Of a stretch of DNA of 64,000 nt, positions 1 through 64,000 are shown one piece after another (within the stretch, counting starts at the first letter, position 1; every line of letters starts with the position of its first letter). The position numbers and the translations under genes are program-made. The stretch is taken from NCBI RefSeq assembly GCF_001425625.1, contig NZ_LMCP01000003.1, positions 1-64,000 of the forward strand, read 5' to 3'. Below the pieces are notes generated by a model. That model saw only the letters and a program-made list of their open reading frames with translations. It ran no database searches and had not been told where the DNA came from. This stretch comes from Mesorhizobium sp. Root102. Lineage in GTDB: Bacteria; Pseudomonadota; Alphaproteobacteria; Rhizobiales; Rhizobiaceae.

Positions 1-171
1 GATCAACTGCGCAGACACCTGAATGACTTCGTAGCAGCCTACAATTTTGCTCGCCGCCTCAAGACCCTAAAGGGCCTCACGCCTTACGAGTTCATATGCA
101 AATCATGGACAAATGACCCGCAACGGTTCACCCTAAACCCGATCCAGCAAATGCCGGGACTGAACACTTAG
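1..171 (+). mobile_element. IS481-type transposase, C-terminal end (partial)
   Basis: An open frame enters from the left edge and stops at a TAG at 171, giving 56 residues. It contains LNDFVAAYNFARRLKTLKGL followed by TPYEFICKSW, the typical C-terminal tail of the rve/DDE integrase domain in IS481-family transposases. The rest of the element lies outside the window, so intactness cannot be judged. No gene is visible from 172 to 233. The element sits directly beside the metabolic island and marks a boundary where rearrangement is plausible. Confidence 0.8.
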
Positions 172-233
172 GTTCTCCTTGCGCCACAAGAGTGCCTGTG
201 ATGGGCTGAATAGCCGCGCCTGCCTAGACTCGA

Positions 234-1136
234 CTACCCGAGAGTTTGACTGGCAAGCGCATAGGTCACCGGTCCAGCTGAGCCGCCGACGGCAAACTCG
301 TTGAGGGGCTTGCCCATCGACATGGTGAGCACCGTGTCGAAAACCGGCATTCCGCTGTGCGACAGAAAGGCTGCGAACTCGCCATTGTCCATATGGGTGT
401 CGATGCGCAGGAAAGACCCCGAATGGTCGGCCACGTGCGGCCGGACGATCGCCACGGCGTCGGCGTCGCTTTCCGCCACGACCGGCCCCACGACATGGCC
501 CCGCCCGAACGGCCGACAAAGCGCGAACGCGTTCAGCTTGTCACCCTTGAAAAGACCATAGCCGGCCGAGTGCGCGAAAAGTCTTTCGATGAGCGCCGCC
601 CGCCTCACGCCAAATCCTGCCGCGTCGAGCGCGATTGCCGCGGGAATATCCCTTGCGTCCAAAGTCCGGACATCGCCTCGAATATCGGCCGGCCCAGCCA
701 TCGTCTGCATCCGGGCGATGCCCTGGCATTGATAAACGGTCTTCTCCGGCTGGAAGTCGAGCGAGAGATAGAGCCGTCTTGCCGCGCGCGTTGCATTAAG
801 GCGCAAATCGTGCCCGGCGACCCTGTCGAAGACCCGCTTCATCAGCCATTGCCCCGCTCCCAGCGTCTGGAGTCGCGGCGAGGTGATGACCATCCCCACG
901 GTGGCGAAATCGGCACCATGCGCGAACCACATAGCAGAACCGAGAACCCGGCCGATCTCGTCTAGCGCCACGAACCCCTCTCCCGATTCGCGCAGGAATT
1001 GCCAATCCTCGGCGCGATGCGGCCATCCCACGGAGAGCGAGAGTGCATGCAACCGGTCCAGCTCAACGCCTTCGATGTCGCCGATACGCATCGAGAAGGT
1101 ATCGATTTTCAAGTTTCCGGACGGCTTCAAGTCCAT
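234..1136 (-). CDS. Tandem GNAT-domain acetyltransferase-like protein
   Basis: About 300 aa. The N-terminal half looks like a GNAT fold: GWPHRAEDW, then LGSAMWFAHGADFATVGMV and an acetyl-CoA-loop-like stretch near LQTLGAGQWLMKR. The C-terminal half repeats the layout with PFGRGHVVGPVVAE. It is clearly related to the protein at 10273-11112 (NWPHRPQDWQ, PFGRGEVIGPVIAG), so the island carries two paralogues. The substrate is unknown; the catabolic context suggests an amine or amino acid. The start is uncertain because the AGAGG before this ATG is too close to it; a second in-frame ATG lies about 45 nt further in. It is divergent from the deacetylase gene at 1377. Confidence 0.8.
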   Translation of the reverse strand: MDLKPSGNLKIDTFSMRIGDIEGVELDRLHALSLSVGWPHRAEDWQFLRESGEGFVALDEIGRVLGSAMWFAHGADFATVGMVITSPRLQTLGAGQWLMKRVFDRVAGHDLRLNATRAARRLYLSLDFQPEKTVYQCQGIARMQTMAGPADIRGDVRTLDARDIPAAIALDAAGFGVRRAALIERLFAHSAGYGLFKGDKLNAFALCRPFGRGHVVGPVVAESDADAVAIVRPHVADHSGSFLRIDTHMDNGEFAAFLSHSGMPVFDTVLTMSMGKPLNEFAVGGSAGPVTYALASQTLG

Positions 1137-1260
1137 GCCTCTGAAATATCCCGCAAATCGACCGGCAACACGCCGCAGCCGCCGTCTGTCAACCAACGCT
1201 AAACAAACAGGCCCGTACGATTTGCTCGAAAGCCCCCTGCCAACGCAAGATTCAACTGAA

Positions 1261-1318
1261 ACATTTCCGCTTTCGGCACGCAATCGCGGGAGAACGCAGA
1301 CATTCTCTGCGGAAATGT
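1261..1318. promoter_or_regulatory. 10-bp inverted repeat in divergent promoter region
   Basis: ACATTTCCGC at 1261-1270 is repeated exactly in inverted form, GCGGAAATGT, at 1309-1318, with 38 nt between. It lies in the 240-bp region separating the divergent GNAT gene and the deacetylase gene. This is consistent with a paired operator or a long-loop hairpin. No regulator can be assigned. Confidence 0.4.
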
Positions 1319-1376
1319 AGCAGCACACAATCGTCGGCATCGATCCCGGCGATCCCGATATGCTTTGAGGGCTGGA

Positions 1377-2501
1377 ATGGACGTCTTCGACATCCTCGAC
1401 CGTCTCGTCGCCTTCCCATCGGTCGCCGGCAAGCCGAACGGTGACATCGCCGACTGGATCGAGGCCTATCTCGCTGGGCACGGCGCGCAGGTCACGGTGC
1501 TGCCGGGGCCGGAAGGCGACCGTTCCAATCTTTTCGCGACGATCGGCCCTGTCGATGTCCCGGGCTACATCCTGTCCGGCCACATGGACGTCGTCCCCGC
1601 CGGCGAACCGCAGTGGAGCTCGGCCCCTTTTGCGCTGCGCCGGGAGGGCGAGCGGCTCTATGGACGCGGCACCACGGACATGAAGGGGTTTCTGGCTGCG
1701 GTGCTCGCGGCCGTGCCCACGCTGGCGAAGCTGCGCCTTGCCAGGCCAATCCATTTCGCCTTCTCCTATGACGAAGAGCTGGGATGCCGCGGCGTGCCGC
1801 ATTTGATCGCCCGCCTTGCCGAACTTTGCGCCAAGCCGCTCGGCGTGATCGTCGGCGAGCCAAGTGGCTTGCGCGCCGTACGCGGCCACAAGGGCAAGGC
1901 AGCCGCCCGCGTGACGATCAACGGGCGCTCCGGCCATTCCTCGCGGCCCGACATCGGCCTCAACGCCGTCCACGCCATGGCCGAAACGCTGGCTGCGGTC
2001 GTGAGCGAAGCCGAGCGGCTGACGCATGGCCCGTTCGACCCGGCCTTCGCGCCGCCCTATTCCTCGCTGCAGGCTGGCGTCATCAAGGGCGGACAGTCGG
2101 TCAACATCATTCCCGACAGCTGCACGCTGGAGCTGGAGGCGCGCGCCATTCCGGGCGTTGACCCGGCCAGCCTGCTTGCACCGGTAAGGGCGAAGGCAGA
2201 GGCCTGTGAGGCCGACGGCTTTCGGGTCGAATGGACGCCGCTCAGCGCCTATCCGGCGCTGTCGCTGCCACAGGACGCGCCGGTGGCGGCGCTGCTGCAA
2301 GAGCTAACCGGCGAAACGCCGATCGCCGCCGTCAGCTACGGAACCGAGGCCGGACTCTACCAAGCCGCTGGCTTCGACGCAATCATCTGCGGCCCCGGCG
2401 ACATCGGCCGTGCCCACAAGCCGGATGAGTACATTCTCACCAGCGAACTCATCGCCTGCCAGCGATTGGTCGAGGCGCTGGGCGCCCGCTGCGCGGCTTG
2501 A
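1377..2501 (+). CDS. ArgE/DapE-family acetylornithine deacetylase-like metallohydrolase (M20)
   Basis: 374 aa from the ATG at 1377, preceded by a TGAGGG-like site; an in-frame TTG four codons upstream is less likely. M20 metal-binding and catalytic signatures are complete: GHMDVVP (His69, Asp71), GRGTTDMKG (Asp101), and DEELG with the general-base/metal Glu pair at 133-134. A dimerisation-domain stretch [10 protein letters not shown] and a late [14 protein letters not shown] with its metal His follow. The family hydrolyses N-acyl amino acids such as N-acetylornithine. It heads a run of plus-strand catabolic genes with small gaps, so the natural substrate is more likely an N-acylated catabolic intermediate than arginine biosynthesis; that is inference. 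Confidence 0.85.
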
Positions 2502-2512
2502 AGGGAATCGGA

Positions 2513-3436
2513 ATGACATTCCTGTTCAATTCCGATGCGCGGCGCGGGGCGATCTTCGCCGAAGCCTTCGCCAAAGAACTGCCGGACGTCCGCTTTACCA
2601 TCGATGCCACAACGGTCGATCCCGACGCGGTACGCTATCTCATTACCTGGACCGCGCCAGAAGACCTCGCCCGCTACCGGAACCTGGAGATCCTGTTTTC
2701 CCTGGGCGCAGGCGTTGACCAATTTCGCTTCGATGCCGTGCCGGCGAAGGCGAAGATCGTGCGGACGATCGAGGAAGGCATCGTGCGCATGATGCAGGAG
2801 TATGTGACGCTTGCCGTGCTCGCCCTGCATCGCAACGTGCCCGCCTATCTGGCGCACCAGCGCGCCGGCCAATGGCGCGACATCGGGCAACTCCAAGCCG
2901 GGTCGCGCCGGATCGGCGTGCTCGGCCTCGGGCAACTCGGCCAGGCCGTCCTCGATCGCCTGAAGCCCTTCGGCTTTCCGCTCGCCGGCTGGAGCCGCTC
3001 GCCGCGGCAGATCGAAGGCGTGACCTGTCATCATGGCGAACCTGGACTGGAGGAGATGCTCGTGGCCAGCGACATACTGGTCTGCCTGCTGCCATTGACG
3101 GAGGAAACGCGCGGTTTCCTCGATGCCGCCCTGTTCGCGAAGCTGCCCAAGGGCGCGGCGCTCATCCACACCGGCCGGGGGGCACAGCTCGATCATGAAG
3201 CACTTGCCGCCGCGCTCGACAGCGGCCACCTTTCGGCGGCGATGATCGATGTGACCGATCCCGAACCGCTGCCCGCGGGTCATCCTTTCTGGTCGCATCC
3301 GAAGATCATCCTGACCCCGCATGTCGCGAGCGTCACCCAGCCCGCGACCGCTGCGCGCGCCGTCATTGAAAACATCCGACGCCACCGCGCCGGCCTCGAC
3401 CCCATTGGGCTCGTCGACCGGTCGCGCGGCTATTGA
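2513..3436 (+). CDS. D-2-hydroxyacid dehydrogenase, GhrA-like (glyoxylate/hydroxypyruvate reductase A type)
   Basis: 307 aa from the ATG at 2513, 11 nt after the deacetylase stop, with GAAGGGAA upstream. The NAD(P)-binding glycine motif GLGQLG is near residues 138-143 and is preceded by RRIGVL. Signatures of the D-isomer 2-hydroxyacid dehydrogenase family are visible: [16 protein letters not shown], then HTGRGAQLD with the catalytic Arg, and a C-terminal LTPHVASVT with the catalytic His. It should reduce a 2-keto acid such as glyoxylate or hydroxypyruvate in the cytoplasm. It overlaps the next gene by 4 nt, indicating translational coupling. Confidence 0.85.
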
Positions 3437-3813
3437 AGTCCAACCTGAAAGGCCATCCCTTGTCCCTGCTCAAGACCGTCGAAACCAGCCCTGCCTTCCC
3501 GCCGCGCGAATCCAGGGCGCTGCCCGAACGGCTGATAGCCGGCGAGCCTGCTTTCAAGACCTGGGCGCAGGACGCGGCCAAGGGCGATCTCGTCCATACC
3601 GGCGTCTGGGAAGCGACGCCGGGCGAGACGCGCTCGATCAAGGGGGAGACTTTCGAGTTCTGCCATATCCTCACCGGCGTGATTGAAATCACGCCCGATG
3701 GCGGCGAGGCGGTGACCTACCGCGCCGGCGACAGCTTCGTTATGAAGCCTGGCTTCACCGGTGTCTGGAAGACCATTGAAACGGTGCGCAAGATCTACGT
3801 GACGGTAGGGTAA
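3433..3813 (+). CDS. Small cupin-domain protein (cupin_3/DUF861 type)
   Basis: 126 aa, with a TTG start overlapping the preceding TGA. A downstream in-frame TTG is an alternative start. The central stretch [20 protein letters not shown] followed by [19 protein letters not shown] is the conserved double-psi barrel region of the (S)-ureidoglycine-aminohydrolase-like small cupins. These are usually single-domain proteins of 110-130 aa found beside amine catabolic genes. The biochemical role is unknown. Overlap with the hydroxyacid dehydrogenase gene indicates a shared transcript. Confidence 0.8.
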
Positions 3814-3962
3814 TGGCGTGCGAGCGAGGTGCTGGCCCCGCAACAGATTTTGCCGTCCCTCATCGCCAGCACGCAACAATCATCCGCGACTGATCGTCGA
3901 ACGGTGCATGCTGCGCTCCTGCTCGCGCTAGGCTCCCGCAGAATGCTGCAAGGTGGTCGCCT

Positions 3963-5426
3963 ATGAAGTTGAGCTTCGATCCGGATACCGTATCCCTTCC
4001 CATCGGCCATTTCATCGGCGGAGAGCTCATCGCGGCCGAGGGTGCGATCGAGATGCGCCGACCCTCGGATGGCAAGGCATACGCCGCCAGCCCCGTAGCC
4101 GACCTCGATATGGTCGACCGTGCGGTGGAGAGCGCCAAGGCGGCGTTGAAGGCCAGCAACTGGGGCGGCGTCCGGCCACGCGAGCGCACTCGGGCACTCC
4201 AGGCCTGGGCCGACCTGATCGAGGCGGAAGCCGAAACGCTGGCAAAAATCGAGGCGCTGTGCTCGACGCGGCCCGTCGGCCAGCTCGTTGCCGGCGACAT
4301 CGCCGTGACCGCCGAGCAGATCCGCTTCTTTGCCGAATTCGCCGACAAGGAAGGCAGCGAACTGGTGCCCACGGACGATGCCACCCTTGGCATGATCATG
4401 AGCGAACCTTATGGCGTGGTAGGCGCGATCACGCCCTGGAATTTTCCTATCTCGATGGCCGGCTGGAAACTTGGTCCGGCACTCGCCGCGGGCAATGCGG
4501 TGGTGCTGAAGCCGTCGGAAATGACACCTTTCTCGGCCGTCTATATGGCAGAGCTCGCCGTCAGGGCTGGCCTGCCTGCCGGGCTGATCAACGTGGTGCT
4601 CGGCGACGGTCCGACGACCGGCACGGCGCTGACCGGTCATCCCGAGATCGCCAAGGTCAGCTTCACCGGCTCGACCCGCGCCGGCTCGGCCATCATGGAG
4701 AACATCGCCCGCACCGGCGTCAAGCCGATGACGCTGGAACTCGGCGGCAAGAGCCCGCAGATCGTCTTTGCCGATGCCGATCTGGAGAGGGCGGCGACAG
4801 CCATCGCCGGCAGCGTCACCTTCAACGCCGGCCAGGCCTGCGTCGCCGGCACGCGCCTGATTGTCGAGAGGAATGTGGCCCACAGGCTGACGGCCGCCAT
4901 CCTGGACAAGATGAAGGCGGTGCGGCCCGGCCCCACCTGGAACGAGGCGACGCAGTATTCGCCGATCATCTCGGAACGGCAGCGAGCCCGTGTCGATAGC
5001 ATCGTGCGGGCCTCCGTCGCGATCGGCGGCGAGTGCCTGACCGGCGGCGGCGCCATGGTCAGCCCCGGCTATTTCTACGAGCCGACACTGATCGCCAATG
5101 TCGACCAGGCCAACCCGGCGATCGTCGAGGAAATCTTCGGCCCGGTCCTGACCATCCAGACTTTCGAGACCGAGGAAGAGGCGCTGACGCTGTCCAGCCA
5201 TCCGACCTACGGGCTGGCTTCCGGCCTGTTCACCTCCGACCTGTCCCGTACGATCCGCCTGGCACGCAAGCTCGAAGCGGGCACCGTCTGGATCAACCGC
5301 TACAGCCGCTCGCGCGACCATATCCTGCCAACTGGCGGCTACAAGCGCTCCGGTATCGGCAAGGATCTCGGCCGCGAGGCCTATCTCGCCAACCGCAGGA
5401 CCAAGAGCGTCCTGATCAGCCTCTAG
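3963..5426 (+). CDS. Aldehyde dehydrogenase family protein
   Basis: 487 aa, the usual length for NAD(P)-dependent aldehyde dehydrogenases. GAITPWNFPISMAGWK and VVLKPSE form the cofactor pocket; FTGSTRAGS, LELGGKSPQIVF with the general-base Glu, and FNAGQACVAGTR with the catalytic Cys follow. EEIFGPVL and a C-terminal GGYKRSGIGKDLGREA complete the fold. It oxidises an aldehyde to its acid, plausibly one released by the flavin oxidases or the aminotransferase of this island. The next gene begins 10 nt downstream, so they are probably cotranscribed. Confidence 0.9.
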   Translation: MKLSFDPDTVSLPIGHFIGGELIAAEGAIEMRRPSDGKAYAASPVADLDMVDRAVESAKAALKASNWGGVRPRERTRALQAWADLIEAEAETLAKIEALCSTRPVGQLVAGDIAVTAEQIRFFAEFADKEGSELVPTDDATLGMIMSEPYGVVGAITPWNFPISMAGWKLGPALAAGNAVVLKPSEMTPFSAVYMAELAVRAGLPAGLINVVLGDGPTTGTALTGHPEIAKVSFTGSTRAGSAIMENIARTGVKPMTLELGGKSPQIVFADADLERAATAIAGSVTFNAGQACVAGTRLIVERNVAHRLTAAILDKMKAVRPGPTWNEATQYSPIISERQRARVDSIVRASVAIGGECLTGGGAMVSPGYFYEPTLIANVDQANPAIVEEIFGPVLTIQTFETEEEALTLSSHPTYGLASGLFTSDLSRTIRLARKLEAGTVWINRYSRSRDHILPTGGYKRSGIGKDLGREAYLANRRTKSVLISL

Positions 5427-5436
5427 AGGGATGCCG

Positions 5437-6480
5437 ATGAAGTCCTACTCGATCGCTTTGATCCCCGGTGACGGCATCGGCCGCGATGTGACCGCCGCCG
5501 CCTGGAGGGTGCTGGAAGCCACGGCCAAGAACTTCGGCTTTGCCCTGACGCGAACCGAGCTCCACTGGTCCTGCCGCTACTTCAAGGAAACCGGCCGCAT
5601 GATGCCCGAGGACGGCATCGAGACCTTGCGCGGCTTCGACGCCATTCTTCTGGGCGCCGTCGGCTGGCCGGCGGAGGTGCCGGATTCGGTCTCGCTGCAC
5701 GGCCTGCTGCTGCCGATCCGCAAGGCATTCTTGCAATACGCCAACATAAGGCCGCACCGCCTGCTGCCGGGCGTCACCGGACCGCTGCGGGCGGAAAACT
5801 TCGACATCCTCTGCATCCGCGAGAACACCGAGGGCGAATATTCGGGCGCGGGCGGACGCGTCCATCAGGGCACGCTGGACGAAGTTGCCGTGGAGACCTC
5901 GATCTTCACCCGCGCCGGCGTCGAGCGCATCCTGCGCTTCGGCTTCGAGCAGGCGCGGTCGCGCCGGCGCAAGCTGGCCTCGGTCACCAAGTCCAACGCG
6001 CAGAAATATTCGATGGTGTTCTGGGACGACATCACGCGAAAGCTGGCCGCGGATTATCCGGACGTCGACGTGACCAGCTATCATGTCGATGCGCTCGCCG
6101 CGCGCATGATCATGGCGCCGGAGAGCCTTGACGTCGTCGTCGCCTCCAACCTGTTCGGCGACATACTGACCGACATCGGCGCGGCGATCCAGGGCGGGCT
6201 CGGCTACGCCGCTTCCGCTAACATCAATCCCGACCGCTCGGCGCCGTCCATGTTCGAGCCTGTGCACGGCTCCGCGCCCGACATCGCCCATCTGGGCATC
6301 GCCAATCCGATCGCCACCATATGGTCCGGCGCCATGATGCTCGACCATCTCGGCGAAGCGGCCGCCGCCGGCCGGGTCATGCAAGCGGTCGAAGCGACAA
6401 CCGCGCACGGCATTGGAACCACTCCTGGCAAAGACAGAACGGAGGCCATCACGGCCGCCGTCGTCGCAGCGCTCTCCTGA
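5437..6480 (+). CDS. Tartrate/D-malate dehydrogenase-like beta-decarboxylating dehydrogenase
   Basis: 347 aa. I chose the ATG at 5437 because AGAGGG at 5425-5430 is at good distance; the ATG at 5431 would abut it. IALIPGDGIGRDV at the N-terminus, RENTEGEYSGAGG, SNAQKYSMVFWDDI, DALAARMI and ASNLFGDILTDIGAAIQGGL are isopropylmalate/isocitrate dehydrogenase-family signatures. The HGLLLPIRKAFLQYANIRP region is typical of the tartrate dehydrogenase (TtuC)/DmlA branch rather than LeuB. It catalyses NAD-dependent oxidation and decarboxylation of a 2-hydroxy acid. It lies between two aldehyde dehydrogenase genes in one operon. Confidence 0.85.
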   Translation: MKSYSIALIPGDGIGRDVTAAAWRVLEATAKNFGFALTRTELHWSCRYFKETGRMMPEDGIETLRGFDAILLGAVGWPAEVPDSVSLHGLLLPIRKAFLQYANIRPHRLLPGVTGPLRAENFDILCIRENTEGEYSGAGGRVHQGTLDEVAVETSIFTRAGVERILRFGFEQARSRRRKLASVTKSNAQKYSMVFWDDITRKLAADYPDVDVTSYHVDALAARMIMAPESLDVVVASNLFGDILTDIGAAIQGGLGYAASANINPDRSAPSMFEPVHGSAPDIAHLGIANPIATIWSGAMMLDHLGEAAAAGRVMQAVEATTAHGIGTTPGKDRTEAITAAVVAALS

Positions 6481-6497
6481 TTGCAAGGTCGTTTTCG

Positions 6498-7955
6498 ATG
6501 AAAAATCTCAAAGACAAAAGTCTGTTCCGCGAGGCCGGCCTGATCGGCGGCAAATGGGTCGCGGCCTCTTCCGGAAAGACGGTCGATATCGTCGATCCGG
6601 CGACCCAGGCAACGATCGGCACGGTGCCCGACATGGCCGGTCCGGAGACTCGCGCAGCGATAGACGCCGCGGCTTCCGCCTATGGCGATTGGAAGAAGAA
6701 GACCAACGCCGAGCGCTCGGGCCTCCTGGAGACCTGGCATGGCCTGATGCTCGCGCATCTGGACGATCTCGCGCTGATCTTGACGACGGAACAGGGCAAG
6801 CCGCTGGACGAGGCCAAAGGCGAGATCCGTTACGGCGCGTCCTTCGTCAAATGGTTCGCAGAGGAGGCACGCCGCATCAATGGCCACACCATCCCCTCGC
6901 CCACGCCGGACCGGCGCATCATCGTGCAGAAGGAACCGGTCGGGGTGTGCGGCATCATCACGCCGTGGAACTTCCCCAACGCGATGATCACCCGCAAGGT
7001 CGCGCCGGCGCTGGCCGCCGGCTGCACGGTGGTGATCAAGCCATCCGAGTTCACCCCCTATTCGGCGCTCGCGCTCGGCGTGCTTGCCGAACGCGCGGGC
7101 ATCCCCGCCGGCGTCATCAACATCGTCACCGGCATGCCGGCCGAGATCGGCAAAGAGATCATGGCGAACGAGACCGTGCGCAAGATCTCTTTCACCGGCT
7201 CGACGCGGGTCGGTTCGCTGCTGATGCGCGGAGCGGCCGATACCGTGAAACGGCTCAGCCTCGAACTCGGCGGCAACGCGCCCCTCATCGTCTTCGACGA
7301 CGCCGATCTCGATCTCGCCGTCGAGGGCGCGCTTGTCTCGAAGTTCCGCAACGGCGGCCAGACCTGCGTCTGCGCCAACCGCATCCTCGTCCAGGCCGGA
7401 GTCTACGAAACCTTCGCCGCGAAGCTTTCCGCCCGCGTCAACGCCATGAAGGTGGGGCCGGGCACAGAACCCGGTGTCGCCATCGGGCCGATGATCAACA
7501 TGGCGGCGGTCGAGAAGATCAACCGCCACGTCGAGGATGCGCTCGCCAAAGGAGCGGCGATCATCACCGAAAAGCCGGCGCTGCCGGAGGGCCCTCAGTA
7601 TGTCGCGCCGCTGGTGCTGACCGGCGCCACAAAAGACATGCAGCTCGCCGGCGAGGAAACGTTCGGCCCGGTCGCGCCGCTTTTCCGCTTCGAGACGGAA
7701 GAGGAGGCGATCGCGCTCGCCAACGGCACACCCTACGGCCTTGCCTCCTACTTCTACACAGAGAACCTGAAGCGCGCCTGGCGCGTCGGCGAGGCGTTGG
7801 AGTTCGGCATGGTGGGGCTCAACACCGGCTCGGTCTCGATGGAAGTCGCCCCCTTCGGCGGCGTCAAGCAGTCGGGCCTCGGCCGTGAGGGTGCGCAGGC
7901 CGGTATCGAGGAATATCTCGAGATGAAGAGCTTCCACATGGGCGGGCTCAGTTGA
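6498..7955 (+). CDS. gabD: NAD(P)-dependent succinate-semialdehyde dehydrogenase, GabD type
   Basis: 485 aa from the ATG at 6498, 18 nt after the previous stop. It has the GabD-type N-terminus LFREAGLIGGKWVAA, TTEQGKPLDEAKGEI, GIITPWNFPNAMITRKVAPA, LELGGNAPLIVFDDAD, and the catalytic loop GGQTCVCANR with the paired cysteines typical of SSADH. The C-terminus FGGVKQSGLGREGAQAGIEE also fits this subgroup. It would oxidise succinic semialdehyde, or a similar omega-oxo acid, to succinate. Together with the flavin oxidase and aminotransferase nearby it suggests breakdown of a diamine or gamma-amino acid to the TCA cycle. Confidence 0.88.
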   Translation: MKNLKDKSLFREAGLIGGKWVAASSGKTVDIVDPATQATIGTVPDMAGPETRAAIDAAASAYGDWKKKTNAERSGLLETWHGLMLAHLDDLALILTTEQGKPLDEAKGEIRYGASFVKWFAEEARRINGHTIPSPTPDRRIIVQKEPVGVCGIITPWNFPNAMITRKVAPALAAGCTVVIKPSEFTPYSALALGVLAERAGIPAGVINIVTGMPAEIGKEIMANETVRKISFTGSTRVGSLLMRGAADTVKRLSLELGGNAPLIVFDDADLDLAVEGALVSKFRNGGQTCVCANRILVQAGVYETFAAKLSARVNAMKVGPGTEPGVAIGPMINMAAVEKINRHVEDALAKGAAIITEKPALPEGPQYVAPLVLTGATKDMQLAGEETFGPVAPLFRFETEEEAIALANGTPYGLASYFYTENLKRAWRVGEALEFGMVGLNTGSVSMEVAPFGGVKQSGLGREGAQAGIEEYLEMKSFHMGGLS

Positions 7956-7993
7956 GGCAATTTGGCTGAAGCTCGACTACAACGGATCGACGA

Positions 7994-9268
7994 TCACTGA
8001 ATCCGATCGAGCGCCTTGTAGTAGAGGCCGACCATCGGAAGGAACCACGGCTTGCCGGAATAGCCGGGAATGGCAGGCCACTCGAACCCCTTCATCGGAT
8101 TGCGATCCTCGCGACCGAGCATGGCATCGGCCATGATCATGCCGAGATGGGTGGAAAGCTGCGCGCCGTGACCGGAATAGCCCATCGCGTACCAGACACC
8201 GTCATGGTAGCCGGCCCGCGGAAAACGGTCCTTGGTCATGTCGACCAACCCACCCCAGCAATAGTCAATCTCGACCTTGGCGAGCTGCGGGAAGATAGCC
8301 GCGAGGCCGGCCCGCAATATCTGTCCGCTCCTGGCATCGGAGCGCTGGTCCGATGTCGCCGAAAAGCGCGCGCGACCGCCGAAGATCAGTCGCCTGTCCG
8401 GTGAAAGCCGGAAGTAGTTGCCGATGTTCATCGAGGTCACGCATGTCCGGTTGCCGGGCATGGTCGCGGCGATCTCGGCGTCGCTCAATGGCCGCGTGGC
8501 GATGATGAAGCTGCCGACGGAGATGATCCTGCGGCGAAAATAGCCGAAATTCGGCGTGGTATAGGCGCCGGTCGCTACCAGCACATTGTCGGCCTTGATC
8601 CGGCCGCGGGAGGTCGTCAGCTCATGCCTGCCACCGACCTGCTTGCGGTCGGTCACCGCTGCGTTCTCGTGGATGATGGCGCCGTGGCGGGCGGCGGCCG
8701 TGGCCAGGCCTGCCACATAGCGGCCCATATGCATCATGGCGCTCTTCTTCGACAGCATCGCGCCGTGGAAGGGCGAGCCGATCTCGGATTTGAGGTCGGC
8801 CGCCGACAGCAGCGCCGTATCCGGATCCACTTCCGCATGGAGGGCTTCGAAGTTGCGGGCGATCGCTTCGAAATGCTGCGGCTTGGAGGCGAGCTTCAGC
8901 TTGCCGGCGCGGCGGAAATTACAGTCGATGCCCTCTTCGGCAACCAGCGCCTCGATGGTGTCGACGGAGTCGTCGAGCGCGCGGTAGAGCGCGATTGCCC
9001 GTTCCTTCCCAAGCTCCGCCTTGGCCGAAAGATAGCTATGCGCGAGGCCGTTGTTCAGGTGCCCGCCATTGCGACCGGATGCGCCCCAGCCCACCCGCTC
9101 CGCCTCCAGCACCGCCACCTTCGCGCCGGCCTTCGCCAGTTGGCGCGCCGCGGCGAGACCAGTGAAGCCGCCACCGACGATGACGGCGTCATAGTGCCCC
9201 TCGACCGGGCCTTGCGCTCCGCCGGAAAAGACAGGGGCGGTATCGTGCCAGTAGGAGATCAGTTTCAT
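7994..9268 (-). CDS. FAD-dependent oxidoreductase, DAO/gamma-glutamylputrescine-oxidase-like
   Basis: 424 aa starting MKLISYW. An N-terminal Rossmann motif VIVGGGFTGLAAARQLAKAG is followed by VGWGASGRNGGHLNNGLAH, the FAD-contacting segment of the PuuB/DAO family. A C-terminal YAMGYSGHGAQLSTHLG closes the FAD site. Members oxidise secondary or primary amines such as gamma-glutamylputrescine or N-methyl amino acids, yielding an aldehyde and an amine. It points away from the HAD gene promoter region and lies 16 nt downstream of that gene, so the two form an operon. Confidence 0.85.
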   Translation of the reverse strand: MKLISYWHDTAPVFSGGAQGPVEGHYDAVIVGGGFTGLAAARQLAKAGAKVAVLEAERVGWGASGRNGGHLNNGLAHSYLSAKAELGKERAIALYRALDDSVDTIEALVAEEGIDCNFRRAGKLKLASKPQHFEAIARNFEALHAEVDPDTALLSAADLKSEIGSPFHGAMLSKKSAMMHMGRYVAGLATAAARHGAIIHENAAVTDRKQVGGRHELTTSRGRIKADNVLVATGAYTTPNFGYFRRRIISVGSFIIATRPLSDAEIAATMPGNRTCVTSMNIGNYFRLSPDRRLIFGGRARFSATSDQRSDARSGQILRAGLAAIFPQLAKVEIDYCWGGLVDMTKDRFPRAGYHDGVWYAMGYSGHGAQLSTHLGMIMADAMLGREDRNPMKGFEWPAIPGYSGKPWFLPMVGLYYKALDRIQ

Positions 9269-9284
9269 CGGCAATCCGCCTGTT

Positions 9285-9953
9285 TCAAAGCCCGACCACG
9301 CCCGGAAGACCGGAAATGTCTGATATCTCGACATAGCCATAGTAAGGGTTTGCCGGTTCGTGGCCGCGATTGACCCAGACCTTGTTCTTGATGCCGAGAT
9401 CGTGCGCCGACATCAGGTCGTAGCGGAACGAGGACGAGCAGTGAAGAATATCTTCCGGCCCGCAACCCAGCATGTCGAGCATGTACTCGAACCCCTTGAA
9501 CCGGGGCTTGTAGGCCTGCGCCTGCTCGGCCGTATAGACGGCATGGAACGGCGCGCCGAGCTTCTCGACATTGGACATGATCTGCGCGTTCATGGCGTTG
9601 GACAGGATGACAAGCGGAATTTCCTTGGCGACCTTCGCCAGGCCTGCCGGGACATCTGCATGGGGCCCCCAGGTCGGGACACGTTCATAGACCATCCTGG
9701 CGTCGTCGGGGCTGAAGGCGACGCCGTTGCGCTTGCAGGAGCGTTCAAGCGCGTTGTGGACAACCTCGGCATAGGGCTTCCAGTCGCCCATGATCTCGTC
9801 GAGCCGATACGCGGCGAAGTTCTTGATGAACTCCTGCATGCGCGCCTCGTCCAGCCGGCTGCCGTAAAGGTCGCGCGCCGCTTCCGCCATCTGGAAATTG
9901 GTCAACGTGCCATAGCAGTCGAAGGTGATGTATTTGGGCCGGAAAGAAGCCAT
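9285..9953 (-). CDS. HAD superfamily hydrolase, haloacid dehalogenase type II-like
   Basis: 222 aa. DXD-like motif I is replaced by FDCYGTLTNF, which keeps the nucleophile Asp but lacks the second Asp found in phosphatases; this is the pattern of 2-haloacid dehalogenase-type proteins. Motif II is VILSNAMNA, the Lys appears in YKPRFKGFEYML, and motif III is SSSFRYDLMSAHDLG. A second protein of the same type is encoded at 12738-13460. The role within the amine-catabolic unit is unknown. It is the first gene of the minus-strand pair reading away from 9954-10272. Confidence 0.82.
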   Translation of the reverse strand: MASFRPKYITFDCYGTLTNFQMAEAARDLYGSRLDEARMQEFIKNFAAYRLDEIMGDWKPYAEVVHNALERSCKRNGVAFSPDDARMVYERVPTWGPHADVPAGLAKVAKEIPLVILSNAMNAQIMSNVEKLGAPFHAVYTAEQAQAYKPRFKGFEYMLDMLGCGPEDILHCSSSFRYDLMSAHDLGIKNKVWVNRGHEPANPYYGYVEISDISGLPGVVGL

Positions 9954-10272
9954 GTCTGTCGATCTCCCGTGGAAGCACACAAGCTTTGCGATGCACTTCA
10001 TCATAAGTCGCCAGGCGACGAGCCACCTGACCGAAATGGGCCTCCCGAAAGCAGAAAGTTCCGTATCCGCCATCCGGTTTGGCACGCAGTGGCATCTTGA
10101 CGGCCAATGAGAGTGCCTTTCGCGACCTAAGGCGCACTCATCGCGGAGGCCGCCAGCACAAGATGCGGCGCATCCCTTGTGCTACGGCGAAAGATACTGC
10201 CCAAGCCAGGACCTTCAGACGATCTGCGACGCGCCGATGGCCGAGACTGGCGTCAGACGGAAGGGATGCCTC
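9954..10272. promoter_or_regulatory. Divergent intergenic region
   Basis: 319 bp separate the minus-strand HAD gene from the plus-strand GNAT gene. No credible gene is seen here; the open frames are short and overlap known starts. The region contains one candidate Lrp-type site, annotated separately, and presumably holds both divergent promoters. Confidence 0.6.
10154..10168. promoter_or_regulatory. Candidate Lrp/AsnC-type box
   Basis: CAGCACAAGATGCGG matches the CRGMA-N5-TKCYG pattern at all but one arm position, with arms CAGCA and TGCGG. It closely resembles the perfect palindrome next to the Lrp gene at 19189-19203. It lies about 105 nt upstream of the GNAT start and about 200 nt upstream of the HAD start. 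Confidence 0.45.
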
Positions 10273-11112
10273 ATGCAGCTGAGCGAGATCCAACTCCAGG
10301 CGTTCGGGCCGGAACATATCGAGGGCGCAGTGGCGCTATCTCGCCAGGAGAACTGGCCGCATCGCCCGCAGGACTGGCAGATGGCGCTGCGGCTCTCAAG
10401 CGGCGCGGTCGCGCTCGACGACCAGGGCCGCGTCACCGGAACCATTCTGGTAACGCCCTACGGCGCGGCTTGCGCCATGATCAACATGGTGATCGTCGAC
10501 AAGAACGTGCGAGGCAAGGGGCTTGGGCGCCGGCTCATGGATCAGGCCCTCGCTCTTGCCGGCGACCGTCCGCTGCGGCTCGTCGCGACGACGGCCGGCA
10601 TGCAGCTCTATGAGAAGCTTGGCTTCGTGCCGTCTGGCACGATCCTGCAGCATCAGGGCAACGTTACAGAGCTTGGCGCGCCCGAGGGCGTGGAAGCAGC
10701 GGGTGCCGATGATCTACCGACGATCAAAGCGATGGACCGCGACGCCTATGGCGCCAACCGTGAAGCTCTGATCGATGCGCTGGCCGAGCGCGGCCAATTC
10801 GCGATCATCCGCCGCAACGGCGCCATCGAGGCCTATGCGGCGATCCGCCCGTTTGGACGCGGCGAGGTGATCGGCCCGGTCATCGCCGGAAATGTCGAGG
10901 ACGCCAAGGCACTCATCAGATTCTTCGCCACAACGCGCCCCGGCGCCTTCCTGCGTGTGGATACCGACAGCAGGGCCGGCATCGCCGACTGGCTCGGGGA
11001 AATCGGCCTCGCACATGTCGGCGGCGGCGTGACCATGGACCGTCCGTCCAGGAAGGACGCGGCACAGGCCCGGCCAAAAGTATACGCCCTCGCCAACCAG
11101 GCGCTCGGTTAA
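10273..11112 (+). CDS. Tandem GNAT-domain acetyltransferase-like protein
   Basis: 279 aa from the ATG at 10273 (MQLSEIQLQ), with GGAAGGG 7 nt upstream. The first GNAT domain covers roughly residues 5-130, with an acetyl-CoA site in VIVDKNVRGKGLGRRLMDQA (the Arg/Gly-rich loop). The second, degenerate GNAT half contains PFGRGEVIGPVIAG. It is a paralogue of the protein at 234-1136. It is followed after 14 nt by the class III aminotransferase gene, suggesting that it acts on the same amino substrate. The acetyl acceptor is unknown. Confidence 0.83.
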   Translation: MQLSEIQLQAFGPEHIEGAVALSRQENWPHRPQDWQMALRLSSGAVALDDQGRVTGTILVTPYGAACAMINMVIVDKNVRGKGLGRRLMDQALALAGDRPLRLVATTAGMQLYEKLGFVPSGTILQHQGNVTELGAPEGVEAAGADDLPTIKAMDRDAYGANREALIDALAERGQFAIIRRNGAIEAYAAIRPFGRGEVIGPVIAGNVEDAKALIRFFATTRPGAFLRVDTDSRAGIADWLGEIGLAHVGGGVTMDRPSRKDAAQARPKVYALANQALG

Positions 11113-11126
11113 TCCGGAGGACAACC

Positions 11127-12500
11127 ATGCTCGCCAATTCCCTGATCGAACTCGACCGCGCCCATCTCATCCATCCGGTCTCGTCCTATCGCGGCCATGA
11201 GGCGCTCGGTGTGCGCGTCTTGAAATCGGCGAAGGGCGCGACCGTGACCGACGCGTCCGGCAAGCAACTCGTAGACGGTTTCGCCGGCCTGTGGTGCGTC
11301 AACGCCGGCTATGGCCACGACAGCATCGTCGAGGCCGCAGCCCGGCAGATGCGTGAGCTTCCCTATGCCACCGCCTATTTCGATCTCGGCTCGGAGCCGG
11401 CCATCCGGCTCGCCTCGGAACTGGCCGAGCGCGCTCCCGGAGATCTCAACCACGTCTTTTTCACGCTCGGGGGGTCGGACGCGGTCGACAGCACGATCCG
11501 TTTCGTCCGCTACTACTGGAATGCTATGGGCGAGCCGCAACGCGACCAGTTCATTTCCATAGAGCAGGGTTATCACGGATCGTCGGTGGTCGGCGCGGGC
11601 CTCACCGCGCTGCCCGCCTTTCACGCCGGTTTCGGCATTCCCTTCGAATGGCAGCACAAGATCCCTTCTCCCTATCCCTATCGCAACCCGGTGGGCGAGG
11701 ACGGCAACGCGATCATCGCCGCATCGCTCGGCGCGCTGAAGGCCAAGATCGAGGAGATCGGACCGGAGCGGGCCGCTGCCTTCTATGCCGAGCCGATCCA
11801 GGGCTCGGGCGGCGTCATCGTCCCGCCGAAGGGCTGGATCAAGGCGGTGCGCGAGCTCTGCAGGGAGTACGGCATCCTGTTCATCGCCGACGAGGTGATC
11901 ACCGGTTTCGGCCGCACCGGACCCCTGTTCGCCTGCACGGATGAGGACATCGTTCCCGATTTCATGACGACCGCCAAAGGGCTGACGTCGGGCTATGTGC
12001 CAATGGGCGCCGTATTCATGTCCGATCATGTCTACGGCGTCATCGCCGATGGCGCGGGCGCTTCTGCGGTCGGCCACGGCTACACCTACTCCGCCCATCC
12101 CGTCAGCGCCGCCGTCGCGCTCGAAGTGTTGAGGCTCTACGAAGACGGCCTTCTGGAGAATGGCATCAAGGCCGGCGCCCGCCTGATGGCGGGGCTGGCA
12201 GGCCTGAGCGACCACCCTCTCGTCGGCGATGTGCGCGGTCGCGGCATGCTTGCTGCGATTGAACTGGTGGTCGACAAGCAGAAGAAAACACCGCTTCCGG
12301 CGTCAGCCATGCCGGCGCGGCGCGTCTTCGACAGGGCGTGGGAAAACGGTCTGATCATCCGTGCCTTTGCCAACGGGGTTCTCGGCTACGCTCCCCCGCT
12401 CTGCTGCACTGACGACGACATCGATGCGATCATCGAGCGCACGCGCCGGACGCTCGACCAGACGCTGGCCGATCCCGATGTCCGCCAGGCTCTGGTATGA
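11127..12500 (+). CDS. Class III aminotransferase (omega-amino acid/putrescine:pyruvate type)
   Basis: 457 aa with CCGGAGG before the ATG. PLP fold-type I class III signatures are visible: FAGLWCVNAGYGHDSIVEAA, FFTLGGSDAVDSTIRFVRYY, YHGSSVVGAGLT, LFIADEVITGFGRTG, and TTAKGLTSGYVPMGAVF with the Schiff-base Lys. The sequence resembles aminotransferases that use pyruvate as acceptor with beta-alanine, putrescine or related omega-amines. The product aldehyde would feed the aldehyde dehydrogenases upstream. It probably forms an operon with the GNAT gene. Confidence 0.88.
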   Translation: MLANSLIELDRAHLIHPVSSYRGHEALGVRVLKSAKGATVTDASGKQLVDGFAGLWCVNAGYGHDSIVEAAARQMRELPYATAYFDLGSEPAIRLASELAERAPGDLNHVFFTLGGSDAVDSTIRFVRYYWNAMGEPQRDQFISIEQGYHGSSVVGAGLTALPAFHAGFGIPFEWQHKIPSPYPYRNPVGEDGNAIIAASLGALKAKIEEIGPERAAAFYAEPIQGSGGVIVPPKGWIKAVRELCREYGILFIADEVITGFGRTGPLFACTDEDIVPDFMTTAKGLTSGYVPMGAVFMSDHVYGVIADGAGASAVGHGYTYSAHPVSAAVALEVLRLYEDGLLENGIKAGARLMAGLAGLSDHPLVGDVRGRGMLAAIELVVDKQKKTPLPASAMPARRVFDRAWENGLIIRAFANGVLGYAPPLCCTDDDIDAIIERTRRTLDQTLADPDVRQALV

Positions 12501-12549
12501 CGGGCGACGAATACCGCGCGTTTCGAAATAGCGCCGGGGCAGACGATTT

Positions 12550-12564
12550 CGCAATTTTGTGCCG
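12550..12564. promoter_or_regulatory. Candidate Lrp/AsnC-type box
   Basis: On the minus strand this reads CGGCACAAAATTGCG, sharing the CAAAA core with the site at 19189. Arm symmetry is imperfect. It lies in the 237-bp gap upstream of the HAD gene and the importer operon; no gene was seen in that gap. Confidence 0.4.
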
Positions 12565-12680
12565 CCCCCTCACGCCTTTTCGGCGAATTCGGCGCGGGGG
12601 AAGTGCCAGACTGCAGTTAAGACAAGGCCAGAAAGCTCGGATCTCCGGGCCTTTGAAAAAGGCCGACGCCCCGGACAGCA

Positions 12681-12695
12681 CGGAATTTTGTTCTG
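12681..12695. promoter_or_regulatory. Candidate Lrp/AsnC-type box
   Basis: The minus strand reads CAGAACAAAATTCCG: arms CAGAA and TTCCG flank a CAAAA core, a near-perfect palindrome. It lies 43-57 nt upstream of the TTG start at 12738, in promoter position. Confidence 0.45.
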
Positions 12696-12737
12696 TTCAG
12701 CACATGCAATCCGGCCGCGCGCAGAGGAGAGCCAGTC

Positions 12738-13460
12738 TTGCCCAGGGGCTTTAGCGAATTCGAATACATGACCTTCGATGTCGTCGGCACGCTGATCGAC
12801 TTCGAAGGCGGCATCACGACCTGCCTGGCCGGGATTGCAGCCGACGCTGGCGTTTCCATCGATGGCGAAGCCGCATTGGCCTTGTACCGGCAGGCCCGCT
12901 ACATGCCAGATGCGGGCCTGTTTCCCGACGATCTCGTACGTGTCTATATGGTCATCGCGCCGCGGCTCGGCCTGCCGGCCGAGGAGCAATACGGCGCCCG
13001 CCTGCGGGACTCCGCCAGCGCCTGGCAAGGTTTCCCCGACAGCGCAGCGGCATTGGCCGGGCTTGCGAAATCCCACAAGCTGATTGCCATGACCAATGCC
13101 CGGCGATGGGCGCTCGATCATTTCGAGAAGCGCCTCGGATTGCCCTTCTTCGCGACCTTCACCGCTGACGATACCGGCACGGAAAAACCGGACCCGGCCT
13201 TTTTCCAGAAGGTCTTCGATTTCGTGGCCTCAAGGGGCGACAGCAAGGATGACATCCTGCACGTCGCGCAAAGCCAGTATCACGATATCGGCATATCCCG
13301 GGCGCTTGGCTTGACCAACTGCTGGATCGAGCGCCGGCAAGCCCAGAAGGGCTATGGCGGCACGATCGAGCCCGAGCGCTTCACCGTGCCGGACCACCAC
13401 TTCACGTCGATGGCGGCCTTGGCGGCGGCCGTGCGGGAAAGCCTGAAGGAACGAACCTGA
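12738..13460 (+). CDS. HAD superfamily hydrolase, haloacid dehalogenase type II-like
   Basis: 240 aa. A TTG start is chosen because AGAGGAGA lies 9-16 nt upstream; an ATG at 12768 would cut into the conserved N-terminal strand. Motif I FDVVGTLIDFEGG has a nucleophile Asp without the second Asp of phosphatases. Motif II is IAMTNARRWAL, the Lys appears in GTEKPDPAFFQKVFDF, and motif III is VAQSQYHDIGISRALG. It is related to the protein at 9285-9953. It is followed by the Dpp-like importer genes, 63 nt ahead of the binding-protein gene, so it probably leads that operon. Confidence 0.82.
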   Translation: MPRGFSEFEYMTFDVVGTLIDFEGGITTCLAGIAADAGVSIDGEAALALYRQARYMPDAGLFPDDLVRVYMVIAPRLGLPAEEQYGARLRDSASAWQGFPDSAAALAGLAKSHKLIAMTNARRWALDHFEKRLGLPFFATFTADDTGTEKPDPAFFQKVFDFVASRGDSKDDILHVAQSQYHDIGISRALGLTNCWIERRQAQKGYGGTIEPERFTVPDHHFTSMAALAAAVRESLKERT

Positions 13461-13523
13461 GCCCAAGCCCGGAAAGCCGCGTCAAGACGAGCAACCTGGA
13501 AAACAAACAGAAAGGGGAATGAT

Positions 13524-15134
13524 ATGACAGACAAGATCACGAACTGGACCAGCGCAGATGATGCCATGGTCGAAAATGCCATTCGGCGGGGCGCGAGCCG
13601 CCGCGAACTCCTCAAGATGCTGTTGGCCGGCGGCGCCGCGGTTGCCGCGGGCAGCATGGTACTTGGCCGCGCCACCAATGCCGTCGCCGCCACGCCGGTT
13701 TCCGGCGGGAGTTTCAAGGCCGCCGGCTGGTCGTCCTCGACCGCCGACACGCTCGATCCGGCAAAGGCGTCGCTGTCGACCGACTATGTCCGCTGCTGCT
13801 CGCTCTACAACCGCCTGACTTTCCTCGACAAGGACGGCGTCACGCAGATGGAGCTGGCTGAAAGCTTCGACAGCAAGGACGCGAAGACCTGGACCGTGAA
13901 GCTGCGCAAGGGCGTCACCTTCCACGACGGCAAGGACCTCACCGCCGACGACGTCGTCTTCTCGATGACGCGCCATCTCGATCCGGCGGTCGGTTCCAAG
14001 GTCGCCAAGATCGCCGCGCAGATGACCGGCTTCAAGGCGGTCGACAAGTCGACCGTGGAAATCACGCTGGCCGATCCGAATGCCGACCTTCCGACCATCC
14101 TGGCGCTGCACCACTTCATGATCGTGGCGGACGGCACCACCGACTTCTCCAAGGGCAACGGCACGGGCGCCTTCGTGCTTCAAACGTTCGAACCGGGCGT
14201 GCGGTCGGTTGTCTCCAAGAACAAGAACTATTGGAAGTCGGGCAAGCCTTATCTCGACTCGTTCGAATTCATCGCTATCAGCGAGGACAGCGCCCGCGTG
14301 AACGCGCTCCTGTCTGGCGACATCAATTTCGCCGCCTCGATCAATCCGCGCGCGATGAAGCTCATCGGCGGCCAGCAGGGCTTCGAATTGTCGAAGACGA
14401 CCTCGGGCAACTACACGGACCTCAACATCCGGCTCGACATGGATCCGGGCAGCAAGGCCGATTTCGTGGCCGGCATGAAGTATCTCGTCAACCGCGAGCA
14501 GATCGTCAAATCGGCATTGCGCGGCCTCGGCGAAGTCGGCAACGACCAGCCCGTCTCGCCGGCGAACATCTTCCACAATGCCGACCTCAAGCCGAAGGCC
14601 TTCGACCCGGACAAGGCCAAATTCCACTTCCAGAAGTCGGGCCTGCTTGGCCAGTCCATCCCCGTGGTCGCCTCCGATGCCGCGACCTCTTCGATCGACA
14701 TGGCGACGATCGTCCAGGCCGCCGGTGCCGAGATCGGCATGAAGCTCGATGTCCAGCGCGTCCCGTCCGACGGCTACTGGGACAATTACTGGCTGAAGGC
14801 ACCGATCCATTTCGGCAACATCAATCCGCGGCCGACGCCGGACATCCTGTTCTCGCTCCTCTACGCTTCCAACGCCCCGTGGAACGAAAGCCAGTACAAG
14901 TCCGAGAAATTCGATAAGCTGCTCGTCGAGGCGCGCGGCTCGCTCGACCAGGCCAAGCGCAAGGAAATCTACAACCAGATGCAGGTCATGGTCTCCGAGG
15001 AGGCCGGCACCATCATCCCGGCCTATATTTCCAACGTGGATGCCCTCTCCAGCAAGGTGAAGGGTTTGGAAGCGAACCCGCTCGGTGGCATGATGGGCTA
15101 TGCGATGGCGGAATATCTCTGGCTCGAAGCCTGA
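13524..15134 (+). CDS. ABC transporter periplasmic substrate-binding protein (SBP_bac_5, DppA/OppA family)
   Basis: 536 aa. A twin-arginine N-terminus (GASRRELLKMLLAGGAAVAAG) is followed by a signal cleavage region near AVAA, so export by Tat is likely. Family hallmarks are the early TLDPAKAS, WTVKLRKGVTFHDGKDLTADD and the closing YNQMQVMVSEEAGTIIPAYI. It delivers a peptide- or opine-like amino compound to the permeases encoded next. GAAAGGGG lies before the ATG. The surrounding deacetylase, flavin oxidase and aminotransferase genes suggest an N-substituted amino acid or amine conjugate as substrate; this is inference. Confidence 0.9.
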   Translation: MTDKITNWTSADDAMVENAIRRGASRRELLKMLLAGGAAVAAGSMVLGRATNAVAATPVSGGSFKAAGWSSSTADTLDPAKASLSTDYVRCCSLYNRLTFLDKDGVTQMELAESFDSKDAKTWTVKLRKGVTFHDGKDLTADDVVFSMTRHLDPAVGSKVAKIAAQMTGFKAVDKSTVEITLADPNADLPTILALHHFMIVADGTTDFSKGNGTGAFVLQTFEPGVRSVVSKNKNYWKSGKPYLDSFEFIAISEDSARVNALLSGDINFAASINPRAMKLIGGQQGFELSKTTSGNYTDLNIRLDMDPGSKADFVAGMKYLVNREQIVKSALRGLGEVGNDQPVSPANIFHNADLKPKAFDPDKAKFHFQKSGLLGQSIPVVASDAATSSIDMATIVQAAGAEIGMKLDVQRVPSDGYWDNYWLKAPIHFGNINPRPTPDILFSLLYASNAPWNESQYKSEKFDKLLVEARGSLDQAKRKEIYNQMQVMVSEEAGTIIPAYISNVDALSSKVKGLEANPLGGMMGYAMAEYLWLEA

Positions 15135-15220
15135 GAGGCGCCTGGCGGGGACCGGACCTTCGGTCCCCGGCACCCCATTGCGCAACATGGCTTGGCCGAA
15201 CGCAACGCAGGAGCGCTTCC

Positions 15221-16171
15221 ATGACGTCTGGGGTTCTCAACCTCGTGCTGAAGCGGCTGGCGATCGCGGCTGTCACGCTTTTGATCGTGCTGTTCGCCGT
15301 TTTTTTCGCCACCAGCATGCTGCCCGGCGACACCGCGTCGATCCTGCTCGGCCAGGCCGCGACTCCGGAAGCCGTCGCCGGCCTGCGCGAGGCCATGCAT
15401 CTCAACGATCCGGCAATCCTGCGCTTCCTGCGCTGGCTTCTCGGCCTGCTCCACGGCGACCTCGGCACCTCCTATGCCAACGACATGCCGGTCGCCGCAC
15501 TGATCGGCGGACGCTTCGTAAACACCATGAAGCTGGCCGGCATCACCACGCTGCTCTCGGTGCCGCTGGCGCTGACGCTCGGCATCACCGCCGCCATGTT
15601 GCGCGGTTCTCCTTACGACCGCACCGTCACCATTCTTTCGATCGGCATCATCTCCGTGCCGGAATTCATGGTCGCGACCCTCGCGGTCCTGCTTTTCGCC
15701 GTTTACCTCAAATGGCTGCCGGCGCTGTCCTCGGTCAACGAGGCGCATTCGCTGACCGACCTCGTGCGCATCTATGCAATGCCGGTGATCACGCTCACCT
15801 TCGTCATCTCCGCCCAGATGATCCGCATGACCCGCGCCGCGGTGATCGAGACGCTTTCCACACCTTATGTCGAGATGGCGCTTCTAAAGGGCGCATCGCG
15901 CGGCCGCATGGTCCTGAGGCATGCGCTTCCGAACGCTCTCGGGCCGATCGTCAACGCCGTCGCGCTCTCGCTGTCCTATCTGGTCGGCGGCGTCATCATC
16001 GTGGAGACGATCTTCAATTATCCCGGCATCGCCAAGCTGATGGTTGATGCGGTCGCGACCCGCGACCTGCCGCTGATCCAAAGCTGCGCAATGATCTTCT
16101 GCCTCGGCTATCTCGCCCTCATCACGACCGCCGACATCATCGCCGTCATTTCCAACCCGAGGCTCAGATAA
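15221..16171 (+). CDS. ABC transporter permease, DppB-type
   Basis: 316 aa inner-membrane protein with about six hydrophobic segments. The DppB-type N-terminus LVLKRLAIAAVTLLIVLFAV and the TSMLPGDTASILLG periplasmic loop are present. The BPD_transp_1 EAA loop reads EMALLKGASRGRMVLRHALP. It stops 2 nt before the second permease gene. It forms half of the translocation channel for the binding protein encoded upstream. Confidence 0.9.
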   Translation: MTSGVLNLVLKRLAIAAVTLLIVLFAVFFATSMLPGDTASILLGQAATPEAVAGLREAMHLNDPAILRFLRWLLGLLHGDLGTSYANDMPVAALIGGRFVNTMKLAGITTLLSVPLALTLGITAAMLRGSPYDRTVTILSIGIISVPEFMVATLAVLLFAVYLKWLPALSSVNEAHSLTDLVRIYAMPVITLTFVISAQMIRMTRAAVIETLSTPYVEMALLKGASRGRMVLRHALPNALGPIVNAVALSLSYLVGGVIIVETIFNYPGIAKLMVDAVATRDLPLIQSCAMIFCLGYLALITTADIIAVISNPRLR

Positions 16172-16173
16172 CG

Positions 16174-17019
16174 ATGGCGCGCGCCGCAGTCTCCCGACGG
16201 TCCTTCCTTGGCCACAGCTACAATCTCGTGGGCGTCGTGGCCGCGCTGGTCATACTGGCGTGGACGCTCGTCGCGATCTTCGCGCCCTACATCCTTCCCC
16301 ATCCGATCGGCGAGATCGTCGACGACGACTATTTCGGCCCGATGCGCCAGGGGCTTTGGTTCGGCTCGGACTACCTGGGACGCGATATGCTTTCACGGGT
16401 TCTGATGGGCGCACGCTACACTGTCGGCATATCGCTTGCGGCCGTCTGTATCGCCTGCTTTTCCGGCGTCGTGCTGGGGATGATCGCGGCCGTCACCGGC
16501 GGCTGGCTCGACAGCTGCCTCAGCCGCTTCCTGGACGCCATGAACTCGATCCCCAGCAAGCTGTTCGGTCTTGTGGTCGTCGCCGCGGTCGGCTCGTCGA
16601 TCCCGGCGCTGATCCTGACGCTCGCCGTCATCTACATTCCGGGCGCCTACCGCTTCGCGCGGGCGCTTGCTGTCAACATCAACACCATGGACTTCATGAC
16701 CGTCGCTCGCGTGCGCGGCGAAAGCATCGGTTATCTCATCGGGTCCGAGATCCTGCCCAACATCATCCGGCCGGTGCTCGCCGACTTCGGGCTGCGCTTC
16801 GTCTTCATCGTGCTGCTGCTTTCCGGCCTCTCCTTCCTGGGGCTCGGCCTGCAGCCGCCGCTCGCCGACTGGGGCGCGCTGGTGCGCGAGAACATCGGCG
16901 GCCTGCCCTTCGCGGCGCCAGCCGTTATCGTGCCTTCGCTGGCAATCGCCAGCCTCACCATCAGCGTCAACCTGCTGATCGACAACCTGCCGCAGAAGAT
17001 CAGGGACAGGAACGCATGA
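16174..17019 (+). CDS. ABC transporter permease, DppC-type
   Basis: 281 aa. An N-terminal transmembrane segment (VGVVAALVILAWTLVAIF) is followed by the OppC-type motif FGSDYLGRDMLSRVLMGARY. The EAA loop is ARVRGESIGYLIGSEILPNI, and the C-terminus is rich in hydrophobic segments (LLSGLSFLGLGLQPPLADWG). It overlaps the ATPase gene by 4 nt. It is the partner of the DppB-type permease encoded just upstream. Confidence 0.9.
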   Translation: MARAAVSRRSFLGHSYNLVGVVAALVILAWTLVAIFAPYILPHPIGEIVDDDYFGPMRQGLWFGSDYLGRDMLSRVLMGARYTVGISLAAVCIACFSGVVLGMIAAVTGGWLDSCLSRFLDAMNSIPSKLFGLVVVAAVGSSIPALILTLAVIYIPGAYRFARALAVNINTMDFMTVARVRGESIGYLIGSEILPNIIRPVLADFGLRFVFIVLLLSGLSFLGLGLQPPLADWGALVRENIGGLPFAAPAVIVPSLAIASLTISVNLLIDNLPQKIRDRNA

Positions 17020-18671
17020 CCAATCTCGTCGAGGTCAGGAACCTGAGGATCGAGGCGACGACGGACGCCGGACGGCTTGTCGAAATCATCAGGGGCGTCA
17101 GCCTCGACATCGCCGACGGCGAGATCGTCGCCCTTATCGGCGAGAGCGGCTCCGGCAAGACGACGGTAGCGCTCTCGCTCATGGGCTATGCGCGGCCCGG
17201 CTGCCGGATCACCGGCGGCGAGATCAATGTAAACGGCAAGAACATGGCAGCGCTCTCCGAAAAGGAACGCGCCAAGCTGCGCGGCACCGATATTGCCTAT
17301 GTTCCGCAAAGTGCTGCCGCTGCCTTTAACCCCTCGTCGACGATCATGGAGCAGGTCATCGAGGTCACGCGAATCCACGGTCTGATGCCGCCCGAGAAGG
17401 CGCGCCAGCGCGCGGTCGAGCTGTTCCGGGCCTTGTCGTTGCCAGATCCGGAAGGGATCGGAGCGCGCTATCCGCACCAGGTTTCGGGCGGGCAATTGCA
17501 GCGGCTGTCGGCGGCCATGGCGCTCATCGGCGATCCCAAGCTGATGATCTTCGACGAGCCGACGACTGCACTCGACGTGACGACGCAGATCGACGTGCTG
17601 AAGGCATTCAAGTCGGTCATGCGGGCGGGCGGAATTGCGGGTGTCTACGTTTCCCACGACCTGGCGGTCGTTGCCCAGATCGCCGACCGCATCGTGGTGC
17701 TGAAAGGCGGCGAAGTGCAGGAGACCGGCACCACGGCGGCAATCCTTTCAGCCGCCCAGCACCCCTACACGCGCGAACTGCTGGCCGCCTTCGAACCTAA
17801 GCCGCGGCAATCACATGCAGACGCCGACGCCAGGACGAAACAGCTGCTGCGTATCGACAATGTGACGGCCGGCTATGGCGCGGTGCGCGATGACGGACTG
17901 CCGCTAATCCGCGCTGTCGATTCCGTCAGCCTCGTCGTGGAGACCGGGCGCAATCTCGGCGTCATCGGCGAATCCGGCTGTGGGAAATCGACGCTGGCGC
18001 GAGTCATCGCCGGCATCCATCCGGCGGCGGCCGGCGACATCGTCTTCGACGGCAAGCAACTGGAGCGCGCCGCCAGGAAACGCAGCCAGGACCAGCTGCG
18101 CGAGATGCAAATCGTGTTCCAATATGCCGACACCGCGCTCAATCCAGCCAAGCCGGTGGAGGACATCATCTCCCGCCCGTTGGCCTTCTATCACCGGTTA
18201 GACCGGCAGGCGCGCTCGAAGCGCGTAGACGAGTTGCTCGACATGGTGCGCCTGCCGCGAGGCCTGCGCTACAGACATCCATCGGAGCTGTCGGGCGGCC
18301 AGAAGCAGCGGGTGAACTTCGCGCGCGCTCTGGCGGCCGGCCCCAAGCTGATCATTTGCGACGAAATCACCTCGGCGCTCGACACGGTGGTGGCGTCCGC
18401 CGTGATCGAGCTGCTCAAGGAACTGCAGCGCGAGTTGGGCCTTTCCTACATTTTCATCAGCCACGACCTCTCGGTAGTCGAAGCGATCTGCGACGAAATC
18501 ATGGTCATGTACAACGGCGAGCGGGTGGAGCAAATCACGCCCGACAAGCTCAAGGCGCCCACCCATCCTTATTCCAAGCTTCTGTTCTCCTCCGTGCCGA
18601 AGCTTGACCCAACGTGGCTCGATGGCCTCGTCCGCGACCCCGAGCTCGTCAGCCAGTACGGCCATCGCTGA
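17016..18671 (+). CDS. Fused dipeptide/oligopeptide ABC ATPase (DppD-DppF fusion)
   Basis: 551 aa from the ATG at 17016, which overlaps the permease stop. There are two complete nucleotide-binding domains. The first has Walker A GESGSGKTT, signature VSGGQLQRLS and Walker B LMIFDEPTTALD. The second has Walker A GESGCGKST, signature LSGGQKQRVNFARAL and IICDEITSALD. Each has a C-terminal Opp-type tail (HPYTRELL; HPYSKLLFSSVP). The fusion supplies both ATPase subunits of the importer. It converges on the Lrp gene, with 15 nt between the stops. Confidence 0.92.
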   Translation: MTNLVEVRNLRIEATTDAGRLVEIIRGVSLDIADGEIVALIGESGSGKTTVALSLMGYARPGCRITGGEINVNGKNMAALSEKERAKLRGTDIAYVPQSAAAAFNPSSTIMEQVIEVTRIHGLMPPEKARQRAVELFRALSLPDPEGIGARYPHQVSGGQLQRLSAAMALIGDPKLMIFDEPTTALDVTTQIDVLKAFKSVMRAGGIAGVYVSHDLAVVAQIADRIVVLKGGEVQETGTTAAILSAAQHPYTRELLAAFEPKPRQSHADADARTKQLLRIDNVTAGYGAVRDDGLPLIRAVDSVSLVVETGRNLGVIGESGCGKSTLARVIAGIHPAAAGDIVFDGKQLERAARKRSQDQLREMQIVFQYADTALNPAKPVEDIISRPLAFYHRLDRQARSKRVDELLDMVRLPRGLRYRHPSELSGGQKQRVNFARALAAGPKLIICDEITSALDTVVASAVIELLKELQRELGLSYIFISHDLSVVEAICDEIMVMYNGERVEQITPDKLKAPTHPYSKLLFSSVPKLDPTWLDGLVRDPELVSQYGHR

Positions 18672-18686
18672 CGAAACTGCAGAGCC

Positions 18687-19184
18687 TCACCTGGGAAACA
18701 GGCTGGGCAACGGCATGTGCGCCTTGACGATGGGGGACTTCAGCACCACGAAGCTGAAATACTTGTCGATGCCGATATCCATGTCGGTCAGACGCTCCAT
18801 GATCGTCTGGTACTCGCCGATGCCGGCGGTCACGAATTTCATCAGGTAGTCGTAGCCGCCCGACACGAGGTGGCATTCGATGACCTGATCGATCTTCTCC
18901 ACGACGGCGAGAAAGCGGGCGAAGTCCACCTGGCGGTGGTTCCTCAGGGTGATTTCGGTGAATACGGTCAACATCTGGCCGAGCTTGCCGATATTGACCT
19001 GTGCGGAATAGCCCTCGATGTAGCCTTCCGACTGCAATTTCTTGACCCGCATCAGGCACGGGCTTGGCGACAGATGCACCAGATCAGCCAGTTCCACATT
19101 GGTGATGCGGCCATTCTTCTGCAATTCGTGAAGAATTTTGATGTCGATCCGATCCAGTTTCACGGCTGCCTCCGCAGAACTCAT
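18687..19184 (-). CDS. Lrp/AsnC family transcriptional regulator
   Basis: 165 aa. An N-terminal winged helix (LDRIDIKILHELQKNGRITN, then ELADLVHLSPSPCLMRVKKL) is followed by a RAM domain from about residue 70, including VIECHLVSGGYDYLMKFVT. The protein likely responds to an amino acid. A perfect 15-bp palindrome lies 5 nt upstream of the ATG, consistent with autoregulation. Similar palindromes precede the divergent DAO gene at 19388, the HAD/importer operon and the GNAT operon, so this is the candidate regulator of the whole island. Confidence 0.9.
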   Translation of the reverse strand: MSSAEAAVKLDRIDIKILHELQKNGRITNVELADLVHLSPSPCLMRVKKLQSEGYIEGYSAQVNIGKLGQMLTVFTEITLRNHRQVDFARFLAVVEKIDQVIECHLVSGGYDYLMKFVTAGIGEYQTIMERLTDMDIGIDKYFSFVVLKSPIVKAHMPLPSLFPR

Positions 19185-19188
19185 GCCA

Positions 19189-19203
19189 CAGCACAAAATG
19201 CTG
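19189..19203. promoter_or_regulatory. Perfect Lrp/AsnC-type palindrome upstream of the Lrp gene
   Basis: CAGCACAAAATGCTG: arms CAGCA and TGCTG are exact inverted copies around CAAAA. Size and AT-rich centre fit a 15-bp Lrp-family box. It overlaps the ribosome-binding region of the Lrp gene, so binding would repress it. Confidence 0.55.
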
Positions 19204-19302
19204 CCTTGCCGATATCCGTCGACATTACCACAGCCCGCCTGCCTGTCCATCCGAACGGACAGTGCTTTAAAACGCATGGGCTCTCGAATTGCGCGGGCTG
19301 GT

Positions 19303-19317
19303 CGGAATATAATTCTG
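19303..19317. promoter_or_regulatory. Candidate Lrp/AsnC-type box upstream of DAO gene
   Basis: CGGAATATAATTCTG: arms CGGAA and TTCTG match the same CRGMA-N5-TKCYG symmetry with one mismatch. It lies about 70 nt upstream of the start at 19388. Confidence 0.45.
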
Positions 19318-19387
19318 CCTCAGCCTCAACTGCAGCAGCGGCTGCCTGCGCAACGCGGTAGATTGGAACTTCAAAGGTAGAGGGACC

Positions 19388-20713
19388 ATGCGCGCGCCGC
19401 TGCAGCAAATCGAGACATCCGGCGAACTGCCGCAATCCGCTGACGTGGTGGTGATCGGCGGCGGCATCGTAGGCATCTTCGCGGCGTATTACCTGGCACG
19501 GCGCGGCCTGAAGGTCGCGCTTGTCGAAAAGGGACGCGTCGGTGCCGAGCAGTCCTCGAGGAACTGGGGATGGTGCCGCCAGCAGAACCGCGACGCCCGC
19601 GAGCTGCCATTGGCAACCCGAAGCCTCGACCTGTGGGACAGCTTTGCGGCTGAAACCGGCGAAGACACCGGCTTTCGCCGCTGCGGCCTGCTCTACCTCA
19701 GCGATGACGAGGTCGAACTGGCCGGCTGGGCGCGCTGGCGTGACTTCGCCAGAACGGCCGGCGTCACCACCCATATGCTCGACGGGACAGAGGCCAGCGA
19801 GCGAGCCCGCGCCACAAGCCGAACCTGGAAGGGCGGCGTCTTCTCGCCGACCGACGGCACCGCCGATCCGTCGCGGGCCGCACCCGCTGTCGCCCGCGCC
19901 ATCGTCAAGCTCGGGAGCACCGTGCACCAGCATTGCGCCGCGCGCGGCATCGAAACCGAGGGCGGGCGCCTGAGCGGCGTGGTCACCGAAAGCGGAACGA
20001 TCCGGACCAAGGCTGCGGTGCTGGCCGGCGGCGCCTGGGCCTCTTCGTTTTGCCATCAGTTCGGTTTCCGCTTCCCGCAGGCATCGGTCCGCTCCTCCAT
20101 CCTGTCCGTCTCGCCCGGTGCGGAGGGCCTGCCGGATGCGCTGCACACGGCACGGATTTCGGCCACGCGTCGCGGCGATGGCGGCTACACGCTTGCCATA
20201 AGCGGACGCGGACGCGTGGACGTGACACCGCAGCAGCTGCGCTTCTCGTCGCAGTTCCTGCCCATGTTCCTTAAGCGGTGGCGAAGCCTCGGACCCGGCG
20301 GGCTGCAAGGCATGCGTTCGGGCCACGAAACGCTGCGGCGCTGGCGACTCGACCGGCCGACGCCGATGGAATGGATGCGCATCCTCGATCCGGTTCCCGA
20401 TCAGGCGACCATCCGCCTGACGCATGCCCGCGCGATCGAGCTGCTGCCGGCACTGCGCCAGACCAAGATCAGCGCGGCCTGGGCCGGCTATATCGACAGC
20501 ACGCCGGACGGCGTGCCCGCCATCGGCGAAATGCATTCCGTCCCAGGATTCTTCCTGGCCGCCGGATTTTCGGGACACGGCTTTGGCATCGGGCCGGGCG
20601 CCGGGCACCTCGTAGCCGATCTGATGACCGGTTCGGAACCGATCGTCGATGCTGCATCCTACCATCCGCGGCGCTTCGACGCTTCGGCCTGGGGCAAGGT
20701 CGCCGACTTCTGA
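19388..20713 (+). CDS. FAD-dependent oxidoreductase, DadA-like (D-amino acid dehydrogenase family)
   Basis: 441 aa. The N-terminal FAD motif VVVIGGGIVGIFAAYYLARR is followed by GAEQSSRNWGWCRQQNRD, an active-site region of the DAO family. The C-terminal AGFSGHGFGIGPGAGHLVAD closes the FAD site. It likely oxidises a D- or N-substituted amino acid at the inner face of the membrane. It is divergent from the Lrp gene, with a candidate Lrp box between, which fits control by amino-acid availability. It converges with the next operon. Confidence 0.86.
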   Translation: MRAPLQQIETSGELPQSADVVVIGGGIVGIFAAYYLARRGLKVALVEKGRVGAEQSSRNWGWCRQQNRDARELPLATRSLDLWDSFAAETGEDTGFRRCGLLYLSDDEVELAGWARWRDFARTAGVTTHMLDGTEASERARATSRTWKGGVFSPTDGTADPSRAAPAVARAIVKLGSTVHQHCAARGIETEGGRLSGVVTESGTIRTKAAVLAGGAWASSFCHQFGFRFPQASVRSSILSVSPGAEGLPDALHTARISATRRGDGGYTLAISGRGRVDVTPQQLRFSSQFLPMFLKRWRSLGPGGLQGMRSGHETLRRWRLDRPTPMEWMRILDPVPDQATIRLTHARAIELLPALRQTKISAAWAGYIDSTPDGVPAIGEMHSVPGFFLAAGFSGHGFGIGPGAGHLVADLMTGSEPIVDAASYHPRRFDASAWGKVADF

Positions 20714-20757
20714 GACGTGATCAATGCCGACATCCAGGCGTGGCTTTCGCAATCGCA

Positions 20758-22125
20758 TCAGCCCTCCCGAAGAAAGGCGCCAATAGGAGCCGGCCGGACA
20801 GGAGCCTGTCCGCGAAACCGGCCGACAGCATCGGGCGCGCAGCCGGCTTGCGCCGCGATGAGTTCGACGGCGCCCAACTGACAATAGCGCCCCTGGCAGC
20901 GCCCCATGCCGACGCGAGACAGCGACTTCACCCGGTTGGCCTCACCGCTGCCGAGGTCCGCGCCCTCGCGCACGGCTGCGACACTCACGCTCTCGCAGCG
21001 GCAGACGATCGCTTCGTCCGGGAGCGCCCGCACCATCGCGGCGGGCCAGGGAAAGGCGCGAGCCAGACCACGGGCAAAGCGTTCGACCCGCGCGCGCTTG
21101 CGCAGATCGGCGCTGGCGACGGGCGCCTGATATCCGAGATCTGCAAGGCACGCCGCCGCAGCAAGGCGTCCCGCGATCTCGGCGCCATCAGCCCCGAGGA
21201 GACGGAGCCCATCGCCAGCCAGGTAGACGCCGTTGCCGGCCCGACCCATCTCGTCGGTCTTCGGCAGCCATTGTTGCCATTGCTCGTCATAGCCAAAGGC
21301 GCATCCTGCCAGGTCGGCCAAATGGGTTTCGGCCCGCAGGTGCCAGCCCATGCCGATCATGTCGCAAGAGGTGTGGCACTGCCGGCCGCCAGCATCCCGC
21401 CAGCACAAGGCTGCGACACCCTGCTCATCGGCCTCGATCCGCTCCAGCGTCACGCCCGCATGATAGCGGCGACCGAGCCGCGCCCGCAGAGCCAGGCCGC
21501 GCAGCGCGACAACCGGCCGGGCGGCAAGTCCCCAAAGACCCCGCATCTGCTGTCGCCAGGAGGAGGTATCCAATACAGCCGCCACGTCCGCCCCAGCCTT
21601 TACAAGTTGGGCGCCGACCAGCGTCAGCAAAGGCCCCGATCCGATCAACACGATCCGCCGCCCCAGTGCCACGCCCTGCGCCTTGAGTGCGATCTGCGCC
21701 GCACCAAGGCTGTAGACTCCGGCATTCTGCCAGCCGGGGACCGGCGCGACGCGGTCGGACGCGCCGGTGGCAAGGATCAGGCGGTCGTAGCTGGTCACCT
21801 GCACGCCGCTCTCCCCCAGCACGTGTAGCCGGCCCTCATGCATGGCGATGACCGAGCTCGCCGCGCAATGGATGAGCCGCCCCTCTTTGGCCAGCCGGTC
21901 GAAGAGCTCATGCAGCGCGCGCGCCTTCGCAGCCTCAGACCCGTAGAGCTGCTCCGGCGTGCGGATGAACCCGTCAGGCGGAAGGCGGTAGATTTGCCCA
22001 CCAGCGCGATGCCCTTCGTCGATCACCACAGGCTGGAGCCCAGCCTCGACCAGCGTGGCGGCGGCCCTGATGCCGGCGGGACCGGCGCCCACGATCACGA
22101 TCCGTGGCGATGATGTCTCAGTCAC
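20758..22125 (-). CDS. FAD/[2Fe-2S] oxidoreductase, HcnB/opine-oxidase alpha-like
   Basis: 455 aa. The start is a GTG at 22125 that overlaps the preceding gene's TGA; the longer frame upstream is not needed. The N-terminal FAD site is IVIVGAGPAGIRAAATLVEAG with DEGHRAGGQIYR, followed by a second dinucleotide site around RRIVLIGSGPLLTLVGAQL. The C-terminal domain carries VCRCESVS and GMGRCQGRYCQ, four Cys in a BFD-like [2Fe-2S] pattern. This architecture is that of HcnB, OoxA and sarcosine-oxidase-like alpha subunits, which dehydrogenate secondary amines such as opines or glycine. It works with the small ferredoxin-like subunit encoded just upstream. Confidence 0.87.
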   Translation of the reverse strand: MTETSSPRIVIVGAGPAGIRAAATLVEAGLQPVVIDEGHRAGGQIYRLPPDGFIRTPEQLYGSEAAKARALHELFDRLAKEGRLIHCAASSVIAMHEGRLHVLGESGVQVTSYDRLILATGASDRVAPVPGWQNAGVYSLGAAQIALKAQGVALGRRIVLIGSGPLLTLVGAQLVKAGADVAAVLDTSSWRQQMRGLWGLAARPVVALRGLALRARLGRRYHAGVTLERIEADEQGVAALCWRDAGGRQCHTSCDMIGMGWHLRAETHLADLAGCAFGYDEQWQQWLPKTDEMGRAGNGVYLAGDGLRLLGADGAEIAGRLAAAACLADLGYQAPVASADLRKRARVERFARGLARAFPWPAAMVRALPDEAIVCRCESVSVAAVREGADLGSGEANRVKSLSRVGMGRCQGRYCQLGAVELIAAQAGCAPDAVGRFRGQAPVRPAPIGAFLREG

Positions 22126-22424
22126 GGCCAGCTCTCCGGTGGCGTCGTGCGTAGCCGCATGCCCTCGGTGACTGGCGTCGAACATGCCCGCAGGCGCGGC
22201 CCCTCCTCCTGCCATAACCAGCAATCCTGGCAGGCTCCCATCAGGCAAAAACCGGCGCGCCGCTCAGGCCCGAACTCGGACCATCGCAAGGCGTGTCCGG
22301 AAGCCAGCGTCGCGGTCAGCACGGTGTCGCCCGCAAGTGCAGCGCGCATCTCGCCGTCAAGAAAGAAATGCACCTCTGCCCGGTCGCGCTCGGCCAGCCG
22401 GACGATGCGGCCGGCCGTGTTCAT
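22122..22424 (-). CDS. Small [2Fe-2S]-binding subunit, HcnA/OoxC-like (Fer2_4)
   Basis: 100 aa. The motif FCLMGACQDCWLW, with a later Cys in LRACSTPV, gives the CxxxxCxxC...C cluster pattern of the Fer2_4 family. HFFLDGEMRAALAGDTVLTA is the conserved N-terminal sheet. It is linked by 4-nt overlaps on both sides to the HyuB gene (ATGA) and the FAD subunit gene (GTGA), so the three products are probably made in fixed ratio. It is predicted to shuttle electrons within a heteromeric amine dehydrogenase. Confidence 0.87.
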   Translation of the reverse strand: MNTAGRIVRLAERDRAEVHFFLDGEMRAALAGDTVLTATLASGHALRWSEFGPERRAGFCLMGACQDCWLWQEEGPRLRACSTPVTEGMRLRTTPPESWP

Positions 22425-24412
22425 TCCGCTGCCTCCCGTATCGGGCGGGGACGTGGCAATTCGGGGAACCGTTCGCAGACCGCATCGAATGCCGCCTGGA
22501 CGCCTTCTGGCCCCGAGCGCCCCTTCATGCGACGGAAAATCTCCGTCTTGGCGAAGAACCGCCAATGGATGGGCAAGGCGTCCAGCACGGCGTGGAGGCG
22601 GTCATAGGCCGCCGGCGTCCACTGCGTCTCGTAAACTTCGCGCTCTGGACCGAAATGGAAATGGCCGGCCGATGGCTCCTTGCCTGCGCGCAGCAGGTTA
22701 GTCGCCTGTTCATCGATCTCGCCGCCGCGGATGACAACGCCGTAGTCGCGTTCGGCCGCTGCCGGCGAGATATAGCCGCGCCGCGCGTCCTGCGCGACCC
22801 GCCAAGGCTCGCGCTGATGCGGATCGCCGCGCCCACCGCCTCCGGCGGAGCGGATTTCGAGCATGTCGCCGGGCTGCAGGACGGCGGTGTCGATGTTGCC
22901 CAGCCGCCGCTCGTGCGCGGTCCCCGGATTGACAACCATGTCCGACAAGCCCGCCGCCTTGCCGCCCAGCACGCCCCAGGGCCGGAAGAAGCTGCGGTCG
23001 CGGTTGCGCGCCGTGATCCGGGAGTCCGGCGCGAAGACGCGGAAGGCCATCTCGGTTGCCAGCCCGCCGCGCCAGCGGCCCGCTCCACCGCTATCCCGGG
23101 CGAGCCCGTATCTCACGAATTCGACCGGAGTCTCGGTTTCGGTAATCTCGATCGGCGTGTTCTTGAGATAGGCGGCATCGGCGCCCGATCCGTTGGTGCC
23201 GTCGCGATGCGGCATCGCGCCGCCGCCGCCCACCACGGGGTTCACCGCAGCGATGACGGTCCGGCTGGTGCGCTCGTCCGTCGTCATGACGTTGACGATG
23301 CAATTGTTGCCGGCCGGAGCAGCAGGCAGGCGCTCCGGAACCGCTTGCGAAAAGGCGCCGAAGATGACCGATCGCAGGCGGGCGCAGGTGAGCGAGCGCA
23401 TGCCCACGGCGGCGGGATAGACCGGGTTCAGCACCGAACCTTGAGGGGTGATGCAGGTGAAGGGCCGGGTGAGGCCCGTGTTGAGCAGGATCTTCGGGTT
23501 GAGCGTATAGAGTACATAGTAGACGCCGACGAGCAGCATGGTGTGGCGCGGGTCACCGCCCGAGGGCACGTTGAGCGAGGAGCCGAGCTGCGGATCGGAA
23601 CCGGTGAAGTCGAGCACGGCCTCGTCGCCCTTGATCGTCAGCCTCAACTTCAGCCGGCAGGGATTGGCCTCCACTGAATCCTCGTCGGCATAGTCAGCGA
23701 ATTGCCATGTGCCGTCGGGCATGGAGCGCAGCACGTCGTGCGCCTGCGCCTCCGCATGGTCGAGAAGCGCGGCAACGCCTTCGACGAAGCCGGCCTTGCC
23801 GAACTTCCGCACCATCGCCTGGATCTTGCGCTCGCCGGTGTTGAGCGCGCCGACCAGCGCCTTGATGTCGCCGATGTTGAGATCTGGCTTGCGCACATTG
23901 GTGCTCATGATCCGCAGGATCATCTCGTCGAAGACGCCCTCATTCACGAGCTTCATGGGCGGAAAGCGGATGCCTTCCTGATGGATTTCGGTCAGCGCCC
24001 GGCTGAGCGAAGCTGGCACCGCACCGCCCATGTCGGTGTTGTGGATGTGCCCTCCGGTCCAGGCGACGATTTCGTCATCGACGAAGACCGGCTTCCACAG
24101 ATGCGTGTCGGGCGCGTGGGTGGCAACGTGGCCGGAATAGGGATCGTTGGTGAAGGCAACATCGCCCGGACGGTAGTCGTCCACCATCGCGATCGCGCAG
24201 CGATACGAAAGCCCGGGATACCAGGTGGCGCCAAGTTCCATCGGGACGGCGAAGGTTGCCCCCGAACGGTCCATCAGCATCACGGTGAAGTCCTGCGTCT
24301 CCTTGACGAAGGCAGAGTGCGCGGTGCGGTGCAGCGTGTGGGCCATGTTCTCGGCGGCCGCGCGGGCATGGTTAGCCAGAACCTGCAGTTTTGTCCGGTC
24401 AAACAAAGGCAT
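22421..24412 (-). CDS. hyuB: Hydantoinase B/5-oxoprolinase family protein (HyuB)
   Basis: 663 aa starting MPLFDRTKLQ. Family landmarks are KETQDFTVMLMDRSG, DVAFTNDPYSGHVATHAPD, WTGGHIHNTDMGG, LNVPSGGDPRHTM and the C-terminal RSAGGGGRGDP. HyuB subunits act with HyuA in ATP-dependent opening of hydantoin or 5-oxoproline rings, and are related to acetone and acetophenone carboxylases. Its ATG overlaps the HyuA stop by 1 nt. The specific substrate cannot be read from sequence. Being in one operon with an opine-oxidase-like pair is unusual and suggests a cyclic or N-substituted amino compound. Confidence 0.9.
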   Translation of the reverse strand: MPLFDRTKLQVLANHARAAAENMAHTLHRTAHSAFVKETQDFTVMLMDRSGATFAVPMELGATWYPGLSYRCAIAMVDDYRPGDVAFTNDPYSGHVATHAPDTHLWKPVFVDDEIVAWTGGHIHNTDMGGAVPASLSRALTEIHQEGIRFPPMKLVNEGVFDEMILRIMSTNVRKPDLNIGDIKALVGALNTGERKIQAMVRKFGKAGFVEGVAALLDHAEAQAHDVLRSMPDGTWQFADYADEDSVEANPCRLKLRLTIKGDEAVLDFTGSDPQLGSSLNVPSGGDPRHTMLLVGVYYVLYTLNPKILLNTGLTRPFTCITPQGSVLNPVYPAAVGMRSLTCARLRSVIFGAFSQAVPERLPAAPAGNNCIVNVMTTDERTSRTVIAAVNPVVGGGGAMPHRDGTNGSGADAAYLKNTPIEITETETPVEFVRYGLARDSGGAGRWRGGLATEMAFRVFAPDSRITARNRDRSFFRPWGVLGGKAAGLSDMVVNPGTAHERRLGNIDTAVLQPGDMLEIRSAGGGGRGDPHQREPWRVAQDARRGYISPAAAERDYGVVIRGGEIDEQATNLLRAGKEPSAGHFHFGPEREVYETQWTPAAYDRLHAVLDALPIHWRFFAKTEIFRRMKGRSGPEGVQAAFDAVCERFPELPRPRPIREAAE

Positions 24413-26490
24413 CACTCCGGGAAGGTTAGCAAAAGGTTGAGATGGCGGTCGACGCTTGCTTGCGCGCCTGCGGGAATAGCAAAGGTGGTGTCTTCCTGTA
24501 CGACCACAGCAGGCCCGTGGAACGTGCTGCCCGGAGCGAGGGTCTGCCGGTCGTGGAGGTCGATGGTCTCGACATTCACGCCCGTATAGACCGAGAGCCG
24601 GCGCGCCGGAATGGCCGGGGCGGCGATCACGTCGATCTCGGGGAAGGAGAGTTTCGGCCCCGCGCCTACGGCGGAGAGCCGGACATTCACAAGTTCGATC
24701 GTGCCATACGGGTCGTGGAAATCGTAGAGGCGTTGATGGGTGAGGTGGAAGGCGTCCGCGATGGCAGCAGCGTTGCCGTTCGCCAGCCATTCCGGCGAAA
24801 GGACGACCTCGATTTCATAGCTCTGCCCGATGTAGCGCATGTCGCACGATAGATTGAATTGCGCGGCCGCGTTGTGCCCCTGCGCCACCAGCCAATCGCG
24901 GCCCTCTTGCGCGAGGGTCTCGAACGCCTCGCGGATTGCGGGTAGCGATGTGCCCGATAACGGGCTGAACATGGTGCGAATGAAATCGCCGCGCAGATCC
25001 GCCACCAGCCCGCCAAGCGCCGACACCACGCCGGGGCGGCGGGGCGCCATGACGCGCTTCATCCCGAGTTCGCGGGCAAGAAAGGCGCCAAGCATCGGGC
25101 CGCCGCCGCCAAAGGGCATCAGCGTGAAATCGCGCAAGTCGACGCCGGCGCGCGAGGCCAGTTTCTCGACCTCGACGAACATCTCCGACACCGCGATGTC
25201 GAGGATCGCCTGCGCGGTCTGCTCGACCGGGCGGCCGAGCCGGGCGGCAAGCTCGCCGACCGCGCGCTGCGCCAGTCCGGTATCGATGCTGAGCTGGCCA
25301 TAGGCCATCTCGCTGTGGCCGAGCCATCCGCACACCACCATGGCGTCCGTCACCGTCGCGCGTTCGCCACCACGGCCGTAGCATGCCGGTCCTGGCGTCG
25401 AGCCGGCCGACTCCGGCCCCACCCGCAGCACACCTTGCGCATCGACACTGGCGATCGAACCGCCGCCGACGCCGATCGAGCTCACCGAAACGGAGGGGAT
25501 ATGGAGCGGAAATTCGCCGATCAGTTCGCCGGTGCCGAACTGCGGCTTGCCGTCGATGATGAGCGCGAAGTCGGCCGAGGTGCCGCCGATGTCGAGGGTA
25601 AGGATCCTGTCTTCGCCTGCCTGACGCGCTAACCACGAGGCGCCGATGACGCCGGAAGCCGTTCCTGAAAGCAGCATGTTGACGCAGGCGTGTTTGCCTT
25701 CGGCAGCGTTCATCAGCCCGCCGTTCGATTTCGTCAGCATGGGGCGGGCCGGCACGCCTTGGCCCTTCAGCCGCTCTTCCAGCGCCGTCAGATAGCCAGA
25801 GACACGCGGATGGACATAGCCGTTGAGAATGGCGGTGGAGCTGCGCTCGTATTCGCGAATGACCGGCCACACCTCGGCCGAGCAAAAGACGAAGAGCTCG
25901 GGCGCAAGATGCGCTATCGCTGCCTTCACGGAGGCTTCCTGCACGGCATTGCGCCAGGAATGGAGGAAGGACACGATGATCCCTTGCGCTCCATTCGCTT
26001 TCGCCACTGCCACCGCCCTCTCCACCGCCGCCATGTCCGGCGCCCGGGATTCGCTGCCATCGGCACGCATGCGGACCGGAATGCCGAACACCATGTCGCG
26101 CGGGATCAACGGGTCCGGCCGCGAGCAGAACAGCGAATACATGTCCGGCATGCGAAGCCTTGCGAGTTCGATAACGTCCTCGAAGCCGGCATTGGTGAAC
26201 AGGGCCAGCGGCGCGCCCTTGCGCTGGATGATCGTGTTGATGCCGACGGTCGTGCCGTGCACGAAGCGCGTCATATGGGCAGGGTCAAAACCTTCGCGCT
26301 CGGCCAGCAGGGTGAGACCGGTCATCAGTTCGGCGCCCGGATCTTCCGGCGTCGTCAGCACCTTTAGCGATGCGAGGCGTCCGGAATTCGCTTCGAGCGC
26401 GCAGAAATCGATGAATGTCCCACCGATATCGACGCCGACCTTCCAGTCGGCCTCGTTCTGCGCCTCATCTGCCGTGATGACACCATCCAT
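24412..26490 (-). CDS. hyuA: Hydantoinase A/5-oxoprolinase family protein (HyuA)
   Basis: 692 aa from the ATG at 26490, with AGGAAGGG about 8 nt upstream. ASKHA-type phosphate-binding segments are present: VGVDIGGTFIDFCALE at the N-terminus, RFVHGTTVGINTIIQRKGA, LTLDIGGTSADFALIIDG and VGGGSIASVDAQG. These are the ATP-site signatures of HyuA/acetone carboxylase beta-type subunits. With HyuB it forms an ATP-dependent amidohydrolase or carboxylase. It is the first gene of a four-gene operon whose promoter region carries an ATAAG-N5-CTTAT palindrome shared with the other LysR-facing promoter. Confidence 0.9.
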   Translation of the reverse strand: MDGVITADEAQNEADWKVGVDIGGTFIDFCALEANSGRLASLKVLTTPEDPGAELMTGLTLLAEREGFDPAHMTRFVHGTTVGINTIIQRKGAPLALFTNAGFEDVIELARLRMPDMYSLFCSRPDPLIPRDMVFGIPVRMRADGSESRAPDMAAVERAVAVAKANGAQGIIVSFLHSWRNAVQEASVKAAIAHLAPELFVFCSAEVWPVIREYERSSTAILNGYVHPRVSGYLTALEERLKGQGVPARPMLTKSNGGLMNAAEGKHACVNMLLSGTASGVIGASWLARQAGEDRILTLDIGGTSADFALIIDGKPQFGTGELIGEFPLHIPSVSVSSIGVGGGSIASVDAQGVLRVGPESAGSTPGPACYGRGGERATVTDAMVVCGWLGHSEMAYGQLSIDTGLAQRAVGELAARLGRPVEQTAQAILDIAVSEMFVEVEKLASRAGVDLRDFTLMPFGGGGPMLGAFLARELGMKRVMAPRRPGVVSALGGLVADLRGDFIRTMFSPLSGTSLPAIREAFETLAQEGRDWLVAQGHNAAAQFNLSCDMRYIGQSYEIEVVLSPEWLANGNAAAIADAFHLTHQRLYDFHDPYGTIELVNVRLSAVGAGPKLSFPEIDVIAAPAIPARRLSVYTGVNVETIDLHDRQTLAPGSTFHGPAVVVQEDTTFAIPAGAQASVDRHLNLLLTFPE

Positions 26491-26568
26491 GATGCGTCCC
26501 TTCCTGTCTGCCAAGCAAAACTGGCACGACCGGATGGTGCAGGTCCAAGACGTATGACGGGCAAGGAT

Positions 26569-26583
26569 ATAAGTCCTGCTTAT
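26569..26583. promoter_or_regulatory. Candidate LysR-type operator upstream of hyuA
   Basis: ATAAGTCCTGCTTAT is a perfect inverted repeat (ATAAG-N5-CTTAT) with the T-N11-A form of LysR boxes. It lies about 80 nt upstream of the hyuA start and overlaps the last codons of the LysR gene. The same motif is at 27495-27509. Confidence 0.5.
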
Positions 26584-27485
26584 GCTTTCACGCGATGCTC
26601 ATTCAGGACGGCGGCACAGGCCGCGCGGATCTCATCGCGCATCATCTCATCGGCGCGTGAAAGGGCCCGCGTCCGCGAGGTGAGAAGCGCGATCGGAAAT
26701 TCCGGCCCTGCCGTCAGCGGCCTGACCGCAAGCCCGGCAAACTGATGCCAAGGCAACAGCGCGTCGACCAAGCCGATGCCCAGACCGGCCTGGACAAAAC
26801 CAACCGCGGAGATGGATACGTCGATCTCGAGCGACGGCGAAAGCGCCACACCTTGCGCGCGGGCAGCGTGGGCCAGTTCGTCGGCGGGGCGGGTGTTGCC
26901 GCGATATGATATCAGCTCCTCCCCGACGAGGTCGGCGAGCGTCAGTTCGGCTTTCTTTTGCAGCGCGTGCCCGGCGGGCAGCAGGCATGCGAAGCCGACG
27001 CTGCCGATCACCTCCGCCTCGATATCCGGAGGGAGCCGGTCGTCCATAGCCACGCCAAGGCTGGCGTCGCCCGCACGCAGCATGTCGACGATGGCGGCGA
27101 TCGGCGCGCTATGAGCACGCAACATGATGTTGGGGTGCAGGGCCCGGAATTTGGTGAACGCATGCGGCAAGATAGCCATGGCTGGCGGTGGTGAGGCGGC
27201 GACCCGCACCAGCCCTGCCCGACCCAGGCGTAGATCGGTGGTCTTGCGGCGCAAGCCTTCAAGGCCCGCCGACAACCTCTCGGCATCGGGAAAGATCTCG
27301 AGCGCCTCCGGGGTCGGTCGCAACCGGCCTTTCACCCGCTCGAACAGAGTGAAGCCGAGTTCGTCCTCGGCGTGGAGTAGGATCTGGCTGAGCGCGGGCT
27401 GGGAAATGTTCAGCATCCGCGCCGCGGCAGTCACGGTGCCCGCTCGCATGACGGCGATGAACACTTCGAGCTGCCGGGCCCGCAT
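26580..27485 (-). CDS. LysR-family transcriptional regulator
   Basis: 301 aa from the ATG at 27485, with GGAG 5 nt before it. An N-terminal helix-turn-helix (RQLEVFIAVMRAGTVTAAAR, then ISQPALSQILLHAEDELG and LFERVKGRLRPT) is followed by a LysR_substrate domain from about residue 90. It lies between the hyuAB operon (same strand, downstream) and the divergent flavoprotein gene at 27589. Near-identical palindromes before both targets suggest it activates both in response to their substrate. Confidence 0.9.
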   Translation of the reverse strand: MRARQLEVFIAVMRAGTVTAAARMLNISQPALSQILLHAEDELGFTLFERVKGRLRPTPEALEIFPDAERLSAGLEGLRRKTTDLRLGRAGLVRVAASPPPAMAILPHAFTKFRALHPNIMLRAHSAPIAAIVDMLRAGDASLGVAMDDRLPPDIEAEVIGSVGFACLLPAGHALQKKAELTLADLVGEELISYRGNTRPADELAHAARAQGVALSPSLEIDVSISAVGFVQAGLGIGLVDALLPWHQFAGLAVRPLTAGPEFPIALLTSRTRALSRADEMMRDEIRAACAAVLNEHRVKA

Positions 27486-27494
27486 TGCCACTCC

Positions 27495-27509
27495 ATAGGT
27501 AAAGCTTAT
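27495..27509. promoter_or_regulatory. Candidate LysR-type operator in divergent promoter
   Basis: ATAGGTAAAGCTTAT: arms ATAGG and CTTAT, the same spacing and nearly the same arms as 26569-26583, and extended to CCATA...TATGG. It lies between the LysR start and the flavoprotein gene, the classical autoregulatory position. Confidence 0.5.
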
Positions 27510-27588
27510 GGCTTCTGTCTAAACCCATCTTTGACGCAATACCGTCGCGCGGACAAGATTGGTCAAGGATTCAATGCAAGAGGGCGCC

Positions 27589-28707
27589 ATGGATGTGATC
27601 GTGCTGGGCGGCGGGCTGATGGGAACGGCTTCGGCCTATTTCCTCGCCCGGCGTGGCGCGCGCGTGACATTGATTGAGCGCCACCGGATCGGCACTGGAG
27701 CAACGGTCGCCTCCTTCGGCAACATCCGACGCACGGGGCGTCATCTGTCCCAGCTTCCGCTGGCCCATCGCTCGCTCAGGCTGTGGGGCGAGACCGAAAA
27801 AATGCTTGGCCGTGACCTAGAATTCCGCGCTACCGGCCACATCCGGCTGATCTTCGATGAAGATAGCCTCGCCGACATGCGGGCATATGCCGAAGCGGCG
27901 CTGCCCTGGGGGCTTGAGCTGGAGGAGCTCGGCCCGCGCGAGATTCGCGCCCGTTTTCCCGGTCTCGGTCCTGATGCTGTTGCGGCGTCGTTCTCGCCGC
28001 ACGATGGCAGCGGCAATCCGCGGCTGATCGCACCGGCCTTTGCCGAGGCGGCCCGCAAGCTCGGCACGGAAATCATTGAGGGAGCTGAGGTCGATAAGAT
28101 CACCTACACGGGCTCCAGCTTCCTTGTCGCCAGTCCAAAAGGTGCATTCGCCGCTGAGTTTCTGCTCAACACCGCCGGTGCCTGGGGCGCGCGCATCGCC
28201 GCGCAGTTCCGCGAAGAGGTCCCGCTCGACGCCCGCGGCCCGCAGATGGGCGTGACCGAGCCGCTGCCGCATCGGATCCTGCCGGTGGTCGGCATCTGGA
28301 CGCGCGACAAGGACCATGGCGCCTATCTGCGTCAGGTCGAGCGCGGCAACATCGTCTTCGGCGGAGCGGCCGAACGAGCTGTGGTGGACCTCGATCCAGG
28401 TCACGCGGCCGCCGACCCCATGAACCTGCCAACGCAGTTGCGCGCCGTAGCGCGACTGCTGCCGGCGATCGCGCAGGCTACGGTCATCCGCACCTGGTCA
28501 GGCTGCGAGGGCTATGTCAGGGATATGCTGCCGGTCATGGGGCGCTCGGCGACGACGCCAGGCCTGTTCCACGCCTTCGGCTTCAGTGGACACGGCTTCC
28601 AGCTCGGTCCGGGCGTGGGCGACGCCATGGCCGAACTCATCACAACCGACCGTTGCGAAACGCTGCTCTACGATTTCAGGGTCGATCGCTTCGGCCGCGC
28701 CGCCTGA
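27589..28707 (+). CDS. FAD-dependent oxidoreductase, DAO/HcnC/opine-oxidase beta-like
   Basis: 372 aa from the ATG at 27589, with AAGAGGG 6 nt upstream; an earlier in-frame ATG is less well placed. The FAD motif VIVLGGGLMGTASAYFLARR is followed by GATVASFGNIRRTGRHLSQL and a C-terminal FGFSGHGFQLGPGVGDAMAE. This is the DAO-type subunit expected to partner the HcnB/HcnA-like pair encoded at 20758-22424, giving the three-part layout of hydrogen-cyanide synthase or opine oxidase. Here it is separated from the pair and transcribed divergently from the LysR gene, but shares the same predicted operator. Confidence 0.86.
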   Translation: MDVIVLGGGLMGTASAYFLARRGARVTLIERHRIGTGATVASFGNIRRTGRHLSQLPLAHRSLRLWGETEKMLGRDLEFRATGHIRLIFDEDSLADMRAYAEAALPWGLELEELGPREIRARFPGLGPDAVAASFSPHDGSGNPRLIAPAFAEAARKLGTEIIEGAEVDKITYTGSSFLVASPKGAFAAEFLLNTAGAWGARIAAQFREEVPLDARGPQMGVTEPLPHRILPVVGIWTRDKDHGAYLRQVERGNIVFGGAAERAVVDLDPGHAAADPMNLPTQLRAVARLLPAIAQATVIRTWSGCEGYVRDMLPVMGRSATTPGLFHAFGFSGHGFQLGPGVGDAMAELITTDRCETLLYDFRVDRFGRAA

Positions 28708-29251
28708 AGGAGCAACTTCCGACATCCGCGCAACGATGGCTCCTTTGGCCGCCAAGGGCGGGATAGTCAGTCTCGCCGGCGCCTTCGAGTATGAGGATCT
28801 CAAGCGGGCGTTGCGCGCCAGGTCGGCAGAATCATGAACGCCGCCAGGATGAATACGCTATCTCCAGCACCAGCCTTCAAATCATCGAACCTTGACGAAC
28901 CCCGGCGTCGCCGCTCACGGGCATTCTGGAGCCTGCTACGGACGTGCATTCCGCACAAGTCAAAGAGATCGTCTTTCGCCCTTTGACGAAGACGAGCGCC
29001 CGACCGTCCCCATCGGCCAGCTACGGGGACCGGTAGCCCGACGCTCGATGGCGCAGGAATTGGGTTGCCTCGCCATAGTCAAATTACCATATGGGAATAT
29101 TACAGCCCAGTCCCTTGCGCGCTTTCGGCACAATGAACCCGGCGGCTGCGGCCGATGGGAGTTTCCAGGACGTCAACCTCCACGCCGCCAAGCGCCGCTG
29201 GCTTAACGGTGGTAAGCGCCTTACGGCAGTCCAAAAAAAGCAAATTGGGTT
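28708..29251. other. Intergenic region with no supported gene
   Basis: About 540 bp between the flavoprotein gene and the ECF sigma promoter. Short frames occur at 28736-28837 (33 aa), 28851-28985 (44 aa, basic) and 28892-29206 (104 aa), but none has a convincing ribosome-binding site or recognisable domain. It may be a remnant of decayed sequence. Confidence 0.5.
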
Positions 29252-29279
29252 GGAATAGTTTCCCGCTGGTCCCAGTATA
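29252..29279 (+). promoter_or_regulatory. ECF-type promoter of sigma gene (copy 1)
   Basis: GGAATA at 29252-29257 and GTATA at 29275-29279 are separated by 17 nt. The ATG follows after 6 nt, so the transcript is likely leaderless or nearly so. The same spacing recurs at 34555-34582 and 36328-36355, in each case before an intact or decayed sigma gene, which supports an autoregulated ECF promoter. Confidence 0.6.
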
Positions 29280-29285
29280 CGGCAT

Positions 29286-29819
29286 ATGAAGGCGAGCTTC
29301 GACGTCACTCCTCATCTGGAGGATCTCTGGCGGTACGGTCGGGTGCTCACGCACAACGACGCAGACGCCGATGATCTGGTGCAAGAAGCGCTTGCTCGCG
29401 CCCTGACACTGGCTCGCAGCTACGACGGCTCGCGTCCGCTTATGCCGTGGCTGATCACCATCGTCCGGAATACGTTTCTGACAAGTGCAGTCCGCGCGGA
29501 GGCCGAGAGGCGCCGTCTTGCGGCCTATGCTGAACAGTCCAACCCGCAGCTTCTACCATCTCAGGAGCATAGCGCCGAGCTCTCCAATGTGCGGAAGGCA
29601 TTGGCGGAATTGCCGACCGAGCAGGCCGAAGTCCTCCATCTGGTCGGCGTCCTGGGTTTCACTTATTCCGATGCCGCTGACGTGCTCGGCGTACCGCATG
29701 GAACTGTCATGTCACGCCTGAGCCGCGCTCGGTCCGCATTGAAACGCAATATGGAAAAATTGACCGACAGCGCACCTGTGCGGTTGAAAATCGTAGGAGG
29801 CCGCCATGTGGCCAAGTGA
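29286..29819 (+). CDS. ECF-family RNA polymerase sigma factor
   Basis: 177 aa. Region 2 is visible as NDADADDLVQEALARALTLA with PLMPWLITIVRNTFL. Region 4 is ALAELPTEQAEVLHLVGVLG followed by TYSDAADVLGVPHGTVMSRL, the helix-turn-helix that reads the -35 element. It overlaps the anti-sigma gene by 14 nt, the usual coupling of such pairs. The ATG sits 6 nt after the -10 element without a Shine-Dalgarno sequence. Two decayed copies of this gene lie at 34589 and 36362. The inducing signal is unknown. Confidence 0.9.
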   Translation: MKASFDVTPHLEDLWRYGRVLTHNDADADDLVQEALARALTLARSYDGSRPLMPWLITIVRNTFLTSAVRAEAERRRLAAYAEQSNPQLLPSQEHSAELSNVRKALAELPTEQAEVLHLVGVLGFTYSDAADVLGVPHGTVMSRLSRARSALKRNMEKLTDSAPVRLKIVGGRHVAK

Positions 29820-30591
29820 CCGTATTTCCGAAGAAGAGATCAACCGCTTTCTCGACGGCGAGCTGACCCAGCCCCAGAGATCTGACCTCCAGGCCCGTCT
29901 TGCTCTGGAGCCGGAGCTGGCGGCGGACGTGTTTGCGCAGGCACAGCGCATGGAAGCTTTGCGCGTCGCTCAACCGCAGCGGCTTTTCCCACCGCGTGCC
30001 AGCGTGGACAAGGCAAAGCGACTGGAAAATGCATTTCGGCGGCGAAGGATATTTAGTGCACTCAAACTGCAAACGGCAGCCGCCTTGCTCGTTTTGGTGG
30101 GTTGGTCGGCCAACTCATTGACCCTGCCTCTCCGGCAGGGAGGCCAAACCACAGATGAGAATTTCATTCTCGCCGCGCGTGATGCCTTGCGTGTCGCTCA
30201 GCTGAATGCCGGCCCGGAAAAAGGCAGTGAACCAAAGCAGGACAAGATCGAACGACTGGTCGGCGCAATGAACATCAGCATGCCGGATCTTCCAGCGACA
30301 TGGAGGGTGAAAGATGTTCAGGTGCAGCCCTGGAACGGGCGGCAGAGCCTTGTCGTGACGGCCGACACGCCGAGCGTTGGCCGGATCACACTGGTTGCGG
30401 TCGCGATGAGCGGCGAAGACGCTGTACCGCCTACTCCCGCTACGGATGGCCGCGTGCCGACCGTCTACTGGCAATCGGGTGGCACAGCCTACGCTCTGAT
30501 GGGTCCTGCCGCGCCAGATCGGCTTGAGAAAGAAGCTAAGGAAATCGAAGTTGCTACGCGGAGGAACGTTGCTTCCAAGAGAAGGGGCTGA
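29806..30591 (+). CDS. Anti-sigma factor, membrane-anchored
   Basis: 261 aa. The N-terminal cytoplasmic part (EEEINRFLDGELTQPQRSDL, then Q-rich) resembles the sigma-binding domain of anti-sigma factors, but no zinc HxxxCxxC motif is seen. A single membrane segment near residue 90 (LQTAAALLVLVGWSANSL) separates it from a periplasmic domain of about 150 residues. It overlaps the sigma gene, so it most likely sequesters that sigma at the membrane. Confidence 0.82.
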   Translation: MWPSDRISEEEINRFLDGELTQPQRSDLQARLALEPELAADVFAQAQRMEALRVAQPQRLFPPRASVDKAKRLENAFRRRRIFSALKLQTAAALLVLVGWSANSLTLPLRQGGQTTDENFILAARDALRVAQLNAGPEKGSEPKQDKIERLVGAMNISMPDLPATWRVKDVQVQPWNGRQSLVVTADTPSVGRITLVAVAMSGEDAVPPTPATDGRVPTVYWQSGGTAYALMGPAAPDRLEKEAKEIEVATRRNVASKRRG

Positions 30592-30633
30592 TGACCAAAA
30601 CCACAAGCACTAGCCAGAGGAAGGTGAAGCTGC

Positions 30634-30957
30634 ATGTCTGCTGAGCAAATTCAGAAACATTTCGTAAAATTTCTTGGTGCAGATGTGGGGGTATCGTTCA
30701 GTGATCCTGCGGACCCACGTGAGGTGGTTCTATACCGGCCAGACAGACTTTCTGAGACATTTGTGACGTGGGCTTTCGAAGAGCTCGAAAAGACCGCACC
30801 AAATATCGCAAGGAAGATTGACCGAGTGCTCGTATCCTATGAAAGTCGGCTTGGCCGCACTCAGCGTGGCGTGAATATGTCCTCAAGTAACAGGGCGCGT
30901 CACCCCCTAGATCCCGAGCCGCCTTCAAGGCCTGAAGCTTCGGGACAAGCAGCATGA
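30634..30957 (+). CDS. Hypothetical protein of sigma-factor operon
   Basis: 107 aa; AGGAAGGTGAAG lies upstream of the ATG. The N-terminal 70 residues look folded (LGADVGVSFSDPADPREVVL); the C-terminus is Pro/Ser rich. No family is recognised. It overlaps the next gene by 4 nt (ATGA), which supports it being real and part of the sigma operon. Confidence 0.6.
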   Translation: MSAEQIQKHFVKFLGADVGVSFSDPADPREVVLYRPDRLSETFVTWAFEELEKTAPNIARKIDRVLVSYESRLGRTQRGVNMSSSNRARHPLDPEPPSRPEASGQAA

Positions 30958-31241
30958 TACGGCTTCCGACGCCGACAACAGAAGCAATGCGGTACTACCC
31001 GTCGACGTGCCCAGTTTGCGCAGGAACTGCACTCGCAGCCGATATCATCCTGCGGAAAGTCGAATTCCAGTGCGCTCGTTGCGGCGGATACGAGATCACC
31101 GTCGCTGCGCGATTGGCAATGAAAGGCATGTCGCAGGATCATCGCGAGGCGTGGCTTTCGCAGGCCCGGCAACAAACTTCCGATACTCGGGGAATTGCGC
31201 TCATAGCTTGTGCGAATGAAGATCTGACCGGCGGTGAATAA
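30954..31241 (+). CDS. Small zinc-ribbon protein
   Basis: 95 aa. CPVCAGTALAADI and QCARCGGYEITV give two Cys-x-x-Cys knuckles (near residues 19-22 and 40-43), a zinc-ribbon layout. The rest is helical (REAWLSQARQQ). It is coupled by overlaps with both neighbours. The function is unknown; a nucleic-acid or protein-binding role is possible. Confidence 0.65.
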   Translation: MIRLPTPTTEAMRYYPSTCPVCAGTALAADIILRKVEFQCARCGGYEITVAARLAMKGMSQDHREAWLSQARQQTSDTRGIALIACANEDLTGGE

Positions 31242-31500
31242 TTGCAGTTTGGGAGATCAGCACCGAGTTCGTGTGAGTGTCCATGACAACACGAACGTCA
31301 CGGTCTTCGACGAAAGGCGCGCAAGAATGATGCTGTTCGAGGACGCGCACCCGCGGGCGTTTCCTCGCGGCCCGGCATTTCCGGCGGGGTTGGTGCCGGG
31401 CCGATCTGCCCTGTTATTCAGAGCATTTGCGGAGCGATCCACGGCAAGGGAACGGGGCGGCGCAGGGGCGCTGGAACCAGCTGAAAGGGCATTCATGTGA
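31234..31500 (+). CDS. Hypothetical protein
   Basis: 88 aa from a GTG at 31234 that overlaps the preceding stop. It is rich in Arg, Ala and Pro (HPRAFPRGPAFPAGLVPGR) and has no recognised domain. The only support is the chain of overlapping starts and stops: its final ATG-TGA overlaps the next GTG. It could be a chance frame. Confidence 0.4.
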   Translation: MNNCSLGDQHRVRVSVHDNTNVTVFDERRARMMLFEDAHPRAFPRGPAFPAGLVPGRSALLFRAFAERSTARERGGAGALEPAERAFM

Positions 31501-31724
31501 CGGATGGGGCTTCCGGGGGCGAGCGCAAAAATGCACGGCTTGCTGATCTGCGCGCAGCGACAATGCTACGCGAGACCACCTATTTGTCGTTCGATGTGGC
31601 GACCGAAAATGCACTTTTAGCAATAGCCACCGAGATGAACATGAGCCGCCTGGATGTCATTCGGATGGCTTTGAGTGATTGGCTGGAATCTCGCAACGAG
31701 TCCCGTATGGCCGCGAATGAATAG
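31497..31724 (+). CDS. Small ribbon-helix-helix-like protein
   Basis: 75 aa, GTG start overlapping the previous stop. The C-terminal half, TYLSFDVATENALLAIATEM then NMSRLDVIRMALSDWLESR, has the strand-helix-helix spacing of CopG/RHH DNA-binding proteins. It may regulate the sigma operon or a toxin-like partner, but no toxin gene is visible alongside. It ends the predicted six-gene operon; 31725-31994 holds no supported gene. Confidence 0.55.
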   Translation: MTDGASGGERKNARLADLRAATMLRETTYLSFDVATENALLAIATEMNMSRLDVIRMALSDWLESRNESRMAANE

Positions 31725-31994
31725 CTGCGCTGGCGATCCCGCCCTGGTATTGTTTGCAGCGAACAGCCGTATGAGTAGCATGATTGGAATGGAAAAGGAC
31801 TGGCTGAAAATCACCCTTTGGGTAATGCTGGCTACCTCAGTCTCGAATTGCATCTGCCCCCGGTTTTTTACGCCGCCGAGGCCTGCATGGCGGGCCAAAT
31901 GGATATGACCCTTCGGTAGCTTCCCGGCCATAGAGCAGGATCGACAAACTGCGAATTCCATCAAGTCGGCCAGCCAGATCGGTCGCTGCAGCTC

Positions 31995-33347
31995 CTACGC
32001 CTTGACGCCTTCAGTAGATTCCGCCCGCCGCCGCCGGATCGCCTCGGCGATGAAGACGCGCGACAGCGCGTGATAGAGCGGCTCATGCGAGATCAAGCGC
32101 GCCGTGCCGTAGCCCAGCATCGAGGCCAGCATCAGCGCGATGACATTGTCGTGATTGCCGGTCATCTCCAGGATGATGACGAAGGCTGTCATCGGCGCCT
32201 GCACCACGCCGGCGAAATAGCCGGCCATTCCGAGCAGCGCCGCCGCCCCTGTGCTGGCGCCAAAGAGGAGGCCAAGCGAACTGCCGATGCCGGCGCCGAC
32301 CGCCAGCGAGGGCGCAAAAATGCCGCCCGGAATGCCAGAGATCATCGACAAGAGACCTGCCAGCAATTTCTCGGCGAGGAAGAACAATGGAAGCGGCGAG
32401 CCTTCTACCGCGCTACGCGCCTGAGCATAACCGGTGCCGAACGTGAGCCCACCTGAAAGGATGCCGATTATCGCCACCGCCAGCCCACAAATGGCGGCCA
32501 CCAGCAAGGTACGCCACAAGGGCTGCAGCGCGTTCCAGCGCCGGATTCGCCGCGTCGCCTTTAACGCCAACAGCGAGAACAGCGCGCCCAAACCGCCGCC
32601 AATGACGCCGCAGGCAAGCACCAGCGGCCAGGCGGCAGCGAGTGAGATCGTTTCCTTGGCAACGCCGAAATAAGTGTAGTTGCCGAGCAGCCCGAGCGAC
32701 GCGATGCCTGCCAAAATCACCGCCGTTAGCACCAGCCCGTTGGTGCGCGCCTCGTAGGTGCGGCCCATCTCCTCGATGGCGAAGACGATGCCGGCGAGCG
32801 GCGTGTTGAAGGCGGCGGCGATGCCGGCAGCCGAACCGGCCAGGATCAGGCCGCGCGCCTGCGCCATGCCGCCCCAGCGCGCCACCTGCAGCATCAGCGA
32901 CGCGCCCACCTGCACGGTTGGCCCTTCGCGGCCGATCGAGGCACCGCAGAACAGGCCGACGATGGTGAGTGCGATCTTGCCGACGACCAGTCGCAGCGAA
33001 AGGATGTGGCTGCGGTCTTCGTCATCGCGCAAGTGTCGTGCAGCGATCGCCTGTGGAATGCCGCTGCCCTGCGAGCCAGGAAAGAAGACGTAGGCAAGCC
33101 AGGCGCACAGGATGAAACCGAGTGGTGTCAAGGCGAGCGGCAGGTAGCTGCGCGCGCCGCCACTGTCGCCAGTGATTTGATGGAACAGTGCCTGCGCTTG
33201 GTCCGCCAGAACAGCGAACAGCACGCTGATCAGGCCGATGGCAATGGCGCCGGCCCAGAACACCAGACGCGGCTGCCAAACGCGGCGCGAACCCCACATC
33301 GCGCGCGAACGGCGGACCATTCGGGACTTTGTAATCTGTCGAGTCAC
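31995..33347 (-). CDS. ClC-family chloride/proton antiporter
   Basis: 450 aa with about 10-12 hydrophobic segments. The three selectivity signatures are intact: GSQGSGIPQAI, GREGPTVQVG with the gating Glu, and GGIFAPSLAVGAGIG. The Glu pair of FAIEEMG sits where the internal proton glutamate of antiporters lies, suggesting an exchanger rather than a channel. There are no C-terminal CBS domains. The start is a GTG at 33347 preceded by AGGACAG; an ATG nine codons later is an alternative. It is transcribed alone. Confidence 0.9.
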   Translation of the reverse strand: MTRQITKSRMVRRSRAMWGSRRVWQPRLVFWAGAIAIGLISVLFAVLADQAQALFHQITGDSGGARSYLPLALTPLGFILCAWLAYVFFPGSQGSGIPQAIAARHLRDDEDRSHILSLRLVVGKIALTIVGLFCGASIGREGPTVQVGASLMLQVARWGGMAQARGLILAGSAAGIAAAFNTPLAGIVFAIEEMGRTYEARTNGLVLTAVILAGIASLGLLGNYTYFGVAKETISLAAAWPLVLACGVIGGGLGALFSLLALKATRRIRRWNALQPLWRTLLVAAICGLAVAIIGILSGGLTFGTGYAQARSAVEGSPLPLFFLAEKLLAGLLSMISGIPGGIFAPSLAVGAGIGSSLGLLFGASTGAAALLGMAGYFAGVVQAPMTAFVIILEMTGNHDNVIALMLASMLGYGTARLISHEPLYHALSRVFIAEAIRRRRAESTEGVKA

Positions 33348-33494
33348 GGAAGGCTGTCCTGTTAGGCAAGGAGCACTACTAACACGAACCCCTGGCGAAA
33401 CGACAACATCTCCGGCGGGGGCCGGGCGAAGAATGCGAGCTTAGCCTCGACTGACCTCTCTTGCCATGATGACCACTTCCGCTAACTCTTCAAT

Positions 33495-34434
33495 ATGACC
33501 GACCGAACAGTGTTGATTTCCGGCGGCGGGATTGCCGGGCCTGCTCTTGCCTTTTGGCTCAAAGAAGCCGGATTCAAACCAACCCTGATCGAACGGGCGC
33601 CTCGATTGCGCACCGGAGGGTATGTCATTGACTTTTGGGGCCTTGGCTACGGTATCGCCGAGCGGATGGGGCTTGAGGCAGACATAAACCGCGTAGGCTA
33701 TCATGTGCGCGAAGTGCGCATTGTCAACGATCGCGGAAAGCGCGTCGCAGGTTTTGGCACAGACGTTTTTGCCGAGTTGACCGGCGGGCGCTTTGTGACG
33801 CTCGGACGCAGCGACCTCTCGCAGCTGCTGTTCGAAAAGATCAAAAATACGACTGAAATCATCTTCGACGACGAGATCGTCGGACTTCAAGAGCAGTCAG
33901 CTGGCGTGCGCGTTCAATTCAAACTGGAAGCGAGCGCGCATTTGATCTGGTGATCGGCGCGGACGGTTTGCATTCCGGCGTTCGTAGGCTGGCCTTCGGA
34001 CCACAGCACGAGTTCGACAAGAAACTCGGCTACGCAGTTGAGCTCTATTTCGACAGCGTCAGTCAGATCAGGATGAACAGTTGGTCGCAAGGGCGCATTG
34101 CCCTGACCGGCGATGCCGCGTTTTGCCTGTCCTTGTTAGCAGGACAAGGTTCAGCCTTGGCCATGATTTCCGCCTATGTGCTGGCAGGCGAACTCTTCAG
34201 AGCCGACGGCGGCATGGGGAGGAAGGTTTCTTGCGAGATTACATCCATACAAAGCAGCAAGGCGCCGAGCGATTTGCCACAGCCTTTGCACCAAGGACGC
34301 GACTTGGCCTGCTGTTGCGCAACCTAGTGATAAGGACATTCGAAATCCCCGGGGTGGCACGTCTGGCGATCGGGAGGGAAATTACCGACACCCTGCAGCT
34401 ACCCGACTATCGCTGGCCAACCCCGATGAGTTGA
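33495..34434 (+). pseudogene. Broken FAD-dependent monooxygenase (PhzS/TetX-like)
   Basis: Three frames in succession encode one protein. 33495-33953 gives TVLISGGGIAGPALAFWLKE (FAD site) up to FKLEASAHLIW. The second frame picks up at VIGADGLHSGVRRLAFGP and runs through GRIALTGDAAFCLSLLAGQG, the second FAD motif. The third frame takes over with RDYIHTKQQGAERFATAF to the stop at 34434. In addition, LGYAVELYFDSVSQIRM joins regions that in family members are separated by roughly 100 residues, so an internal deletion is likely. The gene is non-functional. Confidence 0.85.
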
Positions 34435-34554
34435 CGGTCGCGAGGTCGAATCTCGAAAGCAACGCCTCCTCTTCAGTATAGTCCCAAAACGCTCCTCCCG
34501 CATGGCGCGTAACAGCCACTCGCGCCAGCTTCCCGAAAAAATGCCCGTCAGGCT

Positions 34555-34582
34555 GGAATAGTTTCCCGCCACGCTCGGTATA
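34555..34582 (+). promoter_or_regulatory. ECF-type promoter (copy 2)
   Basis: GGAATA at 34555-34560, 17-nt spacer, GTATA at 34578-34582, then an ATG 6 nt later at 34589. The flanking CCGAAAAAATGC is shared with copy 3. Confidence 0.55.
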
Positions 34583-34588
34583 TGCCGC

Positions 34589-34764
34589 ATGAGAGTGAAC
34601 TTCGACGTGGCGCATCAAACCAACGGAGCCATCGTCCGATGCTGGGAGCGGCAGCGCCATCTTGGGAGCGCAGCGCGGGTGCTGATGATTTGCGACTACG
34701 TCAGCGCTTGCGATCGGGAGGAGCGCGCTCTCATCTGGCCCAGCGGTTACCCCCCTGTCCGTAA
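34589..34764 (+). pseudogene. Decayed ECF sigma factor gene (copy 2)
   Basis: The start MRVNFDV matches MKASFDV of the intact sigma, then the frame drifts. In another frame GADDLRLRQRLRSGGARS corresponds at DNA level to the DADDLVQEALARALTLARS region of the intact gene. No sigma region 4 is recognisable. It keeps a well-preserved promoter despite losing the coding sequence. Confidence 0.55.
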
Positions 34765-34889
34765 CCGCTGGGCCGTTCCGACTGGCCCCGTTCAACCCAA
34801 GCGATTGTTTCCTGCGGCGTGATCAGCGCAGTGAGCACACGCCACGCGCTGATTATAGGTGTTTTGGACTGCACACGAGGCAAACACTG

Positions 34890-35132
34890 ATGCGGAAGTT
34901 GGAAGAATATGAGGAGATTGCGCTAATAGGCTACCCATACGACGGAGACTACATAGCTGTGGTGGATGGCATGGGGGACCGTGCTCGATTGCTCGGAGGG
35001 GCGTTGTGTGGACTTGATGGCGCGACGCTGACGCACCAAGCGGCGGCTTTGCCAAGATACTATCCGCAGGCATCCCATCTCGTTATCGCCACGATAAAGG
35101 GGGACCGGCTTGTTGCGATCCGGGATTATTAA
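34890..35132 (+). CDS. Small hypothetical protein
   Basis: 80 aa, acidic N-terminus (MRKLEEYEEIALIGYPYDGD), with a hydrophobic middle and a strand-like end (HLVIATIKGDRLVAIRD). No family is recognised. The frame is clean and composition is protein-like, but no strong ribosome-binding site is seen. It lies downstream of the decayed sigma copy 2. Confidence 0.5.
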   Translation: MRKLEEYEEIALIGYPYDGDYIAVVDGMGDRARLLGGALCGLDGATLTHQAAALPRYYPQASHLVIATIKGDRLVAIRDY

Positions 35133-35335
35133 AACGCAAAGGACGGGCTTCTACGATGGAGCAACAACGTCCAACGCCCCGACAAGGCGATCTGTTTGAT
35201 GAAGCCGAGACACGGCCCGAGTTGACGACAATTACGAATTTCTGATGACCGCATTGAGAACCCGGCGACCAAATCTTGTTGGTTCGGAAAGCCATGTTGG
35301 CCAATGCTATGGCGCTACAGAGCAGGAAGGAAACG

Positions 35336-35824
35336 ATGACCATCAAAGCAGTTGGTGTGACCGTCGCATCTTTGGCACTTTCCTTTACCTGGGCGCAGGC
35401 CGCCCCCACACTCCTCTCTCAGCACGGCGCCTGGGGCGTCTATTCATATCGCTCTGACACCACAAGGTGCTATGTCTTGAGTGTCCCCGTCTCCAAACTG
35501 CCCACAGATGTCGATCATGGCGAGAATTTTGTCATGGTCTCGCAGGCGCCAGACGACGAGCAACCCGAAGCCATCATGGGGTATCGGCTTAAACCAGGTT
35601 CGGACATCGATGTGGTGATTGCAGACCAGCGCTTCTCAATGTTTACCCAAGACAACAAGGCTTGGCTGCCGAACGCCGATGAGGATCGATCAATGGTTGA
35701 TGCCATGCGGGCCGGCAGCAGAATGAAACTGTTCGCCACGTCCTGGAGAGGTACACACACCCAGTATGCCTATTCCCTAGTCGGACTTACCGCCGCCTTG
35801 AAGGCGAGCAAGACTTGCAAATAG
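35336..35824 (+). CDS. Exported IalB-like (invasion-associated locus B family) protein
   Basis: 162 aa from the ATG at 35336, with AAGGAA 4 nt upstream; the longer upstream frame is not used. The signal peptide is MTIKAVGVTVASLALSFTWA with cleavage after AQA. The mature part has WGVYSYRSDTTRCYVLSVPV, then a small beta-rich domain ending in SKTCK. The pattern resembles the IalB family of alphaproteobacterial periplasmic proteins, whose biochemical role is unclear. 35133-35335 holds nothing else I can support. Confidence 0.65.
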   Translation: MTIKAVGVTVASLALSFTWAQAAPTLLSQHGAWGVYSYRSDTTRCYVLSVPVSKLPTDVDHGENFVMVSQAPDDEQPEAIMGYRLKPGSDIDVVIADQRFSMFTQDNKAWLPNADEDRSMVDAMRAGSRMKLFATSWRGTHTQYAYSLVGLTAALKASKTCK

Positions 35825-36014
35825 AATGCTCAAACAAAAAGACCCTACACTGGACGAAGCGACAAACGCTCGCGCCTGAATTGTCGGCGGCACACCCATC
35901 CGATCGGATTATCGCGAGCGGCTGTCGTGCGGCAGCTCCTGCAACAAGGAAGCGCTGGCTGCGTTCTCCACATGGAGAAGCGCCAGTTGGATGGTTAGAC
36001 GGCGCCCAAAAAAC

Positions 36015-36203
36015 ATGAGAGAGTTCGTCAACACCGCTATCATCATCGTATTGATAGCGATCGCTGTCGTCCTCCTTTTGCTGGCGCCAAAAGGCTTTCA
36101 GTTCGGTCCGCCGGATCCGATTGTCAGCTCGAGTGTTTCTGGCTTACCGCGAAGAGACGCCAGCACCTTTGTGCGCGCACCTTTGGCTCGAAGTGTTGCG
36201 TGA
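36015..36203 (+). CDS. Small single-pass membrane protein
   Basis: 62 aa. One long hydrophobic segment (FVNTAIIIVLIAIAVVLLLL) is followed by a short polar tail. No family is recognised. Small size and lack of a clear ribosome-binding site lower confidence. Confidence 0.4.
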   Translation: MREFVNTAIIIVLIAIAVVLLLLAPKGFQFGPPDPIVSSSVSGLPRRDASTFVRAPLARSVA

Positions 36204-36327
36204 GGTAGTCCGGTCGCCGGTAGCTTTGCCGTGCCAACTTATTCGTCCCAAACCAAGCGAGGTTCCCAAATTCTCGCGGCGCCAATTTTCTCAGTCCGGC
36301 GCTTGCCGAAAAAAATGCTATCGGGCT

Positions 36328-36355
36328 GGAATAGTTTCTGATCCGTCTCGGTATA
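36328..36355 (+). promoter_or_regulatory. ECF-type promoter (copy 3)
   Basis: GGAATA at 36328-36333, 17-nt spacer, GTATA at 36351-36355, ATG at 36362 after 6 nt. It has the same geometry as copies 1 and 2. Confidence 0.55.
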
Positions 36356-36361
36356 TTGCTT

Positions 36362-36614
36362 ATGAAGGTGAAGCTCGACGCCACTCCTCGTTGGAAGGTT
36401 TCCTTATGGCGGGTTGCCTACACGCTATGACTCCGACACTGGCGACTTGGTGCAAGAGGCCCCTTGTGTTCACCTTGCCCTCACGCACGCCTGTGACATC
36501 TCCGGCCCATTGCTCCCTTGGCTGATTGCCGCTGAGCGGAACCTATTAGTAAAGAGTGTCGCCTGCACCACGGATGGAAATCTTCGCTTCGGAAATAATG
36601 CCGAGCTGCCTTGA
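36362..36614 (+). pseudogene. Decayed ECF sigma factor gene (copy 3)
   Basis: MKVKLDATPRW matches the MKASFDVTPHL start of the intact sigma at 29286. After a frameshift the frame at 36414 reads DSDTGDLVQEAPCVHLALTH and LLPWLIAAERNLLVKS, matching DADADDLVQEALARALTLAR and LMPWLITIVRNTFLTS. Region 4 is missing. Only N-terminal region 2 survives, broken in frame, so it cannot make a working sigma. Confidence 0.75.
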
Positions 36615-36647
36615 AATCTGAACTAGTCGTAGCGGAAAGGAAGTAGA

Positions 36648-37073
36648 ATGGAAGACAATCAAAGCTTGTCCCAACGCTGGGACAACTATCAGCCGTCCAA
36701 GACACTCTGGTTCTGGTCGCTGGTCGGCGCCGCAGTATTGACCATGATCGTCGGCTTCACAGCCGGTGGCTGGACGACCGGGGGGACTGCGACGCAAATG
36801 GCGCAAACCTCCGCACGAGACGCGCGGGCCGAACTGGTCGCAAATCTGTGTGTCGAAAAGTTTATCAGCGCAGCCGATGCGAGCCAGAATTTGGCGAAAC
36901 TGAAGGAAACATCGTCCTACCAGCGCGATAGCTTCGTCACCGATGGAGGCTGGACCAATCTTGCCGGCATGAAAAACAAAGCGCCCGGCGCGGCAGATCT
37001 GTGCGCAGATAAACTGGCGGCGATGGATGCGATCCCCGCGCGCACCGTTTCGCCGGCCCAAACCAGCGGCTGA
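36648..37073 (+). CDS. Membrane-anchored hypothetical protein
   Basis: 141 aa; GGAAAGGAAG before the ATG. One membrane segment near residues 20-42 (LWFWSLVGAAVLTMIVGFTA) is followed by a periplasmic part with two Cys (ANLCVEKFIS and AADLCADKLA). No function is known. It follows the decayed sigma copy 3 and may have belonged to that unit. Confidence 0.68.
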   Translation: MEDNQSLSQRWDNYQPSKTLWFWSLVGAAVLTMIVGFTAGGWTTGGTATQMAQTSARDARAELVANLCVEKFISAADASQNLAKLKETSSYQRDSFVTDGGWTNLAGMKNKAPGAADLCADKLAAMDAIPARTVSPAQTSG

Positions 37074-37284
37074 GGAAAGGTCGATATTTCGTCAGCGAGG
37101 GCTGCATATCGGGACGGATAGTCACACAGCACTTGCAGATCGAGGCGAGGTGGTTCCTGGTGCGTGATTCGATACAGCAGGGTCGGCCCCGCTTGATGGC
37201 GACCGGTCACGCCTTTCCCGAATTTGCCGGCGGGGAAGTGTCTGAGTCGAAGCGGTTTCCATTTCTTAAAAGCGCGGTGAAGTC

Positions 37285-37803
37285 TTGCATCGTTTGTCTA
37301 TCGTGGGCGCGCTCGTTCGGTCAGTTCTCGCCGCAGCTCTGCTGGCCGCCTCTGCAACGACGACGGGATCGCGAGCCGAGACCAGCAGGATCCCTTTGCC
37401 GCGCTTCGTCTCGTTAAAGGTTTCACCCGCCAATCTACGCATTGGACCTGGTGTCGACTACAGCGTTGAATGGGTCTTCATGCGGCCGGGCATTCCACTT
37501 GAGATCTACCAGCAATACGGCAACTGGCGCCGGGTAAGAGATTGGACCGGAACCAACGGATGGATTGATGTGGCGCTTCTGTCGGCGCGCAGAACCGCAG
37601 TCGTCGCTCCGTGGAGCAAAGGCAACGTTGCACTGCGCAAGAAGCCTACACTGGATAGCCCTGTCACTTCCTGGCTCGAACCTGACGTTGGAGTCAAACT
37701 CAGGCGATGCGACGGACAATGGTGCAGAGTGGCGCTGAAGTCGATGTCCGGCTTCGTCAAACAGATCGACTTGTGGGGGGCTTATCCCGGCGAAGTTCTG
37801 TGA
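37285..37803 (+). CDS. Exported SH3-like domain protein
   Basis: 172 aa from a TTG; a downstream GTG is a possible alternative start. The signal-peptide region is RSVLAAALLAASATTTGSRA. Two bacterial SH3-like repeats follow: VSPANLRIGPGVDYSVEWVF ... NGWIDVALL, and KGNVALRKKPTLDSPVTSWL ... MSGFVKQIDLWG. Such domains bind cell-wall or protein ligands. It is probably periplasmic. 37074-37284 upstream shows no gene. Confidence 0.75.
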   Translation: MHRLSIVGALVRSVLAAALLAASATTTGSRAETSRIPLPRFVSLKVSPANLRIGPGVDYSVEWVFMRPGIPLEIYQQYGNWRRVRDWTGTNGWIDVALLSARRTAVVAPWSKGNVALRKKPTLDSPVTSWLEPDVGVKLRRCDGQWCRVALKSMSGFVKQIDLWGAYPGEVL

Positions 37804-38315
37804 ACAACAAGGTTTGGAGAAAAAAGCGTTGACGGGCACTCGAGCGCTGTCCGTTACCCCTTTTGACGCAGTCTTGGGAGTCTTCACTTGGGCGAGTACG
37901 TAGCCTGTCCCTCACCGCTCTGACCTTCCCTGACATTAGTCCGGTCATCGTGCAGATAGGGCCACTTGCAGTCCATTGGTATACTACCCGTTTTGGGGCG
38001 CGAGTTGGGCAATTTCGACACGGTGGCCCGCAATCACGAAATTGTTCCTTTTGGCAATAATGCGTGATTTCTCATTGCCATTGTTGATTGACGCCAACTT
38101 GCCGTCGCCAAACGGAGGGCCCGATCCGGAGTATCTTCGTACACCGCATATTGAGCCAGCAAACTCTGCTATGCGCTTGGCAGATCGACGTCTCGTGCGC
38201 TTAACCGCATTGGAGAGCCCCGCGTGTCGGAAGCATGGAGACGTCGCCTTCTACGTCACGACCTCAGCCCATTGGACCTTATCTTGCCACAATCGGACAA
38301 TGCGATAGATCAAGC
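37804..38315. other. Intergenic region with no supported gene
   Basis: 512 bp. One frame (37976-38308, 110 aa) is open, but composition and start context are unconvincing. No RNA gene, repeat or clear promoter could be recognised. Confidence 0.5.
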
Positions 38316-38819
38316 GTGAGCGATGGATTCAATAAATTGAAGATCACCGTAATCCCTGCAGCCGTGGCGCTCGTCGGTATGACGGCGCAGGCGTGGGCGG
38401 ATACAGCATGTATGGCCCCAGCGGGACGGTTTGAGCTCGGGCAGTATGCCTGCTTGAGAGTCGGCGAGACGAGCCACCTGGCCCGCTGTGAAGCGAGCCT
38501 CAATATCTTGTCCTGGAAAGAGGTGCTTGATCATTGTCCGGGCGGCCCGGCACCAGGACCCGCTCTGGCTACATCTGTCTGCCGGGCCAACGACCAGTTC
38601 TTCCCGCCCAGCGGCTTCGCCTGTCTCATCGTAGACGGCAGCACGCACCTGGCGCGCTGCGACACCGTGCTCAATAATCCATCATGGACAAAGGTGCAGG
38701 AAGGCTGCCCCGGCGCGCCGCAACCTCATGTCATTCCAGATCCCCAGGTCCATCCATGGCTCGAGCATCCGTTGTCAGGTCCTCGCCGCCTTATTGAACG
38801 CCTTCGAGACGCGCTTTAG
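38316..38819 (+). CDS. Exported Cys-rich protein with two tandem repeats
   Basis: 167 aa from a GTG. The signal peptide contains VIPAAVALVGMTAQAWA, with cleavage before DTACMAP. Two repeats of about 45 residues follow. The first runs from CMAPAGRFELGQYACL through HLARCEASLNILSWKEVLDH to CPG; the second from CRANDQFFPPSGFACL through HLARCDTVLNNPSWTKVQEG to CPG. Each has four Cys at matching spacing, suggesting two disulfide-bonded modules. A Pro/His-rich tail ends the protein. I do not recognise the family. Confidence 0.65.
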   Translation: MSDGFNKLKITVIPAAVALVGMTAQAWADTACMAPAGRFELGQYACLRVGETSHLARCEASLNILSWKEVLDHCPGGPAPGPALATSVCRANDQFFPPSGFACLIVDGSTHLARCDTVLNNPSWTKVQEGCPGAPQPHVIPDPQVHPWLEHPLSGPRRLIERLRDAL

Positions 38820-38898
38820 ACCTCGCCGCTGCTCACTGGAAGTTTTCTACTTAACCCGTTTTAAGCTAGGTCTGCCAGAGGTTCTGCTTTGCTGGTCA

Positions 38899-39369
38899 TT
38901 AGTCCTCGGAGGTGGTCTGGAGCGCCGAGATTTGCTCGGTATCATAGCGATGGCGAAGGTCTCCGACCGCCTTCGGGTCCGGTGGCCCAGATCGCGAGAC
39001 CATCTCGGCAAGCTCCTCGAAATAGTGCTCGTGCCCAGGGGGCGAGACGGTCATGATCACCCGTGCCGGCCTGTCGGTCGTATTGGCGATGTTGTGCGGC
39101 ACGCCCGGCGGGATGAACACGAACGTGCCGGAGGTGGCTTTGACGGTTTCATCGCCGATATGCCATTCGCACTCACCTTCGACAACATAGAAGGTTTCCT
39201 CCTGCACGCGGTGCACGTGCCGGCCGGTGGAGAACCGTGCGGGTATCGTCCAGTCGAACATGCTCGTGTATCTGGTGTGCTTACCGGTCACGAGGAAGGC
39301 CATAGGCTGGCCGGCGAGCGTAACGCCCGTAACGTCATTTGGCCGCCTGATCACTGCATTTGCGGGCAT
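38899..39369 (-). CDS. Cupin-domain protein
   Basis: 156 aa from the ATG at 39369, with GGGAG about 8 nt upstream. The cupin motif 1 is in RFSTGRHVHRVQEETFYVVE with HxH...E metal ligands, and motif 2 is in FIPPGVPHNIANT with the late His. Metal binding is therefore intact. The role is unknown; related small cupins modify sugars or small aromatics or sense ligands. It is divergent from the winged-helix regulator gene, which may control it. Confidence 0.82.
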   Translation of the reverse strand: MPANAVIRRPNDVTGVTLAGQPMAFLVTGKHTRYTSMFDWTIPARFSTGRHVHRVQEETFYVVEGECEWHIGDETVKATSGTFVFIPPGVPHNIANTTDRPARVIMTVSPPGHEHYFEELAEMVSRSGPPDPKAVGDLRHRYDTEQISALQTTSED

Positions 39370-39483
39370 GGCGAAACTCCCTGTTTGCTGCAAGCTCCCT
39401 CATCGAGGAGCCGCCGATAGGGTGCATCGTGCCAGCTCGACATGTCGTGAAGGGCCTGCGAAAATGTTGCGAAACGTTTCCGA

Positions 39484-41046
39484 ATGACAGTTGTTCGATC
39501 CATGTCAGCGATTTACGAATTCGGCCCGTTCCACCTCGACACCAGCCTCGGGATCTTGTTGCGTGGATCAGAGCCCACTGGAATCGGACATCGTGCGGCC
39601 GCCTTGCTTCAGTTGCTACTTGATCGGGCCACGCAACCGGTTGCCAAGGAGTTGCTGTTCCAGACCGCTTGGCCGGGACTCGCTGTCGAAGACAGCAACC
39701 TGACGGTCCAAATCGCCGCCATTCGCAAAGTCCTGGAAGAAGTGGGCGGTGCAGGGTGGATCGAGACTTTGCCACGCCGGGGCTACAGGTACGTCGGCCC
39801 GCCGGTCGTAACCCGCCACCCTGACGTTGGCACCACAGAGGCTCCATCTCTGGAGCTGCCGCTCAAACCATCCGTCGTCGTGCTTCCCTTTGCCGACCTG
39901 GGTGACGAACCCGAGCAAGCCTATTTTACCGACGGCATGGTCGACGACATCATCACTGGCTTGTCGCGTGTCAAATGGATGTTCGTGATCGGGCGCGGCA
40001 CGACCTTCTTCTACAAAGGCCGCATGGTTGCCCCGCGACAGGTGGGCCAGGAACTCAGCGTGAGATACGTGCTGGAAGGGAGCGTGCGCAAGATCGCCGA
40101 TCACGTTCGCATCAACTGCCAGCTTGTCGACGCAACGAGCGGTGCGCAGGTCTGGTCGGAGCGGTACGATCGCAAGCTAGATGATGTGTTCGCTCTGCAG
40201 GACGAGATCGCCTCGTCGGTCGTGGCCGCGATGGAGCCGGGGCTTCAGCGCGCGGAGATCGAGCGCGTCAGGCGCAAACGGCCGGATAGCCTCGACGCCT
40301 ACGAGCTCGTCCTCAAGGCGCAACCTGACGTCGACTCAGGTATGCCGCAGCAGGTCACACGCGCACTCGTATGCCTTGAGCGGTCGTTAATTCTGCTGCC
40401 GACTTACGCTTTGGCACACGCGAACGCCGCCATGTGCCACCATTGCCTCTTCCTGCGCGTCGGCCTTAAGGAAGAAAACCGGGCAGCCTCGTTGCGTCAC
40501 GCCGATGCCGCCATGACATTTGGCCAGGACGATGCTCGAGCTTTGACGCTTGCGGGCTTCTCCCTTGGCATGGACGGCCACGATCGCCCGGGCGCGTTCG
40601 CTGCCTTCGAGGCAGCACTGGCATTGAGCCCCTCGTGCGCGCTCACTTACATTCTCGGGAGTGTGGTGGCGGGTTGGGCGGGTGACGCTGAGCGCGCGAT
40701 CGATTGGAGCGAGCGAGGCATCCGCCTCAGCCCATTCGATCCGTGGGCCTTTGCAGCCTACGACGCTCAGGCACTTGGCCATTTTCGTGGTGGTCGCTAC
40801 CAAGATGCGGCCGATGCAGCCCACAAATCCATCCGGGCCAATCCCGCCCACAGCATCACCTACGCGCAGTTGGCAGCGGCGCTTGCCAAGCTTGGGCGCC
40901 TGCCAGAGGCTAAGGCGACCGCGGCACGGGTTCTCGAATTGCACCCCACGTTCCGTTACAGTCGGCAATTCTCCGGTGTCGACTGTGCGCCGGCTCTGGC
41001 GGTCTCTATGGCTGAGGCACTTAGCGCTGCCGGGCTACCGGAGTAG
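39484..41046 (+). CDS. Winged-helix (Trans_reg_C) and TPR protein, CadC/adenylate-cyclase-like architecture
   Basis: 520 aa; an ATG six codons later is an alternative start. Residues 8-105 form an OmpR/CadC-type winged helix (FGPFHLDTSLGILLRGSE ... LPRRGYRYVG). A middle domain, VVVLPFADLGDEPEQAYFTD ... RYVLEGSVRKIADHVRINCQ, matches the conserved segment of TolB-like adenylate cyclase/CadC relatives. The C-terminal half is TPR-like helical repeats. No membrane segment is seen, so it is probably a cytoplasmic regulator. Its target may be the divergent cupin gene. Confidence 0.82.
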   Translation: MTVVRSMSAIYEFGPFHLDTSLGILLRGSEPTGIGHRAAALLQLLLDRATQPVAKELLFQTAWPGLAVEDSNLTVQIAAIRKVLEEVGGAGWIETLPRRGYRYVGPPVVTRHPDVGTTEAPSLELPLKPSVVVLPFADLGDEPEQAYFTDGMVDDIITGLSRVKWMFVIGRGTTFFYKGRMVAPRQVGQELSVRYVLEGSVRKIADHVRINCQLVDATSGAQVWSERYDRKLDDVFALQDEIASSVVAAMEPGLQRAEIERVRRKRPDSLDAYELVLKAQPDVDSGMPQQVTRALVCLERSLILLPTYALAHANAAMCHHCLFLRVGLKEENRAASLRHADAAMTFGQDDARALTLAGFSLGMDGHDRPGAFAAFEAALALSPSCALTYILGSVVAGWAGDAERAIDWSERGIRLSPFDPWAFAAYDAQALGHFRGGRYQDAADAAHKSIRANPAHSITYAQLAAALAKLGRLPEAKATAARVLELHPTFRYSRQFSGVDCAPALAVSMAEALSAAGLPE

Positions 41047-41053
41047 GACTGCC

Positions 41054-41077
41054 CATTCGGGCTTTTCGTCCCGAATG
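41054..41077 (+). terminator. Hairpin after regulator gene
   Basis: CATTCGGG (41054-41061) and CCCGAATG (41070-41077) form an exact 8-bp stem with an 8-nt loop, 8 nt after the stop of the winged-helix gene. No T-run follows, so factor-independent termination is uncertain. Confidence 0.4.
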
Positions 41078-41367
41078 CCGCTCAGCGATCGCACGAATCA
41101 CCGAATTGGCACGGATATCAGGCAAACCGCCCTCGATCTATGAATAGGTCCTTAGGTGGCCGCCTCGGATTGGAACCGGGTGTGTGGGCGGAAAACCTGT
41201 GCGGCAGCGGGACGATGGGAGGCCCGCTGCCGCCGGGGGAGAGCACGATGACTGACTAACGCGCGCTCCTCCATGCTTTCCCGTGCGTCGGCTCGGGGGT
41301 GTTTGAAACTGCCGCACTGGAAAAGTCGAACGGCTTCCGAAACCGAACTCGGGTTCCGGAACTCTCA

Positions 41368-41560
41368 TCAGCCCTTGGCGACGGGCAGCGCGACGAAACG
41401 ATTGGTGTCGTCGCGGGTGATCTGCATCAGCACTGCCATGCGGCCGGATTTGACTGCATCGGTCATCGCCTTGGTGACGTCGTCGGTGCCGTTCACTTCG
41501 GTCGAATTGACAGCGGTGATGACATCGCCCGGCTGGATGCCACGATCGGGGCGGAAAAAG
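41368..41560 (-). pseudogene. Fragment of degP/htrA protease gene (second PDZ domain)
   Basis: Reading the minus strand from about 41560 gives RGIQPGDVITAVNSTEVNGT, then DVTKAMTDAVKSGRMAVLMQ and ITRDDTNRFVALPVAKG before the TGA at 41368. This is the C-terminal PDZ end of DegP-type periplasmic proteases. Upstream of RGIQ the similarity stops, and no protease domain is present. It is therefore a remnant. The rest of 41078-41830 holds no intact gene. Confidence 0.75.
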
Positions 41561-41830
41561 CCATGACGAACTTTTTCATGCTGATCTCCGCATTGCGTCG
41601 GACAGCCCGCCGCGGACCGTCCTTGCAGAGCCTTTTACGCAGCGCCTCCCGTGCCCCTACGCGGCGCGGGGTGACTTTTTTCAAGGTGCTGCCGGCGCAA
41701 CGGCCGATCCCGCCGCGACAGAGATTGGCAGGTCCGGCAAAGAATCCTCCGCGTCGAGCGTAGGGTTCGGCCGCGTGCTGCGTATCGGTCAGCAGTCGCC
41801 CCCGCAACCCGACACGAAAGGACCACCATC

Positions 41831-42265
41831 ATGAAACGCTCAGCACTCATTGCGGCCCTGCTTATCGGACTCGCACCGCTCTGCGCGGCGCAGGCACAGG
41901 ACATGCCGGGCCAGCGCATCCTGCAACGGATCGACACCAACGGCGACGGCGCCATCTCCAAGGACGAGATGACGGCCGCCCGCGAGCGCCTATTCAGGAA
42001 GCTCGACCGCAATGGCGATGGCGTCGTCGACAAGAGGGAAATCGAGAGCGCCCGCCAGGCGATCAAGGACCGCGCCGAGGTGGCGCAGGCGCGAGTCGGC
42101 AACCGCTGGCGGCGCCTGGACAAGAATGGCGACGGCAAGGTCTCGGAACAGGAGTTCGCCGGCAGCATGCCGCTGTTCGAGCTGGCCGACCGAAACGGCG
42201 ACGGCAAACTCTCTGCTGACGAGATCGCCTCCATCCGCAAGCTGATCGCCGAGCGTGCCAACTGA
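41831..42265 (+). CDS. Exported EF-hand calcium-binding protein
   Basis: 144 aa with a signal peptide (MKRSALIAALLIGLAPLCAA) cleaved after QAQ. Four EF-hand loops follow: DTNGDGAISKDE, DRNGDGVVDKRE, DKNGDGKVSEQE and DRNGDGKLSADE, each with the 1-3-5-7-9-12 ligand pattern. It would bind Ca2+ in the periplasm or outside. It lies upstream of the second ECF sigma unit and of the Ca-binding glycanase, hinting at a shared surface or envelope role. Confidence 0.88.
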   Translation: MKRSALIAALLIGLAPLCAAQAQDMPGQRILQRIDTNGDGAISKDEMTAARERLFRKLDRNGDGVVDKREIESARQAIKDRAEVAQARVGNRWRRLDKNGDGKVSEQEFAGSMPLFELADRNGDGKLSADEIASIRKLIAERAN

Positions 42266-42312
42266 TCTTCAATACCGATCGATCTTCCATCGGCCTCACC
42301 AAGGAGCATCAC

Positions 42313-42696
42313 ATGACCTTTCCAATGAAAATCCAGCTGTTCTGCCTCGGCGTCATCTTCCTCGCATCGGCAGCATCTGCGGCCTCGGCCGAGGAATGGA
42401 AACGGCCGACCGCGTATGGCGGCGAAATCAGCCGCAGCGTCGGCAAGGACGGCAACGTCTATACCGGATCAACCACCCGCACCGGCCCCAATGGCGGCAC
42501 CTACACGTCCAGCTCAAAATGCGTCGGAGGCGTTGTTGACCGCTGTGCCCGCAGCTATTCTGGCACCGGGCCGAATGGGCAGACCTTCTCCGGCAAGCGG
42601 GTGTCGGCGCGCTGGCCGTTCCATGGCCGATCGGCCGGCAGCTTCACCGGCCCGAACGGCAATACGGTCCACGGCTTCCGCCGCTGGCGGCGCTGA
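42313..42696 (+). CDS. Exported glycine-rich protein with TGPNG repeats
   Basis: 127 aa. The signal peptide is MTFPMKIQLFCLGVIFLASA with cleavage near ASAE. The mature part has three copies of TGPNG (RTGPNGGTY, GTGPNGQTF, FTGPNGNTV), each followed by a short aromatic or basic stretch, and a basic C-terminus FRRWRR. Two Cys are present. It has no known function; such proteins are common in rhizobial genomes next to EF-hand proteins. AAGGAG lies before the ATG. Confidence 0.7.
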   Translation: MTFPMKIQLFCLGVIFLASAASAASAEEWKRPTAYGGEISRSVGKDGNVYTGSTTRTGPNGGTYTSSSKCVGGVVDRCARSYSGTGPNGQTFSGKRVSARWPFHGRSAGSFTGPNGNTVHGFRRWRR

Positions 42697-42715
42697 CATC
42701 TGGTGTGATGGACTT

Positions 42716-42767
42716 GAATCCGAAATTCGTTTCTGTGCTGCTCCTGATCGATGCGAATTTCGGATTC
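42716..42767. promoter_or_regulatory. 14-bp perfect inverted repeat upstream of ECF sigma gene
   Basis: GAATCCGAAATTCG at 42716-42729 is mirrored exactly by CGAATTTCGGATTC at 42754-42767, with a 24-nt loop. It begins 20 nt after the previous stop and overlaps the first codons of the longest sigma frame. It is either a terminator/attenuator or a paired operator. It also suggests that the sigma start is further downstream. Confidence 0.5.
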
Positions 42768-43389
42768 GCCGAACCAGCAGTCTCGCCCGTGGAAGCGCGC
42801 CGCCGTGCGACATGAGGAGCCCTGTGGCGAAGATGACCTTCTGGTACGCATCGCAGCAGGCAGCCAAAGCGCACTGTCCGAGCTCATCGCCCGCCATGGC
42901 CGTGGGCTGCGGATATTTGCCGCGCGTTATCTCGGCAATGCCGGCGACGCCGAGGATGTTGTGCAGGAGGTGTTCGTGACTGTCTGGAAACAAGCCGCTC
43001 GGTTTGATCCTGCCAGAGGGCGGGCCTCGACCTGGCTCTACCGGATCACAGCCAACCGTTGCATTGACCAGCGCCGGCGCAGGGCACTACGCAGCTTCAT
43101 TGGGCTGGACGACATAAGGGACGAGGTCGCCTCGTCCGAGGCCGATGCCGAGACGACAACTGCAGCGCGGCAGGAACTGGCGATCGTGCGTGACGGGCTC
43201 TCGCGCCTGCCGGAACGGCAGCGCATGGCGGTGCTGCTCAGGGCCGTCGGCGACCTCGACATCGCGGCGATCGCGGAGGTGATGGGCAGCAGCGTCGGCT
43301 CGGCCGAGCAATTGCTTGTCCGCGGACGGCGCGCACTCAGGGATCATCTGGCAATGGCGGCCGTGGGCCGCGAAAGGAAGTCCTCATGA
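42751..43389 (+). CDS. ECF-family RNA polymerase sigma factor
   Basis: 212 aa from the ATG at 42751; a GTG at 42805 with GGAAG upstream is a plausible true start, since the inverted repeat covers the earlier codons. Region 2 is GNAGDAEDVVQEVFVTVWKQ with RASTWLYRITANRCID. Region 4 is GLSRLPERQRMAVLLRAVGD with IAEVMGSSVGSAEQLLVRGR. It overlaps the next gene by 4 nt. The unit sigma - membrane protein - CnrX-like protein suggests a response to an envelope or metal signal. Confidence 0.88.
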   Translation: MRISDSPNQQSRPWKRAAVRHEEPCGEDDLLVRIAAGSQSALSELIARHGRGLRIFAARYLGNAGDAEDVVQEVFVTVWKQAARFDPARGRASTWLYRITANRCIDQRRRRALRSFIGLDDIRDEVASSEADAETTTAARQELAIVRDGLSRLPERQRMAVLLRAVGDLDIAAIAEVMGSSVGSAEQLLVRGRRALRDHLAMAAVGRERKSS

Positions 43390-43820
43390 CACGGGACGAA
43401 TTCGAACGAAACAGGCGTCGCTTCGGCGACACCGTTGAAGCCTGGCCGGCGCCGTTCCGGCAGCAAGCGCGGAACTTGATGGCGGCGGAGCAGAAGGACG
43501 ATCCGGATGCCGCGCTCGACCGCCTCGTGCTCGAGGCGGCTCTGACCGATGGCGACGACCAGGAACTGGCTAGCAAGGTGCTGGCCCGTATCGCAGCCGG
43601 CTCGGCACGCCCCTACTTGCTGCCGCGCCTCTTCCTGAGCCCGGCCGGGTTCGCGGCCTGCGCCGCTGCCGCGCTCGTGGCGGCGACGCTGGCAGGCTAC
43701 CAGGTGGCGCGGCTGCAGGACGATCCGTCCGATACGGAGCTTCTGGCGCTGGCGTCCGGTTCGGCGGTGGCCGATGGCGGCGGTGTCGCGGCCGATCCGG
43801 AAGGGGAGGGCTCGCTTTGA
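43386..43820 (+). CDS. Putative anti-sigma/membrane protein of sigma operon
   Basis: 144 aa. The N-terminus MTRDEFERNRRRFGDTVEAW is hydrophilic. A single membrane segment (GFAACAAAALVAATLAGYQV) near residue 90 is followed by an acidic Gly-rich tail. Position and topology fit an anti-sigma factor, but no zinc-binding motif is seen. It is coupled by 4-nt overlaps to both neighbours. Confidence 0.65.
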   Translation: MTRDEFERNRRRFGDTVEAWPAPFRQQARNLMAAEQKDDPDAALDRLVLEAALTDGDDQELASKVLARIAAGSARPYLLPRLFLSPAGFAACAAAALVAATLAGYQVARLQDDPSDTELLALASGSAVADGGGVAADPEGEGSL

Positions 43821-44218
43821 AGCGTTCCTGGATATGGACGGCGACGCTGGTGCTGCTTGCCCTTTCGCTGGCCGTCAACTTCTTCCTGGTCGGTTATGCC
43901 ATGCATGGCCTGCGGCAAGGCGCGGCGGCGCGTGTGTTCTTGGCGGATATTGCCAGCAGCTATCCGCCAGAGGTGAGGAAGGAGTTCCGCGGCGTGCTGC
44001 GCGACAACCGCGCGCGCACCTTCCAGGCGCTGCGCGACCTGCGCAGCGCGCGCGCCAATCTGGCGGCTACGCAGAAAGCCATGCCCTTTGACGAAGCCGC
44101 AGTGAAGGACGCGATGGCGGCGGTGCGCACCGCAACGACCAACCTTCAGGCGACCATGCAGGATTATCTCCTGACCGCGCTGAAGACCGTCAATTCGAAG
44201 CCCGCCGCGGGAGGTTGA
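43817..44218 (+). CDS. Periplasmic CnrX/CpxP-like heavy-metal sensor family protein
   Basis: 133 aa from a TTG overlapping the previous stop. An N-terminal membrane anchor (WTATLVLLALSLAVNFFLVG) is followed by a helical periplasmic domain (YPPEVRKEFRGVLRDNRART ... AVKDAMAAVRTATTNLQATM). This is the layout of the heavy-metal-resistance/CnrX family, which senses metal or envelope state and controls an ECF sigma. Few His or Met ligands are visible, so metal sensing is not certain. Confidence 0.72.
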   Translation: MKRSWIWTATLVLLALSLAVNFFLVGYAMHGLRQGAAARVFLADIASSYPPEVRKEFRGVLRDNRARTFQALRDLRSARANLAATQKAMPFDEAAVKDAMAAVRTATTNLQATMQDYLLTALKTVNSKPAAGG

Positions 44219-44290
44219 GCAGCTGCGGCCCCACTGGCGGCACAATCGTCGCAGGCGATCGCCCACACCTCAGTGCTTCAGTTGTCGCGC

Positions 44291-45682
44291 CTAGATAACC
44301 CAATCGTTCAACGAATAGGCATGGATGTAGTCGATCTGCATTTCCGCGGGCGTCGCAAGCCCGTCGGCGGGCGCTCCCGCGATGCCGCCCACTGCCAGAT
44401 CGACCAGCATATACATCGGCTCGTGCATGTCGGCAGGTGTCGCGGCGCGGGCAACTTCGACGTCGTCGAAATACCAGACGAGTTCGTCTTCCGTCCACAG
44501 CACCCCATACGTGTGGAACCCTCCGGTATCCGAGACAAAGGGAGTCGAGGCCGCTGTTGTATGAGTTCCCGTCTCGTTCGAGTGGCTTGTCAAAAGAAGC
44601 TTGTTCGGATCCTGACCGGTCATCTCTATGACGTCCAGTTCCGGTGGCCAGGAGCCGTCCGCCGGCAGAAGCCAGAAGGCCGGCCATGCGCCTTGTTTTT
44701 CGGGCATGTCGGCCCGAATTTCGAAATAGCCGTAGGTCTGTGCGAAGGATTCGTAAGTTGTCAGCAGACCTGACGTGTATTGGTAGTTGTTTATGTAGGG
44801 CTTGATGGCCTCAGCGGCTCGGGCGGCGGTAATCGTGAGAACACCGTCCTCAACGCTGAACGGGTTGACGGAACTCGTCGGGGCGTAGCTGGTATCGATA
44901 TACCATTGCAGCTCGCTATTGCTCGTGAGCGAGCTGCCATTCGCGCCTCCCCACCAGAAGTTCGTGTCCCAGGTGCCGCTCGAGCCATTCCACAGGTTCA
45001 GTGTGTTGAACTCGTCCGAGAAGGTGAGTTCCAGATGCGACCTGTCCAAGGCCAGATCGAACTGGCTTGCGGTGAACTGGTCGATCGTCTTGTTGGCGAA
45101 GACGAGAAACTCGGTGTCGGACAGATCAAGTCGGACGTTCGCTCCCGACTGGACCATGTTGGCGTGCACCTGCTCGAAGGAGGTGAAGCCGTAGCTCCCG
45201 ACGCGCACTGTATCCTCGGCGCTAAAGTCCAGGATCAGGTCACTGCCGTTGCCGGGGGCCACGACGAAAATGTCTGCCCCGGAGCCGCCCTTGAGAACGT
45301 CGTCGCCCTTTAAGCCGTCGATCGTCTGTTGGCCGGAGCCGCCGGTAATGATGTTGTTCAGCTCGTTTCCGAAAGCATAGCGTTTGTCGCCCGTGACCGT
45401 CAGGTTCTCGAAATGCGCCGGGAGCCTGTAGCTCATCCAGGTCGAGATGGTGTCGACACCCTCGTTGGCCAGCTCGACCGCCTTGTTCTTCGTGGAATAC
45501 AGATAGTAAATGTCATCGCCCTTGCCGCCATACATCGTGACGCTGACGCTACTGTCGCCGTAGAGCGAGTCGTTATAGATGCTGCCATAAAGGGCCGGGC
45601 CGGAATTCGTCGCCGAGTACCACCTGGTCGAGGATCCGCTGTAGGGAAGTGGAACGCCCTTGGCGTTCAGGACAGTGGCCAT
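44291..45682 (-). CDS. Secreted GH16 beta-glycanase with RTX-type Ca-binding repeats (ExsH/ExoK-like)
   Basis: 463 aa from the ATG at 45682. There is no Sec signal. The N-terminal ~200 residues carry Gly/Asp nonapeptide-type repeats (MYGGKGDDIYYL, GLKGDDVLKGGSGADIFVV), typical of type I secretion. The C-terminal GH16 domain (from about residue 225) contains the catalytic ELDVIEMTG with both acidic residues, plus EIRADMPEKQGAWPAFWLLP. Size and domain order resemble ExsH of Sinorhizobium, which trims succinoglycan during secretion through PrsDE. Here a role in exopolysaccharide processing is likely. No secretion genes lie in the window. Confidence 0.87.
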   Translation of the reverse strand: MATVLNAKGVPLPYSGSSTRWYSATNSGPALYGSIYNDSLYGDSSVSVTMYGGKGDDIYYLYSTKNKAVELANEGVDTISTWMSYRLPAHFENLTVTGDKRYAFGNELNNIITGGSGQQTIDGLKGDDVLKGGSGADIFVVAPGNGSDLILDFSAEDTVRVGSYGFTSFEQVHANMVQSGANVRLDLSDTEFLVFANKTIDQFTASQFDLALDRSHLELTFSDEFNTLNLWNGSSGTWDTNFWWGGANGSSLTSNSELQWYIDTSYAPTSSVNPFSVEDGVLTITAARAAEAIKPYINNYQYTSGLLTTYESFAQTYGYFEIRADMPEKQGAWPAFWLLPADGSWPPELDVIEMTGQDPNKLLLTSHSNETGTHTTAASTPFVSDTGGFHTYGVLWTEDELVWYFDDVEVARAATPADMHEPMYMLVDLAVGGIAGAPADGLATPAEMQIDYIHAYSLNDWVI

Positions 45683-45858
45683 GCTGGTCTCAGCTCCTTG
45701 GACTCGCCTCAATGTCGGCCCTAGCATCTATGGAGGACACCAGAAGCCAATGCCTTTTTGGGCCTTCGAGTTGTGTTCGACTTGTGAGGGTTACCAAGAA
45801 CTTAACACGCAGGCGGTCCGGGCCGCCGCCATTGCCTCGAATGCATCAAGGTTGGGAT

Positions 45859-46695
45859 TCAGGAAAGCAACATTCGCCCGGCCGTGATCGCCAGGAAAAA
45901 CGCAAAGGCGAGTTTCAGGTAGCGCGGGTCAAGCGCGTGGGCGAGCTTGGCGCCCAAGGGTGCGAACAGGAAGCTCACGGGCGCTATGATGGCAACAGCC
46001 GGCAGGCTGACGTATCCCAGGCTGAGCGGAGGCCTGCCGGCAATCTCGAGACCCGACCAGATAAAGCCGGCCACCGCTGGAAGCGCGATAAGCGGGCCAA
46101 GCGCCGACGATGTGCCGACGGCCCGGTGGACCGGAAAGGAAAAGCTGGAAAGCGTCGGCACCGAGAGCGTGCCGCCGCCAATTCCCATCAGCGAAGAGAC
46201 AACGCCGATGGTCGATGCGATCGCACGGTTGATCCAGCCGCTTTGCGGAAGGCGATCGGAGATCACGAGATGCTTCGGCAACGCCATGTTGACGGCCACC
46301 AGCAGGCCGACGACGCCGAAGACCAGCCGCAAGCCAGCACCCGGGATGAATTTCGACATGATGCCGCCGATGAGGGCACTGACGAAAATCGCCGGTCCCC
46401 ACAGATTGAGCAGAGGCCGATCGACATTGCCGCGCTTGTTGTGTGACCGCATCGATGAGATCGAGGTGGGAATGATAACCGCAAGCGACGTCGCGACCGC
46501 CAGATGGCTGGTCACATCAGGAGAGAAGTGAAACAGGCTAAGCACCCAGAACAGCACCGGGACGATGACGATGCCGCCGCCGACCCCGAGCAAGCCTGCC
46601 AACACGCCGGACGCAACGCCGGTTATCGCCAGACCGGCGACCAGCATTGCAATCGTCGGCCCGTCGAACATCGACGTGTCGAATCCGAAGTCCAC
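45859..46695 (-). CDS. TauE/SafE-family sulfite/anion exporter
   Basis: 278 aa from a GTG at 46695 with AAAGGGAAA upstream; the longer frame is not supported. About eight hydrophobic segments are visible, with the family repeats VLAGLLGVGGGIVIVPVLFW and SSLMGIGGGTLSVPTL at the start of each half. Members move sulfite, sulfonates or related organic anions. No sulfonate catabolic gene is adjacent. It lies next to the vitamin B6 operon on the same strand but downstream of it. Confidence 0.86.
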   Translation of the reverse strand: MDFGFDTSMFDGPTIAMLVAGLAITGVASGVLAGLLGVGGGIVIVPVLFWVLSLFHFSPDVTSHLAVATSLAVIIPTSISSMRSHNKRGNVDRPLLNLWGPAIFVSALIGGIMSKFIPGAGLRLVFGVVGLLVAVNMALPKHLVISDRLPQSGWINRAIASTIGVVSSLMGIGGGTLSVPTLSSFSFPVHRAVGTSSALGPLIALPAVAGFIWSGLEIAGRPPLSLGYVSLPAVAIIAPVSFLFAPLGAKLAHALDPRYLKLAFAFFLAITAGRMLLS

Positions 46696-46822
46696 TATGA
46701 TTTCCCTTTGATTCGCCAACCGCGACACGGCCTTGCGGATACTTCGGCCGCGCTCATCCGCTGTTGCGACCCGATGCAGGGTCGCCCAGAAGTGCTGCAG
46801 CGGTTTTTGGGATGCGCTTTGG

Positions 46823-47581
<759 letters not shown>

Positions 47582-47607
47582 TCAATCCGTGATCTGGTGA
47601 TGTCTGT

Positions 47608-48786
47608 TCAGGCGTCGGCGTCGACCACGGCCAGCGCCGCGTCGATCCCCTTGCCGATCGCCAGTTTCTGGCCGGCCGCGTTCATGGCGCCGCCAAGTGC
47701 CGTCAGCGCCGCGATCGCATAGATCGGATGGGCGGTCGGACCCATGTGACCGATGCGTGTCAGCTTGCCCAAGGTCTCGCCGCGGCCAGACGAAAACACC
47801 ACGCCGTAGCGGGCGCGCGCGGCCTGGCGAAGCGCCTTCTCGTCGACGCCTTCGGGCGTGCGGACGGCTGTCGTGGTCGGCGACGCGATCTTGTCGCTGG
47901 CGGCCCAGATCGACAGGCCCATCGCAGCAATGCCCGCCCGCATGGCCTTGGCGGTGAGCGCGTGGCGCGCCCACACTGCCTCCGGCTCCTCATGGAGATA
48001 GAGGTCGAGCGCGACATCGAGCCCGTTGATCTCCGAGACCGACGGCGTGAACGGAAACGGCTTGTCCCGCGACCACGCATGCTCCCAGTCGACGATGCTC
48101 AGCATCGACGCGCGGGGGGCTGCCTCGTTGCCCTTCATCTTGGCCCAGGCCCGCTCGCTGACGCCCATCATCGTGAGGCCGGGAGGCGCGCCCAGGCATT
48201 TGTTCGGGCCGGTGACATAGATATCGGCCTTGCAATCCTCCGGATGCGTCTGCATGCCGCCAAAGGACGAGACGGCATCGACGATGAGATAGCCGCCATG
48301 CGCCGAAACCAGCGCGCCGATGGCGTCGATCGGGTTGATGGTGCCGGACGGCGTGTCGTGGTGGCAGACTGAAACGACGGTGATTTCCGGATGCGCTTTC
48401 AGCATTGCCGCGACCGCCTGCGGATCGATCGCCTCATTGTAGGGCACCTCGATCTCGAGCAGATGTGGCGAATAGCGCTTCGCCCAATAGCCAAACCCCT
48501 TGCCGTAAACTCCGGAGGCAAGGTTGAGTACGACATCGTCGGGCGCGATCAGCGAGGCCGCGGCGGCCTCCAGGCCCAGCACCGGCTCGCCATGCAGGAT
48601 GACCGGTTTGTTCGACAGCCGCATCGCCTTCTGCGCCTTGTCGACCACACCCTCGTAGAAGAGCTGGAACGCCGGGTCGTAGTCGTAGAGCACCGTGCGC
48701 CCGAGGCCGCGCAGCACTTCAGAGTAGGCGTTCACAGGCCCCGCGGTCAGGGTGATGACCGGATCGGCGTGTTCGAGATAGCGCAT
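47608..48786 (-). CDS. ppaT: Pyridoxamine-pyruvate aminotransferase
   Basis: 392 aa from the ATG at 48786. The active-site segment DIYVTGPNKCLGAPPGLTMM carries Lys196, matching the substrate-pyridoxal Lys197 of the M. loti enzyme, and HGEPVLGLEA supplies the nearby Glu67. The N-terminus DPVITLTAGPVNAYSEVLRG is very close to the known protein. It transfers the amino group of pyridoxamine to pyruvate, giving pyridoxal and alanine, without bound PLP. It lies between the lactonase and pyridoxal dehydrogenase genes, with gaps of 26 and 38 nt. Confidence 0.93.
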   Translation of the reverse strand: MRYLEHADPVITLTAGPVNAYSEVLRGLGRTVLYDYDPAFQLFYEGVVDKAQKAMRLSNKPVILHGEPVLGLEAAAASLIAPDDVVLNLASGVYGKGFGYWAKRYSPHLLEIEVPYNEAIDPQAVAAMLKAHPEITVVSVCHHDTPSGTINPIDAIGALVSAHGGYLIVDAVSSFGGMQTHPEDCKADIYVTGPNKCLGAPPGLTMMGVSERAWAKMKGNEAAPRASMLSIVDWEHAWSRDKPFPFTPSVSEINGLDVALDLYLHEEPEAVWARHALTAKAMRAGIAAMGLSIWAASDKIASPTTTAVRTPEGVDEKALRQAARARYGVVFSSGRGETLGKLTRIGHMGPTAHPIYAIAALTALGGAMNAAGQKLAIGKGIDAALAVVDADA

Positions 48787-48812
48787 CGTCTTGTCTCCCG
48801 ATTTGGCGGCCA

Positions 48813-50602
<1,790 letters not shown>

Positions 50603-50605
50603 CCG

Positions 50606-51703
50606 CTAGGCCCTCCGCGACTGGTTGTACCGGTGATCGAAATATTCGGCGAGCGCGAGCACGATCAGCACGATGGAAACCAGCACAAGCGTGAAATGAT
50701 TGGGCACGCCGAGCCGCCGGGCCGCGCTCTCGCCCCCGATCGAAAGCACCGAGAGCAGGAACACGAAGCCTATTGCCGCAAAGCCGTTCATGCGGGCGAG
50801 AAACACGGCTGGAATCACAGCAAGCCCATAGGCGGGATTCCAGTCGGCGCGGACATTGCCCTGGACGCCGATGATGTCGACGGCGCCGGCAAGCCCGGCC
50901 AGCCCGGCCGAAATGGCAAAGACCGCAACGGTCAGGCCGGGGACGCCGAGCCCCGAGTGAACCGCCGCGCGTGGATTTGCGCCGACGATCCTCAGCTTCA
51001 GCCCGAACGCCGTGCGCGTCATCACCAGATGCACGATGATGATCGCCGCCAGTCCAAGCAGCAGGCCACTGGTGATGGTCGTTTCGAACAGGCGTGGCAG
51101 CCGGTCTTCCACCGGCAGCGTACGAGTCTGCGGCACGGTCGTGGCTGGATCGCGAAATGCCAGCTTGACCAGCACATTGGCGAGCGAGGTGCCGAGGAAC
51201 GTCATCATCAGCGTGGTGATGATCTCGTTGACGCCCTGATAGGCACGCAGCAAGGCCGGCACCAGCGACCAGATCATCGCCACCACCATGGCGATGAGGA
51301 ACGAGCAGGTCAGCGCCAGCCAGGCTGGCATGATCTGCACGAACACGGGAGCGCTGGCAGCAGCCGTCACCGCGCCGAGCAGGAACTGCCCATCGCCGCC
51401 GAGATTCCACATGCCGGCGCGAAAGGCAACGATCAGGCCGGCGGCAAGAAACAGCAGCGGCGCCATGCGCGTCAGTGTCTGCTGGATACCGAGCGGCGAG
51501 AACAGTCCTTTTTCCAGCACGTAGCCATAATAGGCGAGCGGGTCGACGCCGACGGCAAGCAGGATACAGCCGGCTATGACGAGAGCGGCAAGGATCGGGC
51601 CGAGCGTCATCAGCAGTCGGTGCAGGATGTCGCGGCGCGTCACCGCCCCGCTCGTGGCATCGAGTGCGGTGGCACTGACCGTGGGTGCGGTGTCGATGCT
51701 CAT
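50606..51703 (-). CDS. ABC transporter permease (BMP-type importer, YufP/NupB-like)
   Basis: 365 aa from an ATG that overlaps the ATPase stop by 4 nt. GMWNLGGDGQFLLGAVTAA and GVNEIITTLMMTFLGTSLAN are conserved loops of the partner permease in BMP-type systems. About nine hydrophobic segments are present. It forms a heterodimeric channel with the permease encoded next. Confidence 0.85.
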   Translation of the reverse strand: MSIDTAPTVSATALDATSGAVTRRDILHRLLMTLGPILAALVIAGCILLAVGVDPLAYYGYVLEKGLFSPLGIQQTLTRMAPLLFLAAGLIVAFRAGMWNLGGDGQFLLGAVTAAASAPVFVQIMPAWLALTCSFLIAMVVAMIWSLVPALLRAYQGVNEIITTLMMTFLGTSLANVLVKLAFRDPATTVPQTRTLPVEDRLPRLFETTITSGLLLGLAAIIIVHLVMTRTAFGLKLRIVGANPRAAVHSGLGVPGLTVAVFAISAGLAGLAGAVDIIGVQGNVRADWNPAYGLAVIPAVFLARMNGFAAIGFVFLLSVLSIGGESAARRLGVPNHFTLVLVSIVLIVLALAEYFDHRYNQSRRA

Positions 51704-53268
51704 GCGGCAAGTCCGATCATCAGGCGACCGACCTTGGTGCGGGCGTCGTCGGCATTCTCGACGGTGCCGACCAAAGCTCCATTTGCGATGACGGCGATGC
51801 GATCGCACATACCAAGCAATTCCTCGAGGTCGGTGGAGATCAGCAGCACGGCAAGGCCGCGCGCCGCCGTGTCGCGGATGCGCTGGCGCGACGCCAATGT
51901 GTTGGCAAGATCGAGCCCATAGGTCGGCTTGTTGAAAATGACCACCTTGGCGCCCTCTGCCAGTTCGCGCGCCAGAAGCACCTTCTGGATGTTGCCGCCG
52001 GACAGCCGCGCGACGGGCGTCTTCAGGCTCGGCGTCCGCACATCGTATTCGCGCACGAGCTGGGCGGCGCGCTTGTCGATCTCCGCGCGCTGCTCGACGC
52101 CGTTGCGCCAGAACGGGGCCGCGCCGACTTGCTTGAGGAAGAAGTTCATCGAGACCGGGAAGGTGCCGACGGTGCCCTCGCCCAGCCGGTCGTCGGTCAG
52201 GTAGCGAAGGCCGCGACGGCGGCGCTCGCCGACGCTCAGCGTCTCGATGGCGGCGCCGTCCAACCGCACCGAGCCGCAGGTGGCTATACGCTGGCCGGCC
52301 AGCGCTTCCGCCAGCTGCTTCTGGCCGTTGCCGTCGATGCCGGCTATGCCCAGGATCTCACCCGGGCGGATGTCGAAGGAGATCGACGACAGGCCCGGCG
52401 CGTTGTCCGTCGGTGCCACCGTCAGATCCTCGACCTGAAGCAGCGGGGCCGCTCCGGCGCGGGCGGTGCGGACAGGACGCTCGACGGCTTCCGGATCATC
52501 CTTCTGCTTGCCAAACATCAATTCCACGATCTCCGAGACGATCTCCTGTTCACCCAGCGCGCGAAGCCGCTCGGGTGGGATCTCGCCGACCTTGCGGCCG
52601 AGCTTCAGCACCGAGATGCGGTCGCCGAACGCTGCCGCCTCCTTGAGCTTGTGGGTGATGAAGACGATCGCGAGACCCTGCTCGACGAGACGACGCATCA
52701 GCGCGCCCAGTTCGTCGATGCCTTTCGGCGTCAGCATGGAGGTGGACTCGTCAAGGATGAGCAACCGGCTGTTGCGCAGCATCGCGCGCAGGATCTCGAC
52801 CTGCTGCTGCTCGCCGAGCGACAGCTCCGATACCTTGGCATGAAGCTTGACGGTGATGCTGAGCGTGCTGGTGATCTCGGCGACCCGCGCCGCCAGTTCT
52901 TCGGTCCTGGGACGCTGCCACCATGGCCCGCCAAGCAAGAGGTTTTCCGCCACCGTCAGCGTCGGCACCAGCATCATATGCTGGAACACGGTGCCGATGC
53001 CGAGCGCCAGCGCAAGGCGCGGCGAGGTGATCGGGGTCGGTTTGCCGTCGACCAGTATGCGACCTTCGTCCGGCTGCTGCAGGCCGGACAACATGCCGAT
53101 CAATGTCGATTTTCCAGCGCCGTTCTCGCCCAGCAGCACATGCACTTCACCCGGGCGGATCGACAGGTCGACGCTGTCATTGGCAACGATGCCGGGAAAC
53201 CGTTTGGTCACGCCTTCAAGCGCGACGATGTCGCGCCTGTCGACGGACGATGAAGAAAAACCGCTCAT
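51700..53268 (-). CDS. ABC transporter ATPase, two nucleotide-binding domains (BMP/ribose type)
   Basis: 522 aa. The first domain has Walker A LLGENGAGKSTL, signature LSLGEQQQVEILRAM and Walker B LLILDESTSML. The second, degenerate domain has GIAGIDGNGQKQLAEAL at the A site and LSGGNIQKVLLAREL as signature, as in RbsA-like ATPases. It powers the importer of operon A. It is linked to its permease by a 4-nt overlap and follows the binding-protein gene by 77 nt. Confidence 0.9.
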   Translation of the reverse strand: MSGFSSSSVDRRDIVALEGVTKRFPGIVANDSVDLSIRPGEVHVLLGENGAGKSTLIGMLSGLQQPDEGRILVDGKPTPITSPRLALALGIGTVFQHMMLVPTLTVAENLLLGGPWWQRPRTEELAARVAEITSTLSITVKLHAKVSELSLGEQQQVEILRAMLRNSRLLILDESTSMLTPKGIDELGALMRRLVEQGLAIVFITHKLKEAAAFGDRISVLKLGRKVGEIPPERLRALGEQEIVSEIVELMFGKQKDDPEAVERPVRTARAGAAPLLQVEDLTVAPTDNAPGLSSISFDIRPGEILGIAGIDGNGQKQLAEALAGQRIATCGSVRLDGAAIETLSVGERRRRGLRYLTDDRLGEGTVGTFPVSMNFFLKQVGAAPFWRNGVEQRAEIDKRAAQLVREYDVRTPSLKTPVARLSGGNIQKVLLARELAEGAKVVIFNKPTYGLDLANTLASRQRIRDTAARGLAVLLISTDLEELLGMCDRIAVIANGALVGTVENADDARTKVGRLMIGLAA

Positions 53269-53345
53269 GAAAGCCTAGCACTAAAAATTGGGAATCGACC
53301 GGAGGGGTGAACGGATCACCCCTCCGGCAGCTGACCTTAATCGCC

Positions 53346-54374
53346 TTACTGGGCGACGCTGGTCATCAATGCCCTGACGGCGGCCGCGTCATAGACCGGA
53401 TCGACCTTGATCTTGCCGGAAATGACGTCTTCGCGCAGCGCCTGGATTTCCGTCCAGACATTATCCGGGATCGCGGCTGTCTTCAGCAGCTTGACCGAGT
53501 CGTCCTTGAGGCCGATCGTATAGTGTTTGGTACCGAACGTGTCAGCCTTCAGGTCGGCAATCATCGCCGCATAGACCGGCTCGATGTTCCACACCACCGA
53601 CGACAGCAGGAAGCCCTTGTCGATCGGCGACTTGTCACCGATGACGTCGATGAAATAGACCTTGCCGCCATCGGCAGCCTTGGTCGTCTCGACCGCCTGC
53701 AGCATGCCGAAGCTCGAACCGTTGCCCTGGCCGAAGATGATGTCGGCACCTGATGCGATCACGCTTTCGGTGACGCGTTTGCCGCCGGCCGCATCGCTGT
53801 AGGCTGCCGGGCCGATCACCGCATAGGTGATCTTGACGTCCGGGTTTTCCGCCTTCACGCCCTGCGCGAACGCCGCCGACTGCGAATTCCACGAAGGCGG
53901 CTCGCCCGAGACGACGATGCCGACCGACTTGGAGCGCGACACCTTGGCGGCGAGACGGCCGGCGAGGTAAGCGCCCTCGTGGCCGCTCAGCGTGTAGTCG
54001 GCGACAAGGCCCTTCTCCAGGCCGGTCGGCGTGTCGACGATCGCCACCGGAACTTTCAGTTCCTTGGCGATTTCCGGAGCCGAGGTGTTGTAGCCGCTGG
54101 CATGCGCAATCAGCAGGCTGGCGCCGTCGGAGGCAAGTTCCCGCAAGGTCGGACGAACATCGCCATAGCCGAGGCCCTGGGCCACGACCACCTCGACGCC
54201 GGCGGCCTTGCCCGCCGCCTTGGCGGCGTCGATGCCTTGCTGGTTCCAGCCATAATCCGTGCCTTCTTCAGGCGTCAGGATGGCGATCGACTTGACCTCG
54301 CCGGCAAGCGCGCCGCTCATCAAGACACCGGTCAATATAACTGCACTTACACTGCTCTTAAGAAGCTTTAACAT
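53346..54374 (-). CDS. BMP-family periplasmic substrate-binding protein
   Basis: 342 aa with a signal peptide (KSSVSAVILTGVLMSGALAG). The Bmp/PnrA-like fold is shown by IAILTPEEGTDYGWNQQGID, SLLIAHASGY, TLSGHEGAYLAGRLAAKVSR and IIFGQGNGSSFGML. Family members bind purine nucleosides or related ligands. Here it is the first gene of an operon ending in three pyridoxal-catabolic enzymes, so pyridoxine, pyridoxal or pyridoxamine is the likely ligand (inference). Confidence 0.87.
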   Translation of the reverse strand: MLKLLKSSVSAVILTGVLMSGALAGEVKSIAILTPEEGTDYGWNQQGIDAAKAAGKAAGVEVVVAQGLGYGDVRPTLRELASDGASLLIAHASGYNTSAPEIAKELKVPVAIVDTPTGLEKGLVADYTLSGHEGAYLAGRLAAKVSRSKSVGIVVSGEPPSWNSQSAAFAQGVKAENPDVKITYAVIGPAAYSDAAGGKRVTESVIASGADIIFGQGNGSSFGMLQAVETTKAADGGKVYFIDVIGDKSPIDKGFLLSSVVWNIEPVYAAMIADLKADTFGTKHYTIGLKDDSVKLLKTAAIPDNVWTEIQALREDVISGKIKVDPVYDAAAVRALMTSVAQ

Positions 54375-54472
54375 GTTACCCTCTCTGTTGTTTTATCAAT
54401 CAATATTCTTATTGTTATTGCGCGAAAGCGAGATAGATTGCCTAGGAAAATTACATATGGAGCTCAGGCAAA

Positions 54473-54898
54473 GTGAAGATCCGTTATGCCCTTCCGGTGA
54501 TGCTGGCGTTATCGTCCTTCGCCAACGCGGTTGAGTTGCACCATGTCACCGTCCGCACCGGCACTGACGGGCTCGACATGGTTCCGTTGACGATTTCGAA
54601 TGCGGGCAGCGAAGGCCTCTCCTGCAACGCCGACTTCGCCCACTGGTATTCGGCCGGGATCGCAACGGTCGAACCGGGCAAGAGCGCTCGCATCGAACTC
54701 TGGTTCGATCCGAAGACCGGCACGTTCACGATCCTCAACGACAAGCGCGAGAACCTGCCCGTCGAGCGGCTTTGGTGCGGCCTCGAGGGCCGCGCATATG
54801 CCACCCGCGTGCAGGTTACGCTCGACCGCGCCGATGCGGCGAAAGGCGAGCGTGACGTGTCCTGCACCAAGGCGCAGGACAGTTTGGTCTGCCGGTAG
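54473..54898 (+). CDS. Exported hypothetical protein
   Basis: 141 aa from a GTG. The signal peptide is MKIRYALPVMLALSSFANAV. The mature protein has four Cys in a beta-rich domain, including LSCNADFAHWYSAGIATVEP and SCTKAQDSLVCR. No family is recognised. It is the only plus-strand gene within the B6 region, divergent from the BMP-binding-protein gene and convergent with the NMT1-type transporter genes, so its link to B6 catabolism is doubtful. Confidence 0.6.
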   Translation: MKIRYALPVMLALSSFANAVELHHVTVRTGTDGLDMVPLTISNAGSEGLSCNADFAHWYSAGIATVEPGKSARIELWFDPKTGTFTILNDKRENLPVERLWCGLEGRAYATRVQVTLDRADAAKGERDVSCTKAQDSLVCR

Positions 54899-54936
54899 GC
54901 GCTCATCGATCTTTCCGTTCGAACACCGCGCGCCCC

Positions 54937-55947
54937 TTATTCTTTTGCCAGGAATGCGTCGGTGAAGACGTCGTCCGCCGACAGAGCCGCCTTGAGCACG
55001 CCCTGATCCGTCAGCGTCTTCAAGGTCTCTTCCCATTGTGTCTTCGTCATCCAGCCGAGACCGTGTTCCTTGGTGTCGGGGCTACTGAACGTCGATGCGA
55101 TATCGGCGTTGATCTGCGCCAGCAGGACACCCTTCTTGTCCGCATAGCCGGGCGCTGCCTTGGCGGTGATCTCGGCAGCCTCTTCCGGATGCGCCACGAC
55201 GTAGTCGAAGGCCTCCCTGTATGCCTTGACGAAGCGGCGCACGACGTCCGCCTTGTCCTTGATCATCGTCTGCGAGGTGAACAGACCCGAGCCATAGGCC
55301 TTCCAGCCATAGTCCGCCCCCATCATGATGCTGAGAGAGCCTGGGCCTCCAGCCTTCGCCTCCAGTTCGGGAACCTCCGCGTCGACATAGCCGACGACCG
55401 TCTGAACCCGGCCAAGCAGCAGGTAGCTTTCATAGGGCGGCGAGACGCTGTTCAGCGTCATGTCCTTTTCGGTCAGGCCGTTGGCGGCCAGGAAGCCCTT
55501 GAAGAAGATGTAGGTGGAGCCGGCAGGGTGAATGCCGATGGTCAGTCCCTTCAGGTCGGACGGCTTTGCGAGCTTCACTGTCTTGGCCAGCGAAATGATC
55601 CCCAGCGGCGAGTGCTGATTGACGGCCACCAGCGCCACGACCGGAACATTCTGCGACCGTGCGACGGCAAGCGTGGGAAGATCGCCGAACCCGAAATCCG
55701 CGTTCTCATTGCCCACCAGCCGCATCGCGTCCGGCGAGCCGGACCCCTTGCGGATCTCGGCCACATCGATGTCGTTCTTGGCGAAGAAGCCCTTTTCCTT
55801 GCCGACAAAGAACATGGCGTGATTGCCGCGCACCACCCAGTCGAGCTGGACGTTGACCTTGTCGGCCGCCAGAGCCGCACTGGAGAAGCCGAATGCTGCG
55901 ACAAACGCCGCGAATGTAGCGGCCTTGATAAGTGAGCGTCTCAGCAT
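54937..55947 (-). CDS. NMT1/THI5-type ABC substrate-binding protein
   Basis: 336 aa with a signal peptide (IKAATFAAFVAAFGFSSAALA). VNVQLDWVVRGNHAMFFVGK, AEIRKGSGSPDAMRLVGNEN and LTIGIHPAGSTYIFFKGFLA are typical of the NMT1/SsuA-like family, whose members bind thiamine-pyrimidine precursors, taurine or other small ring and sulfonate compounds. It is in operon B with an FHMPC-dehydrogenase-like enzyme and a ring-dioxygenase-like cupin, so a pyridine carboxylate is a reasonable candidate ligand (inference). Confidence 0.85.
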   Translation of the reverse strand: MLRRSLIKAATFAAFVAAFGFSSAALAADKVNVQLDWVVRGNHAMFFVGKEKGFFAKNDIDVAEIRKGSGSPDAMRLVGNENADFGFGDLPTLAVARSQNVPVVALVAVNQHSPLGIISLAKTVKLAKPSDLKGLTIGIHPAGSTYIFFKGFLAANGLTEKDMTLNSVSPPYESYLLLGRVQTVVGYVDAEVPELEAKAGGPGSLSIMMGADYGWKAYGSGLFTSQTMIKDKADVVRRFVKAYREAFDYVVAHPEEAAEITAKAAPGYADKKGVLLAQINADIASTFSSPDTKEHGLGWMTKTQWEETLKTLTDQGVLKAALSADDVFTDAFLAKE

Positions 55948-55985
55948 TTTTGTTCCCTTTTTTGACGTTGGTTGATCGAGCGGGC

Positions 55986-56801
55986 CTAGGACTGGCTGAA
56001 TTTCGGCGCCCACGGCACCACGATGCGTTCGAGAATTTCGGCGGCGTAGTAGAAGGCGATGCCAAGCACGGAAACGAGCAGCAGCGCTGCGAAGACCAGC
56101 GCTGTGTCGAGCTGGGTCGAAGCGAACTGGATGACGTAGCCGAGACCGTCGGAAGCGCCGGCAAATTCGCCGACGATGGCGCCGATCACACTCAACGTCG
56201 CGGCGATCTTGGTTCCAGCCATCAGGTTCGGCAGGGAGTGCGGAACGCGGATCCTGAACAGGATCTGCGTCGGGCTGGCCCCGACGGAATTCATCAATGA
56301 CAGCAGCGAGCGGTCGACCGATTGCATGCCCGCCAACATGGAGAGCGTCACGGGGAAGAAGGCGATGACCAGGATCAGGCCGATCTTGGGCGCCAGCCCA
56401 TAGCCGAACCAGAGGATGAAGATCGGCGCGAGCGCGACTTTCGGCACGTTCTGGAACAGCACCACCAGTGGATACAGCGCGCGTCCCAGCCAATCGAAGC
56501 GCACGATGACCAGCGCGATGGCAATCCCGACCACGACCGAGACCAGGAAGCCGAACAGGATCTCGCCCGCCGTCACCAGCGTCGCCTGCATCAGCGTGCC
56601 CCATTGCGCGACCAGCGACTTCGCGATCTCGGAAGGGGCAGGAATGATGAAAGTAGATATGGCAAAGATCCGCACGGCGGCTTCCCACACCACGATTGTC
56701 ACCAGCAGCAGAATGACCGCCGGCAGCCAGCTGCCTGTCGCAGCGCTCCAGTTGGAGGCGAGGCGGGCCTCGGAAAGATCCGTGATGGGTTGGTCGCTCA
56801 T
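55986..56801 (-). CDS. ABC transporter permease (SsuC/ThiX type)
   Basis: 271 aa with about six hydrophobic segments. The EAA-type loop reads SLMNSVGASPTQILFRIRVP and is followed by HSLPNLMAGTKIAATLSVIG. This is the usual permease partner of NMT1-type binding proteins. The ATG overlaps the ATPase stop by 4 nt; the binding-protein gene starts 38 nt downstream. Confidence 0.88.
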   Translation of the reverse strand: MSDQPITDLSEARLASNWSAATGSWLPAVILLLVTIVVWEAAVRIFAISTFIIPAPSEIAKSLVAQWGTLMQATLVTAGEILFGFLVSVVVGIAIALVIVRFDWLGRALYPLVVLFQNVPKVALAPIFILWFGYGLAPKIGLILVIAFFPVTLSMLAGMQSVDRSLLSLMNSVGASPTQILFRIRVPHSLPNLMAGTKIAATLSVIGAIVGEFAGASDGLGYVIQFASTQLDTALVFAALLLVSVLGIAFYYAAEILERIVVPWAPKFSQS

Positions 56802-57628
56802 GACGCGCCCCCCGGTTGATGGCTGGAGCGCAGCATCGTTCGCAACTGAACCACCAGCCTGACGAACTCCGGATCTTCGGTAACCGACAGGTCGCGCGGA
56901 TAAGGCAGCGCAATGTCGAGGCTCTCGGTGATCCGCCCCGGCTTGATCCCCAGCACGTGAACATGGCGTGACAGGTGGATGGCCTCGTCGATGGAATGGG
57001 TGACGAGCACGATCGTCTTGCCGGTACGCTGCCAGATCTCCAGCAGCGACTGGCCCATGGAATCGCGGGTAATGGCGTCGAGCGCACCGAACGGTTCGTC
57101 CATCAGCAGCACGGCCGGGTCGAGCGCCAGGGCTCGTGCGATGGCGACCCGTTGCCGCATGCCGCCCGACAGTTCGTTTGGGCGCTTGTGGGCGCTGTCG
57201 CCCAACCCCACCAGTTCCAGCATCTCCTGCCCGCGCGCCCGCAGATCCGAGCGCGACAGCGACTTGTCGGCGATACCGAGCAGCAGCGAGGCATTGTCGA
57301 CGGCACTTTTCCAGGGGAGCAGGTTGGCGTCCTGAAAGACGAGGCCGATCATGCGCTTGCGCGCCGCCTCGACCGGCGCGAGCCCCGCGATCGAAACGCT
57401 GCCCTGGGTCGGCTGCACCAACCCGGCCAGCACCTTGAGCAAGGTGCTCTTGCCACAGCCGGAAGGACCGATAAGGGAGACGAACGACCCCTTTGGCACC
57501 GAAAGATCGATATTCCTAAGGATCAACTGCCGGGCGATGACCACCGAAACGCCTTTGGCGGAGATCAGATCGTCATGGCGGATATGGGCCGGCCTGTCGC
57601 CGGCGGTTCGAATGGTTTCAATGCGCAT
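56798..57628 (-). CDS. ABC transporter ATPase (SsuB/ThiZ type)
   Basis: 276 aa. Walker [11 protein letters not shown]-loop [14 protein letters not shown], signature [15 protein letters not shown], Walker [17 protein letters not shown] and the H-loop VTHSIDEAI are all intact. It energises the NMT1-type importer. It follows the dehydrogenase gene by 130 nt, on the same strand. Confidence 0.9.
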
Positions 57629-57758
57629 GGCTTGTCGCCCCGCGCGCTGTTTTCTGCCGCACCCGCACCATCTTGATGGCGAAGGCGCCCTTCACACAAA
57701 CAGCCGACCGGTGGAACTCCTCAAGCCGGCCTGCCCTCTGCGCTCCATGTGACATTGG

Positions 57759-58691
57759 CTACTCCCGGCCTTCCAGGATGCGCCGCACCGCGACAAGCTT
57801 GCGCGCCCGTTCGCCCTGCAGCACCTTTGTCTGCTCGAGCGTATAGGCAAACATGCCCTCGCCCGACTTGATGCCGAACTTCGACGCAGCCGTCTTCTCT
57901 AGCACAATCGGCGCGACATCGTCGCGATTGGAGAGATCGGCATTCAGGAAGGATGAGACGGATTTGTAGATATCCAGCCCCGCCATATCGAGCAGCGCCA
58001 TCGGGCCGATGACGGCGATCTTGTAGCCGATGCCCCACGACACGCAGGTGTCGAGATCTTCCGGCTCGATGACGCCGCGCTCGACGAGGTCGACCGCCTC
58101 GCGCAGCAGCGCATAGAGCACGCGGTTCTCGACGAAGCCCGGAACGTCCTTCTTCACCACCACCGGCAGCAGGCCGATAGAGCGAATGAGGTCGCGGATA
58201 ACAGCCACGGTTTCAGGCGCGGTCTTTTCGCCGCCGATCACCTCGATCATCGGTATGATGTGCGGCGGGTTCGACCAGTGCATGCCGACCATCCGCTCAG
58301 GATGCGAGATATGCGCCTGCAGCGTGGTGATCGGGATGCCCGACGTGTCGGAAGCGACGATGACGGACGGGCCGATCAGCGGATCGATGTCGCGATAGGT
58401 CTGCGCCTTGATGTCGATATTCTCGGGCACATTCTCGATCACCAGTTCGGCGCCGTCGACGGCCTCGGCGATCGTCTCGACGAAACGTACGCTGCCGGTG
58501 CCTGTCACGGGCGCCTTGATGTCGAGACGGTCGAGCACGCCGCCGGCGAGATCAAGCATGCCGCGGGCACGCTCGACTGCCGCCTGCGAAACATCATACG
58601 CCGTGACATCGAGCCCACCGCGCGAAAGCCGCGCGGCGATGCCCGGACCCATCGTTCCCAGCCCGATGAGAGCGGCGCGCTTGATCATCAT
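57759..58691 (-). CDS. FHMPC 5-dehydrogenase-like 3-hydroxyacyl-CoA-dehydrogenase-fold enzyme
   Basis: 310 aa. It has N-terminal NAD motif IGLGTMGPGIAARLSRGG, ENVPENIDIK, ASDTSGIPIT, and the His/Glu dyad in MVGMHWSNPPHIIPMIEVIG (His138, Glu150). The C-terminal helical domain includes VVVKKDVPGFVENRVLYALL. Length, the HWSNPP active site and the B6 setting resemble M. loti 5-formyl-3-hydroxy-2-methylpyridine-4-carboxylate dehydrogenase (mlr6793), which makes the 4,5-dicarboxylate. The name is by resemblance and context; another hydroxyacid dehydrogenase role is possible. It overlaps the GST gene by 4 nt. Confidence 0.7.
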   Translation of the reverse strand: MMIKRAALIGLGTMGPGIAARLSRGGLDVTAYDVSQAAVERARGMLDLAGGVLDRLDIKAPVTGTGSVRFVETIAEAVDGAELVIENVPENIDIKAQTYRDIDPLIGPSVIVASDTSGIPITTLQAHISHPERMVGMHWSNPPHIIPMIEVIGGEKTAPETVAVIRDLIRSIGLLPVVVKKDVPGFVENRVLYALLREAVDLVERGVIEPEDLDTCVSWGIGYKIAVIGPMALLDMAGLDIYKSVSSFLNADLSNRDDVAPIVLEKTAASKFGIKSGEGMFAYTLEQTKVLQGERARKLVAVRRILEGRE

Positions 58692-59308
58692 GCCGCCTTT
58701 GCGGGAGCAGCGGCGGTTGCCGCCTTGAAGGCCGGCCGAGCGGCGATCGCGGCCACCCAGCGCTCAAGATTGGGCATCGACGGCCGGTCGATCTTGAAAT
58801 CGACGCAGCGCTTCAGGATCGGCGCGCAGGCGATGTCGGCAAGAGTCAGCTTGCCGAGCGCCAGGAAGTCCTTGCCGGCCAGGTGGCCGTCGATGATCTT
58901 GAGCTGCGCGACAAGGTCCTTCACTTGTTCCTTGTATTCGGCGGTCTGTTCCTCGGGCGTCAGCTTGGCGCCCTTGAAGGCCGCCAGGTAGCCGGGATTG
59001 ACCGCCGCCAGCAGGAAGTCCATCCAGCGTTCGACCTCGGTCTTTTCCGCCGGCGTGGCGCCATTCAACTGTTCGCCGCCGGATGCCGCGAGATAGCGCA
59101 GTATGGTGTTGGACTCCCAGATCACGGTGTCGCCGTCGACCAGCGTCGGCACCTTGGAGGTCGGGTTGAGCGCCTTGTACTCCGCCGTCTGGGTGTTCTC
59201 GAACTGGCGGCCGTAGTCCTCGCGCTTGTAGGGCGCCCCAAGCTCTTCGAGCATGAAGAGCACCTTCTGGACGTTGCCTGATGTCTGGCGGCCTAAGAGC
59301 TTGTACAT
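58688..59308 (-). CDS. Glutathione S-transferase family protein
   Basis: 206 aa. The thioredoxin-fold N-terminal half has the start YKLLGRQTSGNVQKVLFMLE and glutathione-binding LNPTSKVPTLVDGDTVIWES. The C-terminal helical domain includes GKLTLADIACAPILKR. It could detoxify or isomerise a ring-opened intermediate, as maleylpyruvate isomerase does in gentisate catabolism, but it lacks the zeta-class SSCxWRVRIAL motif. It is co-operonic with a gentisate-dioxygenase-like cupin. Confidence 0.86.
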   Translation of the reverse strand: MYKLLGRQTSGNVQKVLFMLEELGAPYKREDYGRQFENTQTAEYKALNPTSKVPTLVDGDTVIWESNTILRYLAASGGEQLNGATPAEKTEVERWMDFLLAAVNPGYLAAFKGAKLTPEEQTAEYKEQVKDLVAQLKIIDGHLAGKDFLALGKLTLADIACAPILKRCVDFKIDRPSMPNLERWVAAIAARPAFKAATAAAPAKAA

Positions 59309-59334
59309 GTCGTCTCCTCGATTGTGTCCAAGGC

Positions 59335-59742
59335 CTACTTGCCCGCCGGCAGCGGCTTATAGACGATGGCGTCCATTTCGATCTTGGTGTTGATGACCGC
59401 CTTTGCCTCGACGGTCGTGCGCGCGAGGACGGCGTCGCCGATACCTTCGAGGAACGCCTTGTTGTAGCGGCCGAAATCGCGCGTATCCTCAAGATAGGTG
59501 GTGATCCGCACGACATCCGACAGCGTCGCGCCTTCATGCGCGATGACGCGCGCGATGGTCTTCAACGTGGCCAGCGTCTCTTCCTCGATCGTGCCGCTGA
59601 TCATGTTGTTGTTCTCGTCCTTCGGCACCTGGCCCGAGACGAAGATGAAATCGCCGGCACGCACCGCCGGATGAAACGGCAGGTTCGGGTTCTTGTTGCC
59701 GATGGCGTAGTGGCTGGCGGATTTTCGCGTGCTGTCGCTCAA
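59335..59742 (-). CDS. RidA-family (YjgF/YER057c) protein
   Basis: 135 aa from a TTG with AGGAG 5 nt upstream. PFHPAVRAGDFIFVSGQVPK, ATLKTIARVIAHEGATLSDV and ARTTVEAKAVI give the trimeric RidA fold; the Arg in LARTTV fits the imine/enamine-deaminating subgroup. Such proteins hydrolyse enamine or imine intermediates. Within an operon that may open a pyridine ring, an enamine product would be a sensible substrate (inference). Confidence 0.87.
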   Translation of the reverse strand: MSDSTRKSASHYAIGNKNPNLPFHPAVRAGDFIFVSGQVPKDENNNMISGTIEEETLATLKTIARVIAHEGATLSDVVRITTYLEDTRDFGRYNKAFLEGIGDAVLARTTVEAKAVINTKIEMDAIVYKPLPAGK

Positions 59743-59751
59743 TGCCTGCTC

Positions 59752-60909
59752 CTAGAGAACGCTGGTTTCGATGATGTCGACACCACGGATGCGATCGATC
59801 AGGTAGACGATGCCACGGTCGTCGATGGTCACGTCGTTGGACGAGGAACGCTCCGCTCCCTCCGGCGCGTCGGGCATGAAATGGCCGACCTCCTTTGGTG
59901 CGAACGGGTCGGCGATGTCGACGAGGCGAAGCCCCTGCGCGAACCATGCAAACGGGATGATCGTGCCCTTGAACCGTTCGGAAGGCTGATGGCAGCCCGT
60001 CATCGGCGGTTGCGGCTCACCGTCCGGGTCGAGGCCCGGCACCTGGAACGTAGAGATCGGCAACGGGTTGGTCTCGTCGGTGATGTCGTAAATCCATGTG
60101 AAGGCCGGCGGTGATGGCCGAAGCTTGGCGACATCCTCGTCCGCCACCACCATGATGCTGCGACCCTTGAGCGGCTGTGGGATCGGCAGGCAGGTGTGGG
60201 TGGGATGCGGAAAGCTCGGGCTCGAATTGACGTGTGAGACCAGCTTCGGCTTGCTGATGTCCGAAATGTCGAGGATGAACAGGCCGTGATGCCAGTAGCT
60301 GACATAGAGCCGGTCGCCCATGCGCAGCGGATGGTGGCAACGCGGCGTGACATAGTCATGCCAGGGGTATTCTTCGCCACCGCCGGTCCACTGGCCGGGT
60401 ATCCACCAGCGTCCGACCTCGACTGGCTTCGTGGGATCGATCAGGTCGAGGATCATCACGATATTGCCGACATAACCGTCGGCGGTCGGCGAGATGTAGA
60501 CGTAACGGCCGTCGAAGTCGTAGCGGTGGACGCCCTTGCCTCCGGTTATCCATTTCGAGATGAGCTTGGGCTGTGCCGGCTTGGTGGTGTCGTAGAGCGC
60601 CAGTCCGCCACCGAAATCGGCGGGGCCGGCGTCGCCAAAGCGCTCGTGGTTGATGATCATCAGCCCGTCCTTGGCGCGCACCTTGTGCGAGTGCCAGCCG
60701 GGCGGAACATCGATCGTGGCTATCTTGCGCGGATTGCGTGGGTCGGAAATGTCGACCAGCGTCGTGCCGCTCGGCGGCCGCATATGGCCGATATAGAGGA
60801 TGTTGCCGTCGACCCAGACCTGGCCGCCGCCTGGGCAGTCGACGTGGCCGATCTGCTTGGTGTTGAACGCCGAAACCAAATGCATACGCCCTTGCTGCTG
60901 AAACGTCAT
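59752..60909 (-). CDS. LVIVD-repeat beta-propeller protein
   Basis: 385 aa. Repeated LVDISDPRNPRKIA-, IYDITDETNPLPIS-, LVDIADPFAPKEVG- and LDISDISKPKLVS-like segments form a beta-propeller of LVIVD repeats. There is no signal peptide, so it is probably cytoplasmic. His-rich stretches (HSHKVRAKDGLMIINHERFG, TGCHQPSERF) could hold a metal. The family has few defined functions. It lies between the dioxygenase-like and RidA genes with gaps of 54 and 9 nt, so it likely takes part in the same pathway. Confidence 0.8.
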   Translation of the reverse strand: MTFQQQGRMHLVSAFNTKQIGHVDCPGGGQVWVDGNILYIGHMRPPSGTTLVDISDPRNPRKIATIDVPPGWHSHKVRAKDGLMIINHERFGDAGPADFGGGLALYDTTKPAQPKLISKWITGGKGVHRYDFDGRYVYISPTADGYVGNIVMILDLIDPTKPVEVGRWWIPGQWTGGGEEYPWHDYVTPRCHHPLRMGDRLYVSYWHHGLFILDISDISKPKLVSHVNSSPSFPHPTHTCLPIPQPLKGRSIMVVADEDVAKLRPSPPAFTWIYDITDETNPLPISTFQVPGLDPDGEPQPPMTGCHQPSERFKGTIIPFAWFAQGLRLVDIADPFAPKEVGHFMPDAPEGAERSSSNDVTIDDRGIVYLIDRIRGVDIIETSVL

Positions 60910-60963
60910 TTCGATGCCCCCGCCGCCATTGGCGGCGGGACAGTGCTTGCCGAAGGACCGGAA

Positions 60964-62115
60964 CTAGACGAGGCGGAGCAGATCGCCGGCCTGGTTGCGG
61001 CCCCAGCGCTTGTAGAGGAGCAGCGCCTTCTGCGTCGGCGCATCGGTGGCGCCGAAGAAGATCACCGGCTCGCTTGAAGAGCCGTTGACATGTTCGACCC
61101 ACGATCCGCCGGGTATGGCGATGGTGTCGAACTGGTTCCAGTCATAGCGTTTGCCGTCGATGATCGAATGGCCGTTGCCGCGGAACGGCGCCAAAAGCAG
61201 GCTGGCGGTCTCGCGCTGCGGCAAGGTCTTCTCACCGGGGCGCAGCATCTGCACGTAGAAATTGATGGTGTGAAAGACGGGGCCGCCGGTGGTCGGATCT
61301 ACATAGTCGATGACGATGCCTTCATGAGGGTCGCCATCCCAATCCTTGTGGGCCTCGAGGACCGCTTCCATCTTCTCCCAGCGATAGACGTACATCGGCG
61401 ACGACAGGCCGCCGCCGCGCTTGTGGTCGACGAAACGCGGCATCAGGCCGCCCTCGCCATAGATGCGCTGTGAGTAGTCGCTCGGATAGCGGGCGGTCTG
61501 CACCTTCTTCTCGACTTCCTTGCCGTCGACCATCTCGGTGTATTTGTGGTCGAAATGCACGGCATGCAGCGTCTCAACCAGCGGCAGGTCGAGCACCGAC
61601 AGGTTGACCGCCTGCTCGCCGCCGACGGTGCCATGATTGTGCCAGGCGTCGTTGGGCGTCAGCACCATGTCGCCGGGGCCGAAGACTACGTCTTCGCCTT
61701 CGACGCCTGTGAAGTTGCCCTTGCCGGTCAGGCCGAAGCGGATGGCGCTCGGCGAGTGCTTGTGCGGCGGCATGATCTCGTCGGGATCATTCAAGCGGTA
61801 GGCCGTGTACATGGTGCTGACCGATGCGCGCTTGGGCGCAAGTCCAGGATTGACCAGGATCAGCGAGCGGCGCTCGCTGTCGTCCATGGTCACCAGTTCG
61901 GCGGCGCGCTGCAGCAGCGGCTCGATGTCCGAATAGGACCACACGAAGGGAACGGCCTTCGACGTCGCCATCAGTTGCTTGATCTCGTCATGGTCGACGC
62001 CTTCCGACGTCGCCCAGAACGGAAACATGTTCTTTTCGTAGAGAGCGTCATAGAGGCCCTTGAGTGCTGCCTTCTTGTTGGTGAGCACATCGTTAGCTGG
62101 TTGCGCCAGGGACAT
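60964..62115 (-). CDS. Gentisate 1,2-dioxygenase-like double-cupin protein
   Basis: 383 aa from the ATG at 62115, with GAGAGGT 7 nt upstream; a GTG three codons earlier falls inside that site. Two cupin domains are visible. The first has the Fe-ligand pattern MPPHKHSPSAIRFGLTGKG ... PNDAWHNHGTVGG, like the HxH...H set of gentisate and 1-hydroxy-2-naphthoate dioxygenases. The second is around HTINFYVQMLRPG and GSWVEHVNGSSSE. It should add O2 across a ring bearing a hydroxyl and a carboxyl. In the B6 operon setting a hydroxypyridine carboxylate is a candidate substrate (inference). Confidence 0.82.
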   Translation of the reverse strand: MSLAQPANDVLTNKKAALKGLYDALYEKNMFPFWATSEGVDHDEIKQLMATSKAVPFVWSYSDIEPLLQRAAELVTMDDSERRSLILVNPGLAPKRASVSTMYTAYRLNDPDEIMPPHKHSPSAIRFGLTGKGNFTGVEGEDVVFGPGDMVLTPNDAWHNHGTVGGEQAVNLSVLDLPLVETLHAVHFDHKYTEMVDGKEVEKKVQTARYPSDYSQRIYGEGGLMPRFVDHKRGGGLSSPMYVYRWEKMEAVLEAHKDWDGDPHEGIVIDYVDPTTGGPVFHTINFYVQMLRPGEKTLPQRETASLLLAPFRGNGHSIIDGKRYDWNQFDTIAIPGGSWVEHVNGSSSEPVIFFGATDAPTQKALLLYKRWGRNQAGDLLRLV

Positions 62116-62404
62116 ATCGGACACCTCTCGTCACGAAGAAAATGCTTCTAACCAACTCAACCGTATTCGCATTGGTTTTGCTCGACAATCCCCAAATTGC
62201 GAAATTTATAAGTTTTTGGTTGAAGTGCATTTTCGACAGGCAAATACCCAAAAATAGGCAGGAATGGCCAAAAATTCGCACAGAACATGCTCAGGAAGGC
62301 AGAGTGAAGCCTGTTCGTTACGGCCGTGCAGGCTCACGGCAGTTCAACCAATGTAGATTTTTAGTCTCAACCAAAAGATTTTGGTTGCATCCCGGCCGCC
62401 GCTA
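62116..62404. promoter_or_regulatory. AT-rich intergenic region upstream of operon B
   Basis: 289 bp, noticeably more AT-rich than its surroundings, between the dioxygenase-like gene and the GMC gene, both on the minus strand. It contains TCAACCAA at 62344 and 62367 and the complement TTGGTTGA at 62216, which may be a regulator site. The operon B promoter is expected here. No gene is seen. Confidence 0.5.
62368..62387. terminator. 20-bp palindrome after the GMC gene
   Basis: CAACCAAAA, GA, TTTTGGTTG: exact 9-bp arms with 2 nt between, 18 nt downstream of the minus-strand GMC stop. It could act as terminator of that gene or as an operator for operon B. Confidence 0.4.
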
Positions 62405-64000
62405 TTAGGCCGCCACGCTCTGTTGAGCGCGGTTGCGGATCAGATCGACGGCCTTTTCGGCGATCATGATCACCGCCGCATTGATGTTGCCGCAGACGAG
62501 ATCCGGCATCACGGAGGCGTCCACGACACGAAGTCCGGCAACGCCGCGTACCCGCAATTCCGGATCGACCACCGACTCCGCATCGATACCCATACGGCAC
62601 GTGCCGGCCGGATGATGCACGGTGATCGACGTCTTGCGGATGTGCTCGTCGATCTCTTCGTCGCTCTCGCATTTCGGTCCGGGGAAGAATTCCGCGCCAA
62701 CGAACGGGGCCATGGAAGGCTGGCTTGCAAGGTTGCGCGCAACACGAAAGCCGGCGCGAAGCGACTGCCAGTCACGCTGCGAGGACAGGAAGTTCTGATG
62801 GATCAGCGGAGCGGCGACCGGATCGCTCGACGCCAGCTTGACGCTGCCACGGCTCTCCGGCTGCACGGCGACGATACGGGTCGCAAAGCCGTCGGCGAAC
62901 GGTGCCTTGAATGGCGACATGTAAGGCCATGCCCCAAGCGGTGCGGCGGTGAAAAGCAGCTGGACGTCCGGCAACGGCCGGCTTGCATCGCTTTTCAGAA
63001 ATGCCACGACGCCGCCAGGCACATCTCCCGAAAAGCCCTTTCCGGTGAGATAGGTCTTGACGAAATCCAGCCCGATACGATCGGCCCGCATCATCTTGAG
63101 AAACGGTCCGGGCTGTTTGCGTCGATACATCAGGATGACCGAAACATGGTCCTGCAAATTCTTTCCGATCTGCGCACGATCAACCTTCGTCTCGATGCCA
63201 TGCGCCGCCAGTTCGCCGCTGTCGCCTATGCCCGACAGCATCATGAGTTGCGGCGTGTTGATGACGCCGCCGGCAAGCAGAACCTCGCGCCGCGCGAGAA
63301 CCTCATGGCTCGCCCCGCCTCTGGTGTAGGCAACGCCCGTTGCGCGCCCATCCTTCAGGAGGATCTTCGTCGCCATCGCGCCGGTCAGAACCTTGACGTT
63401 GCCGCGGCGCATGGCGGGCCGCAGATAGGCGGTCGCGGTCGAGCAGCGCCGGCCGTTCGCAATTGTCATCTGCAAACGGCCGAAGCCTTCCTGGACGGCG
63501 CCGTTGTAGTCTTCGGTCTGCGGGTATCCGGCGTCACGGCTGGCCGTGGCGAAGGCATCGATCAATTCATCCTTGTAACGGCAGAACTGGGTGTTCAGCG
63601 GCCCGCTGCCGCCACGATACCGGCTTTCGCCCGCTTCCCAGCGCTCCTGCTTCTTGAAGTAGGGCAGCACCCTGTCGAACGACCAGTCCGTCAGGCCGCT
63701 TGCCGCCCAGCGATCGTAATCGCCGCGATTGCCGCGCACATAGGCCATTGCGTTGGTGGAAGAAGAGCCTCCGATAACCTTGCCGCGCGCGCATTCGACC
63801 TTGCGCCCGCCGACATTGGCCTCGGGCTCGCAGAAATACATCCAGTCGTGGCGGCGCTCGGTCAGTATCTTGCCCCAACCAAGCGGGATGTGGATCATCG
63901 GATCGCGGTCCCAATCTCCCGCCTCCAGCAGAAGCACCGACACCGCGGGGTCTTCGCTCAGCCTGTTCGCCAGCACGCAGCCGGCCGATCCCGCACCGAC
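62405..64000 (-). CDS. GMC oxidoreductase, pyridoxine 4-oxidase-like (5' end beyond window)
   Basis: At least 531 residues; the frame continues through the right edge, where [20 protein letters not shown] is the FAD-binding start of the GMC family. Further signatures are [35 protein letters not shown], and the C-terminal [10 protein letters not shown] with [20 protein letters not shown], which supplies the catalytic His and partner residue. Local sequence such as [20 protein letters not shown] resembles M. loti pyridoxine 4-oxidase (mll6785). It would oxidise pyridoxine with O2 to pyridoxal, feeding the enzymes of operon A. Choline-dehydrogenase-like activity is the alternative. Confidence 0.8.

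Follow-up and report, generated by a model that had tools for sequence, protein, structure and literature searches.

Mesorhizobium sp. Root102, along with many related bacteria, likely opens the pyridine ring of vitamin B6 by a third, apparently undescribed route. We found that a set of genes encoding a double cupin, an LVIVD protein, a RidA-family protein and a glutathione S-transferase (GST) substitutes for the standard ring-opening genes in the B6 operon of this strain, and the cupin probably opens the ring of HMPDC (3-hydroxy-2-methylpyridine-4,5-dicarboxylate) directly, with the module as a whole replacing the lower half of the pathway. The standard route takes HMPDC through decarboxylation, ring opening by a flavin oxygenase and hydrolysis. 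According to the account given in PMC3538738, only two routes of bacterial vitamin B6 breakdown have been described.

The operon lies on the minus strand of the window (the whole 64,000-nucleotide stretch analysed, from contig NZ_LMCP01000003.1) in the order GMC enzyme, double cupin, LVIVD propeller, RidA, GST, FHMPC dehydrogenase, importers, 4-pyridoxolactonase, pyridoxamine-pyruvate transaminase and pyridoxal dehydrogenase. The preliminary description had named the genes from the cupin to the first importer, and all of them are open frames on this strand at the positions it gave. The cupin (60964..62124; its frame starts at 62124, and 62115 is an ATG three codons further in) is followed by the LVIVD gene (59752..60909), the RidA gene (59335..59742) and the GST gene (58688..59308), with intergenic gaps of 54, 9 and 26 bases, respectively. 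The GST gene overlaps by 4 bases with that of the FHMPC 5-dehydrogenase (57759..58691), the HMPDC-forming enzyme, whose earlier assignment held up (NF042925, 554.8 bits against a cut-off of 500; PDB 4om8, E 3.6e-164). Three further members of pathway I also exceeded their NCBIfam equivalog cut-offs, namely 4-pyridoxolactonase (48813..49649; NF047925, 490 bits, cut-off 325), pyridoxamine-pyruvate transaminase (47608..48900, an ORF span with the true start inside; NF046070, 654 bits, cut-off 600) and the SDR-type pyridoxal 4-dehydrogenase (46823..47569; NF047923, 424 bits, cut-off 325). Between these two groups lie an NMT1-type ABC importer (ATPase, permease and binding protein, 54937..57628; NMT1 Pfam) and a Bmp-type ABC importer (binding protein, ATPase and two permeases, 49667..54374; PF02608 for 53346-54374), and both also occur in standard operons.

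The GMC oxidoreductase gene (62405..64000, with the remainder beyond the window end, up to contig position 64033; Pfam GMC) had been read as pyridoxine oxidase, a reading that we rejected. Its product reached only 266 bits against pyridoxine 4-oxidase 4ha6, compared with 600 bits for the pyridoxine 4-oxidase ortholog just beyond the window (contig 64959-66536), and is 78-82% identical to the product of the GMC gene adjoining the FHMPC dehydrogenase in five standard operons. It is likely 4-pyridoxate dehydrogenase, the characterised form of which is a GMC enzyme. With genes assigned by family and activities predicted from characterised relatives, the upper half of the pathway is complete here, leading from pyridoxine through pyridoxal, 4-pyridoxolactone, 4-pyridoxate and FHMPC to HMPDC.

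We then searched the genome in full (completeness 100) for the lower-pathway enzymes, which are recognised in standard operons through 2z7b (HMPDC decarboxylase), 3alj (MHPC oxygenase) and 3kxp (AAMS hydrolase). No ortholog of any of the three was found genome-wide: the best match to MHPC oxygenase was 38% over 157 residues (E 6e-13, with none at E 1e-30), that to AAMS hydrolase was 28% (E 8.8e-19), and that to HMPDC decarboxylase was a remote aldolase-II protein (28%, E 3.2e-6). The preliminary description had listed four genes as missing between the corresponding genes of the window and had allowed that a complete standard lower pathway might lie elsewhere in the genome; the absence stands genome-wide for these three enzymes and fails for 4-pyridoxate dehydrogenase, which the GMC gene likely supplies.

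The proposal that the cupin group replaces the standard genes was borne out across genomes. Among 68 genomes encoding FHMPC dehydrogenase, the standard module occupied the locus in 36 and the cupin module in 32, with neither or both in none (17 of the 68 were checked genome-wide and the other 51 were classed by locus alone), so that the cupin route is about as common as the standard one in this sample. Within the 17 genomes checked throughout, no genome with a cupin ortholog carried an MHPC oxygenase ortholog, and the converse held too in the 12 for which both searches were run. In the loci retrieved with the cupin (n = 46), the LVIVD gene was present in 46/46, RidA in 45/46, GST in 44/46 and FHMPC dehydrogenase in 45/46, the single exception to the last being a locus that stops at a contig end (L045); the recurrence of the cupin-LVIVD pair and its partners exceeds chance. 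At the DNA level, identity to standard operons was 85-89% from 46823 to about 57630, and the cupin-to-GST stretch had no match. The NMT1-type importer, earlier listed in the same operon, does not belong to the replacement, as it is 90-93% identical in standard operons (L076-L078), and TRAP-type transporters stand in its place in other loci.

The cupin belongs to the gentisate/salicylate 1,2-dioxygenase family (PDB 3bu7, E 4.2e-51 by sequence), and the top 17 Foldseek matches, obtained from a low-confidence model, were all gentisate/salicylate dioxygenases. Its best NCBIfam model, gentisate_1_2 (TIGR02272), gave 208.4 bits, which is under half of the cut-off of 442.1. The iron ligands H121, H123 and H162 are retained together with R85, R129 and H164, and the three ligands and both arginines are kept in 121/121 module cupins. 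The second cupin domain is without the HxH of 3bu7 and has Q303 and E305 there. Q108, W172 and D174 (salicylate dioxygenase numbering) are R110, N174 and S176 in this protein and in all module cupins compared (sets of 26/26, 121/121 and 26/26), whereas gentisate-type relatives have Q, W and D at these pocket positions in 11/11. The substrate-contacting residues of salicylate dioxygenase are named in PMC11264262 and PMC10306065; Asp174 and Trp104 contact the 5-OH of gentisate. Gentisate is therefore disfavoured as a substrate because residues touching this hydroxyl are changed, and the extra arginine (R110) would suit a dicarboxylate.

Regarding the partners, the AlphaFold2 model of the LVIVD protein (Pfam LVIVD; mean pLDDT 87.4) resembled a seven-bladed propeller and had the phosphotriesterase 5hrm as its best structure match (Foldseek E 2.4e-17), with weak similarity by sequence (E 1.3e-7; 20-23% identity); many His, Asp and Glu positions were invariant in an alignment of 45 relatives. 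The RidA-family protein (Pfam PF01042) scored 65.3 bits on TIGR00004, below the cut-off of 106.25, and R108-T109-T110 was conserved in 50/50 module RidA proteins. Plant RidA is described in PMC4960622 as binding pyruvate with arginine R165 and threonine T167 two places on, and the equivalents of both residues are kept in all 50. The GST carries the Pfam GST_N and GST_C domains and matched PDB 6nv6 (E 4.9e-32).

These features suggest a route in which the cupin would treat HMPDC much like salicylate: the 3-OH and the 4-carboxylate would bind the cupin iron as salicylate does in salicylate dioxygenase, and R110 and R129 would hold the carboxylates. Both atoms of O2 would be inserted across C3-C4, giving HOOC-C(CH3)=N-CH=C(COOH)-CO-COOH. 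The presence of RidA fits this scheme because the proposed product is an imine of pyruvate: RidA, as a putative imine/enamine hydrolase, could release pyruvate and an enamine from it and then hydrolyse the enamine to ammonia and 3-formyl-oxaloacetate. The LVIVD protein, a candidate metal-dependent hydrolase, may split 3-formyl-oxaloacetate or another ring-opened product, for example into formate and oxaloacetate, while the GST, our weakest guess, might isomerise an intermediate or carry one on glutathione. The missing decarboxylase would be explained because the 4-carboxylate is retained, and direct cleavage of HMPDC would make the decarboxylase, the flavin oxygenase and AAMS hydrolase needless. 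The full combination, namely a cofactor-free route in which a new gentisate-family clade cleaves HMPDC at C3-C4 without NADH, RidA frees pyruvate as a dedicated catabolic step, LVIVD is a new hydrolase and two lower pathways are swapped as cassettes inside one operon frame across Alphaproteobacteria, is possible but somewhat doubtful as a whole.

A different B6 intermediate could be the one opened. 4-Pyridoxate and FHMPC also bear the 3-OH and 4-carboxylate pair by established chemistry, and the two dehydrogenases might then run in parallel or act on ring-opened products, which would agree with the lack of a 4-pyridoxate dehydrogenase ortholog at two loci (L171 and L173) and of a close one genome-wide in 4/5 distant genomes. 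We consider this unlikely, given that FHMPC dehydrogenase occurs in every uncut cupin locus with an equivalog score as in standard operons, and that a second carboxylate would better account for R110. Decarboxylation of HMPDC by an unrelated enzyme, with the cupin or some other oxygenase then opening MHPC in the standard manner, appears very improbable: MHPC is without a carboxylate beside its 3-OH, and hence without the chelating pair of the gentisate family, the operon holds no decarboxylase candidate, and the next step would have no enzyme in the absence of an AAMS hydrolase ortholog. In its favour are the remote aldolase-II protein and the capacity of cupins to be co-opted for new chemistry.

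It is likewise improbable that the cupin is a true dioxygenase of the gentisate or salicylate type acting on an aromatic acid from plants, riding as a passenger in an operon whose B6 degradation is incomplete or ended by unknown genes. Gentisate 1,2-dioxygenase is indeed the best family model and the name that database records give to relatives, and no second gentisate-type cupin was detected in the genome at E 1e-30 to cover that job. However, the low model score, the alteration of all three of the Q108, W172 and D174 equivalents, an operon without fumarylpyruvate hydrolase and the strict either-or pattern with B6 genes in 68 genomes argue against this reading. If the full route proposed above is true, vitamin B6 would end as pyruvate, oxaloacetate, formate and ammonia and not as the standard products succinic semialdehyde, acetate, CO2 and ammonia. 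A third route would alter the annotation of what becomes of vitamin B6 in soil and root bacteria, would extend a family known for benzenoid rings to a pyridine-ring substrate, would define a catabolic role for one RidA clade and would give a starting point for work on LVIVD proteins, which are largely uncharacterised. Since clade members are named gentisate 1,2-dioxygenase in databases, the R110/N174/S176 signature would correct such names in bulk.

Compared with known systems, the operon has its overall frame, its importers and the upper-pathway genes, which run from pyridoxal dehydrogenase as far as FHMPC dehydrogenase, in common with vitamin B6 pathway I (Mesorhizobium loti MAFF303099 and Pseudomonas MA-1), but has the cupin, LVIVD, RidA and GST genes instead of those for HMPDC decarboxylase, MHPC oxygenase and AAMS hydrolase; the cupin group is flanked by the GMC gene on one side and FHMPC dehydrogenase on the other, whereas the standard set is located upstream of the GMC gene. 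Pathway II runs through 5-pyridoxate with a flavin oxygenase, and by this description our operon, with its 4-pyridoxate-side genes, is set apart from it. As outlined in PMC3538738, pathway II (Pseudomonas IA and Arthrobacter Cr-7) likewise finishes with an oxygenative step that opens the pyridine ring. The cupin resembles gentisate/salicylate 1,2-dioxygenases (3bu7, 2d40 and 2phd) in its double cupin fold, iron ligands and equivalents of Arg83, Arg127 and His162, and departs from them in the Arg, Asn and Ser replacing Gln108, Trp172 and Asp174, in the missing second-cupin HxH and in its proposed pyridine substrate. PMC6742747 presents 2-aminomuconate deaminase as a Rid-family catabolic enamine deaminase that acts once the ring of a nitrogen-bearing aromatic has been cleaved; the module RidA would take a comparable step, although it is only weakly similar to that enzyme (6izh, E 8.5e-12) and is expected to act on an imine of pyruvate. 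Finally, the LVIVD protein differs from the haloalkylphosphorus hydrolase/phosphotriesterase of Sphingobium TCM1 (5hrm) in substrate class and, at 20-23% identity, in sequence, but shares with this top structure match an LVIVD-like propeller.

The Mesorhizobium genome (6.76 Mb, completeness 100) carries a single vitamin B6 operon on the minus strand of the window (contig NZ_LMCP01000003.1, positions 1-64000). NCBIfam equivalogs above cut-off identified the genes for pyridoxal 4-dehydrogenase (46823-47569), pyridoxamine-pyruvate transaminase (within 47608-48900), 4-pyridoxolactonase (48813-49649), and FHMPC dehydrogenase (57759-58691), all on the minus strand, with two ABC importers located among them. 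Closely packed upstream of FHMPC dehydrogenase are genes for a GST, RidA, an LVIVD protein, and a double cupin (hereafter referred to as the cupin module), followed by a GMC oxidoreductase gene that extends beyond the window to 64033. A strong single-cupin match (72 bits) was also seen at 39049-39252 on the minus strand. The preliminary description had taken the GMC gene for pyridoxine oxidase, an assignment we abandon, as its best pyridoxine 4-oxidase score is only 266 bits. The ortholog of that enzyme is a divergent gene just past the window on the other strand (64959-66536; 600 bits to pyridoxine 4-oxidase, 4ha6), and a GntR-type regulator reading frame, also on the other strand, lies between the two; regulator and ortholog fall within 64034-66536 of the contig, equivalent to L055:2034-4536 in the fetched locus. 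The GMC gene is 78-82% identical to the one adjoining FHMPC dehydrogenase in five standard operons of the M. loti type, and is likely, judging by sequence, 4-pyridoxate dehydrogenase, which in M. loti we take to be a GMC-family enzyme.

We then used as queries the proteins of a standard operon from another Mesorhizobium (L076), identified through the solved M. loti structures 3alj (MHPC oxygenase, E = 1.1e-253), 3kxp (AAMS hydrolase, E = 1.7e-152), and 2z7b (HMPDC decarboxylase, E = 8.8e-138). Across the whole genome of the strain, these queries found remote matches only (38% over 157 residues for MHPC oxygenase, 28% for AAMS hydrolase, and 28% for HMPDC decarboxylase), confirming that the three genes, previously noted as missing between the corresponding genes of the window, have no ortholog elsewhere in the genome. 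In 5/5 standard operons, a PF06684 'amino acid synthesis' protein lies between MHPC oxygenase and HMPDC decarboxylase (L076:5864-6454; equivalent place in L077, L078, L080, and L082); this protein is not known to take part in the published B6 pathway.

FHMPC dehydrogenase was searched in 397 order, 146 genus, and 385 class genomes, giving 12, 56, and 6 carriers, respectively, at the limits used (68 genomes without repeats). Among 51 newly fetched genus loci, 30 carried the complete standard set of four and lacked every cupin-module gene, 20 showed the converse, with the four cupin-module genes and none of the standard ones, and L121, cut by a contig end, contained three standard genes. The remaining five genus genomes were of standard (G248, G265, G309) or cupin type (G000, G209), the order outside the genus added G045 and G286 as standard genomes and five of cupin type, and the class was entirely of cupin type (5/5); in G120, a cupin-type genome of the order, the cupin sits on a second small contig. 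The 68 genomes thus comprised 36 standard and 32 cupin loci, with none having both or neither at the locus. When whole genomes were searched for MHPC oxygenase (17 of the 68) and for the cupin (12), orthologs of the two never occurred together, and the best MHPC oxygenase relative in any cupin genome searched reached 42% (G819). Replacement of the lower pathway at the gene level is well shown. Three flavin oxygenases that share 41-43% identity with MHPC oxygenase (G265:C11:77163-78161, G248:C66:3451-4452, and G819:C37:82444-84662) are possibly further hydroxypyridine oxygenases.

With the cupin as the query, species-representative genomes yielded 46 loci, accompanied by LVIVD (46), RidA (45), GST (44), FHMPC dehydrogenase (45), and the GMC gene (45); MHPC oxygenase, AAMS hydrolase, and HMPDC decarboxylase occurred in 0/46. 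L050 begins inside the cupin. L045 ends after RidA, with GST and FHMPC dehydrogenase unmatched in the fetched stretch; L047 runs directly from LVIVD to FHMPC dehydrogenase without RidA or GST between them, shortly before a contig end; and L174 places FHMPC dehydrogenase between the cupin and LVIVD, the fetched stretch stopping at LVIVD. The cupin and LVIVD thus form the module core. Some cupin operons have transporters of the TRAP type (DctM) inside or beside the module, at the place of the Mesorhizobium NMT1 ABC importer (L042:12788-15695, L086:5992-8835, L084:11040-12968, and L034:14449-16182), two of them adjoining an NMT1_3 binding protein. A close 4-pyridoxate dehydrogenase was absent from 4/5 class-level cupin genomes (G603, G695, G819, G870; 44-47%), whereas the fifth, G697, does have one (65%). 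Distant operons, including L171 and L173, keep the cupin and FHMPC dehydrogenase. Another enzyme may feed the module in distant genomes lacking a close 4-pyridoxate dehydrogenase.

Compared with three standard Mesorhizobium operons, DNA identity was 85-89% from 46823 to about 57630, about 81% for FHMPC dehydrogenase where it aligned apart, about 77% for the GMC gene, and 64% for pyridoxine oxidase in the two operons where it aligned. The cupin-to-GST stretch had no DNA match in these operons, and neither did any sequence beyond the operon. The cassettes also occupy different spots, the standard genes before the GMC gene and the cupin group after it. The FHMPC dehydrogenase tree requires at least two module changes, and the five standard copies form one clade in the GMC tree. 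We read this as a probable joint transfer of the standard genes and their GMC gene into operons already present, or the opposite movement, either direction being compatible.

The introduction of PMC3538738 names only two bacterial B6 degradation routes, and searches of open-licence papers turned up no account of a cupin-type ring-opening route. We offer the enzyme chemistry of the module as a specific, testable proposal. HMPDC (3-hydroxy-2-methylpyridine-4,5-dicarboxylate), the product of FHMPC dehydrogenase, has its 3-hydroxyl adjacent to the 4-carboxylate, a pair bound by the gentisate/salicylate family and removed on decarboxylation to MHPC. From residues and chemistry, we infer that HMPDC is the cupin substrate; the decarboxylase would therefore not be needed, and none is present. 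Gentisate-type C3-C4 cleavage would yield an N-alkenyl imine of pyruvate, and imines of 2-oxoacids are hydrolysed by RidA proteins. The R-x-T of plant RidA, where R165 and T167 bind pyruvate (PMC4960622), is present in 50/50 module RidA proteins. A Rid protein acts as ring-cleavage deaminase in 2-aminophenol breakdown (PMC6742747). Two observations speak against the proposal: the module RidA scores below its family cut-off, and 4/5 class-level cupin genomes lack a close 4-pyridoxate dehydrogenase. On paper, the balance would be HMPDC + O2 + 3 H2O -> pyruvate + ammonia + formate + oxaloacetate. Foldseek matched the LVIVD AlphaFold2 model (mean pLDDT 87.4) best to 5hrm, a phosphotriesterase from Sphingobium (E = 2.4e-17, against 3e-8 for the runner-up), which led WD40 propellers narrowly in VIA-align (31.4 vs 30.0), and invariant His, Asp, and Glu residues suggest a putative metal site. 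The GST is possibly an isomerase, there being no better lead.

Although distant, the cupin clearly belongs to the gentisate/salicylate dioxygenase family (E = 4.2e-51 to 3bu7); it scores 208 bits against an NCBIfam cut-off of 442. For salicylate dioxygenase, PMC11264262 and PMC10306065 give His119, His121, and His160 as iron ligands and Arg83, Gln108, Arg127, His162, Trp172, and Asp174 as substrate contacts, with Asp174 and Trp104 recognising the 5-OH of gentisate. Cupin residues were placed by alignment through 3bu7 and 2d40, with a constant offset of two. Like salicylate dioxygenase, the cupin keeps H121, H123, H162, R85, R129, and H164 (the last in 119/121 module cupins); unlike it, the cupin has R110, N174, S176, and Y106. 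R110, N174, and S176 are present in 26/26, 121/121, and 26/26 module cupins (three possibly overlapping sets), and Gln, Trp, and Asp occupy these sites in 11/11 gentisate-type relatives (nine genome paralogs and two PDB chains). In salicylate dioxygenase, Gln108 touches the carboxylate; the extra arginine that replaces it here, R110, would fit the adjoining 5-carboxylate of HMPDC.
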